Below are positions 1-64,000 of a DNA stretch of 64,000 nt, in pieces. Below the pieces are notes generated by a model. It was given only the letters and a program-made list of their open reading frames with translations. It ran no database searches and had not been told where the DNA came from. Source of the stretch: Leisingera daeponensis DSM 23529 (GTDB lineage Bacteria > Pseudomonadota > Alphaproteobacteria > Rhodobacterales > Rhodobacteraceae). Positions within the stretch are counted from its first letter, which is position 1. Each line of letters begins with the position of its first letter. Position numbers and translations under genes: made by a program. Location of the stretch: assembly GCF_000473145.1 (NCBI RefSeq), contig NZ_KI421500.1:620225-684224 (forward strand). Reading direction: 5' to 3'.

Positions 1-747
1 CTGGAAATCAACGCGGGCGCCGGCGGCACCGAAAGCTGCGACTGGGCTTCGATGCTGGCGCGGATGTATGTCCGCTGGGCGGAGAAGAAGGGCTACAAGG
101 TCGAGCTGCAGTCCGAGAGCGCAGGCGACGAAGCGGGCATCAAATCCGCCGCCTACAAGATTTCCGGCCACAACGCCTATGGCTGGCTGAAATCCGAAAG
201 CGGTGTGCACCGGCTGGTGCGGATATCGCCCTATGACTCGGCGGCCAAGCGGCACACCTCCTTCAGCTCTGTCTGGGTCTACCCGGTGGTTGACGACAAC
301 ATCGAGATCGAGGTGAACCCGTCCGACATCCGCGTCGACACCTACCGCTCCTCCGGCGCGGGCGGCCAGCACGTGAACACCACCGACTCGGCGGTGCGGA
401 TCACCCACATTCCGACCGGCATTGTTGTGACCTCATCCGAGAAATCGCAGCACCAGAACCGCGACATCGCCATGAAGGCGCTGAAATCGCGCCTGTATCA
501 GCAGGAGCTGGACCGCCGCCACGCCGAGATCAACGCCGCCCACGAGGCCAAGGGCGATGCCGGCTGGGGCAACCAGATCCGCTCCTACGTGCTGCAGCCC
601 TACCAGATGGTGAAGGACCTGCGCACCCAGTATGAGACGTCTGACACCAAGGGCGTGCTGGACGGCGATCTGGACGGGTTCATGGCGGCGACGCTGGCCA
701 TGAATGTCTCCGGCAAGAGCCGCTCAGAGGCACAGGGCGAGGATTGA
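1..747 (+). CDS. prfB: Peptide chain release factor 2 (5' end outside window)
   Basis: This is the C-terminal two thirds of a class I release factor, which recognises UGA/UAA in the ribosomal A site and triggers peptidyl-tRNA hydrolysis. The frame is open from base 1, beginning [15 protein letters not shown], a sequence typical of the family core. The catalytic GGQ motif lies in the stretch [20 protein letters not shown], encoded near base 360. The C-terminal helical region ([14 protein letters not shown]) matches RF2 rather than RF1. The stop is TGA at 745-747. The programmed frameshift that controls many prfB genes would lie upstream of this window and cannot be judged. A strong terminator follows at 806-840. 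Confidence 0.96.
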
Positions 748-805
748 TCCCCGCCGCCGGTTTTGTCTGGCGGCAGCGGCACACTGCCTCTGCTGAGTGA
801 ATTGC

Positions 806-840
806 AAGCTCCGGCCGCACCAGCCGGAGCTTATTTCTTT
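806..840 (+). terminator. Intrinsic terminator after prfB
   Basis: A perfect 10-bp stem (AAGCTCCGGC at 806-815, GCCGGAGCTT at 823-832) with a 7-nt loop is followed by ATTTCTTT. It separates prfB from the RTX gene, which must have its own promoter within about 110 bases. Confidence 0.85.
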
Positions 841-946
841 GGCGCCGCTGCGGGCAAGCTATCGAAATAGCCACCTTGCCGATAGCGCCCGAACGCCCTT
901 TGCTGGAACTTGCCAAGGCTGGTTTTCGCGGCTGGGGAGGGGTGTC

Positions 947-2350
947 ATGGCACGGGTCAATCTGAATATTCTGTTTGACGGTGAAACACCCATTCCCCGA
1001 CTTGATGGCCAGAACAGCGTTGCATGGTCCGACCGCTTTCTAAACACCTACGGTGTCTTCGAAAGCAACGCGGACAACAGGCTGGTGGCAGATGTCGGCC
1101 TCACCGGGCAGGACTGGACGGCCAAGATCGTCCGGTTCGGCGGCGCTGCGGAAAACAACCTGACCAGGATCACCGATCTGGACGGCGGAACCGGCCGCCG
1201 GATCGACTATCTGGAGCTGGGCTACAACTCCAGCGTGGTTCTGGACAGCACCCGCGCGCGGCAGATCAACGGCTGGGACGGGAAAAAGCATGAGGTCACG
1301 CTGGGAGAAAACCAGCAGGACAGCACGTTTTCCATCCATCTGTTTGCCGAAGAAAACTTTGTCACCACCGGCAGCGCGTTTGTGTTCAACATTGAAACCG
1401 GCCTTGGCGCCAGCGACGGGGACAGGGCCAAGGGGGATGTGATCACCATCGGCAGCGGCGGCGCGGGCACCGTGCGCACCAGCGCCGGCGATGACAAGGT
1501 TGTGGTCCGCAAGGGGTTTGCGGAATTTGTCAGCACGTCCGGCGGAGATGACGTTGTGGTGGTTGGCGATAGCGGCGCTGGTGTTGTCCGCACAGGCGAC
1601 GGCAGCGATACTGTCCGCACCGGGAGTGCGTTTGTCGAGCTGATCTCCACCGGCAATGGCAACGACACCGCAGAGGTCGGGGCCGGCGGTGCCGCTTCGG
1701 TCCGGCTGGGCAGCGGGCGGGATACCGTGAGGCTTTCGGAAACCGATCCTGGCACCGGGGTGCAGATCAGCGGCGGCGGCGGCAGAGACACGGTGGATTT
1801 CTCGGCGTTTTCAAGCGGGGTGGTGTTCTCGCTCAACCTGAACGGGGCGTGGCAGAACCCCGGCGCGCCGGGCGGCAGGCTGGACGCAGAGGGCACCGGG
1901 TTTGTGCAAGCCACCTCAATCGAGAACGTGACCGGCAGCGCCAAGGGCGACCGGCTGACGGGGGACGGCGGCGCGAACCTGCTTGCGGGGAAGGGCGGCA
2001 GCGACCGCCTGGCTGGGCTGGCCGGTTCGGACACGCTGATTGGCGGCGGCGGCAACGACAGGCTGGCCGGCGGCGGCGGCAAGGACACGCTCAAGGGCGG
2101 CGGCGGTGATGACACGCTGACCGGCGGCAAGGGGGATGACACCTTTGTCTTTACGCGCGGCGACGATCTGGTCCGGGACTTCGAAGAGGGAGCCGACATC
2201 CTGCAGATTTGCGGCCACAGCGGCGGTTTCGCCAGCCTCGGCATCACTGACGACGCCGGCAGCCGCCTGATCACCTATGACGGCGGAACCGTCCGCCTGG
2301 ACGGCGATGCCGGGCTTGCTCTGACCGCGGACGACTTTGTCTTCGTGTAA
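947..2350 (+). CDS. RTX-type calcium-binding repeat protein
   Basis: Predicted 467-residue acidic secreted protein with no Sec signal peptide. I chose ATG 947 because GGGGAGGGG sits just upstream; the frame is open back to 797 without such a signal. Residues about 1-150 show no domain I recognise. Residues about 165-260 hold a looser alternating repeat with GxGxDxV cores. Residues about 340-410 contain seven consecutive glycine-rich nonapeptides (for example GGGGNDRLA, GGGGDDTLT), the calcium-binding RTX parallel beta-roll. The C-terminus ends in DDFVFV, like type I secretion signals. RTX proteins leave through TolC-linked ABC exporters, but none is encoded here. No enzymatic or pore-forming domain is visible, so toxin, surface-layer or biofilm roles cannot be separated. 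Confidence 0.85.
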   Translation: MARVNLNILFDGETPIPRLDGQNSVAWSDRFLNTYGVFESNADNRLVADVGLTGQDWTAKIVRFGGAAENNLTRITDLDGGTGRRIDYLELGYNSSVVLDSTRARQINGWDGKKHEVTLGENQQDSTFSIHLFAEENFVTTGSAFVFNIETGLGASDGDRAKGDVITIGSGGAGTVRTSAGDDKVVVRKGFAEFVSTSGGDDVVVVGDSGAGVVRTGDGSDTVRTGSAFVELISTGNGNDTAEVGAGGAASVRLGSGRDTVRLSETDPGTGVQISGGGGRDTVDFSAFSSGVVFSLNLNGAWQNPGAPGGRLDAEGTGFVQATSIENVTGSAKGDRLTGDGGANLLAGKGGSDRLAGLAGSDTLIGGGGNDRLAGGGGKDTLKGGGGDDTLTGGKGDDTFVFTRGDDLVRDFEEGADILQICGHSGGFASLGITDDAGSRLITYDGGTVRLDGDAGLALTADDFVFV

Positions 2351-2379
2351 CCCCAGGCCGCTTGGCGCAAACCAGCAGG

Positions 2380-2407
2380 GACGGGCGTGACAGCCCGTCA
2401 TTTTCTT
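2380..2407 (+). terminator. Intrinsic terminator after the RTX gene
   Basis: The 7-bp stem GACGGGC (2380-2386) / GCCCGTC (2393-2399) with a 6-nt loop is followed by ATTTTCTT. It lies 30 bases past the RTX stop codon. Confidence 0.75.
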
Positions 2408-2538
2408 GGGGCAGGCGCTGCGGGCCGCCGGGCGGCGGTGCCCGCGCAAGTATTTGAAATATGTATTTGAAAGGTATTTTTTGATGCCGGGTTCGCGGCT
2501 AGGCTGGCGCAAACAGGCATTTGAGAGGACATACCGCG

Positions 2539-3309
2539 ATGACCACAGAAAAGCCCTTTGGGGTGCCGCAGCTGCGGCCTGCTGCCATGCCCATGCTGTT
2601 CGAGGCGCTGCGCCGCGGCTGGGCCGACTTCCGGGCCAAGCCACTGTACGGGCTGTTCTTTGCGGGGTTTTACGTTCTGGCTGGCTGGGCCATGGCCTGG
2701 GTCACCGTACAAACCGGCACCACCTACTGGCTGGTTCTGGCCGCCATCGGCTTTCCGCTGATCGGCCCGTTTGCGGCAGTGGGGCTTTACGAGGTGTCGC
2801 ACCGGCTGGAACAGGGGCAGCCGATTGCCTTTGGCGGCATCCTTGGGGTGGTGCTGCAGCAAAGCCGCCGCCAGCTGCCCTCGATCTGCGCCATCATCAT
2901 TGTGGTGTTTCTGTTCTGGTTTTTCCTCGGCCACATGATTTTTGCCCTGTTTATGGGGCATGCGACGATGACCAATGTCTCCAGCTCTGCCGAGGTGTTC
3001 CTGACCGCCAACGGGCTGACCATGCTGGCGGTGGGCACCGTGGTTGGCGCGCTGTTTGCGCTGCTGCTCTATATGATCACGGTGATATCGCTGCCGCTGC
3101 TGCTGGACCGGGAGGTGGATTTCGTCACCGCGATGATCACCAGCTTCCAGTATGTGCAGCAGAACTTTCTGGTGATGATGGTCTGGGCCGGGCTGATTGC
3201 CGCCGCCACGTTCGCCGCGCTGCTGCCGTGGTTCCTGGGATTGTTCCTGGTGCTGCCGCTGCTGGGCCACGCCACCTGGCACATTTACCGCCAGGCCGCC
3301 GCGCAATAG
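2539..3309 (+). CDS. DUF2189-type integral membrane protein
   Basis: Predicted 256-residue inner-membrane protein. The ATG at 2539 is preceded by GAGAGGA; a TTG six codons upstream is less likely. After a cytoplasmic N-terminus containing [20 protein letters not shown] there are about six hydrophobic segments, clustered near residues 35-80, 110-135, 155-180 and 210-245. The RRGWADF..P..GLF signature and overall length match the DUF2189 family of predicted membrane proteins, whose biochemical role is unknown to me. It is flanked by the RTX terminator and by a convergent XRE regulator 2 bases from its stop, so it is probably transcribed alone. Confidence 0.8.
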
Positions 3310-3311
3310 CG

Positions 3312-4109
3312 TCAGCGGAAGGGCTGGCCGGCGTGCAGCAGGCGGCGGTGGAAGGGCAGCAGGTCCGCTGCATCGGCAAAGCCTGCACTGCGCGCGGCGG
3401 CCAGCACCTGTCCGGTATCACGGCCCAGGTGTTCATAAACCATCCGGGTCACCCGCTCGCCGGTCTGGGTCTCGCGCACGGTGCGGGCCACGTAGCCGGA
3501 CCAGAAATTGTTCTCCAGAGAGGCTTCGCGGGCCAGGTAGTTGAAGGAATAGGTCATCGCCCTGCGCCGCGCGATGACAAAGGCAACGCCGTCCTCGTGG
3601 CCGCTGACATAGCCGCGGAATTCGCGCACCGCCGGGGTGGCCGGAAGCCCCTGGCTGTACATCGCCTCCTTGGCTTCAAAGCCCTTGATGTAGGTCACGC
3701 CCGCGTCCCGGAAGACATAGGTCAGGCCGATCACGAATTTATCGTCATTGATGAAGCTGCGGCGGGTAAAACGGTAAAACCCGGACGGGAAAAACTCCTG
3801 GCTCAGCTGCTGCACGCCCCGGCCCAGGAAATCCGCCAGAAATGCGCCGTTTATCACCTGACCGGCTTTGGACAGTTTTTCCACCGGGTCCAGGAGAATA
3901 CGCGCATCAACATCGAAAAAGCGGCAGATACGGTCCAGCACATCCGGGCGCGGAAAGCTTTCGCCGGACAGGTATCGGTTGAATTGGGTGCGGTTGATCC
4001 CAAGCTGGCGGGACAGTTCGGAAACCGACGGATATTGCCGCGACAATTGACGCAGATTGGCGCCGAACATGTTCCTTAAATCAGCTGGGGAGCGGTTCTG
4101 ACTGGTCAT
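3312..4109 (-). CDS. XRE-family helix-turn-helix regulator
   Basis: Predicted 265-residue DNA-binding protein. The HTH lies at about residues 14-70 (LRQLSRQYPSVSELSRQLG then INRTQFNRYLSGES), the Cro/CI-type fold with a recognition helix rich in polar residues. The remaining 190 residues form a C-terminal domain I do not recognise, probably a sensory or oligomerisation module. The ATG at 4109 is chosen because the domain begins just after it; the frame is open to 4220. It is transcribed away from the small gene at 4346, leaving a 236-bp divergent region of comparatively low GC that may hold its operator. Target unknown. Confidence 0.8.
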   Translation of the reverse strand: MTSQNRSPADLRNMFGANLRQLSRQYPSVSELSRQLGINRTQFNRYLSGESFPRPDVLDRICRFFDVDARILLDPVEKLSKAGQVINGAFLADFLGRGVQQLSQEFFPSGFYRFTRRSFINDDKFVIGLTYVFRDAGVTYIKGFEAKEAMYSQGLPATPAVREFRGYVSGHEDGVAFVIARRRAMTYSFNYLAREASLENNFWSGYVARTVRETQTGERVTRMVYEHLGRDTGQVLAAARSAGFADAADLLPFHRRLLHAGQPFR

Positions 4110-4345
4110 CTTGGGCCCTGATGGTTCGAATTTTCGCGATGCAATTGCGGCGCTTCCAGACTGATTGTGCAAGACTCTTGCGGTGAGCTGCGAGCGGCCG
4201 CTGCCGTTCTGCGTCAACACTGGTGCTATTCCACGTCAGGAGGCATGTCAAGCCGACACAAAATGCAATAGCCTAGTGCGTATTTTACCATGTTGGCGTC
4301 ACCCCAATTGTTTCAAAATCGGTGGGCGGCAATGCGAGGGCTGGT

Positions 4346-4699
4346 ATGATTGGAGTCGTTTTGTGGCGGGATGAAACCCTGACTAAAGCCGTAATCTGGT
4401 GTGAAGATCAGGGGGATCTCGCTTTTTATACAAAAGACGCTGGGGCGGAGTTTCAGGAATTCAATCCAGGCGACTGGGTCGAATTTGAGCTGGCCATCAG
4501 CGGAAATGTCAGGATTGCCGGAAATCTTTCGGTCCTGATCGAACAGGGCAGCCCCGATTTGGCGGACAGGCTGTCAGCAGAGGCCTGCGGGCGGGATTGC
4601 GGCGCAGAAGACCAGACGCGGGGCGCCGTGGTTCCCTTTCCGGTGCAATCCGCAAAAAAGCGGAGCGTTTCCGCACCGCTTCAGGCCAGCCGGACCTGA
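4346..4699 (+). CDS. Conserved hypothetical small protein
   Basis: Predicted 117-residue soluble protein. ATG 4346 is preceded by GCGAGGG at 4333-4339; a GTG eight codons upstream is the alternative. The first 75 residues (MIGVVLWRDETLTKAVIWCE, then a run with DWVEFEL) look like a small beta-barrel of the cold-shock or S1 size class, but I cannot confirm a family. The last 40 residues are basic, proline/serine-rich and probably disordered, and contain a short CGRDCG pair. It is divergent from the XRE regulator, which may control it. Confidence 0.55.
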   Translation: MIGVVLWRDETLTKAVIWCEDQGDLAFYTKDAGAEFQEFNPGDWVEFELAISGNVRIAGNLSVLIEQGSPDLADRLSAEACGRDCGAEDQTRGAVVPFPVQSAKKRSVSAPLQASRT

Positions 4700-4701
4700 G
4701 C

Positions 4702-4723
4702 GCCGGCCTGTTTCCAGGCCGGC
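4702..4723. terminator. Bidirectional terminator between the 4346 gene and ilvN
   Basis: A perfect 9-bp stem GCCGGCCTG / CAGGCCGGC with a TTTC loop lies between the convergent stops at 4699 and 4731. U-runs are weak on both sides. Confidence 0.6.
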
Positions 4724-4730
4724 AGCAATA

Positions 4731-5291
4731 TTAGTTTCCGCGCAGCAGCGCGGCGACACCGGTGCGGGCAATCTCAGCCAGGCCAAGCGGCCGCATCAGT
4801 TCGGCAAAGGCGTCGATTTTGTCCGGCGCGCCGGTGATTTCAAAAACGAAACTGTTCAGCGTGCTGTCGACAACATTGGCGCGGAAGATATCCGCCAGCC
4901 GCAGCGCCTCGACCCGCTTGTCGCCTTCGCCCGCCACCTTCAGGATCGCCAGTTCCCGCTCCACCGCGACGCCTTCGACCGTCAGGTCGTGCACATCGCG
5001 GACTGAAACGATGCGGCCAAGCTGCGCCTTGATCTGCTCAATCACCTGCGGGGTGCCGGTGGTGACGATGGTGATCCGCGACAGATGGCCGGTGTGGTCC
5101 ACTTCGGCCACGGTCAGGCTTTCGATGTTGTAGCCGCGGCCCGAGAACAGGCCGATGACACGGGCCAGAACCCCGGGTTCGTTTTCCACCAGAACTGCAA
5201 TGGTGTGGCGTTCCTGCACGTCCGAAAATGTCGGGCGCAGATTGTAGGCGGAATGGCGGGTGGAGCCTTTTTTGATATGCAGGGCAGACAT
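4731..5291 (-). CDS. ilvN: Acetolactate synthase small (regulatory) subunit
   Basis: Predicted 186-residue regulatory subunit of acetohydroxyacid synthase, which activates the large subunit and confers valine feedback inhibition in branched-chain amino acid synthesis. The N-terminal ACT domain is clear (TIAVLVENEPGVLARVIGLF, then FSGRGYNIESLTVAEVD), at residues about 30-100, followed by the ALS_ss_C domain at about 105-180. The length is longer than E. coli IlvN and close to IlvH, so ilvH would be an equally valid symbol. It is the second gene of the ilvI-ilvN operon, 85 bases after the large subunit; that gap carries two inverted repeats. Confidence 0.96.
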   Translation of the reverse strand: MSALHIKKGSTRHSAYNLRPTFSDVQERHTIAVLVENEPGVLARVIGLFSGRGYNIESLTVAEVDHTGHLSRITIVTTGTPQVIEQIKAQLGRIVSVRDVHDLTVEGVAVERELAILKVAGEGDKRVEALRLADIFRANVVDSTLNSFVFEITGAPDKIDAFAELMRPLGLAEIARTGVAALLRGN

Positions 5292-5317
5292 TCGTGGTCG
5301 TCCTCTCGTATGTCGCT

Positions 5318-5361
5318 GCCAGGAAGTTCGAATTTCCTGGCGAATTTCTTCGAAGAAATTT
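5318..5361. repeat. Two tandem palindromes between ilvI and ilvN
   Basis: The first inverted repeat has arms GCCAGGAA and TTCCTGGC (5318-5341). It is immediately followed by an 18-nt perfect palindrome, AATTTCTTC / GAAGAAATT (5343-5360). Both share CGAATTTC. Neither has a U-tract in the direction of transcription, so an mRNA processing or stability element, or a dispersed palindrome, is more likely than a terminator. Confidence 0.6.
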
Positions 5362-5376
5362 GCGGCGCTGCCGCGG

Positions 5377-7128
<1,752 letters not shown>

Positions 7129-7167
7129 CTGCTTTTTGCTCCAATTGGCGGCATCGTCATTACGCAT

Positions 7168-7204
7168 AAAAAAAGCCCCCGATTTCAAGTCGGAGGCGCA
7201 TGGG
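7168..7204 (-). promoter_or_regulatory. ilv attenuator: terminator hairpin and overlapping antiterminator arm
   Basis: Read on the minus strand, GCCTCCGA (7197-7190) pairs with TCGGGGGC (7182-7175), one pair being G-U, and is followed by seven T residues (7174-7168): a textbook intrinsic terminator directly before ilvI. Just upstream, CCCATGCGC (7204-7196) is perfectly complementary to GCGCATGGG (7237-7229) inside the leader peptide gene. That alternative pairing takes two bases of the terminator arm, so the two structures compete. Confidence 0.88.
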
Positions 7205-7222
7205 TTCGATTATGGTCAACCG

Positions 7223-7270
7223 TCACCGGCCCATGCGCATGGTTCCTACGATTACGACTAGGGTGGTCAC
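7223..7270 (-). CDS. ilv leader peptide (attenuation)
   Basis: A 15-residue peptide, MTTLVVIVGTMRMGR, is encoded from a GTG at 7270-7268 to a TGA at 7225-7223. AGGAG at 7284-7280 lies 9 bases before the GTG. Five of six consecutive codons after the start region specify Leu, Val, Val, Ile and Val, the products of the pathway encoded downstream. Ribosome stalling there when charged branched-chain tRNAs are scarce would leave the downstream GCGCATGGG arm (7237-7229) free to pair with 7204-7196 and so disfavour the terminator. An in-frame GTG two codons earlier is an alternative start. Confidence 0.85.
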   Translation of the reverse strand: MTTLVVIVGTMRMGR

Positions 7271-7300
7271 GTCCACAGGCTCCTCATTGCGTTGCAGCGG

Positions 7301-7329
7301 ACATTATGGGCGCCGGACAGGGGCGTCAA
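7301..7329 (-). promoter_or_regulatory. Probable sigma-70 type promoter of the ilv operon
   Basis: On the minus strand TTGACG (7329-7324) is followed by CATAAT (7308-7303) at 15 bp, or by TAATGT (7306-7301) at 17 bp. Transcription would start near 7295, about 10 bases before the leader ribosome-binding site. A second TTGACA-like box lies about 15 bases further upstream. Confidence 0.55.
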
Positions 7330-7533
7330 CCGGCAAACGTGTCAAAAATAGCGCTCCCGGAGACATTTTCTTGCTTGTGCCCCGGGGTGTGGCGAAATTT
7401 CCGCGAAAGCGGTGGCCCTCTCGGGCGGGAAATCGTTCAAATCCGGCACGCCCATGTCCCGTTTGTGCCAGATCGGTGCTCCCGCAGCAGGCAAGCTCAG
7501 CTTCAGCAAAGGATGGAAGGGAAGGAAGCGGCC

Positions 7534-8385
7534 ATGGTTCAACTCTCCGATCTGGTGGATCTCGGGCGCTATCCCATCGACCGGCCCGGCTCCAGCGCCT
7601 GCGCCCGGCTGATTGCGGATCTGCAGCGCGATCTTGCCGCGGACGGCTGTGCGGTGCTGCCCGGATTTGTGCATCAGGACGGCGTTGCCAGGCTGGTGGC
7701 GGAGGCCGACGCGGTGGCAGGCCAGGGGCACACGTCCTTCAGCCGTACCAATGCCTATTTCTCCCAGGACGACAGCACCCTGCCGGAAACCCATCCGGTG
7801 CGGCAGTTTTTCGGCCGCTCCAACGCCTTTATCCCGGCGGACAACTTTGGCCCGGACAGCCCGCTGCGCTCGATCTACGAGCACCCCGGATTCATGCCGT
7901 TTGTGCGCAAGGCGCTGGGAGAGCCGGAGGACCGGTTCTTCCGCTATGACGATCCGCTGGCCGATGTGATCATCAACATGGTCGAGGCGGGGCAGGGCTT
8001 CCCGTGGCATTTCGATACCAACAACTACACCGTGACGCTGGCGATCCAGAACGGCGAGAGCGGCGGCGCGTTCGAATACGTGCCGATGCTGCGCACCCCG
8101 GCGGATGAGAATTTCGATGGCGTTGCGCGGGTGCTGGCGGGCGGCTCGCCGCTGGTGCGCAGGCTGGTGCTGCGGCCCGGCGACCTGCAGATCTTCCGGG
8201 GCCGCTATTCGCTGCACCGGGTGGCCCCGGTCGAGGGGTCGCGCAGGCGCTATGTCGGGATCTTCTCCTTTGTCGAGCAGGAGGGCATGTGCGGCGGGGT
8301 AGAGCGCACCCGGCAGCTTTATGGCAGGGTCCTGCCGCGCCATTACGAGAGAGAGGGGCTGCGTGCCGACGCGCTGCGGGATTGA
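7534..8385 (+). CDS. Fe(II)/2-oxoglutarate oxygenase, HalD/BesD-like
   Basis: Predicted 283-residue cupin-fold oxygenase. ATG 7534 follows GGGAAGGAAG; the long open frame upstream (from 6571) is antisense to ilvI and not coding. The metal facial triad is visible as H159 and D161 (in PWHFDTNNYTVTL) and H228 (in GRYSLHRVAP), with basic residues near 237-239 that could bind the 2-oxoglutarate carboxylate. From memory, these motifs and the C-terminal ERTRQLYGRVLP resemble the BesD/HalD group, which includes amino-acid halogenases and hydroxylases. Halogenases of that group replace the aspartate by glycine to make room for chloride; D161 is present here, so hydroxylation is predicted. Substrate unknown, possibly a free amino acid. 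A capsule-type gene follows 77 bases downstream. Confidence 0.75.
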   Translation: MVQLSDLVDLGRYPIDRPGSSACARLIADLQRDLAADGCAVLPGFVHQDGVARLVAEADAVAGQGHTSFSRTNAYFSQDDSTLPETHPVRQFFGRSNAFIPADNFGPDSPLRSIYEHPGFMPFVRKALGEPEDRFFRYDDPLADVIINMVEAGQGFPWHFDTNNYTVTLAIQNGESGGAFEYVPMLRTPADENFDGVARVLAGGSPLVRRLVLRPGDLQIFRGRYSLHRVAPVEGSRRRYVGIFSFVEQEGMCGGVERTRQLYGRVLPRHYEREGLRADALRD

Positions 8386-8461
8386 CGGGCCTGCGTCAGG
8401 GGGCTGGACCTGAGGCGCGGGATTGGGATACTCGCTTGCAGTATTTCGCAGGAACCCGCCG

Positions 8462-9463
8462 GTGCCCAAAGTCATTATCCATCTGCGCAAAAAGCATCTT
8501 GAAAGCGACCTTTCACGCGGTTTCCTGCAGCTTTACGGCGTGATCCAGCAGATGCTGGCGGCAGAGGGGATCGGCTGTGACATCCGCGCCTTGGAGGGCG
8601 GCATCACCAGCCGCATGCGGCAGGTTCCCGGCCATCGCTTCAATGATGGCAATCTGCACATTCTGGATGACCGCAACGTGCAGATGCCCAATGTGCTGAA
8701 TGCGGCCTTGGCGTATCTGGACGGCTTCTGGCATCTGGACCCGGAGGGAACCCGCGGGTTCAGCTCCATCGCGGCCCGGGAATTCCGGGAGGACATGATC
8801 CCTTACCAGTACGCCAAGCAGTTCTACGGGCGGCTGCAACGGACGTGGAAGGATGCCCGCCGGACCCGGTACAGCGCGCCAAGGGAGCGGGAGGATATTC
8901 CGCAGGGGTGTATCTCGGTATTTTTCCAGGGATCTTACCCGGTCCGGACCGGGGCAACAGCATTTACCGATATCGCCATGCTGCAGGATGTGCTGCAGGG
9001 GGCGGGAAGCAAGACCGTTCTGGTCAAGCCGCATCCCTTGCTGGCGAGCATCGCAACCATGGCGGAGCTGGCGGAGATTGCGGCAGGGGACAGCCGGGTG
9101 GTGATCAGTGGCGCCAACATCCACGATATTCTCGCCGCCAGCTGCGTGACCGTCTCGGTCAACTCGACGGCGGCGATGGAAGGGTTTCTGCACCGGACGC
9201 CTGCCATTCTCTATGGCACCTCCGATTTTCACCACATGGCGGAAACCATCACCGGGCCGGGGCAGTTTGCCGGGGCGCTGGAGCGGGCGCTCGCGCGCAA
9301 AGGCGGCTATGCGCAGTTCCTGACCTGGTATTTCCGCAAGAACTGCCTGGAAATCGGCGCGCCGGACCTGGAGCAGCGGATCTGGGAGATCTTTGGCCGC
9401 GCGGGCTTCCCGCGGGAACGATTCACGGCGGGGCAGGCAGCGGACCCGCTGGCGAAGCGCTAG
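8462..9463 (+). CDS. Capsule-synthesis-like protein (Capsule_synth / glycan phosphate-type)
   Basis: Predicted 333-residue soluble protein. I chose GTG 8462 since AGGA lies 8 bases upstream; TTG 8423 is in frame but poorly placed. The second half carries KTVLVKPHPLLASI and, about 45 residues later, SVNSTAAMEGFLHRTPAILYG. A conserved KPHP followed by an N-S-T/G-x-x-E loop is the hallmark of the nucleotide-sugar-binding half of KpsC/KpsS-type and related capsule proteins (GT-B-like fold). The first half is variable. It is likely a glycosyltransferase acting on a surface glycan, but there is no capsule cluster here. It may form a short operon with the oxygenase before it. Confidence 0.6.
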   Translation: MPKVIIHLRKKHLESDLSRGFLQLYGVIQQMLAAEGIGCDIRALEGGITSRMRQVPGHRFNDGNLHILDDRNVQMPNVLNAALAYLDGFWHLDPEGTRGFSSIAAREFREDMIPYQYAKQFYGRLQRTWKDARRTRYSAPREREDIPQGCISVFFQGSYPVRTGATAFTDIAMLQDVLQGAGSKTVLVKPHPLLASIATMAELAEIAAGDSRVVISGANIHDILAASCVTVSVNSTAAMEGFLHRTPAILYGTSDFHHMAETITGPGQFAGALERALARKGGYAQFLTWYFRKNCLEIGAPDLEQRIWEIFGRAGFPRERFTAGQAADPLAKR

Positions 9464-9584
9464 GCGGCAGGTCTTTGCTCTGGCGCTATTCCGGACCTTG
9501 GCGGCCCGCGCTGTTTCTGGCAGCCTGTCCGGCAAAAGCCCTGCTGCAAAAGGCAGGCGGCAATCAGCAGAACGGGCAGAATAC

Positions 9585-10730
9585 ATGAACATCACACGGC
9601 GTCATTTCGGGTTTGGTCTTGCAGCGTTTGGGCTCACGGCCTGCAGCAGCACGGTGCCGGCAGGGGGCAGCTCCCGCAGCACCGGCCTGCCCGCGGATCT
9701 GCGGCCGGTGCCCAATGCCGGATATGACCGGTGGGTGGCGGCCTTCCGGTCCCGGGCTGAGGCCAGGGGCATTTCCCAATCCACCCTGCGCGCCGCCTTC
9801 CGCGGGGCCGGGTATCTGCCGGGGGTCATCAAGCGCGACCGCAACCAGACCGAGTTCAAGCGCTCGCTGGAGGACTACCTGTCCATCGCCGTCTCGGACG
9901 AGCGGCTGGCCAAGGGCCGCGCCGCCTTTGCCCGTCATGGCGCCACACTGCAGGCGCTGGAGCGGGCCTATGGCGTTGATGCGGAAATCATCTGCGCCAT
10001 CTGGGGGCTTGAGAGCTTCTTCGGCGAGCGCCGCGGTGACGTGCCGGTGATCTCCGCCACCTCGACGCTGGCCTATGACGGGCGGCGCGGGGCGTTTTTT
10101 GAAAAGCAGCTGCTGGCGGCGCTGAAGATCCTGCAAAGCGGTGACATCACCCCCGCCCGGATGACGGGCAGCTGGGCCGGCGCCATGGGGCACACCCAGT
10201 TCATTCCGACCTCCTACCAGGCCTTTGCGGTGGATTTCACCGGCGACGGGCGGCGCGATATCTGGTCGGAGGATCCCAGCGACGCGCTGGCCTCCACCGC
10301 CGCCTATCTGCAAAGGAACGGCTGGACGCGCGGGCTGAAATGGGGCGGCGAGGCCTGGGCGCCCGGCACTCCCGCAGGCCGCATCCTCCAGCCGCAGGCG
10401 GGCGGGCCGAAGTTTGCCGTCACCAGCAATTTCAACGCCATCAAGCGCTACAACAACTCGGATGCCTACGCGATCGGGGTGGGCCACCTGGCGGACCGTA
10501 TTGCCGGAGGCGGCCCGCTGCGGACCGGCTTCCCGCCGGACTCCTACGGGCTGACCAAAGATGACCGCATCCTGCTGCAGAAACGCCTGACGGCCAAAGG
10601 CTTCGATACCGGCGGTGCCGATGGCGTGCTGGGCCCGAAAAGCCGCGCTGCGATCAGCGGCTACCAGTCCAGCCGCGGCCTGCCGGTGACCGGCGATCCG
10701 TCCCCGGCGCTGCTGGCCAGTCTGAACTAG
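9585..10730 (+). CDS. Lytic murein transglycosylase (MltB-like) lipoprotein
   Basis: Predicted 381-residue periplasmic enzyme cleaving the MurNAc-GlcNAc bond of peptidoglycan with formation of 1,6-anhydroMurNAc. The N-terminus combines a twin-arginine motif (TRRHFGFGLAAFG) with a lipobox (LTAC), suggesting a Tat-exported lipoprotein. The SLT_2 catalytic domain spans about residues 45-300 and contains WGLESFFGERRG with the likely catalytic glutamate, and GSWAGAMGHTQFIPTSY. A C-terminal peptidoglycan-binding domain follows (LLQKRLTAKGFDTGGADGVL, residues about 325-380). The ATG at 9585 begins the signal; the open frame upstream lacks one. It is convergent with the response regulator, 12 bases apart. 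Confidence 0.92.
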   Translation: MNITRRHFGFGLAAFGLTACSSTVPAGGSSRSTGLPADLRPVPNAGYDRWVAAFRSRAEARGISQSTLRAAFRGAGYLPGVIKRDRNQTEFKRSLEDYLSIAVSDERLAKGRAAFARHGATLQALERAYGVDAEIICAIWGLESFFGERRGDVPVISATSTLAYDGRRGAFFEKQLLAALKILQSGDITPARMTGSWAGAMGHTQFIPTSYQAFAVDFTGDGRRDIWSEDPSDALASTAAYLQRNGWTRGLKWGGEAWAPGTPAGRILQPQAGGPKFAVTSNFNAIKRYNNSDAYAIGVGHLADRIAGGGPLRTGFPPDSYGLTKDDRILLQKRLTAKGFDTGGADGVLGPKSRAAISGYQSSRGLPVTGDPSPALLASLN

Positions 10731-10742
10731 GGGCAGGGAGGA

Positions 10743-11387
10743 TCAGAACGCGGCGCCGGTGCCCTGCAGCACGCCATGCTCCAGCGCATAGCGGGTGAGG
10801 CCGGCGGTGGAGGATATGCCCAGCTTGCGCTTGATGTTCTTGCGGTGGGTTTCGACGGTTCTGACAGAGATATCAAGCGCTTGGGCGACTTCCTTGTTGG
10901 ATTTGCCCTGCGCCAGCTCCAGCAGGATGGTCTGCTCGCGCCCGGTCAGCGCCTCGCGGGCGCCGTTGTCCTTGGGCTTCAGGGAGCCGGCCGCACCGGT
11001 GCAGAGATAGGTCTGCCCCTCCATCACCGCGTCAATGGCCTGCTTGATCTCATCCGTCGGCACGTCCTTCAGCACATAACCCATCGCGCCGTGGCTCAGC
11101 GCGGTGGAGATGTATTCGGCGCTGTCATGCATCGACAGGATCAGAATGCGGGTGCCGGGATGCTGTTCCAGAATGATCTCGGTGGCGCTGAGACCACCGA
11201 GCTTGGGCATGTTCAGGTCCATCAGCACCACGTCCGGCGCCAGCCTGCCCATCTGGTTCACCGCATCGCGGCCATCGGTCAGCGAGCCGACCACCTGAAT
11301 ATCGTCATAGCTCTCCAGAATCGACTGGATGCCTTCGGCCACCATCGGGTGGTCATCCACGATCAGAACCTTCACCGGATCAGCCAT
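10743..11387 (-). CDS. LuxR/NarL-family response regulator
   Basis: Predicted 214-residue transcription factor. The receiver domain (residues about 5-120) has the acidic pair D11/D12, phosphoacceptor D57 in VVLMDLNMP and conserved K107 in VLKD. The C-terminal LuxR HTH (about 148-210) contains LTGREQTILLELAQGKSNKE and VRTVETHRKNIKRKLG. Starts at 11390 and 11411 are also plausible; the latter has GAGG 10 bases upstream. It follows the histidine kinase gene by about 38 to 62 bases and surely forms a two-component pair with it. The pair is divergent from the TRAP transporter operon, which is its most likely target. Confidence 0.93.
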   Translation of the reverse strand: MADPVKVLIVDDHPMVAEGIQSILESYDDIQVVGSLTDGRDAVNQMGRLAPDVVLMDLNMPKLGGLSATEIILEQHPGTRILILSMHDSAEYISTALSHGAMGYVLKDVPTDEIKQAIDAVMEGQTYLCTGAAGSLKPKDNGAREALTGREQTILLELAQGKSNKEVAQALDISVRTVETHRKNIKRKLGISSTAGLTRYALEHGVLQGTGAAF

Positions 11388-11448
11388 CATTCCCCCAATG
11401 CAGCATTCCATCTCCCGGAAGCCTCGCAGCTTGCAGTAACCTGCCCGG

Positions 11449-12957
11449 TCACGGCAGTTGTGCAGGCGTTCCCTCCTCGCCCGGCGGCAGCAGGTGGCTG
11501 AGAGGCAGGCTTGCCTCGATCACCGTGCCGCTTTGGGTGCCCCGTGATGACAGAATGCGCAACGTGCCGTCAAGCTGCTCAATCCGCTCCTGCATGTTGC
11601 GCAGGCCGATCCCGGGGCCGGTGCGGGCATCCCTGGGCGGCAGGCCGCGGCCATTGTCGGTGATGCGCATGGTGGCGCCCTTGGTATGGCCGCGCAGATC
11701 GATGCTGACCTTGGTGGCCTCCGCATGGCGTTCGATGTTGGTCAGCGCCTCCTGGGCGATGCGGTAGAGCGCAATCTTGGAATCCTGATCCAGCCGGTTG
11801 CGGAACACCACGGTGGAGAACGCCGTCTCGATCCCGGTGCGGGCCGCGAAATCATCGGTCAGCGCCTTCAGCGCAGGCCCCAGGCCAAGATCATCCAGCA
11901 CGCCGGGGCGCAGGTCGCGGCTGATCCGGCGCACCTCGGTGATGGCCGTCAGCAGGCTTTCGGTGCCTTTCTCCAGGGGCGCCGCCGCGCCCTCGCCATC
12001 GCCGCGCGACAGGCGGCGGCGGGTGTTGTCCAGCGCATAGCGTACCCCGACCAGCAGTTGGCTGATCCCGTCATGCAGCTCCCGCGCCACCCGGCCGCGC
12101 TCCTCCTCCTGGGCGTCGAACACCCGCTGGGTCAGCTCCTTCAGCTTGGCATCCGCCAGCCGCCGCTCGCGGATGTTCAGGAACATGCCGGAGGCAAAAA
12201 CCAGCCCCAGCGATATGAGCGTGATCGCCCCGATATAAAGGAAGGTGCGCCGCACCCGCGCCTCCACCTCCGCCCGCGAGGCGGCGACGGTGGCCAGCAC
12301 ATCGTCAATGAACACGCCAGTGCCGATCGCCCATTGCCAGTCCTGCAGCCCCAGCACATAGGCGATCATCTGCGCCTCCTCGCCGGTGGAGGGCTTCTCC
12401 CAGGTGAAACTGTGCCAGCCCGCCCCGTCGCGGGCCAGGCGGATGAACTCATCCACCACCGGCACGCCTTCGCTGTCAGTAAGGCCCGCCCAGTTGCGGT
12501 TGATGAATTCGGTCTGCCGCGGGCTGACCAGGTTGGTGCCGTCATAGTCGTAGACAAAGAAGAACCCGTCCTTGCCGTAGATCATCGCGCTGAGGATCTG
12601 GGTAACCTGTTCCTTTGCTACGGCATCATCGGGTGCCGCCAGGCCATAGATATGGGCAAAGCCGTTGCGGGCCTGGGTCACATAATTGCGCAGCTCCGCC
12701 TTCTTGGCGGCCAGCAGCTGCATTTCCAGCGCCTGGATCTCGCGCTCTGCCAAGGCGCGCGACTGATAGCCCACCAGAACCGCAATCGCCGTGCCTGCCA
12801 CGATCAGCGGCAAGGTCATCAAAAGCGACAGTTTCTGCGCGTAGGTAGGGCGCAAAAGTGTTTGGAACAGACGCATCAATGGGGTCCCGGAATTGGTCAG
12901 AAACTTGTACCGAATCATTGTCCGGCCGCCCAGAGGAATCAAAGGCACGCGACACAT
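11449..12957 (-). CDS. Cache-domain sensor histidine kinase (HisKA_3 type)
   Basis: Predicted 502-residue membrane kinase. Transmembrane segments at about 43-65 and 238-262 bracket a periplasmic single-Cache domain (about 70-225; KDGFFFVYDYDGTNLVSP is typical), which usually binds small organic acids. The cytoplasmic part has a HisKA_3 dimerisation helix with the phosphorylated histidine H295 in RVARELHDGISQ, and a HATPase_c domain with ALYRIAQEALTNIERHA and ITDNGRGLP. ATG 12957 is chosen for its AGGGG signal 5 bases upstream; ATG 12918 or 12876 are alternatives. It is divergent from dctP at 13160, so it may sense the substrate of that TRAP system, as in other C4-dicarboxylate and keto-acid systems. 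Confidence 0.92.
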   Translation of the reverse strand: MCRVPLIPLGGRTMIRYKFLTNSGTPLMRLFQTLLRPTYAQKLSLLMTLPLIVAGTAIAVLVGYQSRALAEREIQALEMQLLAAKKAELRNYVTQARNGFAHIYGLAAPDDAVAKEQVTQILSAMIYGKDGFFFVYDYDGTNLVSPRQTEFINRNWAGLTDSEGVPVVDEFIRLARDGAGWHSFTWEKPSTGEEAQMIAYVLGLQDWQWAIGTGVFIDDVLATVAASRAEVEARVRRTFLYIGAITLISLGLVFASGMFLNIRERRLADAKLKELTQRVFDAQEEERGRVARELHDGISQLLVGVRYALDNTRRRLSRGDGEGAAAPLEKGTESLLTAITEVRRISRDLRPGVLDDLGLGPALKALTDDFAARTGIETAFSTVVFRNRLDQDSKIALYRIAQEALTNIERHAEATKVSIDLRGHTKGATMRITDNGRGLPPRDARTGPGIGLRNMQERIEQLDGTLRILSSRGTQSGTVIEASLPLSHLLPPGEEGTPAQLP

Positions 12958-13159
12958 TTGCGCCCCTGAGGTGTGCCGCCGTTCAGTGATTCGCGCCAGA
13001 AATGCGCCAACTGACCCGCCGCAGCCGCGAAAAACGTGCCGTTCTACGCAGTACTAGGTATTCACATAAAATTCGCCGCCGCTAGGCTGGCCGCACTCGA
13101 ACCGATCCGCCCGGGGGGGACCTTCCGGGCAATCCGAATGATAATGGGAGGAATACTTT

Positions 13160-14242
<1,083 letters not shown>

Positions 14243-14263
14243 TCCGCCTGACCGGCATTAACC

Positions 14264-14290
14264 GGATCCCCCGCCGCAGGCGGGGGATCC
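14264..14290 (+). promoter_or_regulatory. Intercistronic hairpin between dctP and dctQ
   Basis: A perfect 12-bp stem, GGATCCCCCGCC / GGCGGGGGATCC, with a GCA loop lies 21 bases after the dctP stop. No U-tract follows, so it is more likely a 3' stabiliser or partial attenuator giving excess binding protein than a full terminator. Confidence 0.75.
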
Positions 14291-14383
14291 ACATGCAGTT
14301 GCCCGTAGCGCGGGAAGGCCGGCCAGCAGTGCCGTGTGCCCAAGCCCCCTGCCGCAACTTCGCAGCAATCTTCCGGGGGAAAC

Positions 14384-15310
14384 ATGCAGGAAGAGAGTGG
14401 CATCACCTTCTTTGGCGCAATCTGGGGCGGACTTGTCTGGCTGATCCAGAACATCGCCGGCGCCTTTTATAATCTCGGCTACGCCGTCACCCATCCGCAG
14501 CTTTGGCTCGACTGGTCCGACAAGGCTTCGATCATGCGCTTCGTCTACTATGGCGGCTCGGTCGAATTCTTCTTTGTCGTGTTCACCACCTTCCTGGTGC
14601 TGACCGCCATCGGCCTCTATTTCCGCGGCTTCATGTGGGCCATGGTCCGCGGGCTGGAGGGGATGGCCAACACCATTGGCCGTTTCTTTGCCTGGGCGGG
14701 GCTTTTGATGGTGGTGCAGCAGATCATCATCGTCTTCATGCAGCGCGTGTTCGCGCGGCCCGACATCAGCTTCGGCTTTGGCATCCCGTTCAGCCAGGAC
14801 ATCAGCTGGTTTGCCGAGGAATTGAAGTTTTACAATGCCTTGGTCGTCTGTCTTTGCGTGACCTACACCTTTGTGCAGGGCGGCCATGTGCGGGTGGACC
14901 TGATCTATTCCGGCATCAGCTTCCGCGCCAAAAAGGTCGTGGACATGGTCGGCTCGCTGATCTTCATGATGCCTGCCGCGGTGCTGACGTGGATGTACGG
15001 CTGGTTCTTCCTGTGGCGGCACCTGATCGTGCCGAACCCCTCGGCCTCGGACACGCTGGAGCGGCTGGTGATGAAATCCCGCGCGCTGCGCTGGAACGTG
15101 GAAACCATCGGCTTCAGCCCCAACGGGTTCAACGCCTACTTCCTGTTCAAGATCCTGCTGATCGCCTTCGCGGGCCTCGTATTCCTGCACGCCATTGCCT
15201 TCTTCTACCGCTCCTTCCTGGAGTTCGTGGAAGGCCCGGGCAGCGAAAACAAATACCTCGACAAGGACAGCCTTGGAGAGGGTGAAGAAGCCTACGAAGG
15301 CACGCATTAA
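14384..15310 (+). CDS. dctQ: TRAP transporter small permease
   Basis: Predicted 308-residue four-helix inner-membrane subunit that pairs with DctM for sodium-driven uptake. ATG 14384 follows CCGGGGGAAAC; a GTG 16 codons upstream is weaker. Hydrophobic segments lie at about residues 45-80, 95-120, 150-175, 190-220 and 245-275, making it longer than the usual 160-200 residues of DctQ; extra N- and C-terminal stretches flank the core. The conserved VCVTYTFVQGGHVRVDLI-type sequence (LCVTYTFVQGGHVRVDLIYS here) identifies the family. The next start, dctM, is 14 bases downstream. Confidence 0.88.
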   Translation: MQEESGITFFGAIWGGLVWLIQNIAGAFYNLGYAVTHPQLWLDWSDKASIMRFVYYGGSVEFFFVVFTTFLVLTAIGLYFRGFMWAMVRGLEGMANTIGRFFAWAGLLMVVQQIIIVFMQRVFARPDISFGFGIPFSQDISWFAEELKFYNALVVCLCVTYTFVQGGHVRVDLIYSGISFRAKKVVDMVGSLIFMMPAAVLTWMYGWFFLWRHLIVPNPSASDTLERLVMKSRALRWNVETIGFSPNGFNAYFLFKILLIAFAGLVFLHAIAFFYRSFLEFVEGPGSENKYLDKDSLGEGEEAYEGTH

Positions 15311-15324
15311 GGGACGTCGGAAAC

Positions 15325-17679
15325 ATGCTATTTGGACTTGATGGCGTCGAGATCGGCCTGCTCATCGTATTTTTCTGCCTCTTCGGGGGTATCCTTTCCG
15401 GCTTCCCGGTGGCCTTTGCCATCGGCGGTGCCGGGATCATCTCCTTCGGGATCATCGCCGCGCTGGACAGCGCGGGCATCCTGATCCACCAGGCCATCGA
15501 CACCTCGTCGCAGGCCTACCGAGACCTGGTGAACTCTGGAGTCAGGCCTGACAAGGTCTCGATCTTCCGGTACCCGGACTTGCCGCGAATGGCGGAACCG
15601 GTGTTCGCCCAGGGCTGGGAAGTGGCGCTGGACCGCAACGTCTCCTTCATCGTCAACCGGATGAACGAGCGGGTGCTGGCGGGCGCGTCGATTGAAACCC
15701 TGCTGGCGGTGCTGATGTTCGTTCTGATGGGCATCACCCTGGAGCGCTCGAAGATCGCCAACGACCTGCTGACCACCATGGCACGCGTCTTTGGCCCGCT
15801 GCCCGGCGGTCTGGCGGTGTCGATCGTGGTTGTGGGCGCGTTCCTTGCGGCTTCCACCGGCATCGTCGGCGCAACCGTGGTGACCATGGGCCTGCTGGCG
15901 CTGCCCACCATGCTGCGCAACAACTACTCGCCGGAACTGGCGACCGGCGTGATCGCCGCCTCCGGCACCCTTGGCCAGATCATTCCGCCGTCCATCGTGA
16001 TCGTTCTCTTGGGCACGCTGGCGGGCGACCTCTATTCCACCGCGCAGGAAACCCGCGCGATGGAGGCGGGCTGCTCTGACGCGCTGACGTATCTGGGCGA
16101 GCCGGCGGTGGTTTCGGTCGGCACCTTGTTCCAGGCGGCGCTGCTGCCGGGCATCCTGCTGGCGATCCTCTATGCCACCTATGCCTTTGGCTATGCGCTG
16201 CTGAACCCGCACAAGGCGCCCGCGGTCGCCATCGAAGGCGGCACCGGCGAAGTGATCACCCGCAACGAGGGCCTGACCTGGTTCCTGGCGGTTCCGGCCG
16301 CGCTGATCGGCGGCGCGATCCTGCTGTCGAGCTTTAACGTGATCGGCAGCCAGAACATCACCGTCTCGACTTTCTCCGATGCTGGTGAGACCGCCTCGCT
16401 GCGCACCACGGTCGGGCCTCAGTGCAAGGAGGCCATGATCGAGCTGCACGGGCAGGACGCCTGGGATGCTGCCGTGGCGGAACAGGAAGCCATCGACGCG
16501 GCTGGCGGCGTGGCTCTGTCTGCGAGGCTGAGCGAGGAGCAAATCGCCGCGGCCCGCGAAGCCAAGATCGCCGCTGCGGCGCCGATTGGCACCGGCATCA
16601 GCGTGATCATGATCCTGCTGGGCCTGGTGCTGGCGTTCGGGCGCGGCGTGGCACCGTCGCGCGATGCCAAGCCGCTGATCCTTGGCGCGATCGGGGTCCT
16701 GCTGATTGCGCTGGTGGATCTGGTGGCGATTGGGCCGACCACCTCGGCGGGCGTGACCGTTCTGTGGATTGCGCTGCCGCTGGCGCTGGCGCTGTGGGGC
16801 TGCCGCGAGGCCGCCGCGCGCTGCGCGGGCAACGATCTGATCCGGGTGGTGTTCCCGCCGCTGGTTCTGATCGTGGCGGTTTTGGGCTCGATCCTGGGCG
16901 GCATCACCAACCCGACGCCTGCCGCGGCGCTGGGGGCAGGCGGCGCGATCATGCTGGCGGCCTACCGCAAGCTGAAGGATGAAGGCCGCTCCGGCAGCAT
17001 CATCATCTGGTCCACCTTTGCGGTGATGCTGTGCATCCTGGTCGGCATGAACTTCGACCTGCGGGTGAACCAGGGCGGCGTCAGCGTCGAAAGCTGGATT
17101 GCCTTCCTCGTGGCCTACGCTGCTTATCTCTATGCGCTGTTCGGGCTGCTCTATGGCTGCTGGGTTCTGTTCCGCTCCGGCGTGCTGACCCCGGTGGTAC
17201 GGGAAACCGCCAAGGTGACCTCGATGGTCTTCACCATCCTGATCGGCTCGCAGCTCTTGAACCTGGTGGTGATCTCCTTTGGCGGCGAGCACTACATCCA
17301 GCAGTTCCTGAAGAGCTTCGACAACGAGATGACGGTCTTCCTGATCGTGATGCTGGTCTTGTTCTTCCTGGGCTTCGTTCTGGACTTCCTGGAGATCATC
17401 TACATCGTGATCCCGATTGTCGGGCCGGTGATCTATGGCGGGTCGTTCGATCCGAAATGGGTGACCATCATGGTGGCGGTGAACCTGCAGACCTCGTTCC
17501 TGACACCGCCCTTCGGCTTTGCGCTGTTCTACCTGCGCGGGGTCGCCCCCAAGGAGGTGACGACGGCGCATATCTACCGCGGGATCGTGCCCTTCGTGCT
17601 GATCCAGGTGGTGGGGATCGGTATCCTCTGGGCCTTCCCGTCGATCGTGACCATCGTGCCTGCGCTGATCCCGAACTGA
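15325..17679 (+). CDS. dctM: TRAP transporter large permease, enlarged form
   Basis: Predicted 784-residue multi-spanning transporter subunit, against about 430 residues for usual DctM proteins. Family core segments are present but spread apart: GGILSGFPVAFAIGGAGIIS near the N-terminus, GIVGATVVTMGLLALPTML and SGTLGQIIPPSIVIVLLGTL near residues 180-235, and DFLEIIYIVIPIVGPVI with LTPPFGFALFYLRG near 685-735. Insertions occur at about residues 70-125 (hydrophilic), 330-420 (an acidic and alanine-rich extramembrane loop containing GPQCKEAM) and 430-650 (additional helices). Several roseobacter TRAP permeases share such enlargement as far as I recall. The terminator at 17705 closes the operon. 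Confidence 0.9.
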   Translation: MLFGLDGVEIGLLIVFFCLFGGILSGFPVAFAIGGAGIISFGIIAALDSAGILIHQAIDTSSQAYRDLVNSGVRPDKVSIFRYPDLPRMAEPVFAQGWEVALDRNVSFIVNRMNERVLAGASIETLLAVLMFVLMGITLERSKIANDLLTTMARVFGPLPGGLAVSIVVVGAFLAASTGIVGATVVTMGLLALPTMLRNNYSPELATGVIAASGTLGQIIPPSIVIVLLGTLAGDLYSTAQETRAMEAGCSDALTYLGEPAVVSVGTLFQAALLPGILLAILYATYAFGYALLNPHKAPAVAIEGGTGEVITRNEGLTWFLAVPAALIGGAILLSSFNVIGSQNITVSTFSDAGETASLRTTVGPQCKEAMIELHGQDAWDAAVAEQEAIDAAGGVALSARLSEEQIAAAREAKIAAAAPIGTGISVIMILLGLVLAFGRGVAPSRDAKPLILGAIGVLLIALVDLVAIGPTTSAGVTVLWIALPLALALWGCREAAARCAGNDLIRVVFPPLVLIVAVLGSILGGITNPTPAAALGAGGAIMLAAYRKLKDEGRSGSIIIWSTFAVMLCILVGMNFDLRVNQGGVSVESWIAFLVAYAAYLYALFGLLYGCWVLFRSGVLTPVVRETAKVTSMVFTILIGSQLLNLVVISFGGEHYIQQFLKSFDNEMTVFLIVMLVLFFLGFVLDFLEIIYIVIPIVGPVIYGGSFDPKWVTIMVAVNLQTSFLTPPFGFALFYLRGVAPKEVTTAHIYRGIVPFVLIQVVGIGILWAFPSIVTIVPALIPN

Positions 17680-17704
17680 TCCGGCGGCAGTCTAAGAAAA
17701 CGGA

Positions 17705-17735
17705 AAAGGGGCCCCAAGCGGGCCCCTTTGCTTTT
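17705..17735 (+). terminator. Terminator of the dctPQM operon
   Basis: A 10-bp perfect stem AAAGGGGCCC / GGGCCCCTTT with a 5-nt loop is followed by GCTTTTCC, 26 bases after the dctM stop. Confidence 0.85.
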
Positions 17736-17780
17736 CCTGCCGGGGGAGGGGCGCTGCCCCTCTGCGCGATGCGCATTCAC

Positions 17781-17804
17781 CCCGGGATATTTTCAGCCAG
17801 ATGA
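17781..17804 (+). repeat. Recurrent 3'-flank motif, copy 2
   Basis: CCCGGGATATTTTCAGCCAG followed by ATGA matches the element at 25253-25279 (RTATTTYNG-gap-AGATGAA core). It lies between the dctPQM terminator and the 3' end of the VOC gene. Confidence 0.55.
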
Positions 17805-17845
17805 ACGAGGGATCCTTGCGGAGACGGTCAGGCCCGCGGGCCGGC

Positions 17846-18229
17846 TCAGGCGAACTGGATCAGGTCCCAGCGGTTGCCGAAGGGGTCGCGCCAGACCGCT
17901 ACGGTGCCATAAAGCTCCTGCCGCGGGTCCTCTTCGAAGGTCACGCCTTGAGCCAGCATCGCAGCGTGGTCGCGGGCGAAATCATCGCTGGCCAGGAACA
18001 GCCCGACACGGCCGCCGAACTGGTTGCCGATGGCAGCTTCCTGCTCGGCGCCTTCGGCGCGGGCCAGCACCAGGCTGCCCTGCGCAGCGCCCGGTGGCAG
18101 GATCCGCACCCAGCGCTTGGCGCCCTGATCAATATCCTCAGCCAGCTGCCAGCCAAGGCGGCCGCAGTAAAAGGCGATGGCGGCGTCATAATCCGGCACC
18201 ACCAGCGAGACGGCGTGGAGATGCTGCAT
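17846..18229 (-). CDS. VOC-family (glyoxalase-like) protein
   Basis: Predicted 127-residue protein with a single vicinal-oxygen-chelate fold of two beta-alpha-beta-beta-beta modules: LHAVSLVVPDYDAAIAFYCG opens module one and GRVGLFLASDDFARDH opens module two, ending GTVAVWRDPFGNRWDLIQ. Such proteins are metal-dependent lyases, dioxygenases or resistance proteins; the substrate cannot be read from sequence. The start ATG (18229-18227) overlaps the bpt stop TGA (18231-18229) by one base, so translation is coupled to bpt. The frame is open to 18352, but that part lies inside bpt. Confidence 0.85.
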   Translation of the reverse strand: MQHLHAVSLVVPDYDAAIAFYCGRLGWQLAEDIDQGAKRWVRILPPGAAQGSLVLARAEGAEQEAAIGNQFGGRVGLFLASDDFARDHAAMLAQGVTFEEDPRQELYGTVAVWRDPFGNRWDLIQFA

Positions 18230-19053
18230 CAGCGGCTGCGGTGGATGGGCTGTTCGGGCAACTGGATATTGGCGACCTGTTCGGCAATCGGATCGGTCGA
18301 CAGCGGATGGCTGGCGGCCTCGAACTCCGACGGGTCGGTCATTTTCGTCCATCCGCTTTGGTGATAAATCTCAAGGCCGGAGAACTTGGCCTTGTATCCC
18401 ATTTTCTGGCTGCCGGGGACCCAATAGCCCAGATAGACGTAAGGCAAACCGGCCTCCCGCGCGATCTGGATATGATCCAGGATCATGAAGGTGCCGAGCG
18501 AGTTCTTCGGCTGGTCCGGCGCATAGAACGAGTAGACCATGCTGAGGCCGTCTTCCAGCACATCCGTGAGCGATACCGCGGTCAGGCGGTTGCTGCCCGC
18601 CTCGGCATACTCCACCACCCGGCTGCGCACCGGGGTTTCCTCGATCATTGCGGCGTATTCGAACACATCCATGTCGGCCATGCCGCCATCGGCGTGACGG
18701 CTGTCCAGATAGCTGCGGAACAGCGCAAACTGGTCCTCGGTCGCCCAGGGCGAAGTCGCCCGCCGCTCCAGATGGGCGTTGCGTTTCAGGGTGCGTTTCT
18801 GGCTGCGCGTCGGGGAGAAGGCCGACACGTCGATCCGGGCCGACAGGCAGGCCGAGCATTCCGAGCAGGAGGGCCGGTAGAGCACATTCTGCGAGCGCCG
18901 GAAGCCCTGCTGGCTGAGGCTGTTGTTGAGCTGTTCCACCCCGTCGCCCTGCAGTGCAGTGAACAGCTTCCGCTCCATCCGGCCGCCCAGATAGGGGCAG
19001 GGCTGCGGCGCTGTCACGTAAAACTGCGGTGCAATGGGAAGGGTATGGCGCAT
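18229..19053 (-). CDS. bpt: Aspartate/glutamate leucyltransferase
   Basis: Predicted 274-residue aminoacyl-tRNA-protein transferase of the bacterial ATE-related group, which attaches leucine to proteins with N-terminal Asp or Glu and so marks them for ClpS/ClpAP degradation. The N-terminal half carries conserved cysteines in [16 protein letters not shown], and the C-terminal transferase fold includes [20 protein letters not shown] then [19 protein letters not shown]. Length and motifs match the family over its whole extent. The VOC gene is coupled to its 3' end. Nothing in the local context links the two biochemically. Confidence 0.93.
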
Positions 19054-19183
19054 CGGAACTCTTCAGCGGTTTCGCAGGAAAGATGGAACAGGCAGCAGCT
19101 ACTTCAAGTGATGATAGCAACGCGGTTCCGGTGCGCCAAGTAGCCTTGTGGAAAATGGTTTAACGGACGCTTGCCGTTTTCAT

Positions 19184-19615
19184 TCAAACCCGCCGGTTCA
19201 GCATGACGGTGCCGAGGAAATGGTCCGTCAGGCCCTGGCCGCGCGGCGAGGTCAGCATCAGGATGATCGAGATCACTTGCAGCACCGGGAAGCCCAGAGA
19301 CAGCGAATAGCCCGCAGTGTGCAGCGCTGCCATGCCGCTGTCGAGCCGCTGGCCCGCGCTGTCGCGCAGCTCAATCCCGGCAAAGCGCATCCCCCAGGTC
19401 GCGGAGCCGTTCGCAATGGTCACGGTCCGGTAGGCAAAGCCAACCGCCAGATACAGAAGCGGCCAGACCAGGAGCCCGGTGAAGGCGGTCAGCAGCACTG
19501 CGCCGGCGCTGAGCGTAAAGATCAGGATGCTGTCGATGACCCAGGCGATCAGCCGCTTGGCGGGTACAGACGCATAGAATTCTGCCTGGTAGTCGGGATC
19601 GGGCAGGGCGGTCAT
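19184..19615 (-). CDS. RDD-family membrane protein
   Basis: Predicted 143-residue inner-membrane protein with three hydrophobic segments (about residues 22-45, 48-68 and 103-125). The family is defined by an arginine and two aspartates; here KRLIAWVIDSILIF gives the Arg and first Asp, and GQGLTDHFLGTVML carries the second. RDD proteins are of broadly unknown role, some proposed as sodium/proton antiporters. AAAGGA precedes the ATG. It sits between bpt and the DUF2852 gene on the same strand with 83-130 base gaps. Confidence 0.85.
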   Translation of the reverse strand: MTALPDPDYQAEFYASVPAKRLIAWVIDSILIFTLSAGAVLLTAFTGLLVWPLLYLAVGFAYRTVTIANGSATWGMRFAGIELRDSAGQRLDSGMAALHTAGYSLSLGFPVLQVISIILMLTSPRGQGLTDHFLGTVMLNRRV

Positions 19616-19698
19616 GTATGGGATCCTTTGCTAAAGGAAGAGACAGGAAGCGGAAGCCCCGCCCGGGCGGGGCGGGGCAGCCGGAGGTGGGGCGGAGA

Positions 19699-20160
19699 TT
19701 AGCGGCGCTTGGGTTCGCCGCGGTCTTCGTCCTCATCCGCCGCGTCATCGCCGTGATCTGCGGCGCGGGCGCGGTCATCCATGAACTGGTCGAACTCGGC
19801 CTTGTCCTTGGCGTCGCGCAGGCGCTCCAGGAAGGCTTCGAAGTCATGCTGCTCCTGTTCCAGGCGGCGCAGCGTGTCGGCCTTGTAGGCATCAAAGGCG
19901 CTGTTGCCCGAGGGTTTCATCGCCGAGAAGCCGTGGCGTGCCCAGGTCTTGCTTTGGTGGCTGCAGGAGAATTTGCTGAACATGCGTTTGCTCCAGATCA
20001 TGTAGAAGAGAAGGGCCAGACCGACCGGCCAGAAGAACACGAAGCCAAGCACCATGGCGGCAATCCAGGCGCCTTTGCCCTTGCTGTCCAGCCAGGCTTC
20101 GCTGCGGGAAAACCAGCCCTGCACCGGTGTGTGGCGGGCGGTCGGGGTGAAACTCGTCAT
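19699..20160 (-). CDS. DUF2852-type membrane protein
   Basis: Predicted 153-residue protein. Residues about 30-58 (KGAWIAAMVLGFVFFWPVGL and onward) form one or two membrane spans, followed by a basic, coiled-coil-prone region (FDAYKADTLRRLEQEQHDFE, about residues 88-125) and an acidic, lysine/arginine-ended tail that is probably disordered. This layout matches the DUF2852 family of alphaproteobacteria, which has no assigned function. The gene is divergent from glnE, and two copies of a palindromic site lie between them (20185-20262), close to its start. Confidence 0.85.
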   Translation of the reverse strand: MTSFTPTARHTPVQGWFSRSEAWLDSKGKGAWIAAMVLGFVFFWPVGLALLFYMIWSKRMFSKFSCSHQSKTWARHGFSAMKPSGNSAFDAYKADTLRRLEQEQHDFEAFLERLRDAKDKAEFDQFMDDRARAADHGDDAADEDEDRGEPKRR

Positions 20161-20184
20161 CGGGGTCCTCCAGGTTTCGGGTGT

Positions 20185-20262
20185 ATGTAAATCCCTTTCA
20201 CATCACTGCATATCGGAAGCCGCGGCGGGGGTTTCAAGCCCGTATGTGAATCTTTTTCACAT
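20185..20262. promoter_or_regulatory. Paired palindromic operator-like sites upstream of DUF2852/glnE
   Basis: Two 19-bp sites, ATGTAAA-TCCCT-TTCACAT at 20185-20203 and ATGTGAA-TCTTT-TTCACAT at 20244-20262, share the pattern ATGTRAA-N5-TTCACAT and are 59 bp apart in a divergent promoter region. The half-sites resemble CRP-type TGTGA/TCACA but with N7 spacing instead of N6, so the cognate factor is unclear. Confidence 0.65.
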
Positions 20263-20327
20263 GGTCCCCGCCCGGCGCGTCATTTCGGCCATTGACGCGG
20301 CGGTGGCGCAGGAACAGTGTCGGGAGC

Positions 20328-23132
20328 ATGACGACCGCCCTGCAGATCACCCGCCTTCCCCGTCCCTTTGACCCTCATCTAGGCGCCGAGGCGCGCGCGC
20401 TGGTGCCCGCCCTGTCCGGCGATCTGGCCGATCTGGTGGCCGGGGCCTGCGGCTCCAGCCCCTATCTCACGGAACTCACCGCGCGGGAGGCGGACTGGCT
20501 GCCGGAGGCGCTGCAGGACCCCGGCGCGGCGCTTCAGGCCGTTCTGGCGGACTGCCGAGCGCTGGAGGGCGTGCAGCTGAAGCCCGGCCTGCGCCAGGCG
20601 AAAAGGCGGCTGGCGCTGCTGACCGCGCTTTGCGACCTCAGCGGCGGCTGGAGCCTGGAGCAGGTGACCGGCGCGCTGACCGATTTCGGGGCGCTCTGCG
20701 CAGATGTGGCCATCAAGTCGGAAATCGCCAATCTGATCCGCCGCAGGAAACTGCCGGGCCTGACGGAGGATGACATCGCGACCGCGGGCGGCCTCTCCAT
20801 TCTGGCGATGGGCAAGATGGGCGCGCATGAGCTGAACTACAGCTCCGACATCGATCTGATCTGCCTGTTCGACGAAACCCGGTTCGACCCGGATGATTTC
20901 TATGAGGCGCGCCAGGGCATGGTGCGCGCGACGAAGAACATGTGCGCCGCGCTCAGCGACCGCACCGGCGACGGCTATGTGTTCCGCACCGACCTGCGGC
21001 TGCGCCCGGACCCGGCAGTCACGCCCGTCTGCCTGGCGATGGAGGCGGCGGAGCGCTACTACGAGAGCCTTGGCCGCACCTGGGAGCGCGCCGCCTATAT
21101 CAAGGCGCGCCCCTGTGCCGGCGATATTGCTGCGGGGGAGCGGTTCCTGCACACGTTGCGGCCCTTTGTCTGGCGGCGGCACCTGGATTTCGCCGCCATC
21201 CAGGACGCCCATGACATCCGCTTGCGCATCCGGGAAAGCAAGGGCACCGGCGGCGCGCTGAGCGTGCCGGGGCACGACATGAAACTGGGCCGCGGCGGCA
21301 TCCGCGAGATCGAATTCTTCACCCAGACCCGGCAGCTCATCGCGGGCGGGCGCGATGAATCGCTGCGCCTGCGCGGCACTGTCGAGGGGCTGGCGGCGCT
21401 GGCGGACAAGGGCTGGGTGCCGCAGGACGCGGCAGAGCAGCTGGCCGCGCATTACCGCGCTCACCGCGAGGTCGAGCACCGGATCCAGATGGTGCATGAC
21501 GCCCAGACCCACCGGATGCCGAAATCCGAGGACGGCATCGCCCGCATCGCCTGCCTGATGGACCGCGACCCGGAACCGCTGATGGCGGAAATAAAGGAGC
21601 GCCTGGAACAGGTGCACGCGCTGACCGAAGGGTTCTTCTCCGGGGGCGCCGCCCCGCGGCCCGCGGCGCTGCCCGAGGAAACGGCAGAGCTTGACGGCGC
21701 CGTCATCGCCCGCTGGCCGACCTACCCGGCGCTGCGCTCCGCCCGCGGTGCGCAGATCTTCGAACGGCTCAAGCCGGAGCTGCTGGCCCGCGTTGCCAGA
21801 ACCGCCAAGCCGGGCGAAACCCTGCTGGCGCTCGATGGCTTCCTGGCCGGGCTGCCTGCCGGGGTGCAGCTGTTTTCGCTGTTTGGCGCCAATCCGCAGC
21901 TGATTGACCTGCTGATCGACATTGCCGGCACCTCCCGCGAGCTTGCCAGCTTTCTGTCGCGCAACTCCGCCGTGTTCGATGCAGTGATCGGCGGGGCCTT
22001 CTTTGACCCATGGCCCGGCGCCGCCCGGCTGAAGGCCGAGCTGGCCCGCCGGCTGGCCCTGGAAGGCGACTACGAAGCCCGGCTCGACGCCACCCGCCGC
22101 TGGAGCAAGGAGTGGCACTTCCGCATCGGGGTCCATCACTTGCGCGGGCTGATCGACGGCCAGCAGGCCGGGGCGCAATACGCCGAACTGGCCGAAGTGG
22201 TGATCGCCGGGATCACCCCGGAAGTGGTGGATCACTTCGCCCGCAAGCACGGCCCCGCGCCGGGCCGCGGCGCGGCGGTGCTGGCGATGGGCTCGCTTGG
22301 CGCCGGGCAGATCCATGCGCAATCCGACCTCGACATCATCGTGATCTACGACCCCGGCACGGCGGAGATGTCGGAGGGCAAGCGCCCGCTGGCCACGCGC
22401 CCTTATTACGCCCGTCTCACCCAGGCCTTTGTCACCGCGCTGTCGGCGCCGATGTCGCAGGGCCGCCTCTATGAGGTCGACATGCGGCTGCGCCCCTCTG
22501 GCACACAAGGGCCAGTGGCGGTCAGCCTGGCGGGTTTCACCCTCTACCAGCAGAACGAGGCCTGGGTGTGGGAGCATCTGGCGCTGACCCGCGCCCGGGT
22601 GGTCGCCGGAGAGGCCAGCCTGGCCGCAGAGATCGAGGATTTCCGTGCGGGCCTCCTGGCGCAGCCGAGGCAGCGCGGCGAGGTGCTGCAGGAGGTGGCG
22701 CAGATGCGCGCGCGGCTTGCTGCCGCCAAGACGCCGGCGGGGGTCTGGGATGCCAAGAACGGGCCCGGGCGGATGATGGATGTGGAGCTGATCTCACAGG
22801 CGGGCGCGCTGACCTCCGGCTCCGGCGCGCGCGATGTGGCCGCGGGCCTGGCGGGGGCTGTCGCTGCCGGATGGCTGAATGACGCGGATGCGGAATACCT
22901 CGGTGCCAGTTACCGGCTATTCTGGTCGGTGCAATGCGCGGCGCGGCTGCTCTCCGGCAAGGTCATCGAGGCCGATGACATCGGCGAGGGCGGGGCGCAG
23001 TTCCTCTGCCGCACCACCGGCTATGCCCGGCTCGATGCGCTGGAGCAGGAGCTGCAGGCCCGCTACACCGGCTGCGCTGCGATCATAGCGGACGCCGTGC
23101 AAGGGGAAGGAACGGATGAAGGGCAGCAGTGA
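20328..23132 (+). CDS. glnE: Glutamine synthetase adenylyltransferase/deadenylase
   Basis: Predicted 934-residue bifunctional enzyme that adenylylates glutamine synthetase when nitrogen is plentiful and removes AMP when it is scarce, under PII control. Two nucleotidyltransferase domains are evident: LAMGKMGAHELNYSSDIDLI (about residues 158-177) with the SDID metal site, and LAMGSLGAGQIHAQSDLDII (about 651-670) with SDLD. Each is followed by a GlnD-type PII-uridylyltransferase helical region. ATG 20328 follows GGGAG; the frame is open to 20292. The 3' end overlaps the next small gene by 17 bases. Confidence 0.96.
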   Translation: MTTALQITRLPRPFDPHLGAEARALVPALSGDLADLVAGACGSSPYLTELTAREADWLPEALQDPGAALQAVLADCRALEGVQLKPGLRQAKRRLALLTALCDLSGGWSLEQVTGALTDFGALCADVAIKSEIANLIRRRKLPGLTEDDIATAGGLSILAMGKMGAHELNYSSDIDLICLFDETRFDPDDFYEARQGMVRATKNMCAALSDRTGDGYVFRTDLRLRPDPAVTPVCLAMEAAERYYESLGRTWERAAYIKARPCAGDIAAGERFLHTLRPFVWRRHLDFAAIQDAHDIRLRIRESKGTGGALSVPGHDMKLGRGGIREIEFFTQTRQLIAGGRDESLRLRGTVEGLAALADKGWVPQDAAEQLAAHYRAHREVEHRIQMVHDAQTHRMPKSEDGIARIACLMDRDPEPLMAEIKERLEQVHALTEGFFSGGAAPRPAALPEETAELDGAVIARWPTYPALRSARGAQIFERLKPELLARVARTAKPGETLLALDGFLAGLPAGVQLFSLFGANPQLIDLLIDIAGTSRELASFLSRNSAVFDAVIGGAFFDPWPGAARLKAELARRLALEGDYEARLDATRRWSKEWHFRIGVHHLRGLIDGQQAGAQYAELAEVVIAGITPEVVDHFARKHGPAPGRGAAVLAMGSLGAGQIHAQSDLDIIVIYDPGTAEMSEGKRPLATRPYYARLTQAFVTALSAPMSQGRLYEVDMRLRPSGTQGPVAVSLAGFTLYQQNEAWVWEHLALTRARVVAGEASLAAEIEDFRAGLLAQPRQRGEVLQEVAQMRARLAAAKTPAGVWDAKNGPGRMMDVELISQAGALTSGSGARDVAAGLAGAVAAGWLNDADAEYLGASYRLFWSVQCAARLLSGKVIEADDIGEGGAQFLCRTTGYARLDALEQELQARYTGCAAIIADAVQGEGTDEGQQ

Positions 23133-23385
23133 ACACGACCCGCGCGGTCTGATCTACGAATCCTACCGGATCGACGGCATCACCGGCGCGCAATGCCGCA
23201 GTATCTTCTTCGACTGGGCGCTTGGCATGGACGCCGCCCGCGACAGCCCAGCCGATATTCAGGCGCTGCTGGAGCTATACGGCAAGGACCAGCCGGACCA
23301 CCCGATGACGGCGGTGCTGCGCGATGGCCTGCAGGGCGCGGAAAAGCCGCGCCGCCGCGGCGGCTGGCGCTCGCGCGAGCGGTGA
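23116..23385 (+). CDS. Conserved small hypothetical protein after glnE
   Basis: Predicted 89-residue soluble protein with AGGGGAAGGAACGG before its ATG, which lies inside the glnE 3' end. The body (LIYESYRIDGITGAQCRSIF then FDWALGM) looks like a compact helical domain with one cysteine, followed by an arginine-rich tail. I recall similar proteins next to glnE in other Rhodobacteraceae, but no function is known to me. The overlap implies translational coupling with glnE, so a role in nitrogen control is possible but speculative. Confidence 0.7.
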   Translation: MKGSSEHDPRGLIYESYRIDGITGAQCRSIFFDWALGMDAARDSPADIQALLELYGKDQPDHPMTAVLRDGLQGAEKPRRRGGWRSRER

Positions 23386-23482
23386 CGGACCCGCGCCAGG
23401 GCGCCAGCCTGCGCGCCGGTTCTGCGGCGCCGGGGCCAAACGGCCTCTTTCCCTGTTTCAGGGTTACGGATATGAGGGGGCC

Positions 23483-24697
23483 ATGACAGCCTCCCCTGAT
23501 GCGCTCCAGCGCCCCCGCGTGAAAATGAAGCCCAAGTCCAACGCCCGCGCCATCCGGCACGGGTTTCCCTGGGTTTATGCCAACGAACTGGTGACCGACC
23601 GCCGCACCCGCAAGCTGGTGCCGGGCACGCTGGCGGTGCTGGAGGATGAGGCGCAGCGCCCGCTGGGTCTGGTCTCGGTCAACCCCGAAAGCAAGATCAT
23701 TGCCCGGATGCTCGACCGCGACCCGGAAGCGGTGATCAATCAGGCCTGGTTCGCAGACCGCCTGTCCAGCGCGCAGGAGATGCGCGAGCGCCTGTATGAC
23801 GCGCCCTTCTACCGGCTGGTCCACGCGGAATCCGACGGGCTGCCCGGCGTGGTGATCGACCGTTTCGGCGCAGCCTGCGTGGTGCAGCCCAACGCCGCCT
23901 GGGCCGAAGCGCATCTGGACATGCTCACCGCCGCACTCGCCGAGGTGACAGGCGCCGAGCTTATCCTGAAAAACGCCTCCGGCCGCACCCGCTCCCTGGA
24001 AGGGCTGGACGATCAGAACCAGACCCTGCGGGGCGAGGCCCCCGCCGCGCCGGTGCCGGTCCGGATGAACGGCGCCACCTATATGGCTGATCTCACCGGC
24101 GGCCAGAAAACCGGCCTGTTCTTCGACCAGCGCGAAAACCACGCCTTCGCGGCGCGGCTGACCGCGCCGGGCGCCCGGGTGCTGGATGTATTCTCCCACG
24201 TCGGCGGCTTCGGCCTGGCCATGCTGGCAGGCGGGGCAGGGCAGGCGACTTGCGTGGACGGCTCTGCGGCTGCGCTGGAACTGGCTGCCCAAGGCGCCGA
24301 GGCCGGCGGTTTCAAGGACAAGTTCACCGCCCGCCAGGGCGACGCCTTCGATGTGCTCACGGCGCTGGTGGAAGAGGGCGAAAGCTTCGACGTTGTGATC
24401 TGCGACCCGCCTGCCTTTGCCCCCTCGAAACAGGCGCTGGAAGCGGGCCTGCGCGCCTATGAACGCGTTGCCAAACTGGCGGCCCCCTTGGTGAAACCCG
24501 GCGGCTACCTCGGCCTCTGCTCCTGCTCGCACGCCGCCGATCTCGCCAGGTTCCGCAACTCTTCCGCCCGCGGCATCGGCAAGGCGGGCCGCCGCGGCCA
24601 GCTCATTCACACCGGCTATGCAGGCCCCGACCACCCGCAGCTGCCGCAGCTGGCGGAAAGCGGCTATCTGAAGGCCGTGTTCTTCCGGCTGGACTGA
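23483..24697 (+). CDS. rlmI: RlmI-like 23S rRNA cytosine-C5 methyltransferase
   Basis: Predicted 404-residue SAM-dependent methylase. The N-terminal PUA domain spans about residues 8-85 (RAIRHGFPWVYANEL), then an EEHEE-like linker and the Rossmann methylase: DVFSHVGGFGLAMLAGGA is motif I, CDPPAFAPSK motif IV, and LCSCSHAADLARF a cysteine-containing motif VI. E. coli RlmI modifies C1962 of 23S rRNA; orthology is likely but the exact target is inferred. ATG 23483 follows GAGGGGG. The PIN gene starts 7 bases after the stop, suggesting one transcript. Confidence 0.88.
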   Translation: MTASPDALQRPRVKMKPKSNARAIRHGFPWVYANELVTDRRTRKLVPGTLAVLEDEAQRPLGLVSVNPESKIIARMLDRDPEAVINQAWFADRLSSAQEMRERLYDAPFYRLVHAESDGLPGVVIDRFGAACVVQPNAAWAEAHLDMLTAALAEVTGAELILKNASGRTRSLEGLDDQNQTLRGEAPAAPVPVRMNGATYMADLTGGQKTGLFFDQRENHAFAARLTAPGARVLDVFSHVGGFGLAMLAGGAGQATCVDGSAAALELAAQGAEAGGFKDKFTARQGDAFDVLTALVEEGESFDVVICDPPAFAPSKQALEAGLRAYERVAKLAAPLVKPGGYLGLCSCSHAADLARFRNSSARGIGKAGRRGQLIHTGYAGPDHPQLPQLAESGYLKAVFFRLD

Positions 24698-24703
24698 TCT
24701 GCG

Positions 24704-25246
24704 GTGAAGCTGCTCCTCGACACTTGCGTCCTCTACCCGACGGTGATGCGGGAAATGCTCCTGGGCGCGGCGCGCCTGGGCCATTTCACCCCGCTCTGGT
24801 CCGCCCGGATCCTGGGCGAATGGGAGCGCGCGGCGCTGAAGCTCGGCCCCGAAGGCGCGGCGCAGGCCAAGGCAGAGACAGCGCTGACCCGCGCGCGCTG
24901 GCCCGGGGCCGAAGTCGCCCCCGCCCCGGGGATCGAGGCGCGCCTCTGGCTGCCGGACAGCGCCGACGTTCATGTTCTGGCCGCCGCCATCGCAGGCCAC
25001 GCCGACGCCATCGTGACGGTCAATACCAAGGACTTCCCCCGCCACACCCTGGCAGAGGAAGGGCTGGAGCGCCTCGGCCCGGATGAGCTGCTCTACCGCT
25101 TCTGGCTTGACGACAGCACCGGCATGGACGCGCTCGGTGCGCAAGTGCTGTCTGAGGCCAACCGCCTCTCCGGGGGCAGCTGGGAAATCCGTCCGCTGCT
25201 CAAGAAAGCCCGCCTGCCGCGGCTGGCCAAGGCCCTGGCGGGCTGA
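24704..25246 (+). CDS. PIN-domain putative ribonuclease
   Basis: Predicted 180-residue protein starting with GTG. The PIN fold is supported by LLLDTCVLYPTVMRE (first acidic residue D6), a mid-protein glutamate in RILGEWERA, DSADVHVLAAAIAGHADAIV, and VTVNTKDFPRH, which together supply the acidic metal-binding residues of a Mg-dependent RNase. Many PIN proteins are VapC toxins, but no small antitoxin gene with VapB features precedes it; it is coupled to the rlmI-like gene instead. A housekeeping RNA-processing role therefore fits better than a toxin-antitoxin pair. I recall a similar solitary PIN family in Rhodobacter. Confidence 0.8.
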   Translation: MKLLLDTCVLYPTVMREMLLGAARLGHFTPLWSARILGEWERAALKLGPEGAAQAKAETALTRARWPGAEVAPAPGIEARLWLPDSADVHVLAAAIAGHADAIVTVNTKDFPRHTLAEEGLERLGPDELLYRFWLDDSTGMDALGAQVLSEANRLSGGSWEIRPLLKKARLPRLAKALAG

Positions 25247-25252
25247 CCGGTG

Positions 25253-25279
25253 TTTCATCTTTCCTGAAATACTCCGGGG
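25253..25279 (-). repeat. Recurrent 3'-flank motif, copy 1 (minus orientation)
   Basis: On the minus strand the bases read CCCCGGAGTATTTCAGGAAA then GATGAAA. The pattern recurs at 17781-17804 and 59728-59748, each time in the DNA immediately beyond a gene end. Confidence 0.6.
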
Positions 25280-25321
25280 AGTTTGAGGGGCCGGCCCCTC
25301 AATCCCGCCCTTGCCGCAGAC

Positions 25322-26008
25322 TCAGCCCCTGGACCATTTCGCTTCCAGCCGCTCCAGCGCGGCGATGCGCTCATCGGTCTTGGGGTGGCTCATCAGCCAG
25401 GCCGGTGCCATGCCGGCGCGCGCCTGCGTCAGCTCTTCCAGCTTGGCAAACAGGCTTTTCTGCGGCGCCAGCCCGATCCCCGCCTTGGTCAGCAGCGCCG
25501 CGGCATATTCATCCGCTTCGTATTCATCGCCGCGCGACAGCCGCGCCGCCAACAGCGAGGTCAGCGCCCCGGCAATCCAGGGGCCGATAAAGGGGATGTA
25601 GCGGCCCAGAATCAGCATCAGCGCCGTGCGCAGCGCATTCTGCCCGGAGAAATCGACCATCCGCTTGCGCGCATGCCCCAGGGCCACATGGCCCAGCTCA
25701 TGCGCAATCACCGTGGCCAGCTCCTCTGCGCTCACCTCGCCATTCTGGTACTTGCGGTAAAAGCCGCGGGTGATGAAGATCCGCCCGTCCGGCGCCGCCA
25801 GCCCGTTGACAGGGTCGACCTCATAGATGTGGACAGGGATACGCGCGATGTTCAGCGCTGCTGCCAGCCGGTCGGTCAGCCGCTTGAGCCGCGGGTCCGC
25901 AAGCTCGGTCGAGCGCTGGTCCAGCTCGCGATTGGTGCGCCAGACGGACATCCGGTACATCACAAGGCCATAAATCACGGCCAGCAGAATTGGCATGAGG
26001 CGCAGCAT
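25322..26008 (-). CDS. M48-family metalloprotease (HtpX-like)
   Basis: Predicted 228-residue membrane-anchored zinc protease. An N-terminal hydrophobic helix (about residues 3-21) is followed by the peptidase domain with HELGH at 103-107 and the third zinc ligand in the DEYEADEYAA segment (about 161-170). Two further hydrophobic stretches near 128-155 could be membrane associated, as in HtpX. Members degrade misfolded membrane proteins or act as periplasmic chaperone-proteases. It is shorter than HtpX (about 290), lacking part of the N-terminal membrane region. It stands alone, convergent with the PIN gene and divergent from the ThrE-like gene. Confidence 0.88.
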   Translation of the reverse strand: MLRLMPILLAVIYGLVMYRMSVWRTNRELDQRSTELADPRLKRLTDRLAAALNIARIPVHIYEVDPVNGLAAPDGRIFITRGFYRKYQNGEVSAEELATVIAHELGHVALGHARKRMVDFSGQNALRTALMLILGRYIPFIGPWIAGALTSLLAARLSRGDEYEADEYAAALLTKAGIGLAPQKSLFAKLEELTQARAGMAPAWLMSHPKTDERIAALERLEAKWSRG

Positions 26009-26168
26009 GCCTCAGATATGGGCCGAAACCGCGCCGCCAGCAAGAGGCAGCGGCCGCGAAGCCTTGCATCCAGCGCAGGCCGCCATGCAAAATCCGCACT
26101 CGCCGCCGCGCGCCGCATCGCTTAAGGGGGCTGGACCCAAGACACCCCAGAACAACGGCATCCGGCAC

Positions 26169-27341
26169 ATGGCACCCCTGTCCCAGCTCCGCAACATCGC
26201 CGACACAGGCGAGACCCTGCACCGCAGCGGCTGTGCGCCCTACAAGATCGAGAAATACCTGCAGTTCTATGCCAGGAAGCAGGGCATCAATGTAATCGTG
26301 CAGGCCACGCCGACCTCGATCTCCTGCCAGTTCCCGGACGAGGACAACCAGTTCATCATCCGCCGCCTGGAACCCGCCCAGATCAACCTCAGCCTGCTGG
26401 CGCGCACCATCATCCGCATCAACGCGGTGGAGGATCCGGGGACCGAGGAGCCGGGCCGTTATCCTGCCTGGCTGATCATGCTGGCCAATATCGCCATTCC
26501 GCCCGCCTTCCTGACCCTGATCGGCAGCGCGCTGACGACGATTGCGCTGTCGGCGGTGCTGGGTTTGCTGGTCTGGCTCTGCCAGCTGTTCTGCCGCGGC
26601 GACCGGGTGATCCTGGTCGAATTCCTCTCGGCGCTGGTCGCGGGGCTGGCGGTCTCGCTGGTCAGCAGCATGGGGGTGGAGGTGCCGGTCTGGGGCACCT
26701 GCATCGCTGCCATCGTGCTGTTCGTGCCGGGTCTGTCGATTGCCAACTCCTTGGAATGCCTTGCCTTCAACGACGTGATCTCCGGGTCCAGCCTGTTTGC
26801 CCAGTCGATCTTCGTGCTGATGAAACTGTTCATCGGCATTTATATCGGCGTCAGCATCGGCGCGGCGCTGTGGGGGGCAACGCCGCAGGTGAAGAATGTG
26901 AACGAAGTCCTGTGGTGGATGCCCTATCTGGCGCTGCCTGCGCTGTCGTTCTCGATCGGCGTGATCTTCAATGCCCGGCTGGTGGATATCGTGCGGGCGC
27001 TGCCCGTCACCGTGCTGGGCATGTGGGGGCCGCTCTACCTCGGCTTCGGCAGCGGCTGGATTGTCGGCACCTGGGTCACCGCCATGTGCATCACCCTTTA
27101 CGGCACCTGGCTTGCCAAGACACTGAACCTCACCGGTGCGATCTACATCGTGCAGGGCATCCTGATCCTGGTCCCCGGCAGCCGGGTGCTGATGAGCGCG
27201 ACGCAGTCGCTGTTCAATGAAACCCTGATGGCGGACGCCAGCATCGGCCTGTCGGCGCTGCTGATGTTCTCGGCCATCGTGGCGGGGCAGGTGACGGCGC
27301 TGGCGCTTTATTCGCAGAAGAACCGCAACCTCGCCAGCTAG
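26169..27341 (+). CDS. ThrE-family threonine/serine exporter
   Basis: Predicted 390-residue transporter with an N-terminal cytoplasmic domain (LRNIADTGETLHRSGCAPYK), then about ten hydrophobic segments from residue 95 on. The two-part layout corresponds to the fused ThrP_1/ThrP_2 domains of ThrE, which exports threonine and serine in corynebacteria; related proteins may carry other substrates. I chose ATG 26169, where the family homology begins; ATG 26085 and 25995 are in frame, but ribosome-binding sites are weak for all. Its stop overlaps that of the convergent HD-GYP gene by four bases. Confidence 0.85.
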   Translation: MAPLSQLRNIADTGETLHRSGCAPYKIEKYLQFYARKQGINVIVQATPTSISCQFPDEDNQFIIRRLEPAQINLSLLARTIIRINAVEDPGTEEPGRYPAWLIMLANIAIPPAFLTLIGSALTTIALSAVLGLLVWLCQLFCRGDRVILVEFLSALVAGLAVSLVSSMGVEVPVWGTCIAAIVLFVPGLSIANSLECLAFNDVISGSSLFAQSIFVLMKLFIGIYIGVSIGAALWGATPQVKNVNEVLWWMPYLALPALSFSIGVIFNARLVDIVRALPVTVLGMWGPLYLGFGSGWIVGTWVTAMCITLYGTWLAKTLNLTGAIYIVQGILILVPGSRVLMSATQSLFNETLMADASIGLSALLMFSAIVAGQVTALALYSQKNRNLAS

Positions 27342-28789
27342 GCGCTGCGCTCAGCGGCCGGCAGCTCCCACGTGCTTTCGGGCAGCCGCGCGTCCGAGGC
27401 CGAGGGCCAGCCGCTGGCGGTCACCGCATCCTGCAGCGCGGCATAGCAGTCCGGGTCGATGGCGGGGCCGGCCATGCCGTCCATGATGGCATAGGTCTTC
27501 TCCAGCGGCATTGCCGCACGGTAGGGGCGTTCGGCGGTCAGCGCGTCAAAGATATCGGCCACTGCCATCACCCGCATCTCCTGCGTCAGCTGGCTGGCAT
27601 CCATTCCGTACGGATAGCCCTTTCCGTCCAGCCGCTCATGATGCGCCGCGCTCACATCCGCAAGCTCCCGGAAGGCGGCAATCCGGCTCAGCACCTCGTG
27701 GCCGAGCACCGGGTGGCGCTTCATCAGGGTAAACTCCTCATCCGTCAGCTTGCCGGGCTTGTCCAGGATGGTGTTGGAAACCCCAAGCTTGCCGATGTCA
27801 TGGAGCAGTGCCCCGCGCACCATCCAGCGGCGCCGTTCGGGGGAGTAGCCCAGCTGGTCGCAGATCAGCCCGGTGTAGCGCGCCACCCGCTGCGAATGGC
27901 CGTGGGTAAAGGGGCTCTTGGCGTCGATCACCAGCGAAAACGCCCGGGCAATCTCATCCAGGTAGTCTTCATCCACGGCATGGATATGCTGCGCCTGCGG
28001 GGTGGCAAACACCTCCGCCTCCAGCCCTGGGTCCTGCAGATCCGCCAGGAAGCCGGGGCGGCGGATCACCGCGGTGAAGACCGGCACAAGATCCGGGTCG
28101 AACCAGCTGCCTGCGCGGGCTTCCAGCTCCGCCGCAGCGGCCTCGGCGCCCGCACTGGCGGCAAAGACGTCGGCCACCTGAGCCATCAGGGCGATGCGGG
28201 CAAACAGCGGGATTGCCGCGCCTTTCAGGCCCTGCGGAAGGCCGCCGCCGTCCCAGTGCTCATCCAGACTGGCGATGCCCTGCGCCACATCCTCGGAGAA
28301 GCGCATCTGCCGGGCGATACTGGCACCGCGGTTGCAGCGGGTCTCTATCAGCTCGCCCGCCAGCTGGTCGTTCCTGGCGATCACATGGCCCAGCGTTTTC
28401 AGCTTCTTGAGCGGGCTGGCCCCCAGCGCGGTGTTGCGCAGCAAAAACTCGATGCCCTGCCGGGAGCCGCGCACCGTCTTGAAGTTCTGTTTGAAGGACA
28501 GATCATCGGTCAGGTACAGCTGGCAGATGCGGGCCGCGTTGGAGCTGCACCCCAGATCCTTCAGCAACAGCGTGAAATAGAGGTCGGAGCGCACCTGCGG
28601 CGGAAGCTCTAGCGCCTGCGCGGCCTGCATCCCGATCCAGCAGCAGCGGACGCAATGGCCCTTGGGCTGGCCTTCGGTCAGATCCAGCGCATGGCTCAGC
28701 GCGCCCAGCAGCTCCCCCAGCCGCAGAATGCCCTGCGGTGCGGAACCGCCGCCCTGGCCGGGACTGGAGATGGGGGGAATATATGTCAT
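27338..28789 (-). CDS. HD-GYP domain phosphohydrolase
   Basis: Predicted 483-residue protein. The C-terminal HD-GYP domain is well conserved: HDIGKLGVSNTILDKPGKL at about residue 328, HPVLGHEVL, HHERLDGKGYPYG at about 381 and VADIFDALTAERPYR. Such domains hydrolyse cyclic-di-GMP to GMP or pGpG. The N-terminal half holds a second, degenerate HD module (LLLKDLGCSSNAARI and LDEHWDGGGLPQGLKG, a GYP-like loop without the full ligand set). This double arrangement suggests a regulatory N-terminal domain. No receiver or PAS domain is present. GAAGG precedes ATG 28789. It overlaps the thrE-like gene tail-to-tail. Confidence 0.88.
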   Translation of the reverse strand: MTYIPPISSPGQGGGSAPQGILRLGELLGALSHALDLTEGQPKGHCVRCCWIGMQAAQALELPPQVRSDLYFTLLLKDLGCSSNAARICQLYLTDDLSFKQNFKTVRGSRQGIEFLLRNTALGASPLKKLKTLGHVIARNDQLAGELIETRCNRGASIARQMRFSEDVAQGIASLDEHWDGGGLPQGLKGAAIPLFARIALMAQVADVFAASAGAEAAAAELEARAGSWFDPDLVPVFTAVIRRPGFLADLQDPGLEAEVFATPQAQHIHAVDEDYLDEIARAFSLVIDAKSPFTHGHSQRVARYTGLICDQLGYSPERRRWMVRGALLHDIGKLGVSNTILDKPGKLTDEEFTLMKRHPVLGHEVLSRIAAFRELADVSAAHHERLDGKGYPYGMDASQLTQEMRVMAVADIFDALTAERPYRAAMPLEKTYAIMDGMAGPAIDPDCYAALQDAVTASGWPSASDARLPESTWELPAAERSA

Positions 28790-28904
28790 GGGCCTTCGGC
28801 AGTGAAAATGCGGAAGGCCCATGACTAAGCGGACAGGATTAACGTGCCCTTACCCGGCGCAGGACAGGGGCGGGGTCTCTGCGCCCGATTTTCCTAAAAT
28901 GCCG

Positions 28905-28926
28905 GGGGCCGCCGTTCGGCAGCCCC
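28905..28926 (-). terminator. Probable terminator after minE
   Basis: Arms GGGGCCGC and GCAGCCCC (one G-U pair on one strand) close on a 6-nt loop, about 50 bases past the minE stop. On the minus strand CGGCATTTT follows, a weak U-tract. The rest of the 185-base gap to the HD-GYP gene shows nothing else. Confidence 0.45.
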
Positions 28927-28974
28927 GCGGTCAGTATGCAGAGGCCGCCGCCTGGCAGCCCCAGGGTCCCGGCC

Positions 28975-29238
28975 CTAGTTCACGCCCAGCTTGCCTGGGA
29001 TCTCTATGTTGATCTCCAGGCTCGACAGCTCGTCGCCGCGCTCCATGCGGATGTCGATGGCCTCGTCGCCGATCTGCATGTGGCGGCGGATCACTTCCAG
29101 GATTTCGCGCTGCAGCTGCGGCAGGCAGTCGGGGCGGGCGCCGCCGCTGCCGCTGCGCTCATGCGCCAGCAGGATCTGAAGCCGCTCCTTGGCGGTGCTG
29201 GCAGAGGCTTTGCGGGGGCGAAGGGAAAATCCGAACAT
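28975..29238 (-). CDS. minE: Cell division topological specificity factor MinE
   Basis: Predicted 87-residue protein that stimulates MinD ATPase and drives pole-to-pole oscillation, keeping the Z-ring at midcell. The N-terminal anti-MinCD helix (MFGFSLRPRKASASTAKERL then QILLAHERS) and the C-terminal topological domain (LQREILEVIRRHMQI, then LEINIEIP) match the family over the full length. The ATG at 29238 lies 5 bases past the minD stop, so it is translationally linked. Third gene of minC-minD-minE. Confidence 0.95.
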   Translation of the reverse strand: MFGFSLRPRKASASTAKERLQILLAHERSGSGGARPDCLPQLQREILEVIRRHMQIGDEAIDIRMERGDELSSLEINIEIPGKLGVN

Positions 29239-29242
29239 CCGC

Positions 29243-30091
29243 TTACACCGCCCGGCGGAACAGCCGCTGCAACAGGCCGCGACGGGGGTCCGCGGCAATC
29301 CGCATCTCGATCTGCTCGCCGATCAGCCGGCCGACCGCGTCCTCATAGGCCGCCGCCGCCGCCGAGGGGTCATCCAGCACCACCGGCACGCCCAGGTTGG
29401 AGGCGCGCAGCACCGCCGGGCTTTCGGGGATGATGCCGAGGAGCGGCACCGCCAGAACCTCCAGCACATCCTCCACCGTCATCATCTCGCCGCTCTCGAT
29501 GCGGGATTTGTCGTGGCGGGTAATCAGCACCTGGGCCTTCACCGGCTCCGCGCCGGCCTTGCTTGCGCGCTCGGTGATGCTGTTCAGCAGCCCCAGCACC
29601 CGGTCGCTGTCGCGGACCGAGGACACTTCGGGGTTGGTGACCACAATCGCCTCATCGGCAAAATGCATCGCCATCTGGGCGCCGCGCTCGATGCCCGCCG
29701 GGCTGTCGCAGATGATATAGTCGAATTCCTGGCGCAGCTCGTCCAGAACCCGTTCAACGCCTTCCTTGGTCAGCGCATCTTTGTCGCGGGTCTGCGAGGT
29801 CGGCAGCACCGACAGGGTTTCCAGCCGCCGGTCGCGGATCAGCGCCTGCTTCAGCTTGGCGTCGCCCTGGATCACGTTGATGAAGTCGAATACAACCCGG
29901 CGTTCGCAGCCCATGATCATGTCCAGGTTGCGCAAGCCGACGTCGAAGTCGATCACGACCGTCTTGTGGCCGCGCCGGGCCAGTTCGGCGCCCACTGCCG
30001 CCGAAGTTGTGGTCTTGCCCACTCCGCCCTTGCCCGAGGTGACAACGATCACCCGGCCCAGCGGTTCTTCCAGTTTCAGGTCCTTGCTCAT
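29243..30091 (-). CDS. minD: Septum site-determining ATPase MinD
   Basis: Predicted 282-residue ParA-type ATPase that binds the membrane in its ATP dimer form and recruits MinC. The deviant Walker A motif is TSGKGGVGKTTTS (about residues 18-30), followed by VIDFDVGLRNLDMIMGCERR and DYIICDSPAGIERGA (switch II). The C-terminus (MRIAADPRRGLLQRLFRRAV) is an amphipathic membrane-targeting helix. ATG 30091 has AGGACGA upstream; a longer open frame to 30268 overlaps minC and is not needed. Confidence 0.97.
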   Translation of the reverse strand: MSKDLKLEEPLGRVIVVTSGKGGVGKTTTSAAVGAELARRGHKTVVIDFDVGLRNLDMIMGCERRVVFDFINVIQGDAKLKQALIRDRRLETLSVLPTSQTRDKDALTKEGVERVLDELRQEFDYIICDSPAGIERGAQMAMHFADEAIVVTNPEVSSVRDSDRVLGLLNSITERASKAGAEPVKAQVLITRHDKSRIESGEMMTVEDVLEVLAVPLLGIIPESPAVLRASNLGVPVVLDDPSAAAAAYEDAVGRLIGEQIEMRIAADPRRGLLQRLFRRAV

Positions 30092-30129
30092 TCGTCCTGC
30101 CTCTCTCATTCCAGCCCTTTCAACAGCCT

Positions 30130-30894
30130 TCATCCCAAGGCTTCCACACACAGCCGCTCGTCCTGCAGGAATACCTGCACCGGGCGGTTCAGCAGCTCGG
30201 GCTCCAAATTCTCGCTCGTCCGGTACAGCCCGGCGACCGCCAGCAGCTCGGCGTCCAGGCTCTGGCAAAAGATCCGGGCGGTCTCGTCGCCCTCGGCGCC
30301 GGCCATCGCCCGGCCGCGCAGCCGGCCGTACACATGAATGCTGCCGCGCGCGATCAGCTCCGCACCCGAACTCACCGGCCCGACCACCACCAGATCGCCG
30401 CCTTCGGCCACCACCGTCTGGCCGGAGCGCACCGGCTGGGTGATCAGCCGGTTTTCCGGCGGCCTGAGTTTCTTGGGGAGTTCGCGGCGGGGACCGGGCT
30501 TGGTGCTGCCTTCCATGTTGAGCGGCGCATCCTTGCCGCTGGCAATGGTGATCAGCCCGGCGTCCTCAGCCGCGGATATCTGTTCCGGCGTGGCATTCTG
30601 CACCCCGAACACCGCCAGCCCGCGGCTGCGCAAACAATCCGTCAGCGCCCGCAGCTCGGCCGGGCGGGACAGGCCGGGCGCCTGGGCCAGATCCAGTATC
30701 AGCGGCGCGCCGTCAAAGAAATGGGGGTTCCAGCGCAGCTGCGCGTCCAGAGCCGCATAGAAGGCCTGGTCCAGCGGCCCGTCCTCCGGGCGCAGCGCAA
30801 CGGCGGTAAAATACCGCCCGCGAATCTGAAACGGCTTCACGGTGGCGGCAGGAGGACCGCCACGGGGGGATATGTCTTGATGCGGCACGCTCAC
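30130..30894 (-). CDS. minC: Septum site-determining protein MinC
   Basis: Predicted 254-residue FtsZ inhibitor recruited by MinD. The N-terminal domain (FQIRGRYFTAVALRPEDGPL) and the C-terminal right-handed beta-helix (TVVAEGGDLVVVGPVSSGAE, then LIARGSIHVYGRLRGRAMAG) are both present, linked by a proline/lysine-rich stretch. The start is GTG 30894: AGGAG lies six bases upstream, and no ATG is better placed. It is first in the min operon. Confidence 0.95.
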   Translation of the reverse strand: MSVPHQDISPRGGPPAATVKPFQIRGRYFTAVALRPEDGPLDQAFYAALDAQLRWNPHFFDGAPLILDLAQAPGLSRPAELRALTDCLRSRGLAVFGVQNATPEQISAAEDAGLITIASGKDAPLNMEGSTKPGPRRELPKKLRPPENRLITQPVRSGQTVVAEGGDLVVVGPVSSGAELIARGSIHVYGRLRGRAMAGAEGDETARIFCQSLDAELLAVAGLYRTSENLEPELLNRPVQVFLQDERLCVEALG

Positions 30895-31094
30895 GCGATG
30901 CTCCTGCTCGGGGAATGCGGTTTTGGCCCGCGGCTTCTTTTCCTCTTGCGTACCGTTAGCGGTATGGCCCGTTCAACCAGGACACGGTGGCTTCGGCGGA
31001 CATGCGCCGGATGCCGCAGGCACCGGCGGATTTCCGCACGCGGACTGCTTCAGGTTGCGCAGAAAACCGTTGCCAGGCCGCGGCGGGGCGGCGG

Positions 31095-32525
31095 CTACAG
31101 CGGCAGCGGCGCAGACTGGCCCGAGGTTTCCAGATCCCAGATCGCGGCCCACTGCCTGTCCTGCCTCTCCAGGATCAAATAGTTCCGCTCCGCCGCATAG
31201 CGCCCGGCCTGGCCGGGGATCTTGCGGATGCGGACCGGGTGGCCGGGCAGGGGCGCATCACCCAGCCAGGACAGCATTCCCAAGACCCGCGCCCAGGCCC
31301 TGGGCGGCGCCCGGTGGGAAATGCCCGAAGCCACCAGCTGATGCAGCATCTTGCCATCGCCCAGCGGCATCTCGGCGCGCGCGGCCAGGTGGATCTCGCC
31401 GGACACGGCAGCGATCTTCTGGCCGTCCAGCGCGGCGATATCGCGCGTCATCCGAAGCATCCGCCGCCACGAGGCCCGATGCGCCCGGCTTTGCCATTGG
31501 TCGCGCAGGTCGTCCTCATATTCCTGCATCCGCGGGGTCAGCACCATCAGCAGCTCCAGCAGCGACAGCCGCGGCCCCAGCAGGGGCACGCTGGACAGCA
31601 GGAAGGTCTGTCCCGGCGCGGCCCGTTTCACCTCGGCCTTCATCATCCGCCAGCCGCCGCGCGCCATCACCCGGCGGCGGCTGCGTTCCGAACGCAGGTC
31701 GGGCGCCAGCAGCCGCAGCCCCGGGGCCTCGATGCGCCAGCCCAAGTGGGTGCCTTCCGGGTCCGCGAACCGCGCGGGCAGGTCGCCGTCGCTGCAGCCG
31801 TGCTGAAACAGCAGCGCCGCCTCGCGGGCCATCGCAAACAGCGTCTGGCCCACCGGCGAATAGGTGCTGGAGCGCCGCAAGCTGCCCCATCCGTCGCAGA
31901 TGTCATGATCGTCCCATTGCATCAGCGAGGGCACGCGGGCCGCGAGCCAAGCCAGCTCCGGCGCGCTGTAGACCGCCAGGTAGCGGCGCAGAAAACCTTC
32001 CCGCAGATGCTGGCGCAGGCTGGCCAGATCCTCCCGCGAGGGGTCGCTGGGCAGCTTGTCCGGCCAGCCATTGCTGAGCCGGTGGCCCTCCGTGACCTCA
32101 TCGGCATAAACCTGGTCGCCGCCATGCAGCAGCAGCGAGAAGGGGCGCTTTTGGTGTTCCTCGCCCATCCGCGCCCACATGGCGTTGCGCTCAGTTCCGT
32201 CGCGGTCCAGGTCGCCGTTCTCCTCGCCGTTGCAGGAGGCATAGGCGATCCGCATGTCCCCGCCGAAACCGCCCGCCACTTCATACCGCGTGCCGTCCCA
32301 TTGGTAGGAGGAGGGCCGGTCCGCAGGCAGCGCGAAGCGCACGCGCAGGACCGAGACGCTTGCGTAATCCGCCAGCCGTTGCGGCTGAAGGGTCATGCCG
32401 CCGGCAGAAACAGGCGGCACGGACAGGCCCTTGGGCGCGATAAACAGCGCCGCAAGCTGCATTTGGCCATCGCGCAGATCGTCGAGGATCAGGATGGGGC
32501 CGGTGATCGGGGTGCTGCTGCTCAT
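31095..32525 (-). CDS. PhoD-like metallophosphatase
   Basis: Predicted 476-residue phosphodiesterase/phosphatase. The PhoD catalytic domain starts near residue 88 with RIAYASCNGEENGD and contains LLHGGDQVYADEV (metal-binding Asp), SLMQWDDHDICDGWG with the consecutive acidic and histidine ligands, and AAVSGEIHLAAR. Unlike classical Bacillus PhoD, there is no Tat or Sec signal at the chosen ATG 32525, so it may act in the cytoplasm; the frame is open to 32684, but that extension has no signal peptide either. The first 85 residues form a small beta-rich domain. It stands alone between minC and the VWA gene. Confidence 0.85.
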   Translation of the reverse strand: MSSSTPITGPILILDDLRDGQMQLAALFIAPKGLSVPPVSAGGMTLQPQRLADYASVSVLRVRFALPADRPSSYQWDGTRYEVAGGFGGDMRIAYASCNGEENGDLDRDGTERNAMWARMGEEHQKRPFSLLLHGGDQVYADEVTEGHRLSNGWPDKLPSDPSREDLASLRQHLREGFLRRYLAVYSAPELAWLAARVPSLMQWDDHDICDGWGSLRRSSTYSPVGQTLFAMAREAALLFQHGCSDGDLPARFADPEGTHLGWRIEAPGLRLLAPDLRSERSRRRVMARGGWRMMKAEVKRAAPGQTFLLSSVPLLGPRLSLLELLMVLTPRMQEYEDDLRDQWQSRAHRASWRRMLRMTRDIAALDGQKIAAVSGEIHLAARAEMPLGDGKMLHQLVASGISHRAPPRAWARVLGMLSWLGDAPLPGHPVRIRKIPGQAGRYAAERNYLILERQDRQWAAIWDLETSGQSAPLPL

Positions 32526-32816
32526 ACAGCAACAGGACCTAGGTGCGGCGGCCCGCGCAATCAACCGCTGCGGGGGCGGCGCCAGATTATTTTGTCCGCA
32601 TGGCGGCTCAATCGCCAGCGGCGCCGTGCAACAGGGGATGGTCAAGAGGTGCCGGGCCGCGCGTAAGCGGGCTGATTTCCTCATTTTTCAGGGGGGTAAA
32701 TTGGGAGGCCGTCACCGGCAGCCGGAACTGCAATGGCAACGCTGATGGCGGCAATGGGTCCCTGATGCCGCGGCGCCGGCGGTGCGGGAGCGCTTCGTTG
32801 GTTGAAGCGATGCTGC

Positions 32817-34001
32817 CTAGCGGCTCAGTTCCCGCATCCCGCGCTCCAGCCCGTCCAGGGTCATCGGCACCATCCGGTCCTCGAAGATTTCACGGATCAT
32901 GCCGATCGAATGGGTGTAGTCCCAGTATTTCTCAGGCACCGGGTTGATCCACAGGTTTGCCGCCCAGGCGTCGCGCGCGCGCTGCAGCCAGACCTGGCCC
33001 GCTTCCTCGTTCCAGTGCTCATTGGCGCCGCCTGGATACGCGATCTCATAAGGCGACATCGAGGCATCGCCCACGAAAATGCACTTGTAGTCCGGCCCGT
33101 AGGTGCGCAGCACCTCATGGGTGGGGATCTTCTCATTCCAGCGCCGCCGGTTGTCGCGCCAGACGCCTTCGTAGAGGCAATTGTGGAAGTAGTAGTATTC
33201 CAGATGCTTGAACTCGGCCCGCGCGGCAGAGAACAGCTCCTCCACCACCTGGATATGCGGATCCATCGAGCCGCCCGCGTCGAGAAAAAGCAAGACCTTC
33301 ACCGCATTGTGCCGCTCGGGCCGGGTCTTCACGTCCAGGTAGCCGTGCTCGGCGGTGGAGCGGATGGTGCCGTCCAGATCCAGCTCCTCTTGCGCGCCCT
33401 CGCGAACCCAGCGGCGCAGGCGTTTCAGGGCCACCTTGATGTTGCGGGTGCCCAGCTCGACATCGCCATCGAGGTTCTTGAACTCGCGCTTGTCCCAGAC
33501 CTTGACCGCACGCTGATGGCGGCTCTTTCCCTGTCCGATACGGACGCCTTCGGGGTTATAGCCATAGGCGCCAAAGGGCGAGGTGCCCGCGGTGCCGATC
33601 CATTTATTTCCGCCCTGGTGGCGGCCCTGCTGCTCCTTGAGACGCTCCTTCAGCGTCTCCATCAGCTTGTCGAAGCCGCCAAGCGCCTCGATCTCGGCCT
33701 TCTCTTCCGCGCTCAGATGCTTTTCCGCCATCTTGCGCAGCCACTCTTCCGGGATGTCGACGGCTTCCATCACCGCCTCGGCGGGGATTGCCTCCAGCCC
33801 CTCGAAGGTGGCGGCAAAGGCGCGGTCGAACTTGTCGATGTTGCGCTCATCTTTCACCATCGCGGCGCGGGCGAGGAAGTAGAAGGCCTCGATGTCGTAG
33901 GTGGCCAGCCCCGCCTTCATCCCCTCCAGGAACGTCAGGTACTCGCGCAGGGAGACCGGGATGGACGCCTTGCGCAGGTTTTCAAAGAAGGGCTGGAACA
34001 T
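32817..34001 (-). CDS. CoxE-type VWA domain protein, MoxR partner
   Basis: Predicted 394-residue cytoplasmic protein. The N-terminal half is helical (PVSLREYLTFLEGMKAGLAT), the mid part basic, and a von Willebrand A domain occupies about residues 232-390. Its MIDAS metal site reads VLLFLDAGGSMDPH, with D241-A-G-G-S245 in the DxGxS pattern, and a later threonine/aspartate set. Such proteins work with MoxR AAA ATPases to insert metal centres or remodel enzymes, as CoxD/CoxE do for CO dehydrogenase. The MoxR gene is at 35775-36614 on the same strand, separated by the DUF2927 and 55-residue genes. The client protein is not identifiable here. Confidence 0.88.
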   Translation of the reverse strand: MFQPFFENLRKASIPVSLREYLTFLEGMKAGLATYDIEAFYFLARAAMVKDERNIDKFDRAFAATFEGLEAIPAEAVMEAVDIPEEWLRKMAEKHLSAEEKAEIEALGGFDKLMETLKERLKEQQGRHQGGNKWIGTAGTSPFGAYGYNPEGVRIGQGKSRHQRAVKVWDKREFKNLDGDVELGTRNIKVALKRLRRWVREGAQEELDLDGTIRSTAEHGYLDVKTRPERHNAVKVLLFLDAGGSMDPHIQVVEELFSAARAEFKHLEYYYFHNCLYEGVWRDNRRRWNEKIPTHEVLRTYGPDYKCIFVGDASMSPYEIAYPGGANEHWNEEAGQVWLQRARDAWAANLWINPVPEKYWDYTHSIGMIREIFEDRMVPMTLDGLERGMRELSR

Positions 34002-34022
34002 CGCGGCGGCCTCCGGCTCGGG

Positions 34023-34190
34023 TTATGCCAGCACCCGGTGGGTCACGATGGTTGCCAGCAGGCCGAGAATACCAAAAACGATGGCATAGACAGCCCCGTA
34101 TTGCAGCATGTCCAGGGTGTTGCCGCCACGTTTGCGGGCCTTAATCGCGCCAATAAGGGCGCCCAGCACCAAGCCGGCAATTACGATCAT
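34023..34190 (-). CDS. Small single-span membrane protein (55 aa)
   Basis: A 55-residue frame from ATG 34190 to TAA 34025-34023 encodes MIVIAGLVLGALIGAIKARK, then RGGNTLDMLQYG, then AVYAIVFGILGLLATIVTHR and VLA. It has two hydrophobic helices joined by a basic, glycine-containing turn, i.e. a hairpin membrane protein. It fills the gap between the DUF2927 gene (stop 34224) and the VWA gene (start 34001) almost exactly, 21 bases from the latter. The ribosome-binding site is weak (GATAGAGAC). I recall similar 55-residue proteins in roseobacters with unreliable names. A membrane anchor or partner of the MoxR/VWA system is possible. Confidence 0.72.
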   Translation of the reverse strand: MIVIAGLVLGALIGAIKARKRGGNTLDMLQYGAVYAIVFGILGLLATIVTHRVLA

Positions 34191-34223
34191 GTCTCTATCC
34201 GTTTCTTTTCTGTCACTGACGGA

Positions 34224-35645
34224 TCAGGGGGCAGAGGGGCGCAGCGCGGCGATTTCCTCCAGCCGCGCCTCGACCACCCAATCCGGGCCAAAGCCGTACC
34301 TTGCCCATCCCAGGCTGTCCAGCCTGACCCGTCGGGCCTCGATGCTGCGGCCCTCCAGCTCCAGCGCCTCTGCCTGCAGCATCAGCAGCGTCGACAGCAG
34401 CGCCGCGTTCTCATGCGCGGCCGCAGCCTCCGCCGCCGGACCCAGCCGCGCCAGCGCCGCCGCCCCGTTGCCGGTGGCAATCTCATAGGCGGCCAGCTGC
34501 ACCGTCAGCTTGGCCTGGTGCATCCGGGTGCCGGGCAGGCCCCGCAGGTAGCTCATCGCGGTGTGGAAGTGCTGCAGCGCCAGCTCTGGCTCGCGCACAT
34601 GCAGCATCCGGCCCAGGGTATAATGGCTCAGGGCGCGGCGGTGGTCCTGCCAGCCCAGGCTGCGGGCGATCTCCGCTGCCCGGTTGGCGGCCCGCAGCCG
34701 CTCCCGCAGCGAGGCGCTTGGCCCCAGCGCCTGCTCATAGGCGGTGATCCAGGCCCGCGGCGTTTCCGGCAGCCAGACGGCGGCCTTGCGGGCGCCGCCC
34801 GGGTTAAGCCGCGCCAGAACCGCGGGCAGCCGCTCCGCCACGTCTGCCCGGCTCATGCCGGTGCGCAGCTCGGGCGCATAGGTGGCGCGCAGGATCAGCA
34901 TGTCAAAGCCGGTCAGCACCGCGTGGACGTTGTCGTCGTTGAAGATCGAATCCGGCAGCCGGTACAGGTCATTCAGCGGGCCGAGCGCCTGGGCCAGTTC
35001 CTCATGCAGGCAATCGCGCACCTCCTGCGGGCTGACGTCATTGGGGATGAACACCGCCAGTTGCTCGCGGCTGCGCAGCAGCGACCAGTTGGTGCGGGCG
35101 GTGCGCCGGCTGCGCCGGTATTCCGCCAGCGAGGACACGTTCGGCACCACGAAACAGGCCGCCTTGGGCAGCGCCCGCCGGATCTCCGCGCGGGAGACCG
35201 ACTGGACCGTGATGCTGGCACTGTCGCCGGACACCCGGCGGACCGGGATACCGGCCTCGTCCCGCAGCCGCGCCAGCAGCGCGTTGAGGTCGCGGCTGAA
35301 CCCGGGTGCGGGGCTGCCCGTCACGCGCAGGGTGATCGGGCCTTCGAAGCGGGTGAACTGGGGCAGGGTGCTGCCGCCTTCCAGCCGGAAATGCAGGTCG
35401 AGGAAATCGCGCGCGATATCGGCGTTGGAACGCTGCGGCGGCTGCGGCCGCCGGGCGGGGAACACCTTGACCGGCGGCAGCGCGGCCGGGGCCGCCGCCG
35501 CCCGGGTCGGCGCCTCCACCCGGGCCGAAGGCACGGCACAGGCGGCCAGCGCCAGCAGTGCCGCCGCCGCGGCAGCACCCCGCAGCAGGCGCAGGCCCAG
35601 GCGGCAGGCAGGCAGGTGTGAAACCGGGGCAGCGTCAGCAGGCAA
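34224..35645 (-). CDS. DUF2927 lipoprotein, TTG start
   Basis: Predicted 473-residue exported lipoprotein. The start is TTG 35645, preceded by AGGAG eight bases upstream; no ATG or GTG is available before the signal sequence. The N-terminus has a hydrophobic run ending in ALAAC, a lipobox at about residue 36. The DUF2927 domain (about 75-270) includes NADIARDFLDLHFRLEGG, an FVVPN segment, and LHEELAQALGPLNDLYRLPD then SIFNDDN, where the H-E-E-L-x-Q helix resembles a metalloprotease active site. The C-terminal 150 residues look like TPR-type helices. Co-location with MoxR and VWA genes suggests an envelope process, but no direct evidence exists. Confidence 0.8.
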   Translation of the reverse strand: MPADAAPVSHLPACRLGLRLLRGAAAAAALLALAACAVPSARVEAPTRAAAAPAALPPVKVFPARRPQPPQRSNADIARDFLDLHFRLEGGSTLPQFTRFEGPITLRVTGSPAPGFSRDLNALLARLRDEAGIPVRRVSGDSASITVQSVSRAEIRRALPKAACFVVPNVSSLAEYRRSRRTARTNWSLLRSREQLAVFIPNDVSPQEVRDCLHEELAQALGPLNDLYRLPDSIFNDDNVHAVLTGFDMLILRATYAPELRTGMSRADVAERLPAVLARLNPGGARKAAVWLPETPRAWITAYEQALGPSASLRERLRAANRAAEIARSLGWQDHRRALSHYTLGRMLHVREPELALQHFHTAMSYLRGLPGTRMHQAKLTVQLAAYEIATGNGAAALARLGPAAEAAAAHENAALLSTLLMLQAEALELEGRSIEARRVRLDSLGWARYGFGPDWVVEARLEEIAALRPSAP

Positions 35646-35730
35646 TCAGGCGTCTCCTATCAGCCCGGACAGGTCAGCCCGGCTCTTACCCTTCTGATAG
35701 GGGAATGCGGCAGCAATTAGAAGGGAAACG

Positions 35731-35756
35731 GGCGGGCGCCGGAAATGGCGCCCGCC
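35731..35756 (-). terminator. Hairpin after moxR
   Basis: A perfect 10-bp stem GGCGGGCGCC / GGCGCCCGCC with a 6-nt loop lies 19 bases past the moxR stop. On the minus strand CGTTTCCCTTCT follows, so termination may be partial, reducing transcription into the DUF2927, 55-aa and VWA genes. Confidence 0.6.
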
Positions 35757-35774
35757 GGGTGGTGCAAGCGGGCG

Positions 35775-36614
35775 TCAGCGCCGCCCGCGGGCCATGAAGG
35801 CGAGGCGCTCGAACAAATGCACGTCCTGTTCGTTCTTCAGAAGCGCCCCATGCAGCTTGGGCAGCGCGTCGGCGCCGCCGCGGGCGATGTCCGCAGGGCT
35901 CAGATCCTCGGCCAGCAGCAGTTTCAGCCAGTCGATCACCTCGGAGGTCGACGGCTTCTTCTTCAGCCCCTGGGTTTCGCGGATCTCGTAGAACTGGGTC
36001 AGCGCAGCGGTCAGCAGCGCGTCCTTGATGCCGGGGTGATGCACCTCGACGATCTTCTTCATGGTCTCCGCATCCGGGAAGCGGATGTAGTGGAAGAAGC
36101 AGCGGCGCAAAAAGGCATCCGGCAGCTCTTTTTCGTTGTTGGAGGTGATGATCATGATCGGGCGGTGCTTCGCCTTGACCATCTCGCCGGTCTCGTAGAC
36201 GTGGAACTCCATCTTGTCGAGTTCCTGCAGGAGGTCGTTGGGAAATTCGATGTCGGCCTTGTCGATCTCGTCAATCAGCAGAACGACCTTCTCGTCCGCC
36301 TCAAACGCCTCCCACAGCTTGCCCTTCCTGATGTAGTTCTTCACGTCGTGCACGCGCTCGTCGCCCAGCTGGCTGTCGCGCAGGCGGCTGACGGCATCGT
36401 ACTCGTACAGGCCCTGCTGCGCGCGGGTGGTGGACTTCACGTTCCACTCGATCATCCTCAGCCCCAGGGCGTCTGCAACCTGTTTTGCCAGCTCGGTCTT
36501 GCCGGTGCCCGGCTCGCCCTTGACCAGCAGCGGCCGCTCCAGTGTCACCGCCGCATTGACCGCAACTTTCAAATCATCGGTTGCGACATATTCTTTAGTG
36601 CCCTGAAATTGCAT
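35775..36614 (-). CDS. MoxR-family AAA+ ATPase
   Basis: Predicted 279-residue chaperone-like ATPase. Walker A is GEPGTGKTE (about residues 33-41), Walker B VVLLIDEIDKAD (110-121), sensor 1 IITSNNEKELPDAFLRRC with the arginine finger, and a helical lid with the sensor 2 region at the C-terminus. ATG 36614 has AGGAAAG upstream; the frame is open to 36677 without signal. It heads a minus-strand cluster ending in the VWA gene, the standard partner arrangement. The upstream region is shared with divergent dksA. Confidence 0.93.
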   Translation of the reverse strand: MQFQGTKEYVATDDLKVAVNAAVTLERPLLVKGEPGTGKTELAKQVADALGLRMIEWNVKSTTRAQQGLYEYDAVSRLRDSQLGDERVHDVKNYIRKGKLWEAFEADEKVVLLIDEIDKADIEFPNDLLQELDKMEFHVYETGEMVKAKHRPIMIITSNNEKELPDAFLRRCFFHYIRFPDAETMKKIVEVHHPGIKDALLTAALTQFYEIRETQGLKKKPSTSEVIDWLKLLLAEDLSPADIARGGADALPKLHGALLKNEQDVHLFERLAFMARGRR

Positions 36615-36800
36615 ATCTTTCCTGTTCCAGTCATGATGGGGGCCGCAGCGCCCAGTTCTTATCACGGTTTTAACCAAACAGCGCCACTATTGTGTAGTGA
36701 CATTCCTTCCCGATAGGGATAAACGCTGCGGCAGAGGGGGAGCCACAATGTTCAGGTGCAAATTATGACCAGCATTATGGGGCAGACCGAAGGAGCCGAA

Positions 36801-37223
36801 ATGAAGCAAGAAGTGTTTCTGCCGGACGACTACCGACCGGCCGAAGATGAGCCGTTCATGAACGAACGGCAGCTTGAGTATTTCCGACGCAAGCTATTGA
36901 ACTGGAAGCAGGAACTTCTGTCCGACAGCCGCGAGACCATTGAAGGTCTGCAGGGCAATACCCGCAACATCCCCGATGTCGCGGACCGTGCCAGCGAAGA
37001 AACCGACCGCGCGCTGGAACTGCGCACCCGCGACCGCCAGCGCAAGCTGGTCGCCAAGATCGACTCTGCGCTGCGCCGCATCGACGAGGGCGAATACGGC
37101 TATTGCGAGGTGACCGGCGATCCGATTTCGCTGAAGCGTCTGGATGCGCGCCCGATCGCCACCATGAGCCTGGAAGCGCAGGAGCGCCACGAGCGCCGCG
37201 AAAAGGTCCACCGCGACGACTGA
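36801..37223 (+). CDS. dksA: RNA polymerase-binding factor DksA, zinc-ligand-poor form
   Basis: Predicted 140-residue regulator that enters the RNA polymerase secondary channel and, with ppGpp, adjusts rRNA and amino-acid promoters. AAGGAG precedes ATG 36801. The coiled-coil tip has D59-x-x-D62-x-A64, equivalent to the essential D71/D74/A76 of E. coli. The zinc finger is altered: where E. coli has four cysteines, this protein has C102, T105, S123 and A126 at the same spacing, so zinc binding should be lost. Similar cysteine-poor DksA proteins are known from Rhodobacter and some gammaproteobacteria and remain functional. It is followed by a terminator. Confidence 0.93.
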   Translation: MKQEVFLPDDYRPAEDEPFMNERQLEYFRRKLLNWKQELLSDSRETIEGLQGNTRNIPDVADRASEETDRALELRTRDRQRKLVAKIDSALRRIDEGEYGYCEVTGDPISLKRLDARPIATMSLEAQERHERREKVHRDD

Positions 37224-37289
37224 CCGCTGTCTGCAGCGGTCAAACCGACAATTAGTTGACGCCGGGGTCTTTTGCTCCGGCGTTTTTTG
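37222..37289 (+). terminator. dksA terminator region (two hairpins)
   Basis: A 7-bp hairpin GACCGCT / AGCGGTC spans 37222-37241, at the stop codon. The main terminator is ACGCCGG (37259-37265) / CCGGCGT (37277-37283) followed by a run of six T (37283-37288). Confidence 0.8.
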
Positions 37290-37325
37290 TTTCATTGGGA
37301 GCGGGCGGAGAATCTGCAGGAGCCC

Positions 37326-38492
37326 ATGGAACTCAAAGGCCTGAAAATAACCGTCATCGGCGCCGGGATCGGCGGGCTGACCGCGGCGCTGGCGCTGCGC
37401 CGCCAGGGTGCTGCCGTGACCGTTCTGGAGCAGGCCGAGGCGATTTCCGAAGTTGGCGCCGGCCTGCAGATCACCCCGAACGGCGTTGCAGTGCTGAAGG
37501 CGCTGGGGCTGGCCGATGACCTGGCCTGGTGCTCTCAGCGGGCGCGCGCGGTTGTGCTGCGCGGCCACCGCCGCGGCAATGAGGTGCTGCGGCTGGACCT
37601 CGATGAATACGCAGCCGGATTGCAGTATTATTTCGTGCACCGCTCGGATCTGGTCGGCATTCTGGCCGGTGCCGCGCGCCGCGAGGGTGTGCAGGTGCGG
37701 CTGCTGCAAAAGGTGGAGCGGGTCGAGCCCGGGCCGCAGCCCGTGGTGCATCTTGGCAATGGCGCCCAATGCGGCGGCGACCTGGTGATCGGCGCCGATG
37801 GCTTGCACTCGAAAACCCGCGCCGCGCTCAATGGCGCGGATAAGCCGGTCTTTACCGGCCAGGTCGCCTGGCGCGCCACCGTGCCCAATCATCTGAACCT
37901 GCCCCCCGAGGCGCAGCTGTTCATGGGGCCGGGGCGGCATCTGGTGGCCTACCCCTTGCGCGATGGCAGCATGGTCAACCTGGTGGCGGTGCAGGAGCGC
38001 CGCGCCTGGGCCGAGGAAGGCTGGAACTTGCAGGACGACCCGGCCAATCTGCGCGCTGCCTTCGCAGGCTTCGGCGGCAGTGCCGCCGCGCTGCTGGAGG
38101 CGGTGGAGGAGGTGCTGCTGTGGGGCCTGTTCCGGCACCCGGTCGCAGCCCGCTGGCAGGGCGAGAACAGCGCTATCCTTGGGGACGCCGCGCATCCGAC
38201 GCTGCCGTTTATGGCGCAGGGCGCGAATCTGGCGCTGGAGGATGCCTGGGTGCTGGCCCGCGCGCTGCAAGAGGCCGATAGCGCCGGCGCAGGCCTGGCC
38301 CTGTACCAGTCGCGCCGCCTGGAGCGGGCGCGCAAGGTGGTGCAGGCCGCCAGCCGCAACGCCTGGAAATACCACCTGCGGGCGCCGCTCAACTGGCCCG
38401 CACATCAGGTGCTGAAACTGGGCGGGCGTTTTGCGCCCGATAAGATGGTCCGCCAGTTCGACTGGATCTACCGCCACGACGTCACCGCCTGA
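37326..38492 (+). CDS. FAD-dependent monooxygenase (salicylate hydroxylase-like)
   Basis: Predicted 388-residue class A flavin monooxygenase, which uses NAD(P)H and oxygen to hydroxylate typically aromatic substrates. The FAD-binding GxGxxG is in KITVIGAGIGGLTAALALRR (residues about 7-26), the DG motif in LVIGADGLHSKTR, and the GD motif in AILGDAAHPTLPFMAQGANL with ALED after it. ATG 37326 has CAGGAG three bases upstream; the frame is open to 37272. Substrate cannot be inferred: no aromatic degradation genes are adjacent. It is convergent with xthA. Confidence 0.88.
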   Translation: MELKGLKITVIGAGIGGLTAALALRRQGAAVTVLEQAEAISEVGAGLQITPNGVAVLKALGLADDLAWCSQRARAVVLRGHRRGNEVLRLDLDEYAAGLQYYFVHRSDLVGILAGAARREGVQVRLLQKVERVEPGPQPVVHLGNGAQCGGDLVIGADGLHSKTRAALNGADKPVFTGQVAWRATVPNHLNLPPEAQLFMGPGRHLVAYPLRDGSMVNLVAVQERRAWAEEGWNLQDDPANLRAAFAGFGGSAAALLEAVEEVLLWGLFRHPVAARWQGENSAILGDAAHPTLPFMAQGANLALEDAWVLARALQEADSAGAGLALYQSRRLERARKVVQAASRNAWKYHLRAPLNWPAHQVLKLGGRFAPDKMVRQFDWIYRHDVTA

Positions 38493-38527
38493 GCGGCGGG
38501 GCAGGCGGGGGCCTCCCGCCCGTCGCA

Positions 38528-38548
38528 GGCTCATTATGGAAATGAGCC
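38528..38548. terminator. Hairpin between convergent monooxygenase gene and xthA
   Basis: Arms GGCTCATT and AATGAGCC close on a 5-nt loop, 36 bases after the monooxygenase stop; no strong U-tract on either side. GC-rich secondary repeats fill the rest of the 120-base gap. Confidence 0.45.
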
Positions 38549-38612
38549 GCTCCCGTTGGGCGGGGCGCCGCGCTGGCGCGCGGCGCGGTCCCGGCCTGGA
38601 TGTCCAGTTCGC

Positions 38613-39419
38613 CTAGATATCCAGTTCGACCCAGACCGGCACGTGATCGGACGGCTTTTCGCGGCCGCGCACGTCCTTGTCGATCTGGCAGTCCAGCAGC
38701 AGGTCGGCGGCCTGCGGCGTCAGCAGGATATGGTCGATGCGGATGCCGTCGTTGCGGTTCCAGGCGCCGGCCTGGTAGTCCCAGAAGGAATAATGCCCCG
38801 GCCCTTGATGGCGGGCACGGAACGCTTCGGTGAAGCCCAGGTTGACGATCCGCTGGAACGCGGCGCGGCTTTGCGGGCGGAACAGCGCATCCTCCGCCCA
38901 GGCCTCCGGCCGCTTGGCATCCTCGGCCTGCGGGATGATGTTGTAATCGCCCGCCATCAGCGCCGGCATCTCATCGGCCAGCAGCGCCGCGGCGCGGGCC
39001 TTCAGCCGCTCCATCCAGGCGAGTTTATAGGCGTATTTGCCGCCCGCCACCGGGCTGCCGTCCGCCTCCAGCTCCACCGGGTTGCCGTTGGGCAGGTAAA
39101 GACCGCAGATCCGGATCGCCTGCTTGCCCGTCACGGTGGCCTCGATCCAGCGCGCCTGCTCGTCGCTGTCGTCGCCGGGCAGGCCGCGGCGCACGTCCTC
39201 CAACGGCAGTTTCGACAGGATCGCCACCCCGTTGAAACTCTTCTGGCCGTGCGTCTCCACGTTATAGCCGCGCTCCTCGAAGATCTCGCGCGGGAACGCC
39301 TCGTCCACCGATTTGATTTCCTGCAGCACCACCACGTCCGGCTGCGCCTCATCCAGCCAATCCGGCAGCGCCTGGGCCCGGGCCTTGATGCCATTGATAT
39401 TGAAGGTGGCGATTTTCAT
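38613..39419 (-). CDS. xthA: Exodeoxyribonuclease III
   Basis: Predicted 268-residue AP endonuclease / 3'-5' exonuclease of the EEP superfamily, acting in base excision repair. Motifs are intact: MKIATFNINGIKAR, VVVLQEIKSVDEAFP with the metal-binding glutamate, LYLPNGNPVE, MAGDYNIIPQ with catalytic Asp and Asn, IRIDHILLT and SDHVPVWVEL with the catalytic histidine. The length equals E. coli XthA. Single gene, divergent from the repeat-protein locus across a 360-base gap. Confidence 0.96.
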   Translation of the reverse strand: MKIATFNINGIKARAQALPDWLDEAQPDVVVLQEIKSVDEAFPREIFEERGYNVETHGQKSFNGVAILSKLPLEDVRRGLPGDDSDEQARWIEATVTGKQAIRICGLYLPNGNPVELEADGSPVAGGKYAYKLAWMERLKARAAALLADEMPALMAGDYNIIPQAEDAKRPEAWAEDALFRPQSRAAFQRIVNLGFTEAFRARHQGPGHYSFWDYQAGAWNRNDGIRIDHILLTPQAADLLLDCQIDKDVRGREKPSDHVPVWVELDI

Positions 39420-39779
39420 GACTTGTCTCCGGCCCAGGTTGCGGTATTTGAAGCCGATCTATCGCTGAATCGGCGCCCCGGGGCAAGTCCGGCGCCTGCA
39501 GAGCGAATCACCGGCGCGCCGCCGCTTCGGCAGGTTTTGCACCAGTGAAAAATAACCCTCCGGTTGATTATATCTATTTTGCAAAATTGAGCGTGTGAAT
39601 AACGCGGTGAGTATTCTGTGGATTAATTAATTTAAATTAAATTTCGCAAAAAATAGCGAGCCGAAGTTAAAGTTGCGGTTTTAAATAAATGCAATGAGGG
39701 ATTGCATTTTATGTTTGCGCTGTGCGCCGGCCGTGCCAGCGTCAAGGGGCCTTTTGTCTCTAACGAATGGGGTTCCAAC
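39420..39779 (+). promoter_or_regulatory. AT-rich upstream region of the FSSGS-repeat gene
   Basis: The first 120 bases after xthA are of ordinary composition. From about 39540 to 39715 the DNA turns strongly AT-rich, unlike the rest of the window. It contains a 12-bp palindrome ATTTTGCAAAAT (39576-39587), a 14-bp palindrome TTAATTTAAATTAA (39627-39640), and a 9-bp perfect hairpin AAATGCAAT / ATTGCATTT with a GAGGG loop (39687-39709). The last is followed by T residues and would lie in the 5' leader. I cannot fix a promoter with confidence. An ATG at 39711 could extend the gene but lacks a ribosome-binding site. Confidence 0.6.
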
Positions 39780-40322
39780 ATGACTGCTCAGCGTAAAACC
39801 AAGGACTTCAGCGCAACCCGTCCGGCCGCAGGCGCAAGCCTGTTTGCGGGCGATGCCACAGAGATGTTCTCCTCCGGTTCGGCTCCCGGATGCACTGCGG
39901 ACCTGGCTGCAGGGGAGGGGGCATCGCTGTTTTCGTCCGGCTCCGCGCCCTCGGCCAGCGGCGGAACCGCAACCGGCGATCTGGTGGAGATGTTCTCCTC
40001 AGGGTCGGCGCCGGCGGCGCAAGGTGACACTGCCGCAGGTGATCTGGTGCAGCTGTTTTCCTCAGGATCTGCCCCGCAAGCACAATCAGAAGTTGCCGCA
40101 GGCGATCTGACAGAGATGTTTTCTTCCGGGTCCGCCCAGGCGGCGGGTGAAACTGCGTCGGGGGATCTGACGGAAATGTTCTCCTCCGGCTCGGCGCCCG
40201 CGGCAACGGCAGAGACCGGCGCAGGCGACGGCACGCATCTGTTCTCCTCCGGGTCCGCACCGGCACCGGCGGCGCGCACCTGCACTGGCGATGCGACCCG
40301 GCTGTTCTCTTCGGGCAGCTGA
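39780..40322 (+). CDS. FSSGSAP tandem-repeat protein (precursor-like)
   Basis: Predicted 180-residue protein with no signal peptide and no membrane span. After a basic leader, MTAQRKTKDFSATRPAAGAS, the whole protein consists of eight repeats of 20-21 residues with consensus GD-(L/A/G)-(T/V)-x-(M/L)-FSSGSAP-A-x4-(T/A), ending exactly at FSSGS. Two cysteines occur in spacer positions. The repeat codons differ widely among copies for the same residues, so the pattern is maintained at protein level and not by recent duplication. ATG 39780 follows GGGG; the frame is open to 39702. A DUF6749-type family may apply, from memory and unverified. It heads a three-gene unit with a hairpin behind it, as structural or precursor-peptide genes often do. 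Confidence 0.75.
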   Translation: MTAQRKTKDFSATRPAAGASLFAGDATEMFSSGSAPGCTADLAAGEGASLFSSGSAPSASGGTATGDLVEMFSSGSAPAAQGDTAAGDLVQLFSSGSAPQAQSEVAAGDLTEMFSSGSAQAAGETASGDLTEMFSSGSAPAATAETGAGDGTHLFSSGSAPAPAARTCTGDATRLFSSGS

Positions 40323-40329
40323 CCGGGAC

Positions 40330-40353
40330 GGGGCCGGTCTCCCTCCCGGCCCC
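40330..40353 (+). promoter_or_regulatory. Hairpin after the repeat gene
   Basis: A perfect 8-bp GC stem GGGGCCGG / CCGGCCCC with an 8-nt loop lies 7 bases past the stop and has no U-tract. It may stabilise the repeat-gene mRNA or partially terminate, giving an excess of the repeat protein over downstream products. Confidence 0.6.
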
Positions 40354-40417
40354 TGACCTTGAGCGGCTCCGGTTTCCGGGGCTGCCGCCGCGCCGTACCC
40401 ATCCGCAAGAGGTTCCC

Positions 40418-41479
40418 ATGGCCCAGATCATCCCGTTTTTCTCTCCTGCCGCCCGCCAGTCCCGGGCCGATGCGCAGGGGGCGCTGGTCACCAGCTTTGC
40501 AACCTGCCGGCGCAGCCAGGAGGACGTGTTCTGGCTCAAGGAAAATGCGGAGCTTCTGAACATCCTTGAAAGCACAGGAGCGGATGTGAAAGCAGAGGCC
40601 CTGGCGCCCTTGCAGCCGTTTTACGACGGCGCGGCACGCCACATCAGTTTCTTCCGCCAGTACTACCGCTTCATCTTGTCGATTTGCCTGGATCTGGAGG
40701 ATCTGGGCCTGCCGGGGCAGACCGGGGCGCAGATTGCCGAGTGGGTTTGCGCCCAGGGGCTGGCCGGGGCAGAGCTGTCGGACCTGCAGCGCGCCGAGGC
40801 CCGCCGCCTGCTGGCGCGGCGCGGCATTGCCGTGCGGGACGACGGGCTGGACGACCGGCTCCGCAGCTTTATTTCCCGCCCGCAGACCTTTGCCATTCCC
40901 AACAAAAAGGCCGCCTACGAGCTGACCCATATCGTGTTCTACCTGTCCGAGTACGGGCGCCGGGATCCGGGGCTGCCGGCGGCTGCCGTGACCAGCCTCG
41001 AATTCGCGGGTCTGGTGGCTTTTCTCGATCAGAATGCCGACCTTCTGGCGGAGATCTGCATCGCCATGCGCTATGCCGGGCAGCAGCCGCCAGCCGCCTG
41101 GGAGGCTTGGCTCGACGGGCAGGTTTCCGCTTATTTGCTCGCTAAGGATGAATTTTCTGGACTCCACGATGCGTATCACGAGTATTTTGTAACCAACTGG
41201 CTCATGCTGATGTCCGGCCGTCCGGCCTTCAGGCAGCCGGTCCCCTTGGGGGCGGTGCATGTGTCGGCGCAGCAGGGAGGGAGCATCTTGAGGAGCCTGT
41301 CTGAAGCCGTGTTTGATGCGGGAATGGCGCGGGCCAGCTGGAGCGCGGTGAAAGCGCGCGCCGAGGCGGCGCTCAGCGAGGAGCAGCACCGCATCCTGAC
41401 CGCGGCAGAACGCAGCTGCGCCGGGTTTGCCGGATTTTTCGAAGGTTTTGCCCGCGCGGGCAGCGCAGGGGCGGCGTGA
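40418..41479 (+). CDS. Unrecognised helical protein downstream of the repeat gene
   Basis: Predicted 353-residue, mostly alpha-helical soluble protein; AGAGG precedes the ATG. I do not recognise a characterised domain; from memory it may belong to a Rhodobacterales-restricted family (DUF6902-like), unverified. Notable segments are ARHISFFRQYYRFILSICLD (residues about 73-92), PNKKAAYELTHIVFYLSEYG (161-180) and LHDAYHEYFVTNWLMLMSG (249-267). H75, H171, H250 and H254 with nearby acidic residues could be metal or substrate ligands. An AYELTHxVFYL segment in a helical repeat fold recalls proteins found next to modified-peptide genes, a weak analogy. Its TGA overlaps the next ATG, so it is coupled to the transporter. 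Confidence 0.65.
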   Translation: MAQIIPFFSPAARQSRADAQGALVTSFATCRRSQEDVFWLKENAELLNILESTGADVKAEALAPLQPFYDGAARHISFFRQYYRFILSICLDLEDLGLPGQTGAQIAEWVCAQGLAGAELSDLQRAEARRLLARRGIAVRDDGLDDRLRSFISRPQTFAIPNKKAAYELTHIVFYLSEYGRRDPGLPAAAVTSLEFAGLVAFLDQNADLLAEICIAMRYAGQQPPAAWEAWLDGQVSAYLLAKDEFSGLHDAYHEYFVTNWLMLMSGRPAFRQPVPLGAVHVSAQQGGSILRSLSEAVFDAGMARASWSAVKARAEAALSEEQHRILTAAERSCAGFAGFFEGFARAGSAGAA

Positions 41480-42390
41480 TGCGCGGTTCCCGCAACCAGG
41501 CGCTGGCCGGGGCGCTGCTGGTGGTCGCTTATACCGGGCTGATTGCCTCTGCCGACGGGATCACCAAACTGCTTGCGGGCCAATACGCAGCGGCCCAGCT
41601 CTATGCGCTGTCCGGGGCCATGGTTGCGGGGCTGTGCCTGTTGGCGGACCGGCTGCCCGCCGTGCGCGGCGGCTTCCGCACCAAGTGCCCGCGGGCGATG
41701 GCCCTGCGCTCCGGCGCCACGCTGGTTGCGGCGGTGTGCTTTTTCTATGCCTTCCGGCTGCTGCCCTTTGCCGAGGTGTTTGTGTTCATCGGTCTGATGC
41801 CGCTGCTGGCGGGGGCCATGTCCGGGCTGGTGCTGAAGGAGCCGGTGCGCCCGGCGGCCTGGGCGGCGCTTGGCGCTGGATTTGCAGGGGTGCTTTTCCT
41901 GTTTCCGGGCGGGGTTGCCTCCGCCACGCCGGGCCATCTCGTTGCTTTGGCCGCGGCGGTCTCCGGCACATTTTCCATGACACTGGCGCGGTTTATCGGC
42001 CGTTATGAAAGCAATTCTCTGGCTCAGGTCTTTTATCCCAACCTGACCCTTTGCCTGGTGATGCTGGTGCTGCTGCCCTTTGTCTGGGTCCCGATGCCGC
42101 TGGCGGATGCGGGCTGGGCTGCGGCTTATGCTTTCCTGCTGTTCGGGGCGCGCTGGCTATTGGTGGTGGCGCTGCGGCTTCTGGCTTCCTACGCCGTCAC
42201 GCCGCTGATGAATTTGCAATTCATCTGGATGGCGGTGATCGGCGCGGTGTTCTTTGGTGAGTTCCCGCCCGCTGCCACCTATTTCGGCGGTGCCATCGTC
42301 ATTGCCTCGGGGCTTTATCTGGTCTGGGACCAGTTCGCCCCCGCGGCGCCGCGGCTGCGCAATCCTGGACGGCTGCAAACCGATCCGTGA
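41479..42390 (+). CDS. EamA/DMT-family transporter
   Basis: Predicted 303-residue inner-membrane transporter with ten hydrophobic helices arranged as two EamA repeats (first about residues 8-140, second about 150-285). The second ends FIWMAVIGAVFFGEFPPAAT, with the conserved glutamate after G-x-x-F-F-G-E. DMT proteins export metabolites, amino acids or nucleotide sugars. The ATG at 41479 shares a base with the upstream stop (TGATG), giving strict coupling to the 353-residue gene. That makes it the likely exporter of the product of the locus, though DMT proteins are not known to carry large peptides. It could instead export a small-molecule product. Confidence 0.85.
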   Translation: MRGSRNQALAGALLVVAYTGLIASADGITKLLAGQYAAAQLYALSGAMVAGLCLLADRLPAVRGGFRTKCPRAMALRSGATLVAAVCFFYAFRLLPFAEVFVFIGLMPLLAGAMSGLVLKEPVRPAAWAALGAGFAGVLFLFPGGVASATPGHLVALAAAVSGTFSMTLARFIGRYESNSLAQVFYPNLTLCLVMLVLLPFVWVPMPLADAGWAAAYAFLLFGARWLLVVALRLLASYAVTPLMNLQFIWMAVIGAVFFGEFPPAATYFGGAIVIASGLYLVWDQFAPAAPRLRNPGRLQTDP

Positions 42391-42415
42391 CCTGGATTGA
42401 GGGCGCCCGGCAGTG

Positions 42416-42483
42416 CCGGAATTTCCGGTAGCTCAGGCTCGGAACACAGGCGTTATGCCGGTCATTTCCCGCGCCGGGAAATG
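42416..42483. terminator. Palindromes between EamA gene and erpA
   Basis: CCGGAATTTCCGG (42416-42428) is followed by the 9-bp hairpin CATTTCCCG-CGC-CGGGAAATG (42463-42483), midway between convergent stops. The second belongs to a TTTCCCG-N3-CGGGAAA family also found at 44602 and 53157. Confidence 0.6.
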
Positions 42484-42500
42484 TGCCTGCAAGGCCGGGA

Positions 42501-42824
42501 TCACATTGAGAACGAGGTGCCGCAGCCGCAGCTGGATGTGGCGTTGGGGTTTTCGATGGTGAACCGCGCGCCGATCAGCTCTTCGGTAAAATCAATCACC
42601 GCGTTTTCCAGGAACGGCAGCGACACGGCGTCGACCACCACTTTTTCACCCTGTCCCTCAAGGACCAGATCATCGGGTTTCGCCTCGTCCAGGGCGATCT
42701 CATACTGGAAACCGGAGCAGCCGCCGCCTTCGACCGCGACTCGCAGCGCCTGGCCCTGATCCGCGGCGCCGATCTCGGCCAGCCGGGCAAAGGCGCGGTC
42801 GGTGACTTTCGGGGGCAGGTTCAT
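42501..42824 (-). CDS. erpA: A-type iron-sulfur carrier (ErpA/IscA family)
   Basis: Predicted 107-residue HesB/IscA protein that accepts and passes on Fe-S clusters. The three conserved cysteines are in GGGCSGFQYEI and SSCGCGTSFSM. The family core VTDRAFARLAEI and the acidic central part are complete. A-type carriers ErpA, IscA and SufA are hard to tell apart from one sequence; the isolated location outside an isc or suf cluster favours ErpA. It is divergent from dgt with a 90-base shared upstream region. Confidence 0.88.
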   Translation of the reverse strand: MNLPPKVTDRAFARLAEIGAADQGQALRVAVEGGGCSGFQYEIALDEAKPDDLVLEGQGEKVVVDAVSLPFLENAVIDFTEELIGARFTIENPNATSSCGCGTSFSM

Positions 42825-42914
42825 ACGGTCTCTCCAAAGCTGATGTTGCAGCGCAAGTCATTATATAGAAAGGTGCCATCCAGGCAGCAAGATTTGCCAG
42901 GGAAAAGATTTGAT

Positions 42915-44066
42915 ATGCATGCGCCTTATGCCACGATGCCGGACCGCAGCCGCGGGCGGCAGGTTCCGGAGGAGGAAAGCTCCTTCCGCTCGCCCTTTCA
43001 GCGCGACCGCGACCGGATCATCCACGCCAGCGCCTTCCGCAGGCTCAAGCACAAGACGCAGGTGTTTGTCGAGCATGAGGGCGACAACTACCGCACCCGC
43101 CTGACGCATTCGATCGAGGTGGGGCAGGTGGGCCGCACCATTGCCGGCGCGCTGGGGCTGAACCAGGAGCTGACCGAGGCGGTGGCGCTGGCGCACGACC
43201 TGGGCCACACGCCGTTCGGCCACACCGGCGAGGACGCGCTGCATGCGCTGATGGAACCCTATGGCGGCTTTGACCACAACGCCCAGGCGATCCGCATCGT
43301 GACCCGGCTCGAACGGCACTACGCCGAGTTCGACGGCTTGAACCTCACCTGGGAAACCCTTGAGGCGATTGCCAAACACAATGGCCCGGTGGTGGGCGAA
43401 CTGCCCTGGGCGCTGGCCGAATACAACGCCGAGGTCGATCTGGAACTGCACACCCACGCCAGCGCCGAGGCGCAGGTGGCAGCGCTGTCCGATGACATCG
43501 CCTATAACAATCATGATCTGCACGATGCGCTGCGGGCGGAGCTGTTCACCGACGATGACCTGGCCCGGCTGCCGCTGCTGGACAAGGCTTACGGGCAGGT
43601 CGACACGCTCTATCCCGGCCTTGACCCGAACCGCCGCCGCCACGAGGCGCTGCGCCGGTTCTTCGGAGTGATGGTGAGCGATGTGATCGACACCGCCCGG
43701 CTGCTGCTCGCGGAAAGCGGCGTGCAAAGCGTCGAGGAGGTCCGCGCGCTGGGGCATCCGGTGGTGAAATTCTCCGATCCCCTCTGGCGCGACCTGAAAG
43801 AGATCCGGGCCTTTCTGTTCACCCGCATGTACCGGGCGCCCTCGGTGATGGAGAAGCGCGCCAAGGTGGCCAAGGTGGTGGAGGCGCTGTTTCCCTACTT
43901 CCTGGACAATCCGCTGGACATGCCGGAGCGCTGGCAGGCCGACATTGCCGCAGCCGGAGACCGCACAGCGCTGGCGCGGATCGTGTCCGACTACATCGCC
44001 GGCATGACCGACCGCTTTGCCCTGCAACAGCATGAGCGGCTGATCGGGGTGAAGGTCGAGGTCTGA
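42915..44066 (+). CDS. dgt: dGTP triphosphohydrolase-like HD protein
   Basis: Predicted 383-residue deoxynucleoside triphosphate triphosphohydrolase that releases tripolyphosphate from dNTPs. HD-domain ligands are visible in DNYRTRLTHSIEVGQVGRTI (first His), AVALAHDLGHTPFGHTGE (the HD pair) and VAALSDDIAYNNHDLHDALR (last Asp). The AFRRLKHKTQVF entry motif is typical. The group is type 2 dGTPase-like, so substrate preference may be broader than dGTP. ATG 42915 follows AGGGAAAAG; a longer frame to 42843 crosses the divergent promoter region. Confidence 0.92.
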   Translation: MHAPYATMPDRSRGRQVPEEESSFRSPFQRDRDRIIHASAFRRLKHKTQVFVEHEGDNYRTRLTHSIEVGQVGRTIAGALGLNQELTEAVALAHDLGHTPFGHTGEDALHALMEPYGGFDHNAQAIRIVTRLERHYAEFDGLNLTWETLEAIAKHNGPVVGELPWALAEYNAEVDLELHTHASAEAQVAALSDDIAYNNHDLHDALRAELFTDDDLARLPLLDKAYGQVDTLYPGLDPNRRRHEALRRFFGVMVSDVIDTARLLLAESGVQSVEEVRALGHPVVKFSDPLWRDLKEIRAFLFTRMYRAPSVMEKRAKVAKVVEALFPYFLDNPLDMPERWQADIAAAGDRTALARIVSDYIAGMTDRFALQQHERLIGVKVEV

Positions 44067-44256
44067 CCACGCCTTGGACAGCTGCGCTTGTGTCCGGCGC
44101 CCTGTGCCACGTGCCGTGACGGGCTTGGCCGGCGGACCGCCGGTCCGGTCCGGCAGGTGTTTCGCCAATTGGCCGTAAGCCGTGCTATGATCTGGCCCTA
44201 TGATGCCGCAAGGCATCGGCGTTATCCGCTGGGGGAAGCAGAACAAGGGGCAAGCC

Positions 44257-44556
44257 ATGGCACGCTGGACCGTCACCTTCACGGACAAGCCGGAAATGGA
44301 CAAAGTGCGCAGCGACAGGAAGCGGCGCGAGGCGCATATCGCCTTTGTGCGGTCGCGGCCCGAACTGCAGATCGGCGGCGCGCTGGCGATGCGGCCGATG
44401 CAGGACTTTCCCGGAGCGATCTGGAACGTGGAGGCCGAAACCCGCCAGGATGTGGAGCGGCTGATCCTGCAGGACCCGTATTATGTCGCCTCCCTGCGCC
44501 GCTACACGATCACGGAATGGGGCACCGCCTCAGCCGTGCAGAACATCCTGTCCTGA
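44257..44556 (+). CDS. YciI-like small protein
   Basis: Predicted 99-residue ferredoxin-like-fold protein. AAGGGG precedes ATG 44257; a longer frame to 44200 is less likely. RWTVTFTDKPEMDKVRSDRK and the later RREAHIAFVRSRPELQIGGA keep the YciI layout, in which a His-Asp pair is proposed as active site (H in REAHIAF is present). Function in the family is mostly unknown; some members are dehydrochlorinases. It lies between dgt and argS with 190 and 185 bases of gap. Confidence 0.75.
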   Translation: MARWTVTFTDKPEMDKVRSDRKRREAHIAFVRSRPELQIGGALAMRPMQDFPGAIWNVEAETRQDVERLILQDPYYVASLRRYTITEWGTASAVQNILS

Positions 44557-44601
44557 TCCGCAGGCAGCCAAGCCGGACGGCGCGCCGCGGCAGCGGCGCA
44601 T

Positions 44602-44644
44602 TTTCCCGGTGCGGGAAATTGGCCGGAAAATATGAATTTTCCGG
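44602..44644. terminator. Double hairpin after the YciI-like gene
   Basis: TTTCCCG-GTG-CGGGAAA (44602-44618) is followed by CCGGAAAA-TATGAA-TTTTCCGG (44623-44644); both stems are perfect. Together they probably terminate the YciI-like transcript before argS. Confidence 0.6.
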
Positions 44645-44740
44645 TGCCGCCCGCCTGAGGCCCGGGGCTTCCCCTGCAATCCTGTTGACCCTTCCTGCGG
44701 CCCCCGGTATCCGCAGTGCTGAACAGTTGGGACGCCAGAT

Positions 44741-46486
44741 ATGAACCTCTTTACCGATATCCGCTCGCTCGTGATCGACAGCCTGACCGCCATGACCGGC
44801 GAGGGCGCGCTGCCCGAGGGGCTCGATTTTGCCAATGTCGCGGTGGAGCCGCCGCGCGACGCCGCCCATGGCGACATGGCGACCAATGCGGCGATGGTGC
44901 TGGCCAAGCCCGCAAAGATGAAGCCGCGCGACATCGCCGAGGCGCTGGCCGCCAAGCTGGCAGCGGACGAGCGGATCACCAGCGCCGAGGTCGCAGGCCC
45001 CGGCTTCCTGAACCTGCGGCTGGCGCCGGGCATCTGGCAAGGGGTGCTGAAATCGGTCCTGGACGCAGGCACGGATTTCGGCCGCTCCGGCATCGGCGCG
45101 GGCAAGCGCGTGAACGTGGAATATGTCTCCGCCAACCCGACCGGTCCGCTGCACGTGGGCCATACCCGCGGCGCGGTGTTCGGCGATGCGCTGGCGGCAC
45201 TGCTGGCCTATGCCGGCTATGACGTCACCCGCGAGTATTACATCAACGACGGCGGCGGCCAGGTCGATGTTCTGGCGCGCTCTGTCTACCTGCGCTACCT
45301 GGAGGCGCACGGACAGGACATCGCCTTTGCCGACGGCACCTATCCCGGCGATTACCTGGTCCCGGTCGGCCAGGCGCTGAAGGACAAGGCGGGCGATGCC
45401 TATCTCGATCAGCCCGAAGAAGTCTGGCTGGCGGAGGTCCGTGAATTTGCCACCGATGCGATGATGGCGCTGATCCGCGAGGATCTGGCCCAGCTCGGCA
45501 TCGAAATGGATGTGTTCTACTCCGAGAAATCCCTCTACGGCACCGGCAAGATCGAGGCCGCGCTGAAGGCGCTGGAGTCCAAGGGGCTGATCTATCAGGG
45601 GGTGCTGGAGCCGCCGAAGGGCAAGAAACCCGACGACTGGGAACCGCGCGAGCAGACCCTGTTCAAATCCACCGATCACGGCGACGACGTTGACCGGGCG
45701 GTGAAGAAATCGGACGGCACCTGGACCTATTTCGCGCCCGACATCGCCTATCACTACGACAAGGTGGAGCGCGGCTTTGACGAGCTGATCGACGTTTTCG
45801 GCGCCGATCACGGCGGTTATGTCAAACGGATGAAGGCTGCAGTATCGGCGCTCTCCGATGGCAAGGTGCCGCTGGATATCAAGCTGTGCCAGCTGGTGAA
45901 GCTGTATAAGGACGGCCAGGAATTCAAGATGTCCAAGCGGGCAGGGACCTTTGTCACCCTGCGCGATGTGGTCGATGCTGTCGGCCCGGACGTCACCCGC
46001 TTCATGCTGCTGACCCGCAAGAACGATCAGGGCTTCGATTTCGACCTCGACAAGGCGCTGGAGCAGTCCAAGGACAACCCGGTGTTCTACGTGCAATACG
46101 CCAACGCGCGGATCTGCTCGACCCTGCGCAAGGCAGAGGAGCAGGGGATTGCGGCGGATGATGCGGCGCTCAACGCCGCCGATCTCAGCCTGGTGTCCGA
46201 CCCGGCGCAGCTGGCGGTGGCCAAGAAGCTGGCCGAATGGCCGCGCCTGGTGGAAGTCGCGGCCCGCACCCATGAGCCGCACCGGGTGGCCTTCTATCTC
46301 TACGATCTGGCCTCGGAGCTGCACGGGCTGTACCACATGGGAAAATCGCAAGAGGGTTTACGATTTGTTAACGAGAGCAGCCAATCGGCAACACATGCGA
46401 ATTTGGCCCTGGCCAAAGCCGTTTCCGTTGTCATTTCGGCTGGTCTTGGTATTCTTGGCGTGAAACCGGCAGAAGAGATGCGATAA
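44741..46486 (+). CDS. argS: Arginyl-tRNA synthetase
   Basis: Predicted 581-residue class I aminoacyl-tRNA synthetase. The Arg-specific N-terminal domain (residues about 1-110) is followed by the Rossmann catalytic domain with the HIGH-type motif HVGH at 138-141 in [20 protein letters not shown], and a KMSK motif in [14 protein letters not shown]. The anticodon-binding DALR domain follows. Length equals E. coli ArgS (577). GGGA lies upstream of the ATG. It begins the run argS-SPOR-nagZ-scpA-scpB, a conserved order in Rhodobacteraceae. Confidence 0.97.
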
Positions 46487-46604
46487 CCAAAACGGGGCGT
46501 CGGCCCCAGCGGTTAAAATTGCACACCCGCCGGAGTGAGGCAGTTCAAGAGACTTGGGGCGCGGCGCCGATTCGGCGCTGCAAATCCGGGCAGTGAGGCG
46601 GAAA

Positions 46605-47771
46605 ATGGCGTATTTTGCGCAGGCGGGCCAGGGCCACGCCTATATTCAGGGCGGTGTTCAAAGGCAGGACACCGCAACTGGCGGGGCCTACGGGCAGCAG
46701 TACTCCGATCAGCATTACACCGGTCCGGGCGCGGAGCCGGCATACGGTTACGAGGATCCCGCCTACGGCTATCAGCCTGACGGACAGAGCTATGACGCGC
46801 AGGAATATGCCGCTTACGCCGCGCCTGCCGGGCTGCGGACGCGATTCTCCCGCACCCTCAGCCTGCTGGGCGCCGCCGCCTCCGTTGCGCTGGTCGCGGG
46901 GGTTGGCGTCTGGGGCTACAAGCTGGTGATGCGCGATGTCAGCGGCGTGCCGGTGGTGCGCGCGGCCGAGGGGCCGATGCGCGAACAGCCCGTGAATCCG
47001 GGCGGCTCCCAGGCGGATCACCAGGGGCTGGCGGTGAATGCGGTTGCCGCCAGCGGTAGCGCCGAGGCGCCGGCCGACCGTCTGACCCTGGCACCGCCCG
47101 CAATCCGGCTGACAGACGACGACAAGCCGCTGCCGCAGCTGGCCGCGGAAACCGCCCCGGCGGAGCTGCCGGCCGTTCCGGCAGAACCTGTGGCGGCTGA
47201 AGCCCCCGGTGTCAGCGAGGACGCGGTGGCCTCTTTCCAGAACGGCGACATCGACGCGCTGGTCGCAGAACTCGCCCGCGAGGCGGAAACGCTGTCGGCT
47301 GCGGTGCCCGCTTCGGCGCAGGCGCCCGCCATCGTGCAGCCGGAACCGCTGCAGCCAGGCTTGGCCGCGGCAGCGCCGTCTCCCGCCGTCCTGAATGCGC
47401 CCGGCGTCAAGCACTCGCTGCGGCCCTCCGCCCGGCCCGCACGGTTCAGCCCCGCACCGGCCGCAGCCGCACCGGCAGCCCCTGCCGCTGCCGTCGAAGT
47501 CGACCCGGCCACCCTCCCGGCCGGCACACGGCTGGCGCAGCTGGGCGCCTATGAAAGCCCGGAAGTCGCGCGCGCCGAATGGGACCGGATCCATGCCCGC
47601 TTTGCCGATTACCTGGAAGGCAAGCAGCGGGTGATCCAGCGCGCCGAAAGCGGCGGCCGCACCTTCTACCGCCTGCGGGCGATGGGCTTTGCCGGACTGT
47701 CGGATGCCCGCCGCTTCTGCTCGGCGCTGGTGGCTGGCAATGCCGACTGCATTCCGGTAACCACACGGTAA
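46605..47771 (+). CDS. SPOR-domain membrane protein
   Basis: Predicted 388-residue single-span protein. A tyrosine/glutamine-rich cytoplasmic N-terminus (about 1-80, with YGYEDPAYGYQPD) precedes one membrane helix at about 88-108. A long alanine/proline-rich periplasmic linker leads to a C-terminal SPOR domain (about 300-385; AGTRLAQLGAYESPEVARAE and GRTFYRLRAMGFAGLSDARR). SPOR domains bind denuded peptidoglycan glycans at division sites. ATG 46605 follows GAGGCGGAAA. It lies between argS and nagZ; the peptidoglycan-recycling neighbour fits a cell-wall role. Confidence 0.92.
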   Translation: MAYFAQAGQGHAYIQGGVQRQDTATGGAYGQQYSDQHYTGPGAEPAYGYEDPAYGYQPDGQSYDAQEYAAYAAPAGLRTRFSRTLSLLGAAASVALVAGVGVWGYKLVMRDVSGVPVVRAAEGPMREQPVNPGGSQADHQGLAVNAVAASGSAEAPADRLTLAPPAIRLTDDDKPLPQLAAETAPAELPAVPAEPVAAEAPGVSEDAVASFQNGDIDALVAELAREAETLSAAVPASAQAPAIVQPEPLQPGLAAAAPSPAVLNAPGVKHSLRPSARPARFSPAPAAAAPAAPAAAVEVDPATLPAGTRLAQLGAYESPEVARAEWDRIHARFADYLEGKQRVIQRAESGGRTFYRLRAMGFAGLSDARRFCSALVAGNADCIPVTTR

Positions 47772-47888
47772 CGAACCGCCTGGCCGCGAGGCCGGGCAGC
47801 GCCCGTCCCGCCCCCAGGGCGGGCGCTATGCACCCACCCCGGGCCGGGCGCTGCTCTCCCGGACCCAAGGGGGCCATAGGGCACACTC

Positions 47889-48893
47889 ATGACTTTTGGA
47901 GCCACCATCCTCGACGCCGACGGCCTGCGCCTGAGCGCAGATGAAAAGGCGTTCTTCCGCGACGCCGATCCCTTCGGCTTCATCCTGTTTGCCCGCAACA
48001 TCGAAAGCGCCGATCAGGTCCGCGCCCTGTGCGGCGATTTCCGCGAGGCGGTGGGCCGGGACTGTCCCATAACCATCGACCAGGAGGGCGGCCGGGTGCA
48101 GCGTCTGCGCGAGCCGCTGGGGCGCAACTGGCTGCCGCCGCTGGAGCATGTCGTGCGGGCGGGCGCCGGCGCCGAACGCGCCATGTACCTGCGCTATCGG
48201 CTGATCGCGCATGAGTTGCACGGCCTCGGCATCGACAGCAATTGCGCCCCGATTGCCGACGTGGCCTGCGCGGACACCCACGAGTTCCTGAAGAACCGCT
48301 GTTACGGCGAAGACACCCGGTCGGTTGCCGCCATCGGCTGCGCGGTGGCGCAGGGCCATCTGGACGGCGGCGTGCTGCCGGTGCTGAAACACATCCCCGG
48401 CCACGGCCGCGCCACCGCCGACAGCCATCTGGACCTGCCGCATGTGGCCAGCGATCCGGAGACACTGGAGCAAAGCGATTTTGCCGCCTTCAAAGCGCTG
48501 AATGACCTGCCGCTGGGGATGACCGCGCATCTGGTCTATGACGCCTATGACAGCCGCCCGGCCACCACCTCGCCGGTGATGATGCAGCTGATCCGCGAGC
48601 AGATCGGCTTCGACGGGCTGATCATGACCGACGACATCTCCATGAAGGCGCTCAAGGGCGCGCTGACCGGCATCACCCGGGACTCCCTTGCCGCGGGCTG
48701 CGACGTGGTCCTGCTGTGCAATGCGCCGCTGGCGGACCGGATCGCCGTCGCAGAGGCCGCAGGAAGTATGACAGCGGCAGCGCAAACCCGCGCAGACCGT
48801 GCGCTGGCAGCCCGCAAACCCCCTGCGGATCTTGACATTCAGGCCGCCGAAGACGAACTTGCCGCCCTCATGGGCGGGCAGGTGTATGGCTGA
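47889..48893 (+). CDS. nagZ: Beta-N-acetylhexosaminidase (NagZ, GH3)
   Basis: Predicted 334-residue cytoplasmic glycosidase that removes GlcNAc from 1,6-anhydroMurNAc muropeptides during wall recycling. GH3 signatures are present: DADPFGFILFARNI, ITIDQEGGRVQRLRE, VLKHIPGHGRATADSHLDLP with the Asp-His dyad region, and IMTDDISMKAL with the nucleophilic aspartate. The last 8 bases overlap the scpA start, so it is co-translated with the segregation genes. Confidence 0.95.
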   Translation: MTFGATILDADGLRLSADEKAFFRDADPFGFILFARNIESADQVRALCGDFREAVGRDCPITIDQEGGRVQRLREPLGRNWLPPLEHVVRAGAGAERAMYLRYRLIAHELHGLGIDSNCAPIADVACADTHEFLKNRCYGEDTRSVAAIGCAVAQGHLDGGVLPVLKHIPGHGRATADSHLDLPHVASDPETLEQSDFAAFKALNDLPLGMTAHLVYDAYDSRPATTSPVMMQLIREQIGFDGLIMTDDISMKALKGALTGITRDSLAAGCDVVLLCNAPLADRIAVAEAAGSMTAAAQTRADRALAARKPPADLDIQAAEDELAALMGGQVYG

Positions 48894-49680
48894 GCAGACA
48901 CTCTTTTCAGACGCGGACAGATCGGTAGAGGAACGGCTGGCGGCCGAGGCCCTGATCGTGGACGTGGACGGATTCGAAGGCCCGCTGGACCTGCTCTTGA
49001 CGCTGTCGCGCACCCAGAAGGTGGACCTGCGCAAGATCTCCGTGCTGGAGCTGGCGCGGCAGTATCTGACCTTCGTCGAGAAGGCCAAGGAGCTGCGGAT
49101 CGAACTGGCGGCCGATTATCTGGTGATGGCGGCCTGGCTCGCCTTTCTGAAATCCCGCCTGTTGCTGCCGCCGGACCCGGAGGAAGAGGGGCCATCGGGC
49201 GAGGAACTGGCCGCCCACCTGGCGTTCCAGCTGGAGCGTTTGCAGGCGATGCGCGACGCCGCTGCCCGGCTGATGGGCCGCGACCGGCTGGGCCGCGACT
49301 TCTTCGGGCGCGGGGAGGAAGAGACCGTCGCCCGGATCAAGACCGTCACCTATACCGCCAACCTCCTGGATCTGATGCAAGCCTATGCCCGCATCCGCAC
49401 CAAGGAGGATTTCCGCCCCTTCGTGATGGACCGCGACTCGGTTTTCACCATGGAGGAAGCGCTGGACCGGATGCGCCACCTGCTGGGCTTTACCGGCGAT
49501 TGGACCGACCTGATCAGCTATCTGCCGGACGGCTGGCACAGCGATCCGGTCAAGCGGCGGTCGGCCACCGCGGCGACCTTTGCCGCGTCGCTGCAACTGG
49601 TCAAGGAAGGCAAGGCAGAGCTGCGCCAGAGCGAAACATTTGCGCCGATCCAGCTGCGCAGCCTGAACGAGGATAGCTGA
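48886..49680 (+). CDS. scpA: Segregation and condensation protein ScpA
   Basis: Predicted 264-residue kleisin subunit of the SMC-ScpAB condensin that organises and separates chromosomes. The family core begins VDVDGFEGPLDLLLTLSRTQ then KVDLRKISVLELARQYL, and the ADYLVMAAWLAFLKSRLLLP segment is the ScpB-binding region. ATG 48886 overlaps the nagZ end; an alternative frame from 48799 lies in nagZ. The stop TGA shares its A with the scpB ATG. Confidence 0.95.
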   Translation: MAEQTLFSDADRSVEERLAAEALIVDVDGFEGPLDLLLTLSRTQKVDLRKISVLELARQYLTFVEKAKELRIELAADYLVMAAWLAFLKSRLLLPPDPEEEGPSGEELAAHLAFQLERLQAMRDAAARLMGRDRLGRDFFGRGEEETVARIKTVTYTANLLDLMQAYARIRTKEDFRPFVMDRDSVFTMEEALDRMRHLLGFTGDWTDLISYLPDGWHSDPVKRRSATAATFAASLQLVKEGKAELRQSETFAPIQLRSLNEDS

Positions 49681-50363
49681 TGGAAGACCAGATCATGGAC
49701 GGTCAGAGCCAGGGCGCTCCCGTCCGCGAAGACACAGATTCGCTGTTCGACGCGCCGCCGATGGCGGAGCAGGAGCGGATGGTGGAAGCGGTGCTGTTTG
49801 CCAGCGCCGAACCTGTCACTCTGCGCGACCTCGAAAGCCGCATGCCGCATGGCTGCAACCCGCGCGAGGCGGTGGAGCATCTGCGCAAGCGCTATGAGGG
49901 CCGCGGCGTGCGGGTGGTGCGTCTGGGCGATGCCTGGGCGATCCGCACCGCACCGGACCTGGGTTTCCTGATGCAGAAGGAAACCACCGAGCTGCGCAAG
50001 CTCAGCCGTGCCGCGATCGAGACCCTGGCGATTGTCGCCTACCACCAGCCGGTGACCCGCACCGAGATCGAAGAGATCCGCGGTGTGTCGGTGTCGCGCG
50101 GCACCATCGACCAGCTGATGGAGATGGACTGGATCCGCCTCGGCCGCCGCCGGATGACACCGGGCCGCCCGGTGACATTCGTGGTGACGCCGGACTTCCT
50201 CGACCACTTCGGCCTGGAAAGCGCCCGCGACCTGCCGGGCCTGAAGGAGCTGCGCGCCGCGGGCCTGCTGGAAAACCGCCCGCCGCCGGGCAGCCTGCCG
50301 CTGGGCCAGAGCGGCGACGAGGACGACGAGCCGGAAGAACAGGCGGAACTGTTCGAGGAGTGA
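49680..50363 (+). CDS. scpB: Segregation and condensation protein ScpB
   Basis: Predicted 227-residue winged-helix protein, partner of ScpA in the SMC complex. The two winged helices are in ERMVEAVLFASAEPVTLRDL (first) and LSRAAIETLAIVAYHQPVTR then TEIEEIRGVSVSRGTIDQLM (second). The C-terminus is an acidic tail (SGDEDDEPEEQAELFEE). Coupled to scpA by a TGATG overlap. The smc gene is not in this window. Confidence 0.95.
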   Translation: MEDQIMDGQSQGAPVREDTDSLFDAPPMAEQERMVEAVLFASAEPVTLRDLESRMPHGCNPREAVEHLRKRYEGRGVRVVRLGDAWAIRTAPDLGFLMQKETTELRKLSRAAIETLAIVAYHQPVTRTEIEEIRGVSVSRGTIDQLMEMDWIRLGRRRMTPGRPVTFVVTPDFLDHFGLESARDLPGLKELRAAGLLENRPPPGSLPLGQSGDEDDEPEEQAELFEE

Positions 50364-50445
50364 CGCCTGCGCGGCTCAGTACGCCCGGAAATTGCCGCAT
50401 TGCGCCTTTATGGTGGCGGGCAGGCGAATGCGGAGGGCTGAGCTA

Positions 50446-50643
50446 ATGAGTGCGAACTGGATCATCCGCATGGTATTGCGCCGCCTGATCGGGCGCGCGG
50501 TGAATGCCGGACTGCGCCGCGCGGCGCAACACGGCGCGCAGCGCCTGGGCAAGAGCAAGGGACCGGCACCGGGGTTCGGTCCGGGCCCCAGCCCCCGGCG
50601 CAAGCTGCGCAATGCCGCGTCGCGCATCCCCAAGGTCAAGTAG
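50446..50643 (+). CDS. Small basic hypothetical protein after scpB
   Basis: Predicted 65-residue protein with a strong arginine/lysine excess (MSANWIIRMVLRRLIGRAVN, later RRKLRNAASRIPKVK). GGAGG lies nine bases before ATG 50446; a longer frame from 50392 is less favoured. A short amphipathic helix at the N-terminus might bind membranes or nucleic acid. I recall similar small proteins after scpB in other Rhodobacteraceae, no known role. Its 3' end faces the DUF1353 gene. Confidence 0.6.
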   Translation: MSANWIIRMVLRRLIGRAVNAGLRRAAQHGAQRLGKSKGPAPGFGPGPSPRRKLRNAASRIPKVK

Positions 50644-50720
50644 AGGAACCGGCAGGCAGTGTGCCGTGCCTGCGGAATGTGCCCACCGGATTAGGCTGAG
50701 GGCAGTGCCATAAACAGATA

Positions 50721-51677
50721 CTACCCCGGGACGTCCTGGCGTTGGAAACGGAATGCGTCAGCTGGGAAGTCGAATTCCCGCGCGACAGCGTTCAAGTCAC
50801 GCTGCCTTTCATAGATCGGCACAAAGTCGTGCACGGGTTCAAAAGTGGGCACGTTTTTCAGTTCCGGCAGTTCATTGTTTGCCCAGACCGGGACGTTGTT
50901 GAGATCCAGTCCTTCCCAACTTGCCATCAGCCCAAGATCGGCCTTAGTTAGGGGGGTAGTAGCGGAAAGGTGCTTGCTAAGACTTTCGGCATTGGCCTCA
51001 ATGCTGGATAGGCTGGCGAACACCTGACCGTTCTCGGTTACATCCAGCACGATGCCATCGGAAGTCTTGAGCGTGCGCGCGACTGCGGCGAACTTGGCAA
51101 GTGCAAACGTAAGCTGTTCCGGATCTTCAAGATTGGCTACAGCCTGAGGGACCGTCTTGGTCACGACGTTGGAAACCGAGTTGCACACAAGGTTGCCCGA
51201 AATCTCTGTGCACTCCTGGCTCTGAACTACGCTGCGCTCAACTGTCCATGAAGGTCCAAACGTCCTGACTGCCCAGTACATGAGTTTTGCGCGCCAGTCC
51301 TCCACACCATTGGCGCGCATGCCGTAGTAGAAGTTCCGATGAGTATCGTGGGCAGTGCGCGTTTGTACCTGGGTATAGTAGTCGTGAATGACAGAGGCTT
51401 TCAGGTAACGGCCTGTAAACGGGCCGCCGATGAAGGACCAGAATGCCGGTGGGATAGAAGCGCCGTTTACTTCTGCGCCGGCTGGAGTCGTCCACCTGAG
51501 GCCATTGGGGTCATCGAAATGAAAGTCTGTTCCGAGTTTGAAGACGGTCCACGGCTCGGCGCTGTGGAACTCGCCCTTTGGCCCTTCGGTAAAAAGACCG
51601 AAGAACTCCTGCGAAAAAGCAGGTTGAGGCAGGGCCAGGAATAGGGCTGCTACAAAACGTATCTTACGATTCTTCAT
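50721..51677 (-). CDS. DUF1353-containing exported protein, low-GC (likely transferred)
   Basis: Predicted 318-residue secreted or periplasmic protein: signal peptide MKNRKIRFVAALFLALPQPA, cleavage near FSQE. The N-terminal 120 residues match DUF1353 (AEVNGASIPPAFWSFIGGPF, then TGRYLKASVIHDYY). This family is often phage or plasmid associated and of unknown function. The rest, with an internal CTEISGNLVC cysteine pair, is unrecognised. Third-position GC is clearly lower than in the neighbouring scp and dcd genes, suggesting lateral acquisition. ATG 51677 has GAGG eight bases upstream. Convergent with the 65-residue gene; no integrase nearby. Confidence 0.75.
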   Translation of the reverse strand: MKNRKIRFVAALFLALPQPAFSQEFFGLFTEGPKGEFHSAEPWTVFKLGTDFHFDDPNGLRWTTPAGAEVNGASIPPAFWSFIGGPFTGRYLKASVIHDYYTQVQTRTAHDTHRNFYYGMRANGVEDWRAKLMYWAVRTFGPSWTVERSVVQSQECTEISGNLVCNSVSNVVTKTVPQAVANLEDPEQLTFALAKFAAVARTLKTSDGIVLDVTENGQVFASLSSIEANAESLSKHLSATTPLTKADLGLMASWEGLDLNNVPVWANNELPELKNVPTFEPVHDFVPIYERQRDLNAVAREFDFPADAFRFQRQDVPG

Positions 51678-51717
51678 CACCTTTTCCTCGCTATCGGCTG
51701 GAATGGAGGTAAGTGCG

Positions 51718-51735
51718 CTCAGGCGCCTGCCTGAG
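51718..51735 (-). terminator. Hairpin after dcd
   Basis: CTCAGGC / GCCTGAG with a GCCT loop, 25 bases past the dcd stop. No U-tract, so termination is uncertain; it also lies just upstream of the DUF1353 gene. Confidence 0.4.
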
Positions 51736-51759
51736 GGTAGTGTAGAAGCGCCCCTGCAT

Positions 51760-52836
51760 TCAAGGGTTGCGGAAATGCTTGGACAGCTTCAGCCCCTGGC
51801 CCTGGTAGTTCGACGCTATGCCGGCACCATAAAGCTGCTCCGGCACCTCGGCCATCTTCTCATAGACCAGACGGCCCACCACCTGGCCGTGCTCCAGCAC
51901 AAACGGCGCCTCGTGGCAGCGCACTTCCAGCACCCCGCGCGATCCGGCACCGCCCGCCGCGTCATGGCCGAATCCGGGATCGAAGAAGCCCGCGTAATGC
52001 ACCCGGAACTCGCCCACCATCGCCAGATAAGGCGCCATCTCGGCGGCAAAGGCGGGCGGGATATGCACCGCTTCGCGGCTCACCAGGATATAGAACGCGC
52101 CGGGATCCAGGATGATGCGGCCATCCTTGGTGCGCACCTCCTCCCAGTATTCCTGCGGGTCGTATTCGCCGATCCGGTCCAGGTCGATCACCCCGGTATG
52201 CGGTTTGGCGCGGTAGCCGACCAGATCGGTGCCCGGCAGTTTCAGATCGACGGAAAAGCCCAAACCATCCTCGATCATCGCCTCGCCATCGACCAGCGGC
52301 GTGCACGCGTGCAGCATCTTCAGTTCCGCATCCGACAGCACCGCCTGGCCGCGGCGGAAGCGGATCTGGTTCAGCCGCATGCCCGGCCGCACCAGAACCG
52401 AGAACGAGCGCGGGCAGATCTCCGCGTAAAGCGGCCCCTGGTAGCCGGGCTTGATCCGGTCGAACTCCTCGCCGCCATCGGTGATGGTGCGGGTCAGAAG
52501 GTCGAGCCGCCCGGTGGAGCTTTTGGCATTGGCCACCGCGGAAACATCCTGCGGCAGCGCCAGACCTTCCATCAAGGGCACCACATAGACGCAACCCTTT
52601 TCCAGCACCGCGCCGCCGTCGAGGCTGATGCGGTGCATCTCGAATTCCGTCAGACGGTCGGAGACGCTGCGGCCCTGGCCCGCCAGAAAAGATGCGCGCA
52701 CCCGGTAGGCGACATTGCCCAGCCGCAGGTCGAGGCTGGCAGGCTGCACCTGACCCTCCACCAGCGGGCTGCTGACGGTGATCGCGCCGTTCTCCAGCAT
52801 GTTTTCAATGGTTTGGCTGGGCAAAACGCCTGTCAT
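51760..52836 (-). CDS. dcd: Two-domain dCTP deaminase
   Basis: Predicted 358-residue enzyme converting dCTP to dUTP for thymidylate synthesis. It is nearly twice the length of E. coli Dcd (193). The N-terminal half carries VANAKSSTGRLDLLTRTITD, the dUTPase/Dcd nucleotide-binding motif with the catalytic region, and QPASLDLRLGNVAYRVRASF. The C-terminal half (residues about 200-355) is a second dUTPase-like fold with IPPAFAAEMAPYLAMVGEFR but without an obvious second active site. This fused form is the usual alphaproteobacterial version. AGGGACAGGAA precedes ATG 52836. Confidence 0.9.
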   Translation of the reverse strand: MTGVLPSQTIENMLENGAITVSSPLVEGQVQPASLDLRLGNVAYRVRASFLAGQGRSVSDRLTEFEMHRISLDGGAVLEKGCVYVVPLMEGLALPQDVSAVANAKSSTGRLDLLTRTITDGGEEFDRIKPGYQGPLYAEICPRSFSVLVRPGMRLNQIRFRRGQAVLSDAELKMLHACTPLVDGEAMIEDGLGFSVDLKLPGTDLVGYRAKPHTGVIDLDRIGEYDPQEYWEEVRTKDGRIILDPGAFYILVSREAVHIPPAFAAEMAPYLAMVGEFRVHYAGFFDPGFGHDAAGGAGSRGVLEVRCHEAPFVLEHGQVVGRLVYEKMAEVPEQLYGAGIASNYQGQGLKLSKHFRNP

Positions 52837-52922
52837 TTCCTGTCCCTCCCCGCGCCGGAATTTCCGGCGATGCTGGCCCAATCGGCCCCGCTGCGCAATC
52901 GGCAATTCAGGGCCGGGATATG

Positions 52923-52956
52923 AAAACGCCCGGGTGCCGAAGCACCCGGGCGTTTT
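52923..52956 (-). terminator. Terminator of tRNA-Pro
   Basis: A perfect 15-bp stem (AAAACGCCCGGGTGC / GCACCCGGGCGTTTT) with a 4-nt loop lies just past the tRNA 3' end on the minus strand, running into TTTT. It could also act on the opposite strand. Confidence 0.9.
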
Positions 52957-52961
52957 TCAAA

Positions 52962-53038
52962 TGGTCGGGCTAGCAGGACTCGAACCTGCGACCTTCCGTC
53001 CCCCAGACGGACGCGCTACCAGGCTGCGCCATAGCCCG
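52962..53038 (-). tRNA. tRNA-Pro (anticodon GGG)
   Basis: 77 bases including an encoded CCA. The acceptor stem is CGGGCTA / TAGCCCG. The anticodon arm has stem TCCGT / ACGGA and loop CTGGGGG, giving anticodon GGG (reads CCC and CCU). The T-arm has GGTTCGAGTCC. It is transcribed on the minus strand after merR and ends at a strong terminator. Confidence 0.95.
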
Positions 53039-53156
53039 TTGAAGAGCCTTCTAACCGTTTTCACGGCAGGGGCAAGAGGGGGCGGCAAGATTTTTTGCGC
53101 ATCCGCCCGGAAATCCTGCCGGCTGAGGCAGTTGCAGGCCCGCGCGTGCGCAAGGG

Positions 53157-53181
53157 GGCGTTTCCCGGCGCGGGAAACGCC
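53157..53181. terminator. Hairpin after merR (TTTCCCG family)
   Basis: GGCGTTTCCCG-GCG-CGGGAAACGCC, an 11-bp perfect stem, 8 bases past the merR stop. It belongs to the same family as 42463 and 44602. Confidence 0.6.
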
Positions 53182-53188
53182 CGTGCAA

Positions 53189-54799
53189 TCAGGGGAGGTC
53201 CGGACCGGACCTGGCGCCGGAGACCGGCACCCCTGCAACAGTGCCGCGAGCGGCCAGGGCGCGCAGATCTTCGGCGCAGGCGGCGATTGCGGCCACCGTT
53301 TGCGGCGGCAGGCTGCGGACAGCGGCCAGATGGGACAGAACACCGGGGTGGGGCAGGACAGTGGCAGGGGCGTCTGCCGTCGTTTCCAGCTCTGCCGCCG
53401 GGCTGTCTTGCGGCTGGTCCTGTTCAGCAGCCGCGTCTGCGTCAGGGTCAAAGCCGGAGGCAAATTCCAGCGCATCCACCCGACGGGCGGCCTCGTCCAG
53501 ATCATGCGGCGGGAAGGCGGCGGCAGGATCGGCCGCGGCGCCTGCGTCATCCGCGCCGGGGTCTGCCTCCATGGCGGCGGCAAACGGCTCTGCGCCGCTG
53601 CCAAAGTCCAGCGGCTCTTCCGGCTGAACGCCCGCCGCGGCAGCCAGGGTGTCCTCGGACAGGTCCGGTTCGGGTGATTGGACTGCCAGCGGATCAGCCG
53701 CTGCAGGGCTGGCGGCGTCTTCCGCCGGTTCCCGTCCGAAAGCCTGCTCCGGCAAATCGGCTGTGTCCGGCCCGAGTGTTTCCGCAGCGGACGTATCCTC
53801 CAGCACGGGCGGCGGCGCTGCGGTCAAGGGGGCCTCTTCCGGCAGCGTCTCAGCGGGTCCGGTTTCAGCCGGTGAGCCAGGGAGGTCCAGCGTGTCGGGC
53901 TGTGTCTCGCCGGCGGCGGGCGGAGCCGCTGCCGGCTCAGCTCCCAAGTCCCAGCCAGTGGCTTCATCGCCGTCTTGCGGGTCTTGAATTTCTTCTGGCG
54001 CGGGGGCGAGCGGGGCGGTGTCTGCGGGGGCATCCGCTGCTGCTGTGCTCTCTTTAGCCGGGGTCTCAGCGGCGTCCTCGCTCCAGGGGGAAGCGGTGTC
54101 CGGTTCCACTGCAGCGGCATGGGAAGCCCCGGCGGCGTCTGCCGGTGCGGGCGCGGTGCCATCGGCGGCGGGGTCTTGCGCCGCAAGCGGAGATGCGGCG
54201 GAGAGGCCGGGGTCTGATTCTGCGGCGGGCGGGTCCAGATCCATCAGCATCTGCGGCTCTGGCTCAGCGGCGTCTGCGGGGGCGTCCGCAGGTTCCGGGA
54301 TATCCGCCGGGGCAGCAGGGCTTACAGCCGCGGGGGCGCCTGCGGGGTCCTGCAGGATGTCGTCTGCCGCGGCGTCCTGTTGCGGGAAGCCGACGACATT
54401 GCTGGCTTCGGAACCCGTATCCTCCTCTGCCGCGTGCTCATGGCTCAGCTCCAGCGAGCTTTGCCAGTCATCGCCAAACTTGTCCGCCGGCGGCAGCGGC
54501 GCGGAGCGTTCTGGGGCTGCGCCGTCGACCGGGTGCGAGAACTCCGCCACGTGGGCGGGGCCATGCTCGCGCAGCAGCGCCTGAACGTCCTTGATCGACA
54601 TCCCGTCGTCATGCAGCAGTTTCTTGATGCCGCCCAGAAGCCGCATATCCGCAGGCCGGTAGTACCGGCGCCCGCCGGCCCGCTTGACAGGTTTGACCTG
54701 CGTGAACTTGCTCTCCCAGAAGCGCAGAACATGCGCCTGCACGCCCAGCCAGTCCGCAACTTCGCTGATGGTGCGGAAGGCATCCGGTGATTTTGACAT
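53189..54799 (-). CDS. MerR-family regulator with long Ala/Pro/Asp-rich extension
   Basis: Predicted 536-residue protein. The first 80 residues are a MerR-type winged HTH ([20 protein letters not shown], then [20 protein letters not shown]). Residues about 95-470 are low-complexity sequence dominated by A, P, D and E, strongly acidic and surely disordered. A short C-terminal segment ([20 protein letters not shown] then [11 protein letters not shown]) looks folded and helical. MerR regulators beside ihfA are common in Rhodobacteraceae, normally shorter. No metal-binding cysteines are seen at the usual positions, so a metal-sensing role is not suggested. Confidence 0.85.
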
Positions 54800-54815
54800 G
54801 GCTCAATTGGTCCCG

Positions 54816-55118
54816 TTAGTTACGGTTGCCGTCTGCCACGCGGTCTTTCATCAGGTGGGAAGGCCGGAAGGTCAGCACGCGGCGCGGCTGAATCGGCACC
54901 TCTTCGCCGGTCTTCGGGTTCCGCCCGACCCGGGCAGATTTATCCCTTACGCTGAATGTCCCGAACGAGGAGATCTTCACCTGTTCACCGCGCACCAGGG
55001 CGTCCGACATATGCTGCAGCATGCTTTCCACGAGCTGCGCGCTTTCATTGCGCGACAGGCCGACTTCCCGGAAAACAGCTTCACTCAAATCCATTCGTGT
55101 CAGTGTTTTTTCGCCCAT
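54816..55118 (-). CDS. ihfA: Integration host factor alpha subunit
   Basis: Predicted 100-residue HU/IHF-fold DNA-bending protein. [20 protein letters not shown], then the beta-arm region with [20 protein letters not shown] including the intercalating proline, match IhfA. GGGGATT precedes ATG 55118. It sits 17 bases from merR and 100 bases from fabH on the same strand; ihfB is not in the window. Confidence 0.94.
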
Positions 55119-55219
55119 ACCAATCCCCGTTGTTTGCCAAAGCATAGGGTGCAGGGAAATTCCCTGTCAATATCAATGAATTGCGCGGGGTGTTTCGGGC
55201 GGGAATCCGGCTGGAAGAG

Positions 55220-56194
55220 TTACCAGCGCAGCACAACGGCGCCCCAGGCCAGACCGCCGCCGATGGCTTCGGTCACAATCAGGTCGCCTTCTTTGATCTG
55301 GCCGCGCTCTTTGCCGACAGACAGGGCAAGCGGAATGGAGGCCGCGGAGGTATTTCCGTGATCCTGCACGGTTACCACCACATTGTCCATGCTCAGTCCC
55401 ATTTTCTTGGCGGTGCCCTGAATGATGCGGATATTGGCCTGATGCGGCACGATCCAGTCCACATCGGCCGCCGACAGCCCGGCGCGGTCCAGCGCGGTGT
55501 TCGCGGTAGAGGCGAGTTTTTCCACCGCGTGGCGGAATACCTGGTTGCCCTGCATCCGCAGATGGCCGGTCGACTGGGTCGAGGATACGCCGCCGTCGAC
55601 ATACAGCAGATCCTTGTAGCGGCCGTCGGAATTGAGATCGGTCGCCAGAATGCCGCGGTCCTTGTTGGTGCCCGCCAGCTCCTGGCCCTCCAGCAGCAGC
55701 GCGCCGGCGCCGTCGCCGAACAGCACGCAGGTGGAACGGTCGGTCCAGTCCATGATCCGGCTGAAGGTCTCGGCGCCGATCACCAGCACCCGGCTGGCCT
55801 GGCCCGAGGCGATCAGCGCATTGGCGTTGCTGAGCGCATAGACAAAACCCGCGCAGACCGCTTGGACGTCAAAGGCAAAGCCCTTGGTCATGCCCAGCTT
55901 GGACTGCACCATGGTCGCGGCAGAGGGGAAGGTGAGGTCGGCGGTGGAGGTTGCAACGACGATCGCATCCACATCGTCAGCCGTCAGGCCCGCATCCGCC
56001 AAAGCGCGCTCTGCGGCCTTGGCAGCCATATCCGATGTGGTTTCTCCCTCAGCGGCGAAATGGCGGCGTTCGATGCCAGACCGGGTGCGGATCCATTCGT
56101 CCGTGGTGTCCAGCGAGGCTTCGAATTCCGCGTTCTCAACCACCCGTTCAGGGAGATAGTGGCCTATGCCAACAACTACCGCGCGTCGCGTCAT
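55220..56194 (-). CDS. fabH: 3-oxoacyl-ACP synthase III
   Basis: Predicted 324-residue condensing enzyme that starts fatty acid synthesis from acetyl-CoA and malonyl-ACP. The Cys-His-Asn triad is visible: C114 in FDVQAVCAGFVYA, His in WIVPHQANIRII and Asn in QDHGNTSAASIPLAL. ATG 56194 is 17 bases after the plsX stop; the frame is open to 56284 inside plsX. It belongs to the yceD-rpmF-plsX-fabH unit linking ribosome and lipid synthesis genes. Confidence 0.96.
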   Translation of the reverse strand: MTRRAVVVGIGHYLPERVVENAEFEASLDTTDEWIRTRSGIERRHFAAEGETTSDMAAKAAERALADAGLTADDVDAIVVATSTADLTFPSAATMVQSKLGMTKGFAFDVQAVCAGFVYALSNANALIASGQASRVLVIGAETFSRIMDWTDRSTCVLFGDGAGALLLEGQELAGTNKDRGILATDLNSDGRYKDLLYVDGGVSSTQSTGHLRMQGNQVFRHAVEKLASTANTALDRAGLSAADVDWIVPHQANIRIIQGTAKKMGLSMDNVVVTVQDHGNTSAASIPLALSVGKERGQIKEGDLIVTEAIGGGLAWGAVVLRW

Positions 56195-56210
56195 CCGGTG
56201 CCTGCCTATT

Positions 56211-57323
56211 TCAGTCTTTTTCGGTGGCCGCCCGCGGGGTGCGGGAAGCATTATTATCTTGGGTATGCGCGCCTGCAGATGCAACCCGCGCGGCCAGTTT
56301 TTCAGCGAATCCGTGCTGCGCCAGGCGGAACGCGAGCTTCACTGCGGCCGATACGCCGGTGGCGTCCGCGCCGCCGTGGGATTTCACCACGGTGCCGTTC
56401 AGGCCCAGGAATACTCCGCCATTGACGCGGCGCGGGTCCATCCGCTTGGACAGCCGCTTGAGCGAGGTCATCGCCAAGAGCGCCGCAATCTTGGACAGGA
56501 AGGAGTACTGGAACGCCTCGCGCAGCGCGGTGCGCATCACCCGCGCGGTGCCTTCGCCGGTCTTGATCGCCACATTGCCGGTGAAGCCGTCGGTGACAAT
56601 CACATCCACCGCATTGCCGGGAATGTCGCTGCCCTCGACAAAGCCCACGAATTCGTAACTTGCCTGCGCCGCATTGTCCGCAATCAGCCCGAAGGCCTCT
56701 TTCAGCTCGGCGCGGCCCTTGTGTTCTTCGGTGCCCACGTTCAGCAGCCCCACCCGCGGGCAGGCGATGTCCATGGAGTTGCGCACGTAAGAGGTGCCCA
56801 TCAGCGCGTATTGCAGCAGGTCCTCGGCATCCGCCTTCACGTCGGCGCCGACATCCAGCATGACGTTGAACCCCTGCGGATTCAGCGACGGCCACAGGAT
56901 AGCGATGGCCGGACGGTTGATGCCCGGCAGCTTGCGCAAACGCAGCATGCTGAGCGCCATCAGCGCGCCGGTGTTGCCGCAGGAAACAGCGCCCGCCGCC
57001 TCGCCGGTCTTGACCGCCTCCAGCGCGGACCACATCGAGGTGCCCTTGCCGTTGCGCATCACCTGCGAAGGTTTGTCCTCCATCGTCACCACGTCGCGGG
57101 CATCGCGAATCTCGACGCGGCCCTTAAGGGCGCGCTTTCTGGCGACAAGAGGCTGCAGCTGCTCGGCGGGGCCGTGCAGGATGAACCCGATATCCGGGTT
57201 TTTCTGTGCCGACATGTCAATGCCGGCCACCACAACAGCAGGGCCGGCGTCTCCGCCCATGGCGTCAACAGAAATGATGATGCGGCCGGCTTCTGCCTGA
57301 TTTTTCGCGGGTTTACCCGTCAT
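56211..57323 (-). CDS. plsX: Phosphate acyltransferase PlsX
   Basis: Predicted 370-residue enzyme making acyl-phosphate from acyl-ACP for phosphatidic acid synthesis by PlsY. IIISVDAMGGDAGPAVVVAG at the N-terminus, SCGNTGALMALSMLRLRKL, LNVGTEEHKGRAELKEAF and VTDGFTGNVAIKTGEG are family signatures. The C-terminal 20 residues are extra and polar. Spacing to rpmF upstream is 37 bases. Confidence 0.96.
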   Translation of the reverse strand: MTGKPAKNQAEAGRIIISVDAMGGDAGPAVVVAGIDMSAQKNPDIGFILHGPAEQLQPLVARKRALKGRVEIRDARDVVTMEDKPSQVMRNGKGTSMWSALEAVKTGEAAGAVSCGNTGALMALSMLRLRKLPGINRPAIAILWPSLNPQGFNVMLDVGADVKADAEDLLQYALMGTSYVRNSMDIACPRVGLLNVGTEEHKGRAELKEAFGLIADNAAQASYEFVGFVEGSDIPGNAVDVIVTDGFTGNVAIKTGEGTARVMRTALREAFQYSFLSKIAALLAMTSLKRLSKRMDPRRVNGGVFLGLNGTVVKSHGGADATGVSAAVKLAFRLAQHGFAEKLAARVASAGAHTQDNNASRTPRAATEKD

Positions 57324-57360
57324 GCGAAAGCCTGCCTGGCATCAGGATCCGGTACGTGGC

Positions 57361-57567
57361 TTACGCCGCGTCCTCGTCGATCTCGATTTCGTCAGCTGCC
57401 GCGACGATTTCCTTGTCGTCGTAATGGCCGCAGGACGGGCACACGTGGTGCGGGCGCTTCAGCTCGCCGCAGTTGCCGCATTCGTTCGGGTTCGCAGCAA
57501 CCAGTGCATCGTGCGCGCGGCGGTTGTTGCGGCGCGATTTGGATACTTTGTTCTGTTGGACGGCCAT
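57361..57567 (-). CDS. rpmF: 50S ribosomal protein bL32
   Basis: Predicted 68-residue ribosomal protein. The conserved start [19 protein letters not shown] and four cysteines in [18 protein letters not shown] (a zinc ribbon) are intact. The acidic C-terminal tail ([16 protein letters not shown]) is an alphaproteobacterial feature. It is 225 bases from yceD, a gap in which I see no further gene. Confidence 0.97.
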
Positions 57568-57792
57568 GTCTCAACCTTTGTCTGTTTGGGCCTTGGGACC
57601 ATCCCCGCGGCGCGATTGCATTCGTGTTCGATCGGTGTGACGTGCGTTTAGGCGGCTGCCCTAGCATTGTCCAACCAAAAATTCCGATGAGCGCGCGAAA
57701 ATACTGCGAATCTCCGGCGGCGCAAGGTGTTTTTTAGGGCAGCGCCGCGCCCGGCGCCAGAAACAATTTCCGCATGTGCGAAAAAACTGCCT

Positions 57793-58329
57793 CTAGTCCT
57801 CATCTTTCAGCTGCCCGCGCAGGGCGGCAAGCCCGGCAAAGGGTTTGGTGTCCTCGTCCCGCATCGGCGCCACGCCGTTTTCGGCATAGACAGCCTCGCC
57901 CAGTTCGGCGCCGTCCTTGCGCGGGTAGGGCGGGATGTGCAGCGCCAGCGCCTCGGCCATCACCTGGCCCGGATCGATATGGCTGCCCAGCGGCTCGACG
58001 CTGTCGTCATCGGGCATTTCCACCTCGGCGCCTTCCGGCGTTTCGTACCGGGCAGTATAGGTGAGGGCCACCTTTTCCTCGATCCTTGTGGTCACCGGTT
58101 CCAGCGTGACCACGCAGTCCTGCACCACGGTCGCGCCCAGGGCGCCGGTCAGCTGCCAGTCGCGCTTGCCCAGGGCCTTGATCTCGCCGGTGAAGCGGAC
58201 CTTGCGCAGGGCATTCACCCCAAGCTCTGCGGCCAGGGCGGCCAGCTCCTCCTTGCCTGGGATGATTTCAAAGGCGGTCGGGGTGTTCTGCGGCAGGTCC
58301 GCCACCCGCAAAGCGGTGCTCTCAGACAT
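57793..58329 (-). CDS. yceD: YceD/DUF177 protein
   Basis: Predicted 178-residue protein of the DUF177 family, widely found before rpmF and implicated in 23S rRNA accumulation in plants and bacteria. KVRFTGEIKALGKRDWQLTG and ATVVQDCVVTLEPVTTRIEE (with the conserved cysteine) mark the family. It is divergent from bamE with a 99-base shared promoter region. Confidence 0.9.
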   Translation of the reverse strand: MSESTALRVADLPQNTPTAFEIIPGKEELAALAAELGVNALRKVRFTGEIKALGKRDWQLTGALGATVVQDCVVTLEPVTTRIEEKVALTYTARYETPEGAEVEMPDDDSVEPLGSHIDPGQVMAEALALHIPPYPRKDGAELGEAVYAENGVAPMRDEDTKPFAGLAALRGQLKDED

Positions 58330-58428
58330 GTTGGGGACTTTCGTTTCTTGAACCGGAAGCGGTCATTAGGTAATCGGGTTGAAAGACGTATTCAAGCCGC
58401 ACAGTGCGGCGAGGCTCGGGGGGCCCTC

Positions 58429-58902
58429 ATGTTTCCAAAGGCGTTTCATTACAAGTCCGTTCTGCGCGGCGCGGTATTTGCGGCGGCCGGGCTGGCGCTG
58501 GCGGCCTGCGCGTCGGTCTACCGCAAGCATGGCTACGTGCCCACACCCAGCCAGCTGGCCGAGGTTGTGCCCGGGGTCGATACCAGGGATTCGGTGGCCG
58601 AAACCATCGGTGTGCCGTCCTCGACCGGGGTGCTGAACGAAAGCGGCTACTATTATGTCGCGACCCGCTTCCGCCACTATGGCGCTTCGGCGCCGAAACC
58701 TGTGGCGCGGGACCTGGTGGCGATCAGCTTTGACGCGCAGGGCGTGGTAGAGGGCATCCGCCGCTACAGCCTGGAAGACGGCAGGGTGGTGCCGCTGGAG
58801 CGCCGGGTGACCAGTTCCGGGGTGGAAGACAGCACCTTCCTGCGCCAGCTTCTGGGCAACCTGGGCAACTTCGGTCCCGGCCAGCTTCTGAACACAGAAT
58901 AA
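58429..58902 (+). CDS. bamE: Outer membrane protein assembly factor BamE
   Basis: Predicted 157-residue outer-membrane lipoprotein of the BAM complex. The signal peptide ends in a lipobox, ALAAC (Cys at about residue 27). The SmpA/OmlA domain contains HGYVPTPSQLAEVVPGVDTR, VAETIGVPSSTGVLNESGYY and YVATRF, close to the YVP-x-G-x-x-V-G-x-P pattern of BamE. The extra glycine/asparagine-rich tail after residue 135 is longer than in E. coli. GAGGCTCGGGGGG precedes the ATG. Confidence 0.88.
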   Translation: MFPKAFHYKSVLRGAVFAAAGLALAACASVYRKHGYVPTPSQLAEVVPGVDTRDSVAETIGVPSSTGVLNESGYYYVATRFRHYGASAPKPVARDLVAISFDAQGVVEGIRRYSLEDGRVVPLERRVTSSGVEDSTFLRQLLGNLGNFGPGQLLNTE

Positions 58903-58982
58903 CCCGGGCTTACGGCTGTGCTGCCGCGTTTGCGCCAGGACATGCGCGCCGCACCAGCGCGGGCCTGCAGCAGGGGACAGCC

Positions 58983-59723
58983 ATGGCAGAGCCGGATCTA
59001 TTGCTGAGCAGAGGCCGCTACCGCGCCCGGCTGGCCGCCGGGTCGGAGGATATCGCCGCGGCGCAGGCCCTGCGGACACTGTGCTTTCGCACCGCCGGCA
59101 CGGATAGCGACGCCTTTGACGGCCTCTGCGCGCATGTGCTGGTCGAGCAGGCAGGCTCCGGGGTGCTGGTGTGCTGTTTCCGGCTGCTGGTGCTGGAGGG
59201 CGGCAGCAGCCTGCGGAACAGCTACTCCGCGCAATTCTACGATCTGTCGCGGCTTGAGAGATTTGAGGGGAAGCTGGCAGAGCTGGGCCGGTTCTGTATG
59301 CATCCAGACTGGCATGATCCCGACATCCTGCGCATTGCCTGGGGAGCGTTGGCCGGGTTGATCGAGGCGCAGGACGTTAAGCTGCTGTTCGGCTGCACTT
59401 CCTTCGCGGGAACCTCTGCCGTGCCGTATCTGGATACATTTGCGCTGCTCCGGCAGCGGCACCTGGCGCCGGCGCAGTGGCCGGTGCTGGAAAAGGCGCC
59501 GGAGGTGGTCCGCTTTGCGGCAGAGCTGCAAGAGGCGCCCGATATGAAGCTTGCGGTGCAAGCGATGCCGCCGCTGCTGCGGACCTATCTGGCGATGGGC
59601 GGCTGGGTCAGCGATCATGCGGTGGTGGACCGGCAGATGAACACGCTGCATGTGTTCACCGGGCTGGAGACCGGCGCGATCCCGGAGGCCCGCAAACGGC
59701 TGTTGCGGGCGGTGGCCGGGTGA
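58983..59723 (+). CDS. olsB: Ornithine-acyl-ACP N-acyltransferase-like (OlsB family)
   Basis: Predicted 246-residue GNAT-fold acyltransferase of the hemolysin-like group. Characteristic segments are LRTLCFRTAGTDSDAFDGLC, then LVCCFRLLVLE, LAELGRFCMHPDW and LFGCTSFAGT. OlsB makes lyso-ornithine lipid from ornithine and a 3-hydroxyacyl-ACP; ornithine lipids are common in roseobacters. No olsA is adjacent, so orthology rests on motifs only. AGGGG precedes the ATG. Confidence 0.78.
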   Translation: MAEPDLLLSRGRYRARLAAGSEDIAAAQALRTLCFRTAGTDSDAFDGLCAHVLVEQAGSGVLVCCFRLLVLEGGSSLRNSYSAQFYDLSRLERFEGKLAELGRFCMHPDWHDPDILRIAWGALAGLIEAQDVKLLFGCTSFAGTSAVPYLDTFALLRQRHLAPAQWPVLEKAPEVVRFAAELQEAPDMKLAVQAMPPLLRTYLAMGGWVSDHAVVDRQMNTLHVFTGLETGAIPEARKRLLRAVAG

Positions 59724-59727
59724 TTTT

Positions 59728-59748
59728 GAGTATTTTCGGAAAGATGAA
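59728..59748 (+). repeat. Recurrent 3'-flank motif, copy 3
   Basis: GAGTATTTTCGGAAAGATGA with a further A begins 5 bases after the olsB stop and matches the elements at 17781 and 25253. Confidence 0.6.
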
Positions 59749-59792
59749 AGCGGAGCGTTGACGCGATTTTGCCGCCGGGGTAGCTGGCTGGC

Positions 59793-61601
59793 ATGGCACG
59801 TATTCCTCTTTTGCAGATGTCCGGCATTTCCCTCAGCTTTGGGGGCGATCCGGTTTTTTCGAACCTCGATCTGGTGGTGCAGCCCGGCGACCGGGTGGCG
59901 CTGGTGGGCCGCAACGGCTCGGGAAAATCCACGCTGATGAAGGTGATGGCGGGGATTGTTGAAGCCGATCAGGGCGACATCGTGGTGCCGCCGGGTAAAT
60001 CCGTCGGCTACATGGAGCAGGACCCGAAGATGGAGGGGTTTGCCACGTTGGGCGATTTTGCCGCCAGTGAGCTGGACCCCGGCGAGATGTACAAGGTGGA
60101 GCGCGCGGGCGAAGGGCTGAAGTTTGATCCGGCCCGGCCGGTGGAAACTGCCTCCGGCGGGGAGCGCCGCCGCGCCGCGCTGGCCAAGCTGATGGCCGAA
60201 GCGCCCGACCTGATGCTGCTGGACGAGCCCACGAACCACCTGGATATCGAGGCGATCACCTGGCTGGAAAATGAACTCAAAGCCACCCGCGCGGCCTTTG
60301 TGCTGATCTCCCACGACCGGGCGTTCCTGCGGGCGCTGACCCGCGCGACCCTTTGGGTGGACCGCGGCGAGGTGCGCCGCCAGGAAAAGGGGTTTGAGGA
60401 TTTCGAGGCCTGGCGCGACAAGGTCTGGGAAGACGAGGACATGCAGCGACACAAGCTGAACCGGCTGATCAAAGCCGAAAGCCGCTGGGCGGTCGAAGGC
60501 ATCTCCGCCCGGCGCAAGCGCAACATGGGCCGGGTGCGGGCGCTGCAGGACCTGAAGGCGGAGCGCGCCGGCCAGATCAAGCGGCAGGGTGCGGCGGAGA
60601 TGGCGCTGGAGGCTGGCCCCAAGTCGGGCCGCAAGGTGATCGAGGCCGAGGGGCTGAGCAAGGCGTTTGGCGGCAAGCAGATCGTGAGGGACTTCTCGCT
60701 GAAGGTGCAGCGCGGCGACCGGGTGGCGTTTGTCGGCCCCAATGGCGCCGGGAAGACCACGCTGTTGAAGATGCTTTTGGGCATGGAACAGCCGGATGCA
60801 GGCTCGGTGCAGCTGGGCACCAATCTGGAAATCGCCCTGTTCGACCAGACCCGCGATCAGCTGGACGGCGATTCGACCCTGTGGGAGAACCTGACCGCCG
60901 ATCCGCTCTTGGGGATTTCCGGCAAGGCGGATCAGGTAATGGTGCGCGGCCAGCCCAAGCACGTTGTGGGCTACCTGAAAGAGTTCCTGTTCGACGAGCG
61001 GCAGGCGCGGGCGCCCGTGCGGTCGCTGTCGGGCGGCGAGAAGGCGCGGCTTTTGCTGGCGCGGCTGATGGCGCGGTCCTCGAACCTGCTGGTCCTGGAC
61101 GAGCCGACCAACGATCTGGATGTGGAGACACTGGATCTGCTGCAGGAGCTTTTGGACAACTACGACGGCACCGTGCTGCTGGTGAGCCACGACCGGGATT
61201 TCCTGGACCGGGTGGCGACCACCACCATCGCGATGGAAGGCGACGGCCGGGCCACGGCCTATGCCGGCGGCTGGAGCGATTACCTCGCGCAGCGCGGCCC
61301 GTTGGAGGCTGCGGAGCGGCCCGAGAAGGTGAAGCCTGCGAAGGCCAAGCCCAAGCAGGAGGCCCAGCCCAAGGACGGCCTGAGCTTCAAGGAGAAGCAC
61401 CGGCTGGAGGCGCTGCCCGGCGAGATCGAGCGGCTGGAGGCGGAGATCGGCAAGCTGCAGGAGCTGATGAGCGATCCGCAGCTGTTCACCCGCGAACCGG
61501 TCAAGTTCAAGAAGGCCACCGAGGCGCTGGTGGAGCGGCAGGAGAAGCTGGCCGCCGCCGAAGAGGAATGGCTGCTGCTGGAGGAAAAAGCCGGGGGCTG
61601 A
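59793..61601 (+). CDS. uup: ABC-F family ATPase, Uup-like
   Basis: Predicted 602-residue cytoplasmic protein with two ABC domains and no membrane part. Walker A motifs are VGRNGSGKSTLMK and VGPNGAGKTTLLK; signatures TASGGERRRAALAKL and LSGGEKARLLLARL; Walker B LMLLDEPTNHLD and LLVLDEPTNDLD. The C-terminal 90 residues form a coiled coil (EALPGEIERLEAEIGKLQEL) as in Uup, which binds DNA and ribosomes and lowers transposon excision. The strong palindrome at 61630 follows the stop. Confidence 0.93.
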   Translation: MARIPLLQMSGISLSFGGDPVFSNLDLVVQPGDRVALVGRNGSGKSTLMKVMAGIVEADQGDIVVPPGKSVGYMEQDPKMEGFATLGDFAASELDPGEMYKVERAGEGLKFDPARPVETASGGERRRAALAKLMAEAPDLMLLDEPTNHLDIEAITWLENELKATRAAFVLISHDRAFLRALTRATLWVDRGEVRRQEKGFEDFEAWRDKVWEDEDMQRHKLNRLIKAESRWAVEGISARRKRNMGRVRALQDLKAERAGQIKRQGAAEMALEAGPKSGRKVIEAEGLSKAFGGKQIVRDFSLKVQRGDRVAFVGPNGAGKTTLLKMLLGMEQPDAGSVQLGTNLEIALFDQTRDQLDGDSTLWENLTADPLLGISGKADQVMVRGQPKHVVGYLKEFLFDERQARAPVRSLSGGEKARLLLARLMARSSNLLVLDEPTNDLDVETLDLLQELLDNYDGTVLLVSHDRDFLDRVATTTIAMEGDGRATAYAGGWSDYLAQRGPLEAAERPEKVKPAKAKPKQEAQPKDGLSFKEKHRLEALPGEIERLEAEIGKLQELMSDPQLFTREPVKFKKATEALVERQEKLAAAEEEWLLLEEKAGG

Positions 61602-61629
61602 GGCCGGTTTTCCGGGTAGGTCAGTGCGG

Positions 61630-61665
61630 TTGACCAAATGTTTCGCGCGCGAAACATTTGGTCAA
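61630..61665. terminator. 36-bp perfect palindrome after uup
   Basis: Two 18-nt arms (TTGACCAAATGTTTCGCG and its exact complement) meet without a spacer. As RNA it would fold into a long hairpin on either strand, lying between the convergent uup and acetyltransferase genes. No U-tract, so a bidirectional terminator or a protein/DNA site are both possible. Confidence 0.65.
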
Positions 61666-61746
61666 AGAGGCTGCCGTAAAAGTTTGGAATTCATAAAGAA
61701 ATGTGAATTTTGGGTAGGGGCTGCGGGCGCTCGGTTCACCGTTTGA

Positions 61747-62301
61747 TTACGGGTGCCGGGGGCGGGCCGGATTGCCGGTGACGGTCTGGCCCGCGGCGAC
61801 GTCCCTGGTCACCACAGCGCCTGCGCCGACGATGGCGCCGTCGCCGATGGTGACGCCGGGCAGAATGATCGCGCCGCCGCCGATCCAGACGTCTGCCCCA
61901 AGGGTGACAGGGTATGCGATTTCCAGGCCTTGCGCCCGCAAGTCTTTGTCCTTGTGGTGCTGCGCGCAGTAGATCTGCACATTCGGCCCCAGCATGGTGC
62001 GGTCGCCGATGGTGACGGGCGCGGTGTCCAGGATGGTACAGCCCGCGTTCATGTAGACATCGTTTCCAAGGGTGATGTTGATGCCATAGGCGCAGTGAAA
62101 CGGCGCCTCGATCAGGCAGTTTTCGCCGTGGGCGGCGAAGAGCGCGGCCAGCGGCGGGCTGAGCCGGGCCGCTGGATCGGGCGGCGCGCTGTTGTGCCGA
62201 TGCACCGCCGCGCGGGCCTGATGCTGCAACACCCCCAGTTCGCTGTCCCGGCAACTGTACCACTCACCGGCCTGCATTTTCTGCCGTTCGGTCTTGCTCA
62301 T
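61747..62301 (-). CDS. Sugar O-acetyltransferase (Maa/NodL/LacA family)
   Basis: Predicted 184-residue left-handed beta-helix acetyltransferase. The N-terminal Mac domain (KTERQKMQAGEWYSCRDSEL) is followed by hexapeptide repeats: GINITLGNDVYMNAGCTILD, VTIGDRTMLGPNVQIYCAQH with the catalytic histidine region, and DVWIGGGAIILPGVTIGDGA. Such enzymes transfer acetyl from acetyl-CoA to maltose, galactosides or Nod factors; the acceptor here is unknown. GGAGG lies upstream of ATG 62301. The gap before it is highly structured. Confidence 0.9.
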   Translation of the reverse strand: MSKTERQKMQAGEWYSCRDSELGVLQHQARAAVHRHNSAPPDPAARLSPPLAALFAAHGENCLIEAPFHCAYGINITLGNDVYMNAGCTILDTAPVTIGDRTMLGPNVQIYCAQHHKDKDLRAQGLEIAYPVTLGADVWIGGGAIILPGVTIGDGAIVGAGAVVTRDVAAGQTVTGNPARPRHP

Positions 62302-62373
62302 TGAGCCTCCTTCCCGGGGAAGAGGACAGTGGCCCCAGCGGTTTGTCAATTGGCGGAGGGCTCCCGCGCCCGC

Positions 62374-62436
62374 AGGTGCCTTGGCTGCGCCAAGGCGCCT
62401 TGTTGCGGCTTTGGGCCGTGCGTTGCTGTGCAACGC
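62374..62436. repeat. Two GC-rich hairpins upstream of the acetyltransferase
   Basis: AGGTGCCTTGGC-TGC-GCCAAGGCGCCT (62374-62400, one G-U) and GCGTTGC-TGT-GCAACGC (62420-62436). Both have 3-nt loops like the inner hairpins of the neighbouring element at 62511. Confidence 0.6.
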
Positions 62437-62510
62437 CTAAGGTTTCTGCTGAGAAGCGCTTGAGGAGCAAGTGTGCCCCTCAAGACGCAATATCGAGTGT
62501 GTTTGCCGGT

Positions 62511-62572
62511 GGTTGCGCATCAAGGGTGAACCGTGCTGCGCACGGCGGCTTTGCCGCCCTTGACCCGCAACC
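62511..62572. other. Compact four-helix intergenic element
   Basis: Sixty-two bases fold on paper into an outer helix GGTTGCG / CGCAACC (62511-62517 with 62566-62572), a symmetric 2x2 internal loop, an inner helix TCAAGGG / CCCTTGA (62520-62526 with 62557-62563), and two adjacent hairpins CCGTGC-TGC-GCACGG (62531-62545) and CGGC-TTT-GCCG (62546-62556). On the minus strand it starts 14 bases after the dehydrogenase stop. It could be an untranslated structured RNA, a 3' element or a dispersed repeat. Confidence 0.55.
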
Positions 62573-62585
62573 AGCGGCAGGCGCG

Positions 62586-63341
62586 TCAGCGCATCCGCAG
62601 GGCGCCGTCGATGCGGATGACCTCGCCGTTGAGGTAGCCCATCTCGACGATGAAACCGGCAAGGCGGCCGTATTCGCGCGGATCGCCCAGGCGGGCGGGG
62701 TTGGGGACATCGGCGGCAAGCTGCTGCTGCACCTCTTCCGGCAGGCCGGCCAGCATCGGGGTCATGAAGATGCCGGGCGCGATGGTCATCACCCGGATAC
62801 CGGAAGACGCCAGATCGCGCGCCATCGGCAGGCACATGCCTGCAACCCCGCCCTTGGAGGCGGCATAGGCGGCCTGGCCCTTTTGACCGTCAAAGGCCGC
62901 GATGGACGCGGTGTTAATGATCACGCCGCGGGCGTTGTCCGCATCGGGCGTATTCTTGGCGATTTCCACGGCGGCCAGGCGGGCGACGTTGAAGGTGCCG
63001 ACCAGGTTGATGTCGATGGTGCGCTTGTAGGCATCCAGAGGGTGCGCGCCCTCCTTGCCCACGGTCTTGGCGCCGATGGCGATGCCCGCGCAGTTCACGC
63101 AAGCTGTGATCTTGCCCATCTTCTCGACCGCATGGGCGATGGCGGCAGAGACCGACTCTTCGCTGGTCACATCGGTCTGGGCAAAGTGGCCGCCGATTTC
63201 TTCGGCCACCTGGGGGCCGCGCTCCGCATCACGGTCGAGGATGGTGACCTGGGCGCCTTGTTCGGCGAAATAGCGCGCGGTGGCCTCACCCAGGCCGGAT
63301 GCGCCGCCGGTGATCACGGCTGCGGTATCTGCAAGTTTCAT
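62586..63341 (-). CDS. Short-chain dehydrogenase, type II 3-hydroxyacyl-CoA dehydrogenase-like
   Basis: Predicted 251-residue NAD(P)-dependent SDR. The cofactor motif is TGGASGLGEATARYF (TGxxxGxG), the NAG motif reads VNCAGIAIG, the active-site Tyr and Lys are in YAASKGG, and the catalytic serine is in NTASIAAFDGQKG. The overall pattern, including the insert ANPTDADN-like DNARGVIINTAS, follows the HSD17B10 / type II 3-hydroxyacyl-CoA dehydrogenase group of fatty-acid or isoleucine breakdown. Substrate not proven. Confidence 0.88.
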   Translation of the reverse strand: MKLADTAAVITGGASGLGEATARYFAEQGAQVTILDRDAERGPQVAEEIGGHFAQTDVTSEESVSAAIAHAVEKMGKITACVNCAGIAIGAKTVGKEGAHPLDAYKRTIDINLVGTFNVARLAAVEIAKNTPDADNARGVIINTASIAAFDGQKGQAAYAASKGGVAGMCLPMARDLASSGIRVMTIAPGIFMTPMLAGLPEEVQQQLAADVPNPARLGDPREYGRLAGFIVEMGYLNGEVIRIDGALRMR

Positions 63342-63441
63342 GAGCGGGGCTCCTCCCGGTTATCTGAACATGCGTTCATATAATGGGATTGCCCCCGGCC
63401 TGTCCAGCGGGACGGGGCGTCGCGGCACGGCGGCGCGGAGG

Positions 63442-64000
63442 TCAGCCAGCCATCAGGCCGCGGTCGAGCCGTGCCAGCGGGCGCAGCAGGCGCCCGAGCG
63501 GCGGCCACAGGCCCCAGGTGCCCCCCAGCCGGTGCAGCCTGGCGCCGGTGCCGAGCTTGAACCGGGCGAGGCCCGCGGCATCCTCGGTATTGATCAGGCC
63601 CAGGTCCAGCCGGCAGATGCCCTTGGTGGCGAGCCAGCTTGCCGCTTCCCACAGCAGCAGCGTATGGGCGCTGAGCTGTTTGCCGCGAGCGGTGGTGTGG
63701 GCGATGTGATAGGTGGCGGTGCTGCCGTGGGTGAGGATCAGGATGGCGGCGGCGGGGTCCTTGCCCTCAAAGGCCTGAAAGAGTTTCGCCTGCCCCTTGT
63801 TCTCGCGCGCGTAGGCGAGGGTGAGGCCGATGGGCCAGCTTCGGTAGCCGCGCATCGTTTGCTGTTGCGCGTCGGCCTGAAACAGCCAGTGGCGCACATC
63901 ATGCGGCAGGTTCTGGCGGGTGAGGCGGAGGGGCTGCGCCTCGCCATGTTTCAGCCGGTTGCGCCATTTCTGATGCAGGGCGGCGCGGCGCTGGTCCGGA
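63442..64000 (-). CDS. FemAB/GNAT-like acyltransferase (5' end outside window)
   Basis: The frame is open to the window edge, so the N-terminus is missing; at least 185 residues are present. HQKWRNRLKHGEAQPLRL is seen at the extreme upstream part, followed by AAAILILTHGSTATYHIAHT and LLLWEAASWLATKGICRLDL then GLINTEDAAGLARFKLGTGA. This resembles the GNAT half of FemAB/FemX-type proteins and lipid or peptide aminoacyl transferases (a region where H-x-W-R-N is conserved). Acceptor unknown. A GTG at 63897 is internal and not the start. Confidence 0.75.
   Translation of the reverse strand, partial: PDQRRAALHQKWRNRLKHGEAQPLRLTRQNLPHDVRHWLFQADAQQQTMRGYRSWPIGLTLAYARENKGQAKLFQAFEGKDPAAAILILTHGSTATYHIAHTTARGKQLSAHTLLLWEAASWLATKGICRLDLGLINTEDAAGLARFKLGTGARLHRLGGTWGLWPPLGRLLRPLARLDRGLMAG

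Follow-up and report, generated by a model that had tools for sequence, protein, structure and literature searches.

Several peptide groups, namely cyanobactins, graspetides, dikaritins and plant cyclopeptides, are made with several copies of a core, between which lie recognition or linker elements. A different point of reference is offered by peptide epimerases. A lasso-peptide epimerase of the DUF6895 family has been reported (Shi et al., ACS Catal. 2026, cited in PMC13352647), here according to the accessible portion of the sources. MslH, the epimerase of the lasso peptide MS-271, uses two His/Asp pairs as acid/base, as the available part of its description states (PMC10406935). A literature search, mostly of papers outside subscription journals, returned no title or abstract opening that describes a cassette of a repeat precursor with DUF6902; of DUF6902, DUF6895 and DUF6749, only DUF6895 was found in that literature, and the string FSSGS gave nothing relevant.

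The cassette considered here lies in a window of 64,000 nucleotides from Leisingera daeponensis DSM 23529 (contig NZ_KI421500.1). Its first gene (39780..40322, forward strand) encodes a multi-core precursor protein of 180 aa, in which a putative leader (MTAQRK...) is followed by eight repeats of 20 or 21 residues with the core FSSGS. A repeat search of the gene gives eight in-register copies with start spacings of 63, 63, 63, 63, 60, 63 and 63 nt. By sequence position and conservation across related precursors, the first core, followed by AP, is at 39867..39881; copies 2-7 start at 39930, 39993, 40056, 40119, 40179 and 40242, and copy 8 is at 40305..40319 with the stop codon immediately 3', all on the forward strand. 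The sequence-only reading had described eight FSSGSAP-centred repeats in 180 residues. The number, the length and FSSGS hold, but AP is found in only six copies; one is FSSGSAQ, and in the eighth FSSGS forms the C-terminus. No two of the 15-nt core stretches have the same DNA, but they encode the same five residues (pS 0.74 and pN 0.05 for the cores of this precursor). Finding one core eight times in frame at one spacing appears to be well beyond chance. The repeat protein belongs to no family in Pfam or NCBIfam (best Pfam E 0.01, under the cut-off). Searching the same genome for the DNA pattern of the core gave 176 forward and 157 reverse matches versus 171 and 175 for a control, the pattern being too loose.

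The second gene (40418..41479, forward strand) encodes a protein of 353 aa, formerly described as helical and unassignable. It can now be assigned. PF21843 (DUF6902) matches with E 1.2e-144 and 482 bits against a cut-off of 27, over profile positions 1-351 of 351, and PF21836 (DUF6895) with E 5e-24 and 85.6 bits against a cut-off of 23.8, over positions 20-238 of 289. The DUF6902 and DUF6895 alignments are themselves related by hhalign (E 1.8e-7); in the alignment used there (A2), the L134 row holds only part of the protein, and the whole of it is in alignment A5. Across the 12 DUF6902 and DUF6895 sequences of A5, residues Y167, H171, D208, E212 and H254 are invariant, and Y253 is nearly so. 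The stretch that carries the five (40916..41179, forward strand) is the proposed active site. Models of both families resemble (alpha/alpha)6 toroids by VIA-align, residues 12-271 being the toroid-like part here. The DUF6902 protein is probably a toroid, a fold claim based mainly on the DUF6895 model as compared by VIA-align; Foldseek with the DUF6902 model against the PDB found no match at E<=0.001, so that the toroid matches come from VIA-align only. It is a fold used by many chemistries. OprN, an outer-membrane protein, was the best match in a sequence search of solved structures, but at E 0.017 the match is weak and was taken as chance. A role as prenyltransferase was considered and downgraded, because most cores lack Cys.

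The third gene (41479..42390, forward strand) encodes an EamA/DMT-family transporter of 303 aa (EamA E 7.2e-12). Its ATG overlaps the previous stop, as noticed earlier, with one base common to ATG and TGA. Is it an essential part of the cassette? Among the 77 loci with enough flank the gene is present at 61 and missing at 16; it is not constant, and the doubt over the transporter voiced in the sequence-only reading stands. So does its doubt about a peptidase, as the cassette contains no gene for one, and neither a lasso cyclase nor a leader peptidase gene is found among the three genes between the conserved neighbours. These neighbours lie outside the cassette on the reverse strand. The left one, which marks the fixed site, is of exonuclease III type (38613..39419; Pfam Exo_endo_phos E 7.2e-33) and is presumably xthA; the right one is of HesB type (42501..42824; Pfam Fe-S_biosyn E 2.9e-18), and we take it to be erpA.

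DUF6902 is found in 82 of 295 same-family genomes, and precursor and enzyme occur together with near strictness. Precursor-profile matches are present in 76/82 DUF6902 genomes and 0/213 genomes without DUF6902 (Fisher p 5e-64, taking each genome as an independent case). Since 39 of the positive loci went into building the profile (A3), the 76 matches are to some extent built in, and 0/213 is the independent part. This bears out the co-occurrence that had been proposed as a check. The six DUF6902 genomes missed by the profile are G039, G099, G139, G264, G283 and G288, and of these G099, G264 and G283 (loci L103, L105 and L116) carry odd repeat precursors that can be seen by eye. A repeat precursor open reading frame lies immediately upstream of DUF6902 at 78 of the 80 loci read; the DUF6902 genes at L102 and L119 have none upstream. 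Loci L131 and L132 scored under the cut-off and are outside the set analysed. The chromosomal site is fixed as well. Of the 75 loci whose flank is long enough, 74 have the cassette next to xthA, and erpA is the right neighbour at 69/80. Of 18 loci checked in genomes lacking DUF6902, 15 have xthA and erpA as near neighbours with no cassette between them. All 21 same-genus genomes, L. daeponensis included, carry the cassette. DUF6895 relatives also have peptide genes close by: at L133, L134, L135 and L212 peptide genes of 65-143 aa are found directly before the DUF6895-type gene, and at L208 and L209 peptide genes of 61-63 aa are near it. No clear peptide gene was seen at L206/L207, nor beside L136, a short DUF6895-like frame.

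The cores show a distinctive pattern of change. With few exceptions there is one core per precursor, but 39 core types occur at the 77 loci, and at least 51 core changes are needed on the enzyme tree. Entropy at core positions +1 to +4 is 0.00-0.02 bits within a precursor and 0.86-1.95 bits between precursors. Within the 66 precursors compared, the median core pS is 0.52 and pN 0.043, with a spacer pN of 0.53. A fixed core within precursors, together with differences between lineages, is the pattern to be expected of a core that is itself the product. Mixtures of two cores in one precursor are found at L082, L094, L095 and L096. Precursors hold 1 to 20 exact cores across loci, and among the 21 same-genus genomes 4 to 10 copies, FSSGS throughout apart from some YSSGS and a single FFSGS; the proposed check on whether repeat number varies is thereby answered, as the number differs between species with the core fixed. 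The precursor C-terminus is the core or a near variant in 47/77, and the N-terminal motif M-x-A-(L/Q/I)-x-K, which may mark a leader, is present in 40/77 strictly and 53/77 loosely, with starts picked by script and some precursors cut off at contig ends. In many lineages all peptide copies have changed together to a version of their own, like a private chemical password.

The GC hairpin that had been seen after the first gene is present between the precursor and enzyme genes (40330..40353, forward strand), with 8 pairs, a loop of 8 and no T run. Its arms, GGGGCCGG and CCGGCCCC, are seen in the sequence and in the computed fold. An attenuator or a 3'-end stabiliser is a possible role. At the L. 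daeponensis locus a shuffle test of the whole region is not striking (z -1.05), and the best stem-loop gives p=0.059, computed on a stem other than 40330-40353. Stem-loops are enriched in this interval at related loci (p<=0.05 at 33/75; mean fold z -1.21 across the 75). No sigma-70-like promoter consensus was found at the cassette, and Rfam has no match for it.

How might the cassette work? The first gene would yield a single precursor in which eight tandem cores follow a short leader, and the conserved element G-(D/E)-x-x-x-(M/L) before each FSSGS core might be where the precursor is recognised or cleaved. DUF6902, proposed as the core-modifying enzyme, would then work on the cores one after another. 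Inversion at an alpha-carbon (L to D) within the core, by the two invariant His and the Asp/Glu, is the most likely reaction because DUF6902 is kin to the DUF6895 lasso-peptide epimerase; by this analogy, epimerisation stands at roughly even chances. A protease encoded elsewhere would cut the chain into small peptides, to be exported by the EamA carrier or by a housekeeping carrier. It is quite probable that the cassette represents a RiPP-type multi-core family in which DUF6902 modifies each core, with epimerisation the likelier of several reactions. A precursor gene stands beside a dedicated, putatively modifying, DUF6902 gene, and the precursor has the architecture of a putative leader and conserved cores. 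The earlier suggestion of a multi-core modified-peptide operon gains support from co-occurrence, from copy-number variation with a fixed core and from the DUF6895 kinship. Its objection that there is no recognised modifying enzyme is weakened, as DUF6902 is related to a family for which, in the source as far as accessible, a peptide epimerase is reported.

A RiPP-type cassette could, however, use another reaction, such as dehydration, cyclisation or the attachment of a lipid to the conserved Ser/Thr. This is the strongest of the alternatives, albeit an unlikely one: the closest family with a reported reaction is, from what is accessible of the report, an epimerase, the core has no Cys at 58/77 loci, so that neither thioether rings nor Cys prenylation can be the general reaction, and the L. 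daeponensis cassette has no further enzyme gene. Or does the repeat protein work intact, as a structural, surface or storage protein with DUF6902 as chaperone or anchor? Low-complexity Gly/Ser/Ala repeats whose copy number is free to vary from 1 to 20 exact cores would suit such a role. It is improbable all the same, as the core is fixed while the spacers diverge, the cores of close relatives switch jointly, no hydrophobic signal peptide is visible by eye in the precursor, and unrelated short peptides adjoin several DUF6895 relatives.

Core identity might also reflect only recent tandem duplication or gene conversion, without selection on a product. This may be true in part for a few young arrays, some being near-identical head to tail (e.g. 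L041, L063 and L086), but it is already unlikely for most: 64 of 66 arrays have silent core differences (pS >= 0.2) with a core pN of at most 0.17 and a median spacer pN of 0.54, and the L. daeponensis cores all differ in their DNA. As a general explanation it is very improbable. Least credible is a toxin-antitoxin or defence pair, in which DUF6902 neutralises a repeat protein acting as toxin or decoy. The linkage of the two genes and their presence or absence between genomes would fit, but the site is fixed between housekeeping-type genes and is not a mobile island, the cassette is kept throughout the genus, the invariant residues are enzyme-like, and the three proteins have no PADLOC match at E<=0.01.

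If the reading of a modified multi-core peptide is right, it adds a new RiPP-type family to the cassette-bearing genomes, which we take, through the Leisingera relatives, to be roseobacters, a major marine bacterial group. Two Pfam families of unknown function would be tied to one kind of chemistry, and about a hundred precursor/enzyme pairs read here are ready for testing. Cores that switch in concert, while their copies diverge at silent sites, mark the mature product with unusual clarity in evolutionary terms and make it readable from the genome. Both the fixed locus and the lineage-specific words suggest communication or recognition, not a mobile antibiotic cluster. A wider and more doubtful conjecture is that DUF6902/DUF6895 form a superfamily of barrel-shaped peptide epimerases that serve many unrelated precursors in different bacterial phyla, that the roseobacter cassette is old and vertically inherited, and that a lineage-specific peptide with a D-residue serves as a private signal or self-recognition word.

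Compared with cyanobactins, graspetides, dikaritins and plant cyclopeptides, the L. daeponensis cassette lacks a further enzyme gene of any kind, and a core of about five residues lies between Ala/Ser/Thr-rich spacers. Cellobiose, glucose and N-acetylglucosamine 2-epimerases are (alpha/alpha)6 barrels that act on sugars; they share only 7-10% identity and are absent from the best structural rows for the DUF6902 model itself. MslH, as described in the available part of its source, resembles the proposed DUF6902 role in being a peptide epimerase on a ribosomal precursor, but it is a calcineurin-like metal enzyme of another fold whose target is a C-terminal Trp (PMC10406935). The DUF6895 lasso-peptide epimerase, as far as its accessible description goes, is closer. 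Its system differs in that the L. daeponensis cassette has no lasso cyclase and the substrate would be a tandem multi-core protein, and the L. daeponensis protein falls in DUF6902, a branch apart that has an additional C-terminal part. The two families are nevertheless homologous by the PF21836 and hhalign matches, the five invariant residues occur in all aligned DUF6902 and DUF6895 sequences (a comparison that stands apart from the published epimerase), and both systems are tied to ribosomal peptides.

Three co-directed genes lie in the window between xthA, of exonuclease III type (Pfam Exo_endo_phos; 38613-39419, minus strand), and erpA, of HesB/ErpA type (Pfam Fe-S_biosyn; 42501-42824, minus strand). 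They encode the repeat protein (39780-40322), the 353-aa DUF6902 protein (40418-41479) and the EamA transporter (41479-42390). The sequence-only reading described eight FSSGSAP-centred repeats; the eight copies stand, in register at a spacing of 60 or 63 nt and all with the core FSSGS, but FSSGSAP is present in only six. The protein ends with the last copy, and the DNA of the eight core stretches is different in each. Among the DUF6902 proteins listed, the closest belong to Leisingera, with 94% identity to that of L. aquaemixtae.

How close is the linkage between repeat and DUF6902 genes? DUF6902 is present in 82 of 295 same-family genomes, a set with nearly one genome per genus, and in 21/21 genomes of the window's own genus, window included. 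In a class-level set of 289 genomes, the three matches over the cut-off are all from the same family, and a fourth, in another family, is under it. Of 83 DUF6902 places in the same-family set, 80 were read (the window and two contig fragments were left out), and 77 of these have a repeat open reading frame immediately upstream, with the core picked by eye in eight and only two copies in five. Among the 80, L102 and L119 have no such upstream frame, L119 being a divergent DUF6902 (25% identity); at L068 the upstream region is N-masked, yet the precursor profile matches there. This profile, A3, consists of three repeats and was built from 39 loci. It matches 76 of the 295 genomes, every one among the 82 with DUF6902, and none of the 213 without; the way the profile was built accounts in part for the positives, but not for the absence from the 213. 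The co-occurrence of the two proteins' homologues, which the sequence-only reading had asked to check, is near-strict.

The cassette also has a constant location. Of the 75 loci with more than 1.5 kb of flank, 74 have xthA upstream; erpA is downstream at 69 of 80. EamA is found at 61 of 77 loci having enough flank (two of these only 26% and 30% identical); erpA follows DUF6902 by 14-100 nt at 14 of 18 EamA-less loci examined, so the transporter can be lost. Twenty listed genomes among the 213 without DUF6902 yielded 18 close xthA loci, and at 15 of these erpA is less than 1.5 kb away (30 to 1347 nt), with no DUF6902 or EamA match in between. The simplest view is therefore that the cassette has come or gone as a unit at a single place in the chromosome.

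Are the cores under selection? There are 39 core types among 77 loci, e.g. FSSGS, FTSGA, FTSWS, FCSAS, FTNWC, FTTSM, FITSC and FTSGL. Across the 66 precursors that hold four or more copies (the window's own and those of 65 loci), median differences per site between core copies are 0.52 (silent) and 0.043 (amino-acid-changing), against 0.53 for amino-acid-changing differences in spacers; the value of 0.043 is inflated by Ser AGY/TCN codon switches and deflated by choosing copies with at least four of five matching residues. With the same copy selection, across 70 precursors holding three or more copies, entropy at positions +1 to +4 after F is 0.00-0.02 bits within a precursor vs 0.86-1.95 bits between precursors, and F at 0 varies slightly within (0.18 bits) and almost not at all between. 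The lineage-specific part is therefore x-(S/T)-x-x, and it is flanked by common, recognition-like residues (G at -6 is consensus in 68/69 precursors, P at +6 in 60/67). The precursor C-terminus is a core in 47 of 77 (76 loci and the window), four with a variant core. The core behaves like a product.

At least 51 core changes over 77 labelled rows are required on the DUF6902 tree, which has 80 rows, was made by a quick method and has good support at 11 of its 77 inner branches. Near relatives such as L049 (FCSAS) and L050 (FSSGS) differ in all copies (pair support 87, unstarred). Within the window's genus, repeat number varies, as had been proposed for checking, from 4 to 10 copies with the core still FSSGS; one or two YSSGS copies occur in 7 of 21 precursors and an FFSGS copy in one. 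Mixed precursors (L082, L094, L095, L096) have two cores each, and single-residue core variants are found at L066 and L075. L082, L094 and L096 carry FSSGS or FTSGS as end copy and another core inside; these could be caught mid-switch, or make two products. Closely doubled cores eight residues apart, e.g. FTSGLVQMFTSGL, are seen at L046, L052, L057 and L067, an architecture that differs from the 20/21-residue repeat. At L049, 343 nt with an extra stretch separate the repeat frame from DUF6902 (median 73 over 77 loci).

Peptide genes also precede some genes of the related DUF6895 type outside the family. This sample is small: five loci from the named scan, one a Rhizobium genome seen before, and matches from the same-family and class-level scans, minus the under-cut-off L131 and L132. 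L133 (Rhizobium sp. CF122; 2918-6720) has a papain-like C70/C39 protease gene, two paralogous 65-aa peptides and DUF6895, together with a second helical-looking protein with no Pfam match. The peptides of L134 (143 aa) and L135 (138 aa) have two repeats each, and that of L212 is 78 aa. By eye, the peptides of all four loci share a leader like '(S/A)GI(I/V)(D/N)...L..L' and finish in an aromatic stretch of the type WYVY, WYIYK or WAFIVKGKFVFK; the terminal cores of L134, L135 and L212 are Trp/Tyr/Phe-rich, in contrast to the Ser-rich cores of DUF6902 systems. The actinobacteria Actinophytocola oryzae (L208:3599-3781) and Streptomyces physcomitrii (L209:3561-3749) have 61-63-aa peptides about 0.7 kb upstream of DUF6895, which leaves space for one more gene; the peptides carry a conserved ELTEDVEALL and the ending LLLSPPTPR, and are possibly another RiPP-type family. 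L208 has two consecutive DUF6895-like frames. In Microtetraspora (L206, L207) a subtilase is upstream of DUF6895 (S8, directly adjacent, at L206:2947-4461) and no clear peptide gene was found there, nor beside L136, the short DUF6895-like frame of a same-family genome. Repeat precursors do occur in two more same-family genomes, L137 and L138, where the core is STSSF.

The cassette is very probably a RiPP-type system. The data show its layout, the linkage of its genes, the selection on the cores and the kinship of the enzyme; reaction, cleavage, export and any role are inferred, and the proposed course is as follows. The precursor would be produced in bulk, possibly favoured over the enzyme by an intergenic hairpin (stem-loops reach significance at 33 of 75 loci, with three short gaps excluded; p 0.059 in the window). 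DUF6902 would act on every core; kinship with DUF6895 makes epimerisation about an even bet. A protease encoded outside the cassette would then free short peptides, which may be exported by EamA or another carrier.

In the literature collection searched, no paper mentions DUF6902 by name, and searches on related topics listed none on the cassette system. Tandem-core precursors paired with a modifying enzyme are already a known kind; the family, the enzyme branch and the lineage-wide concerted switching of cores appear new.
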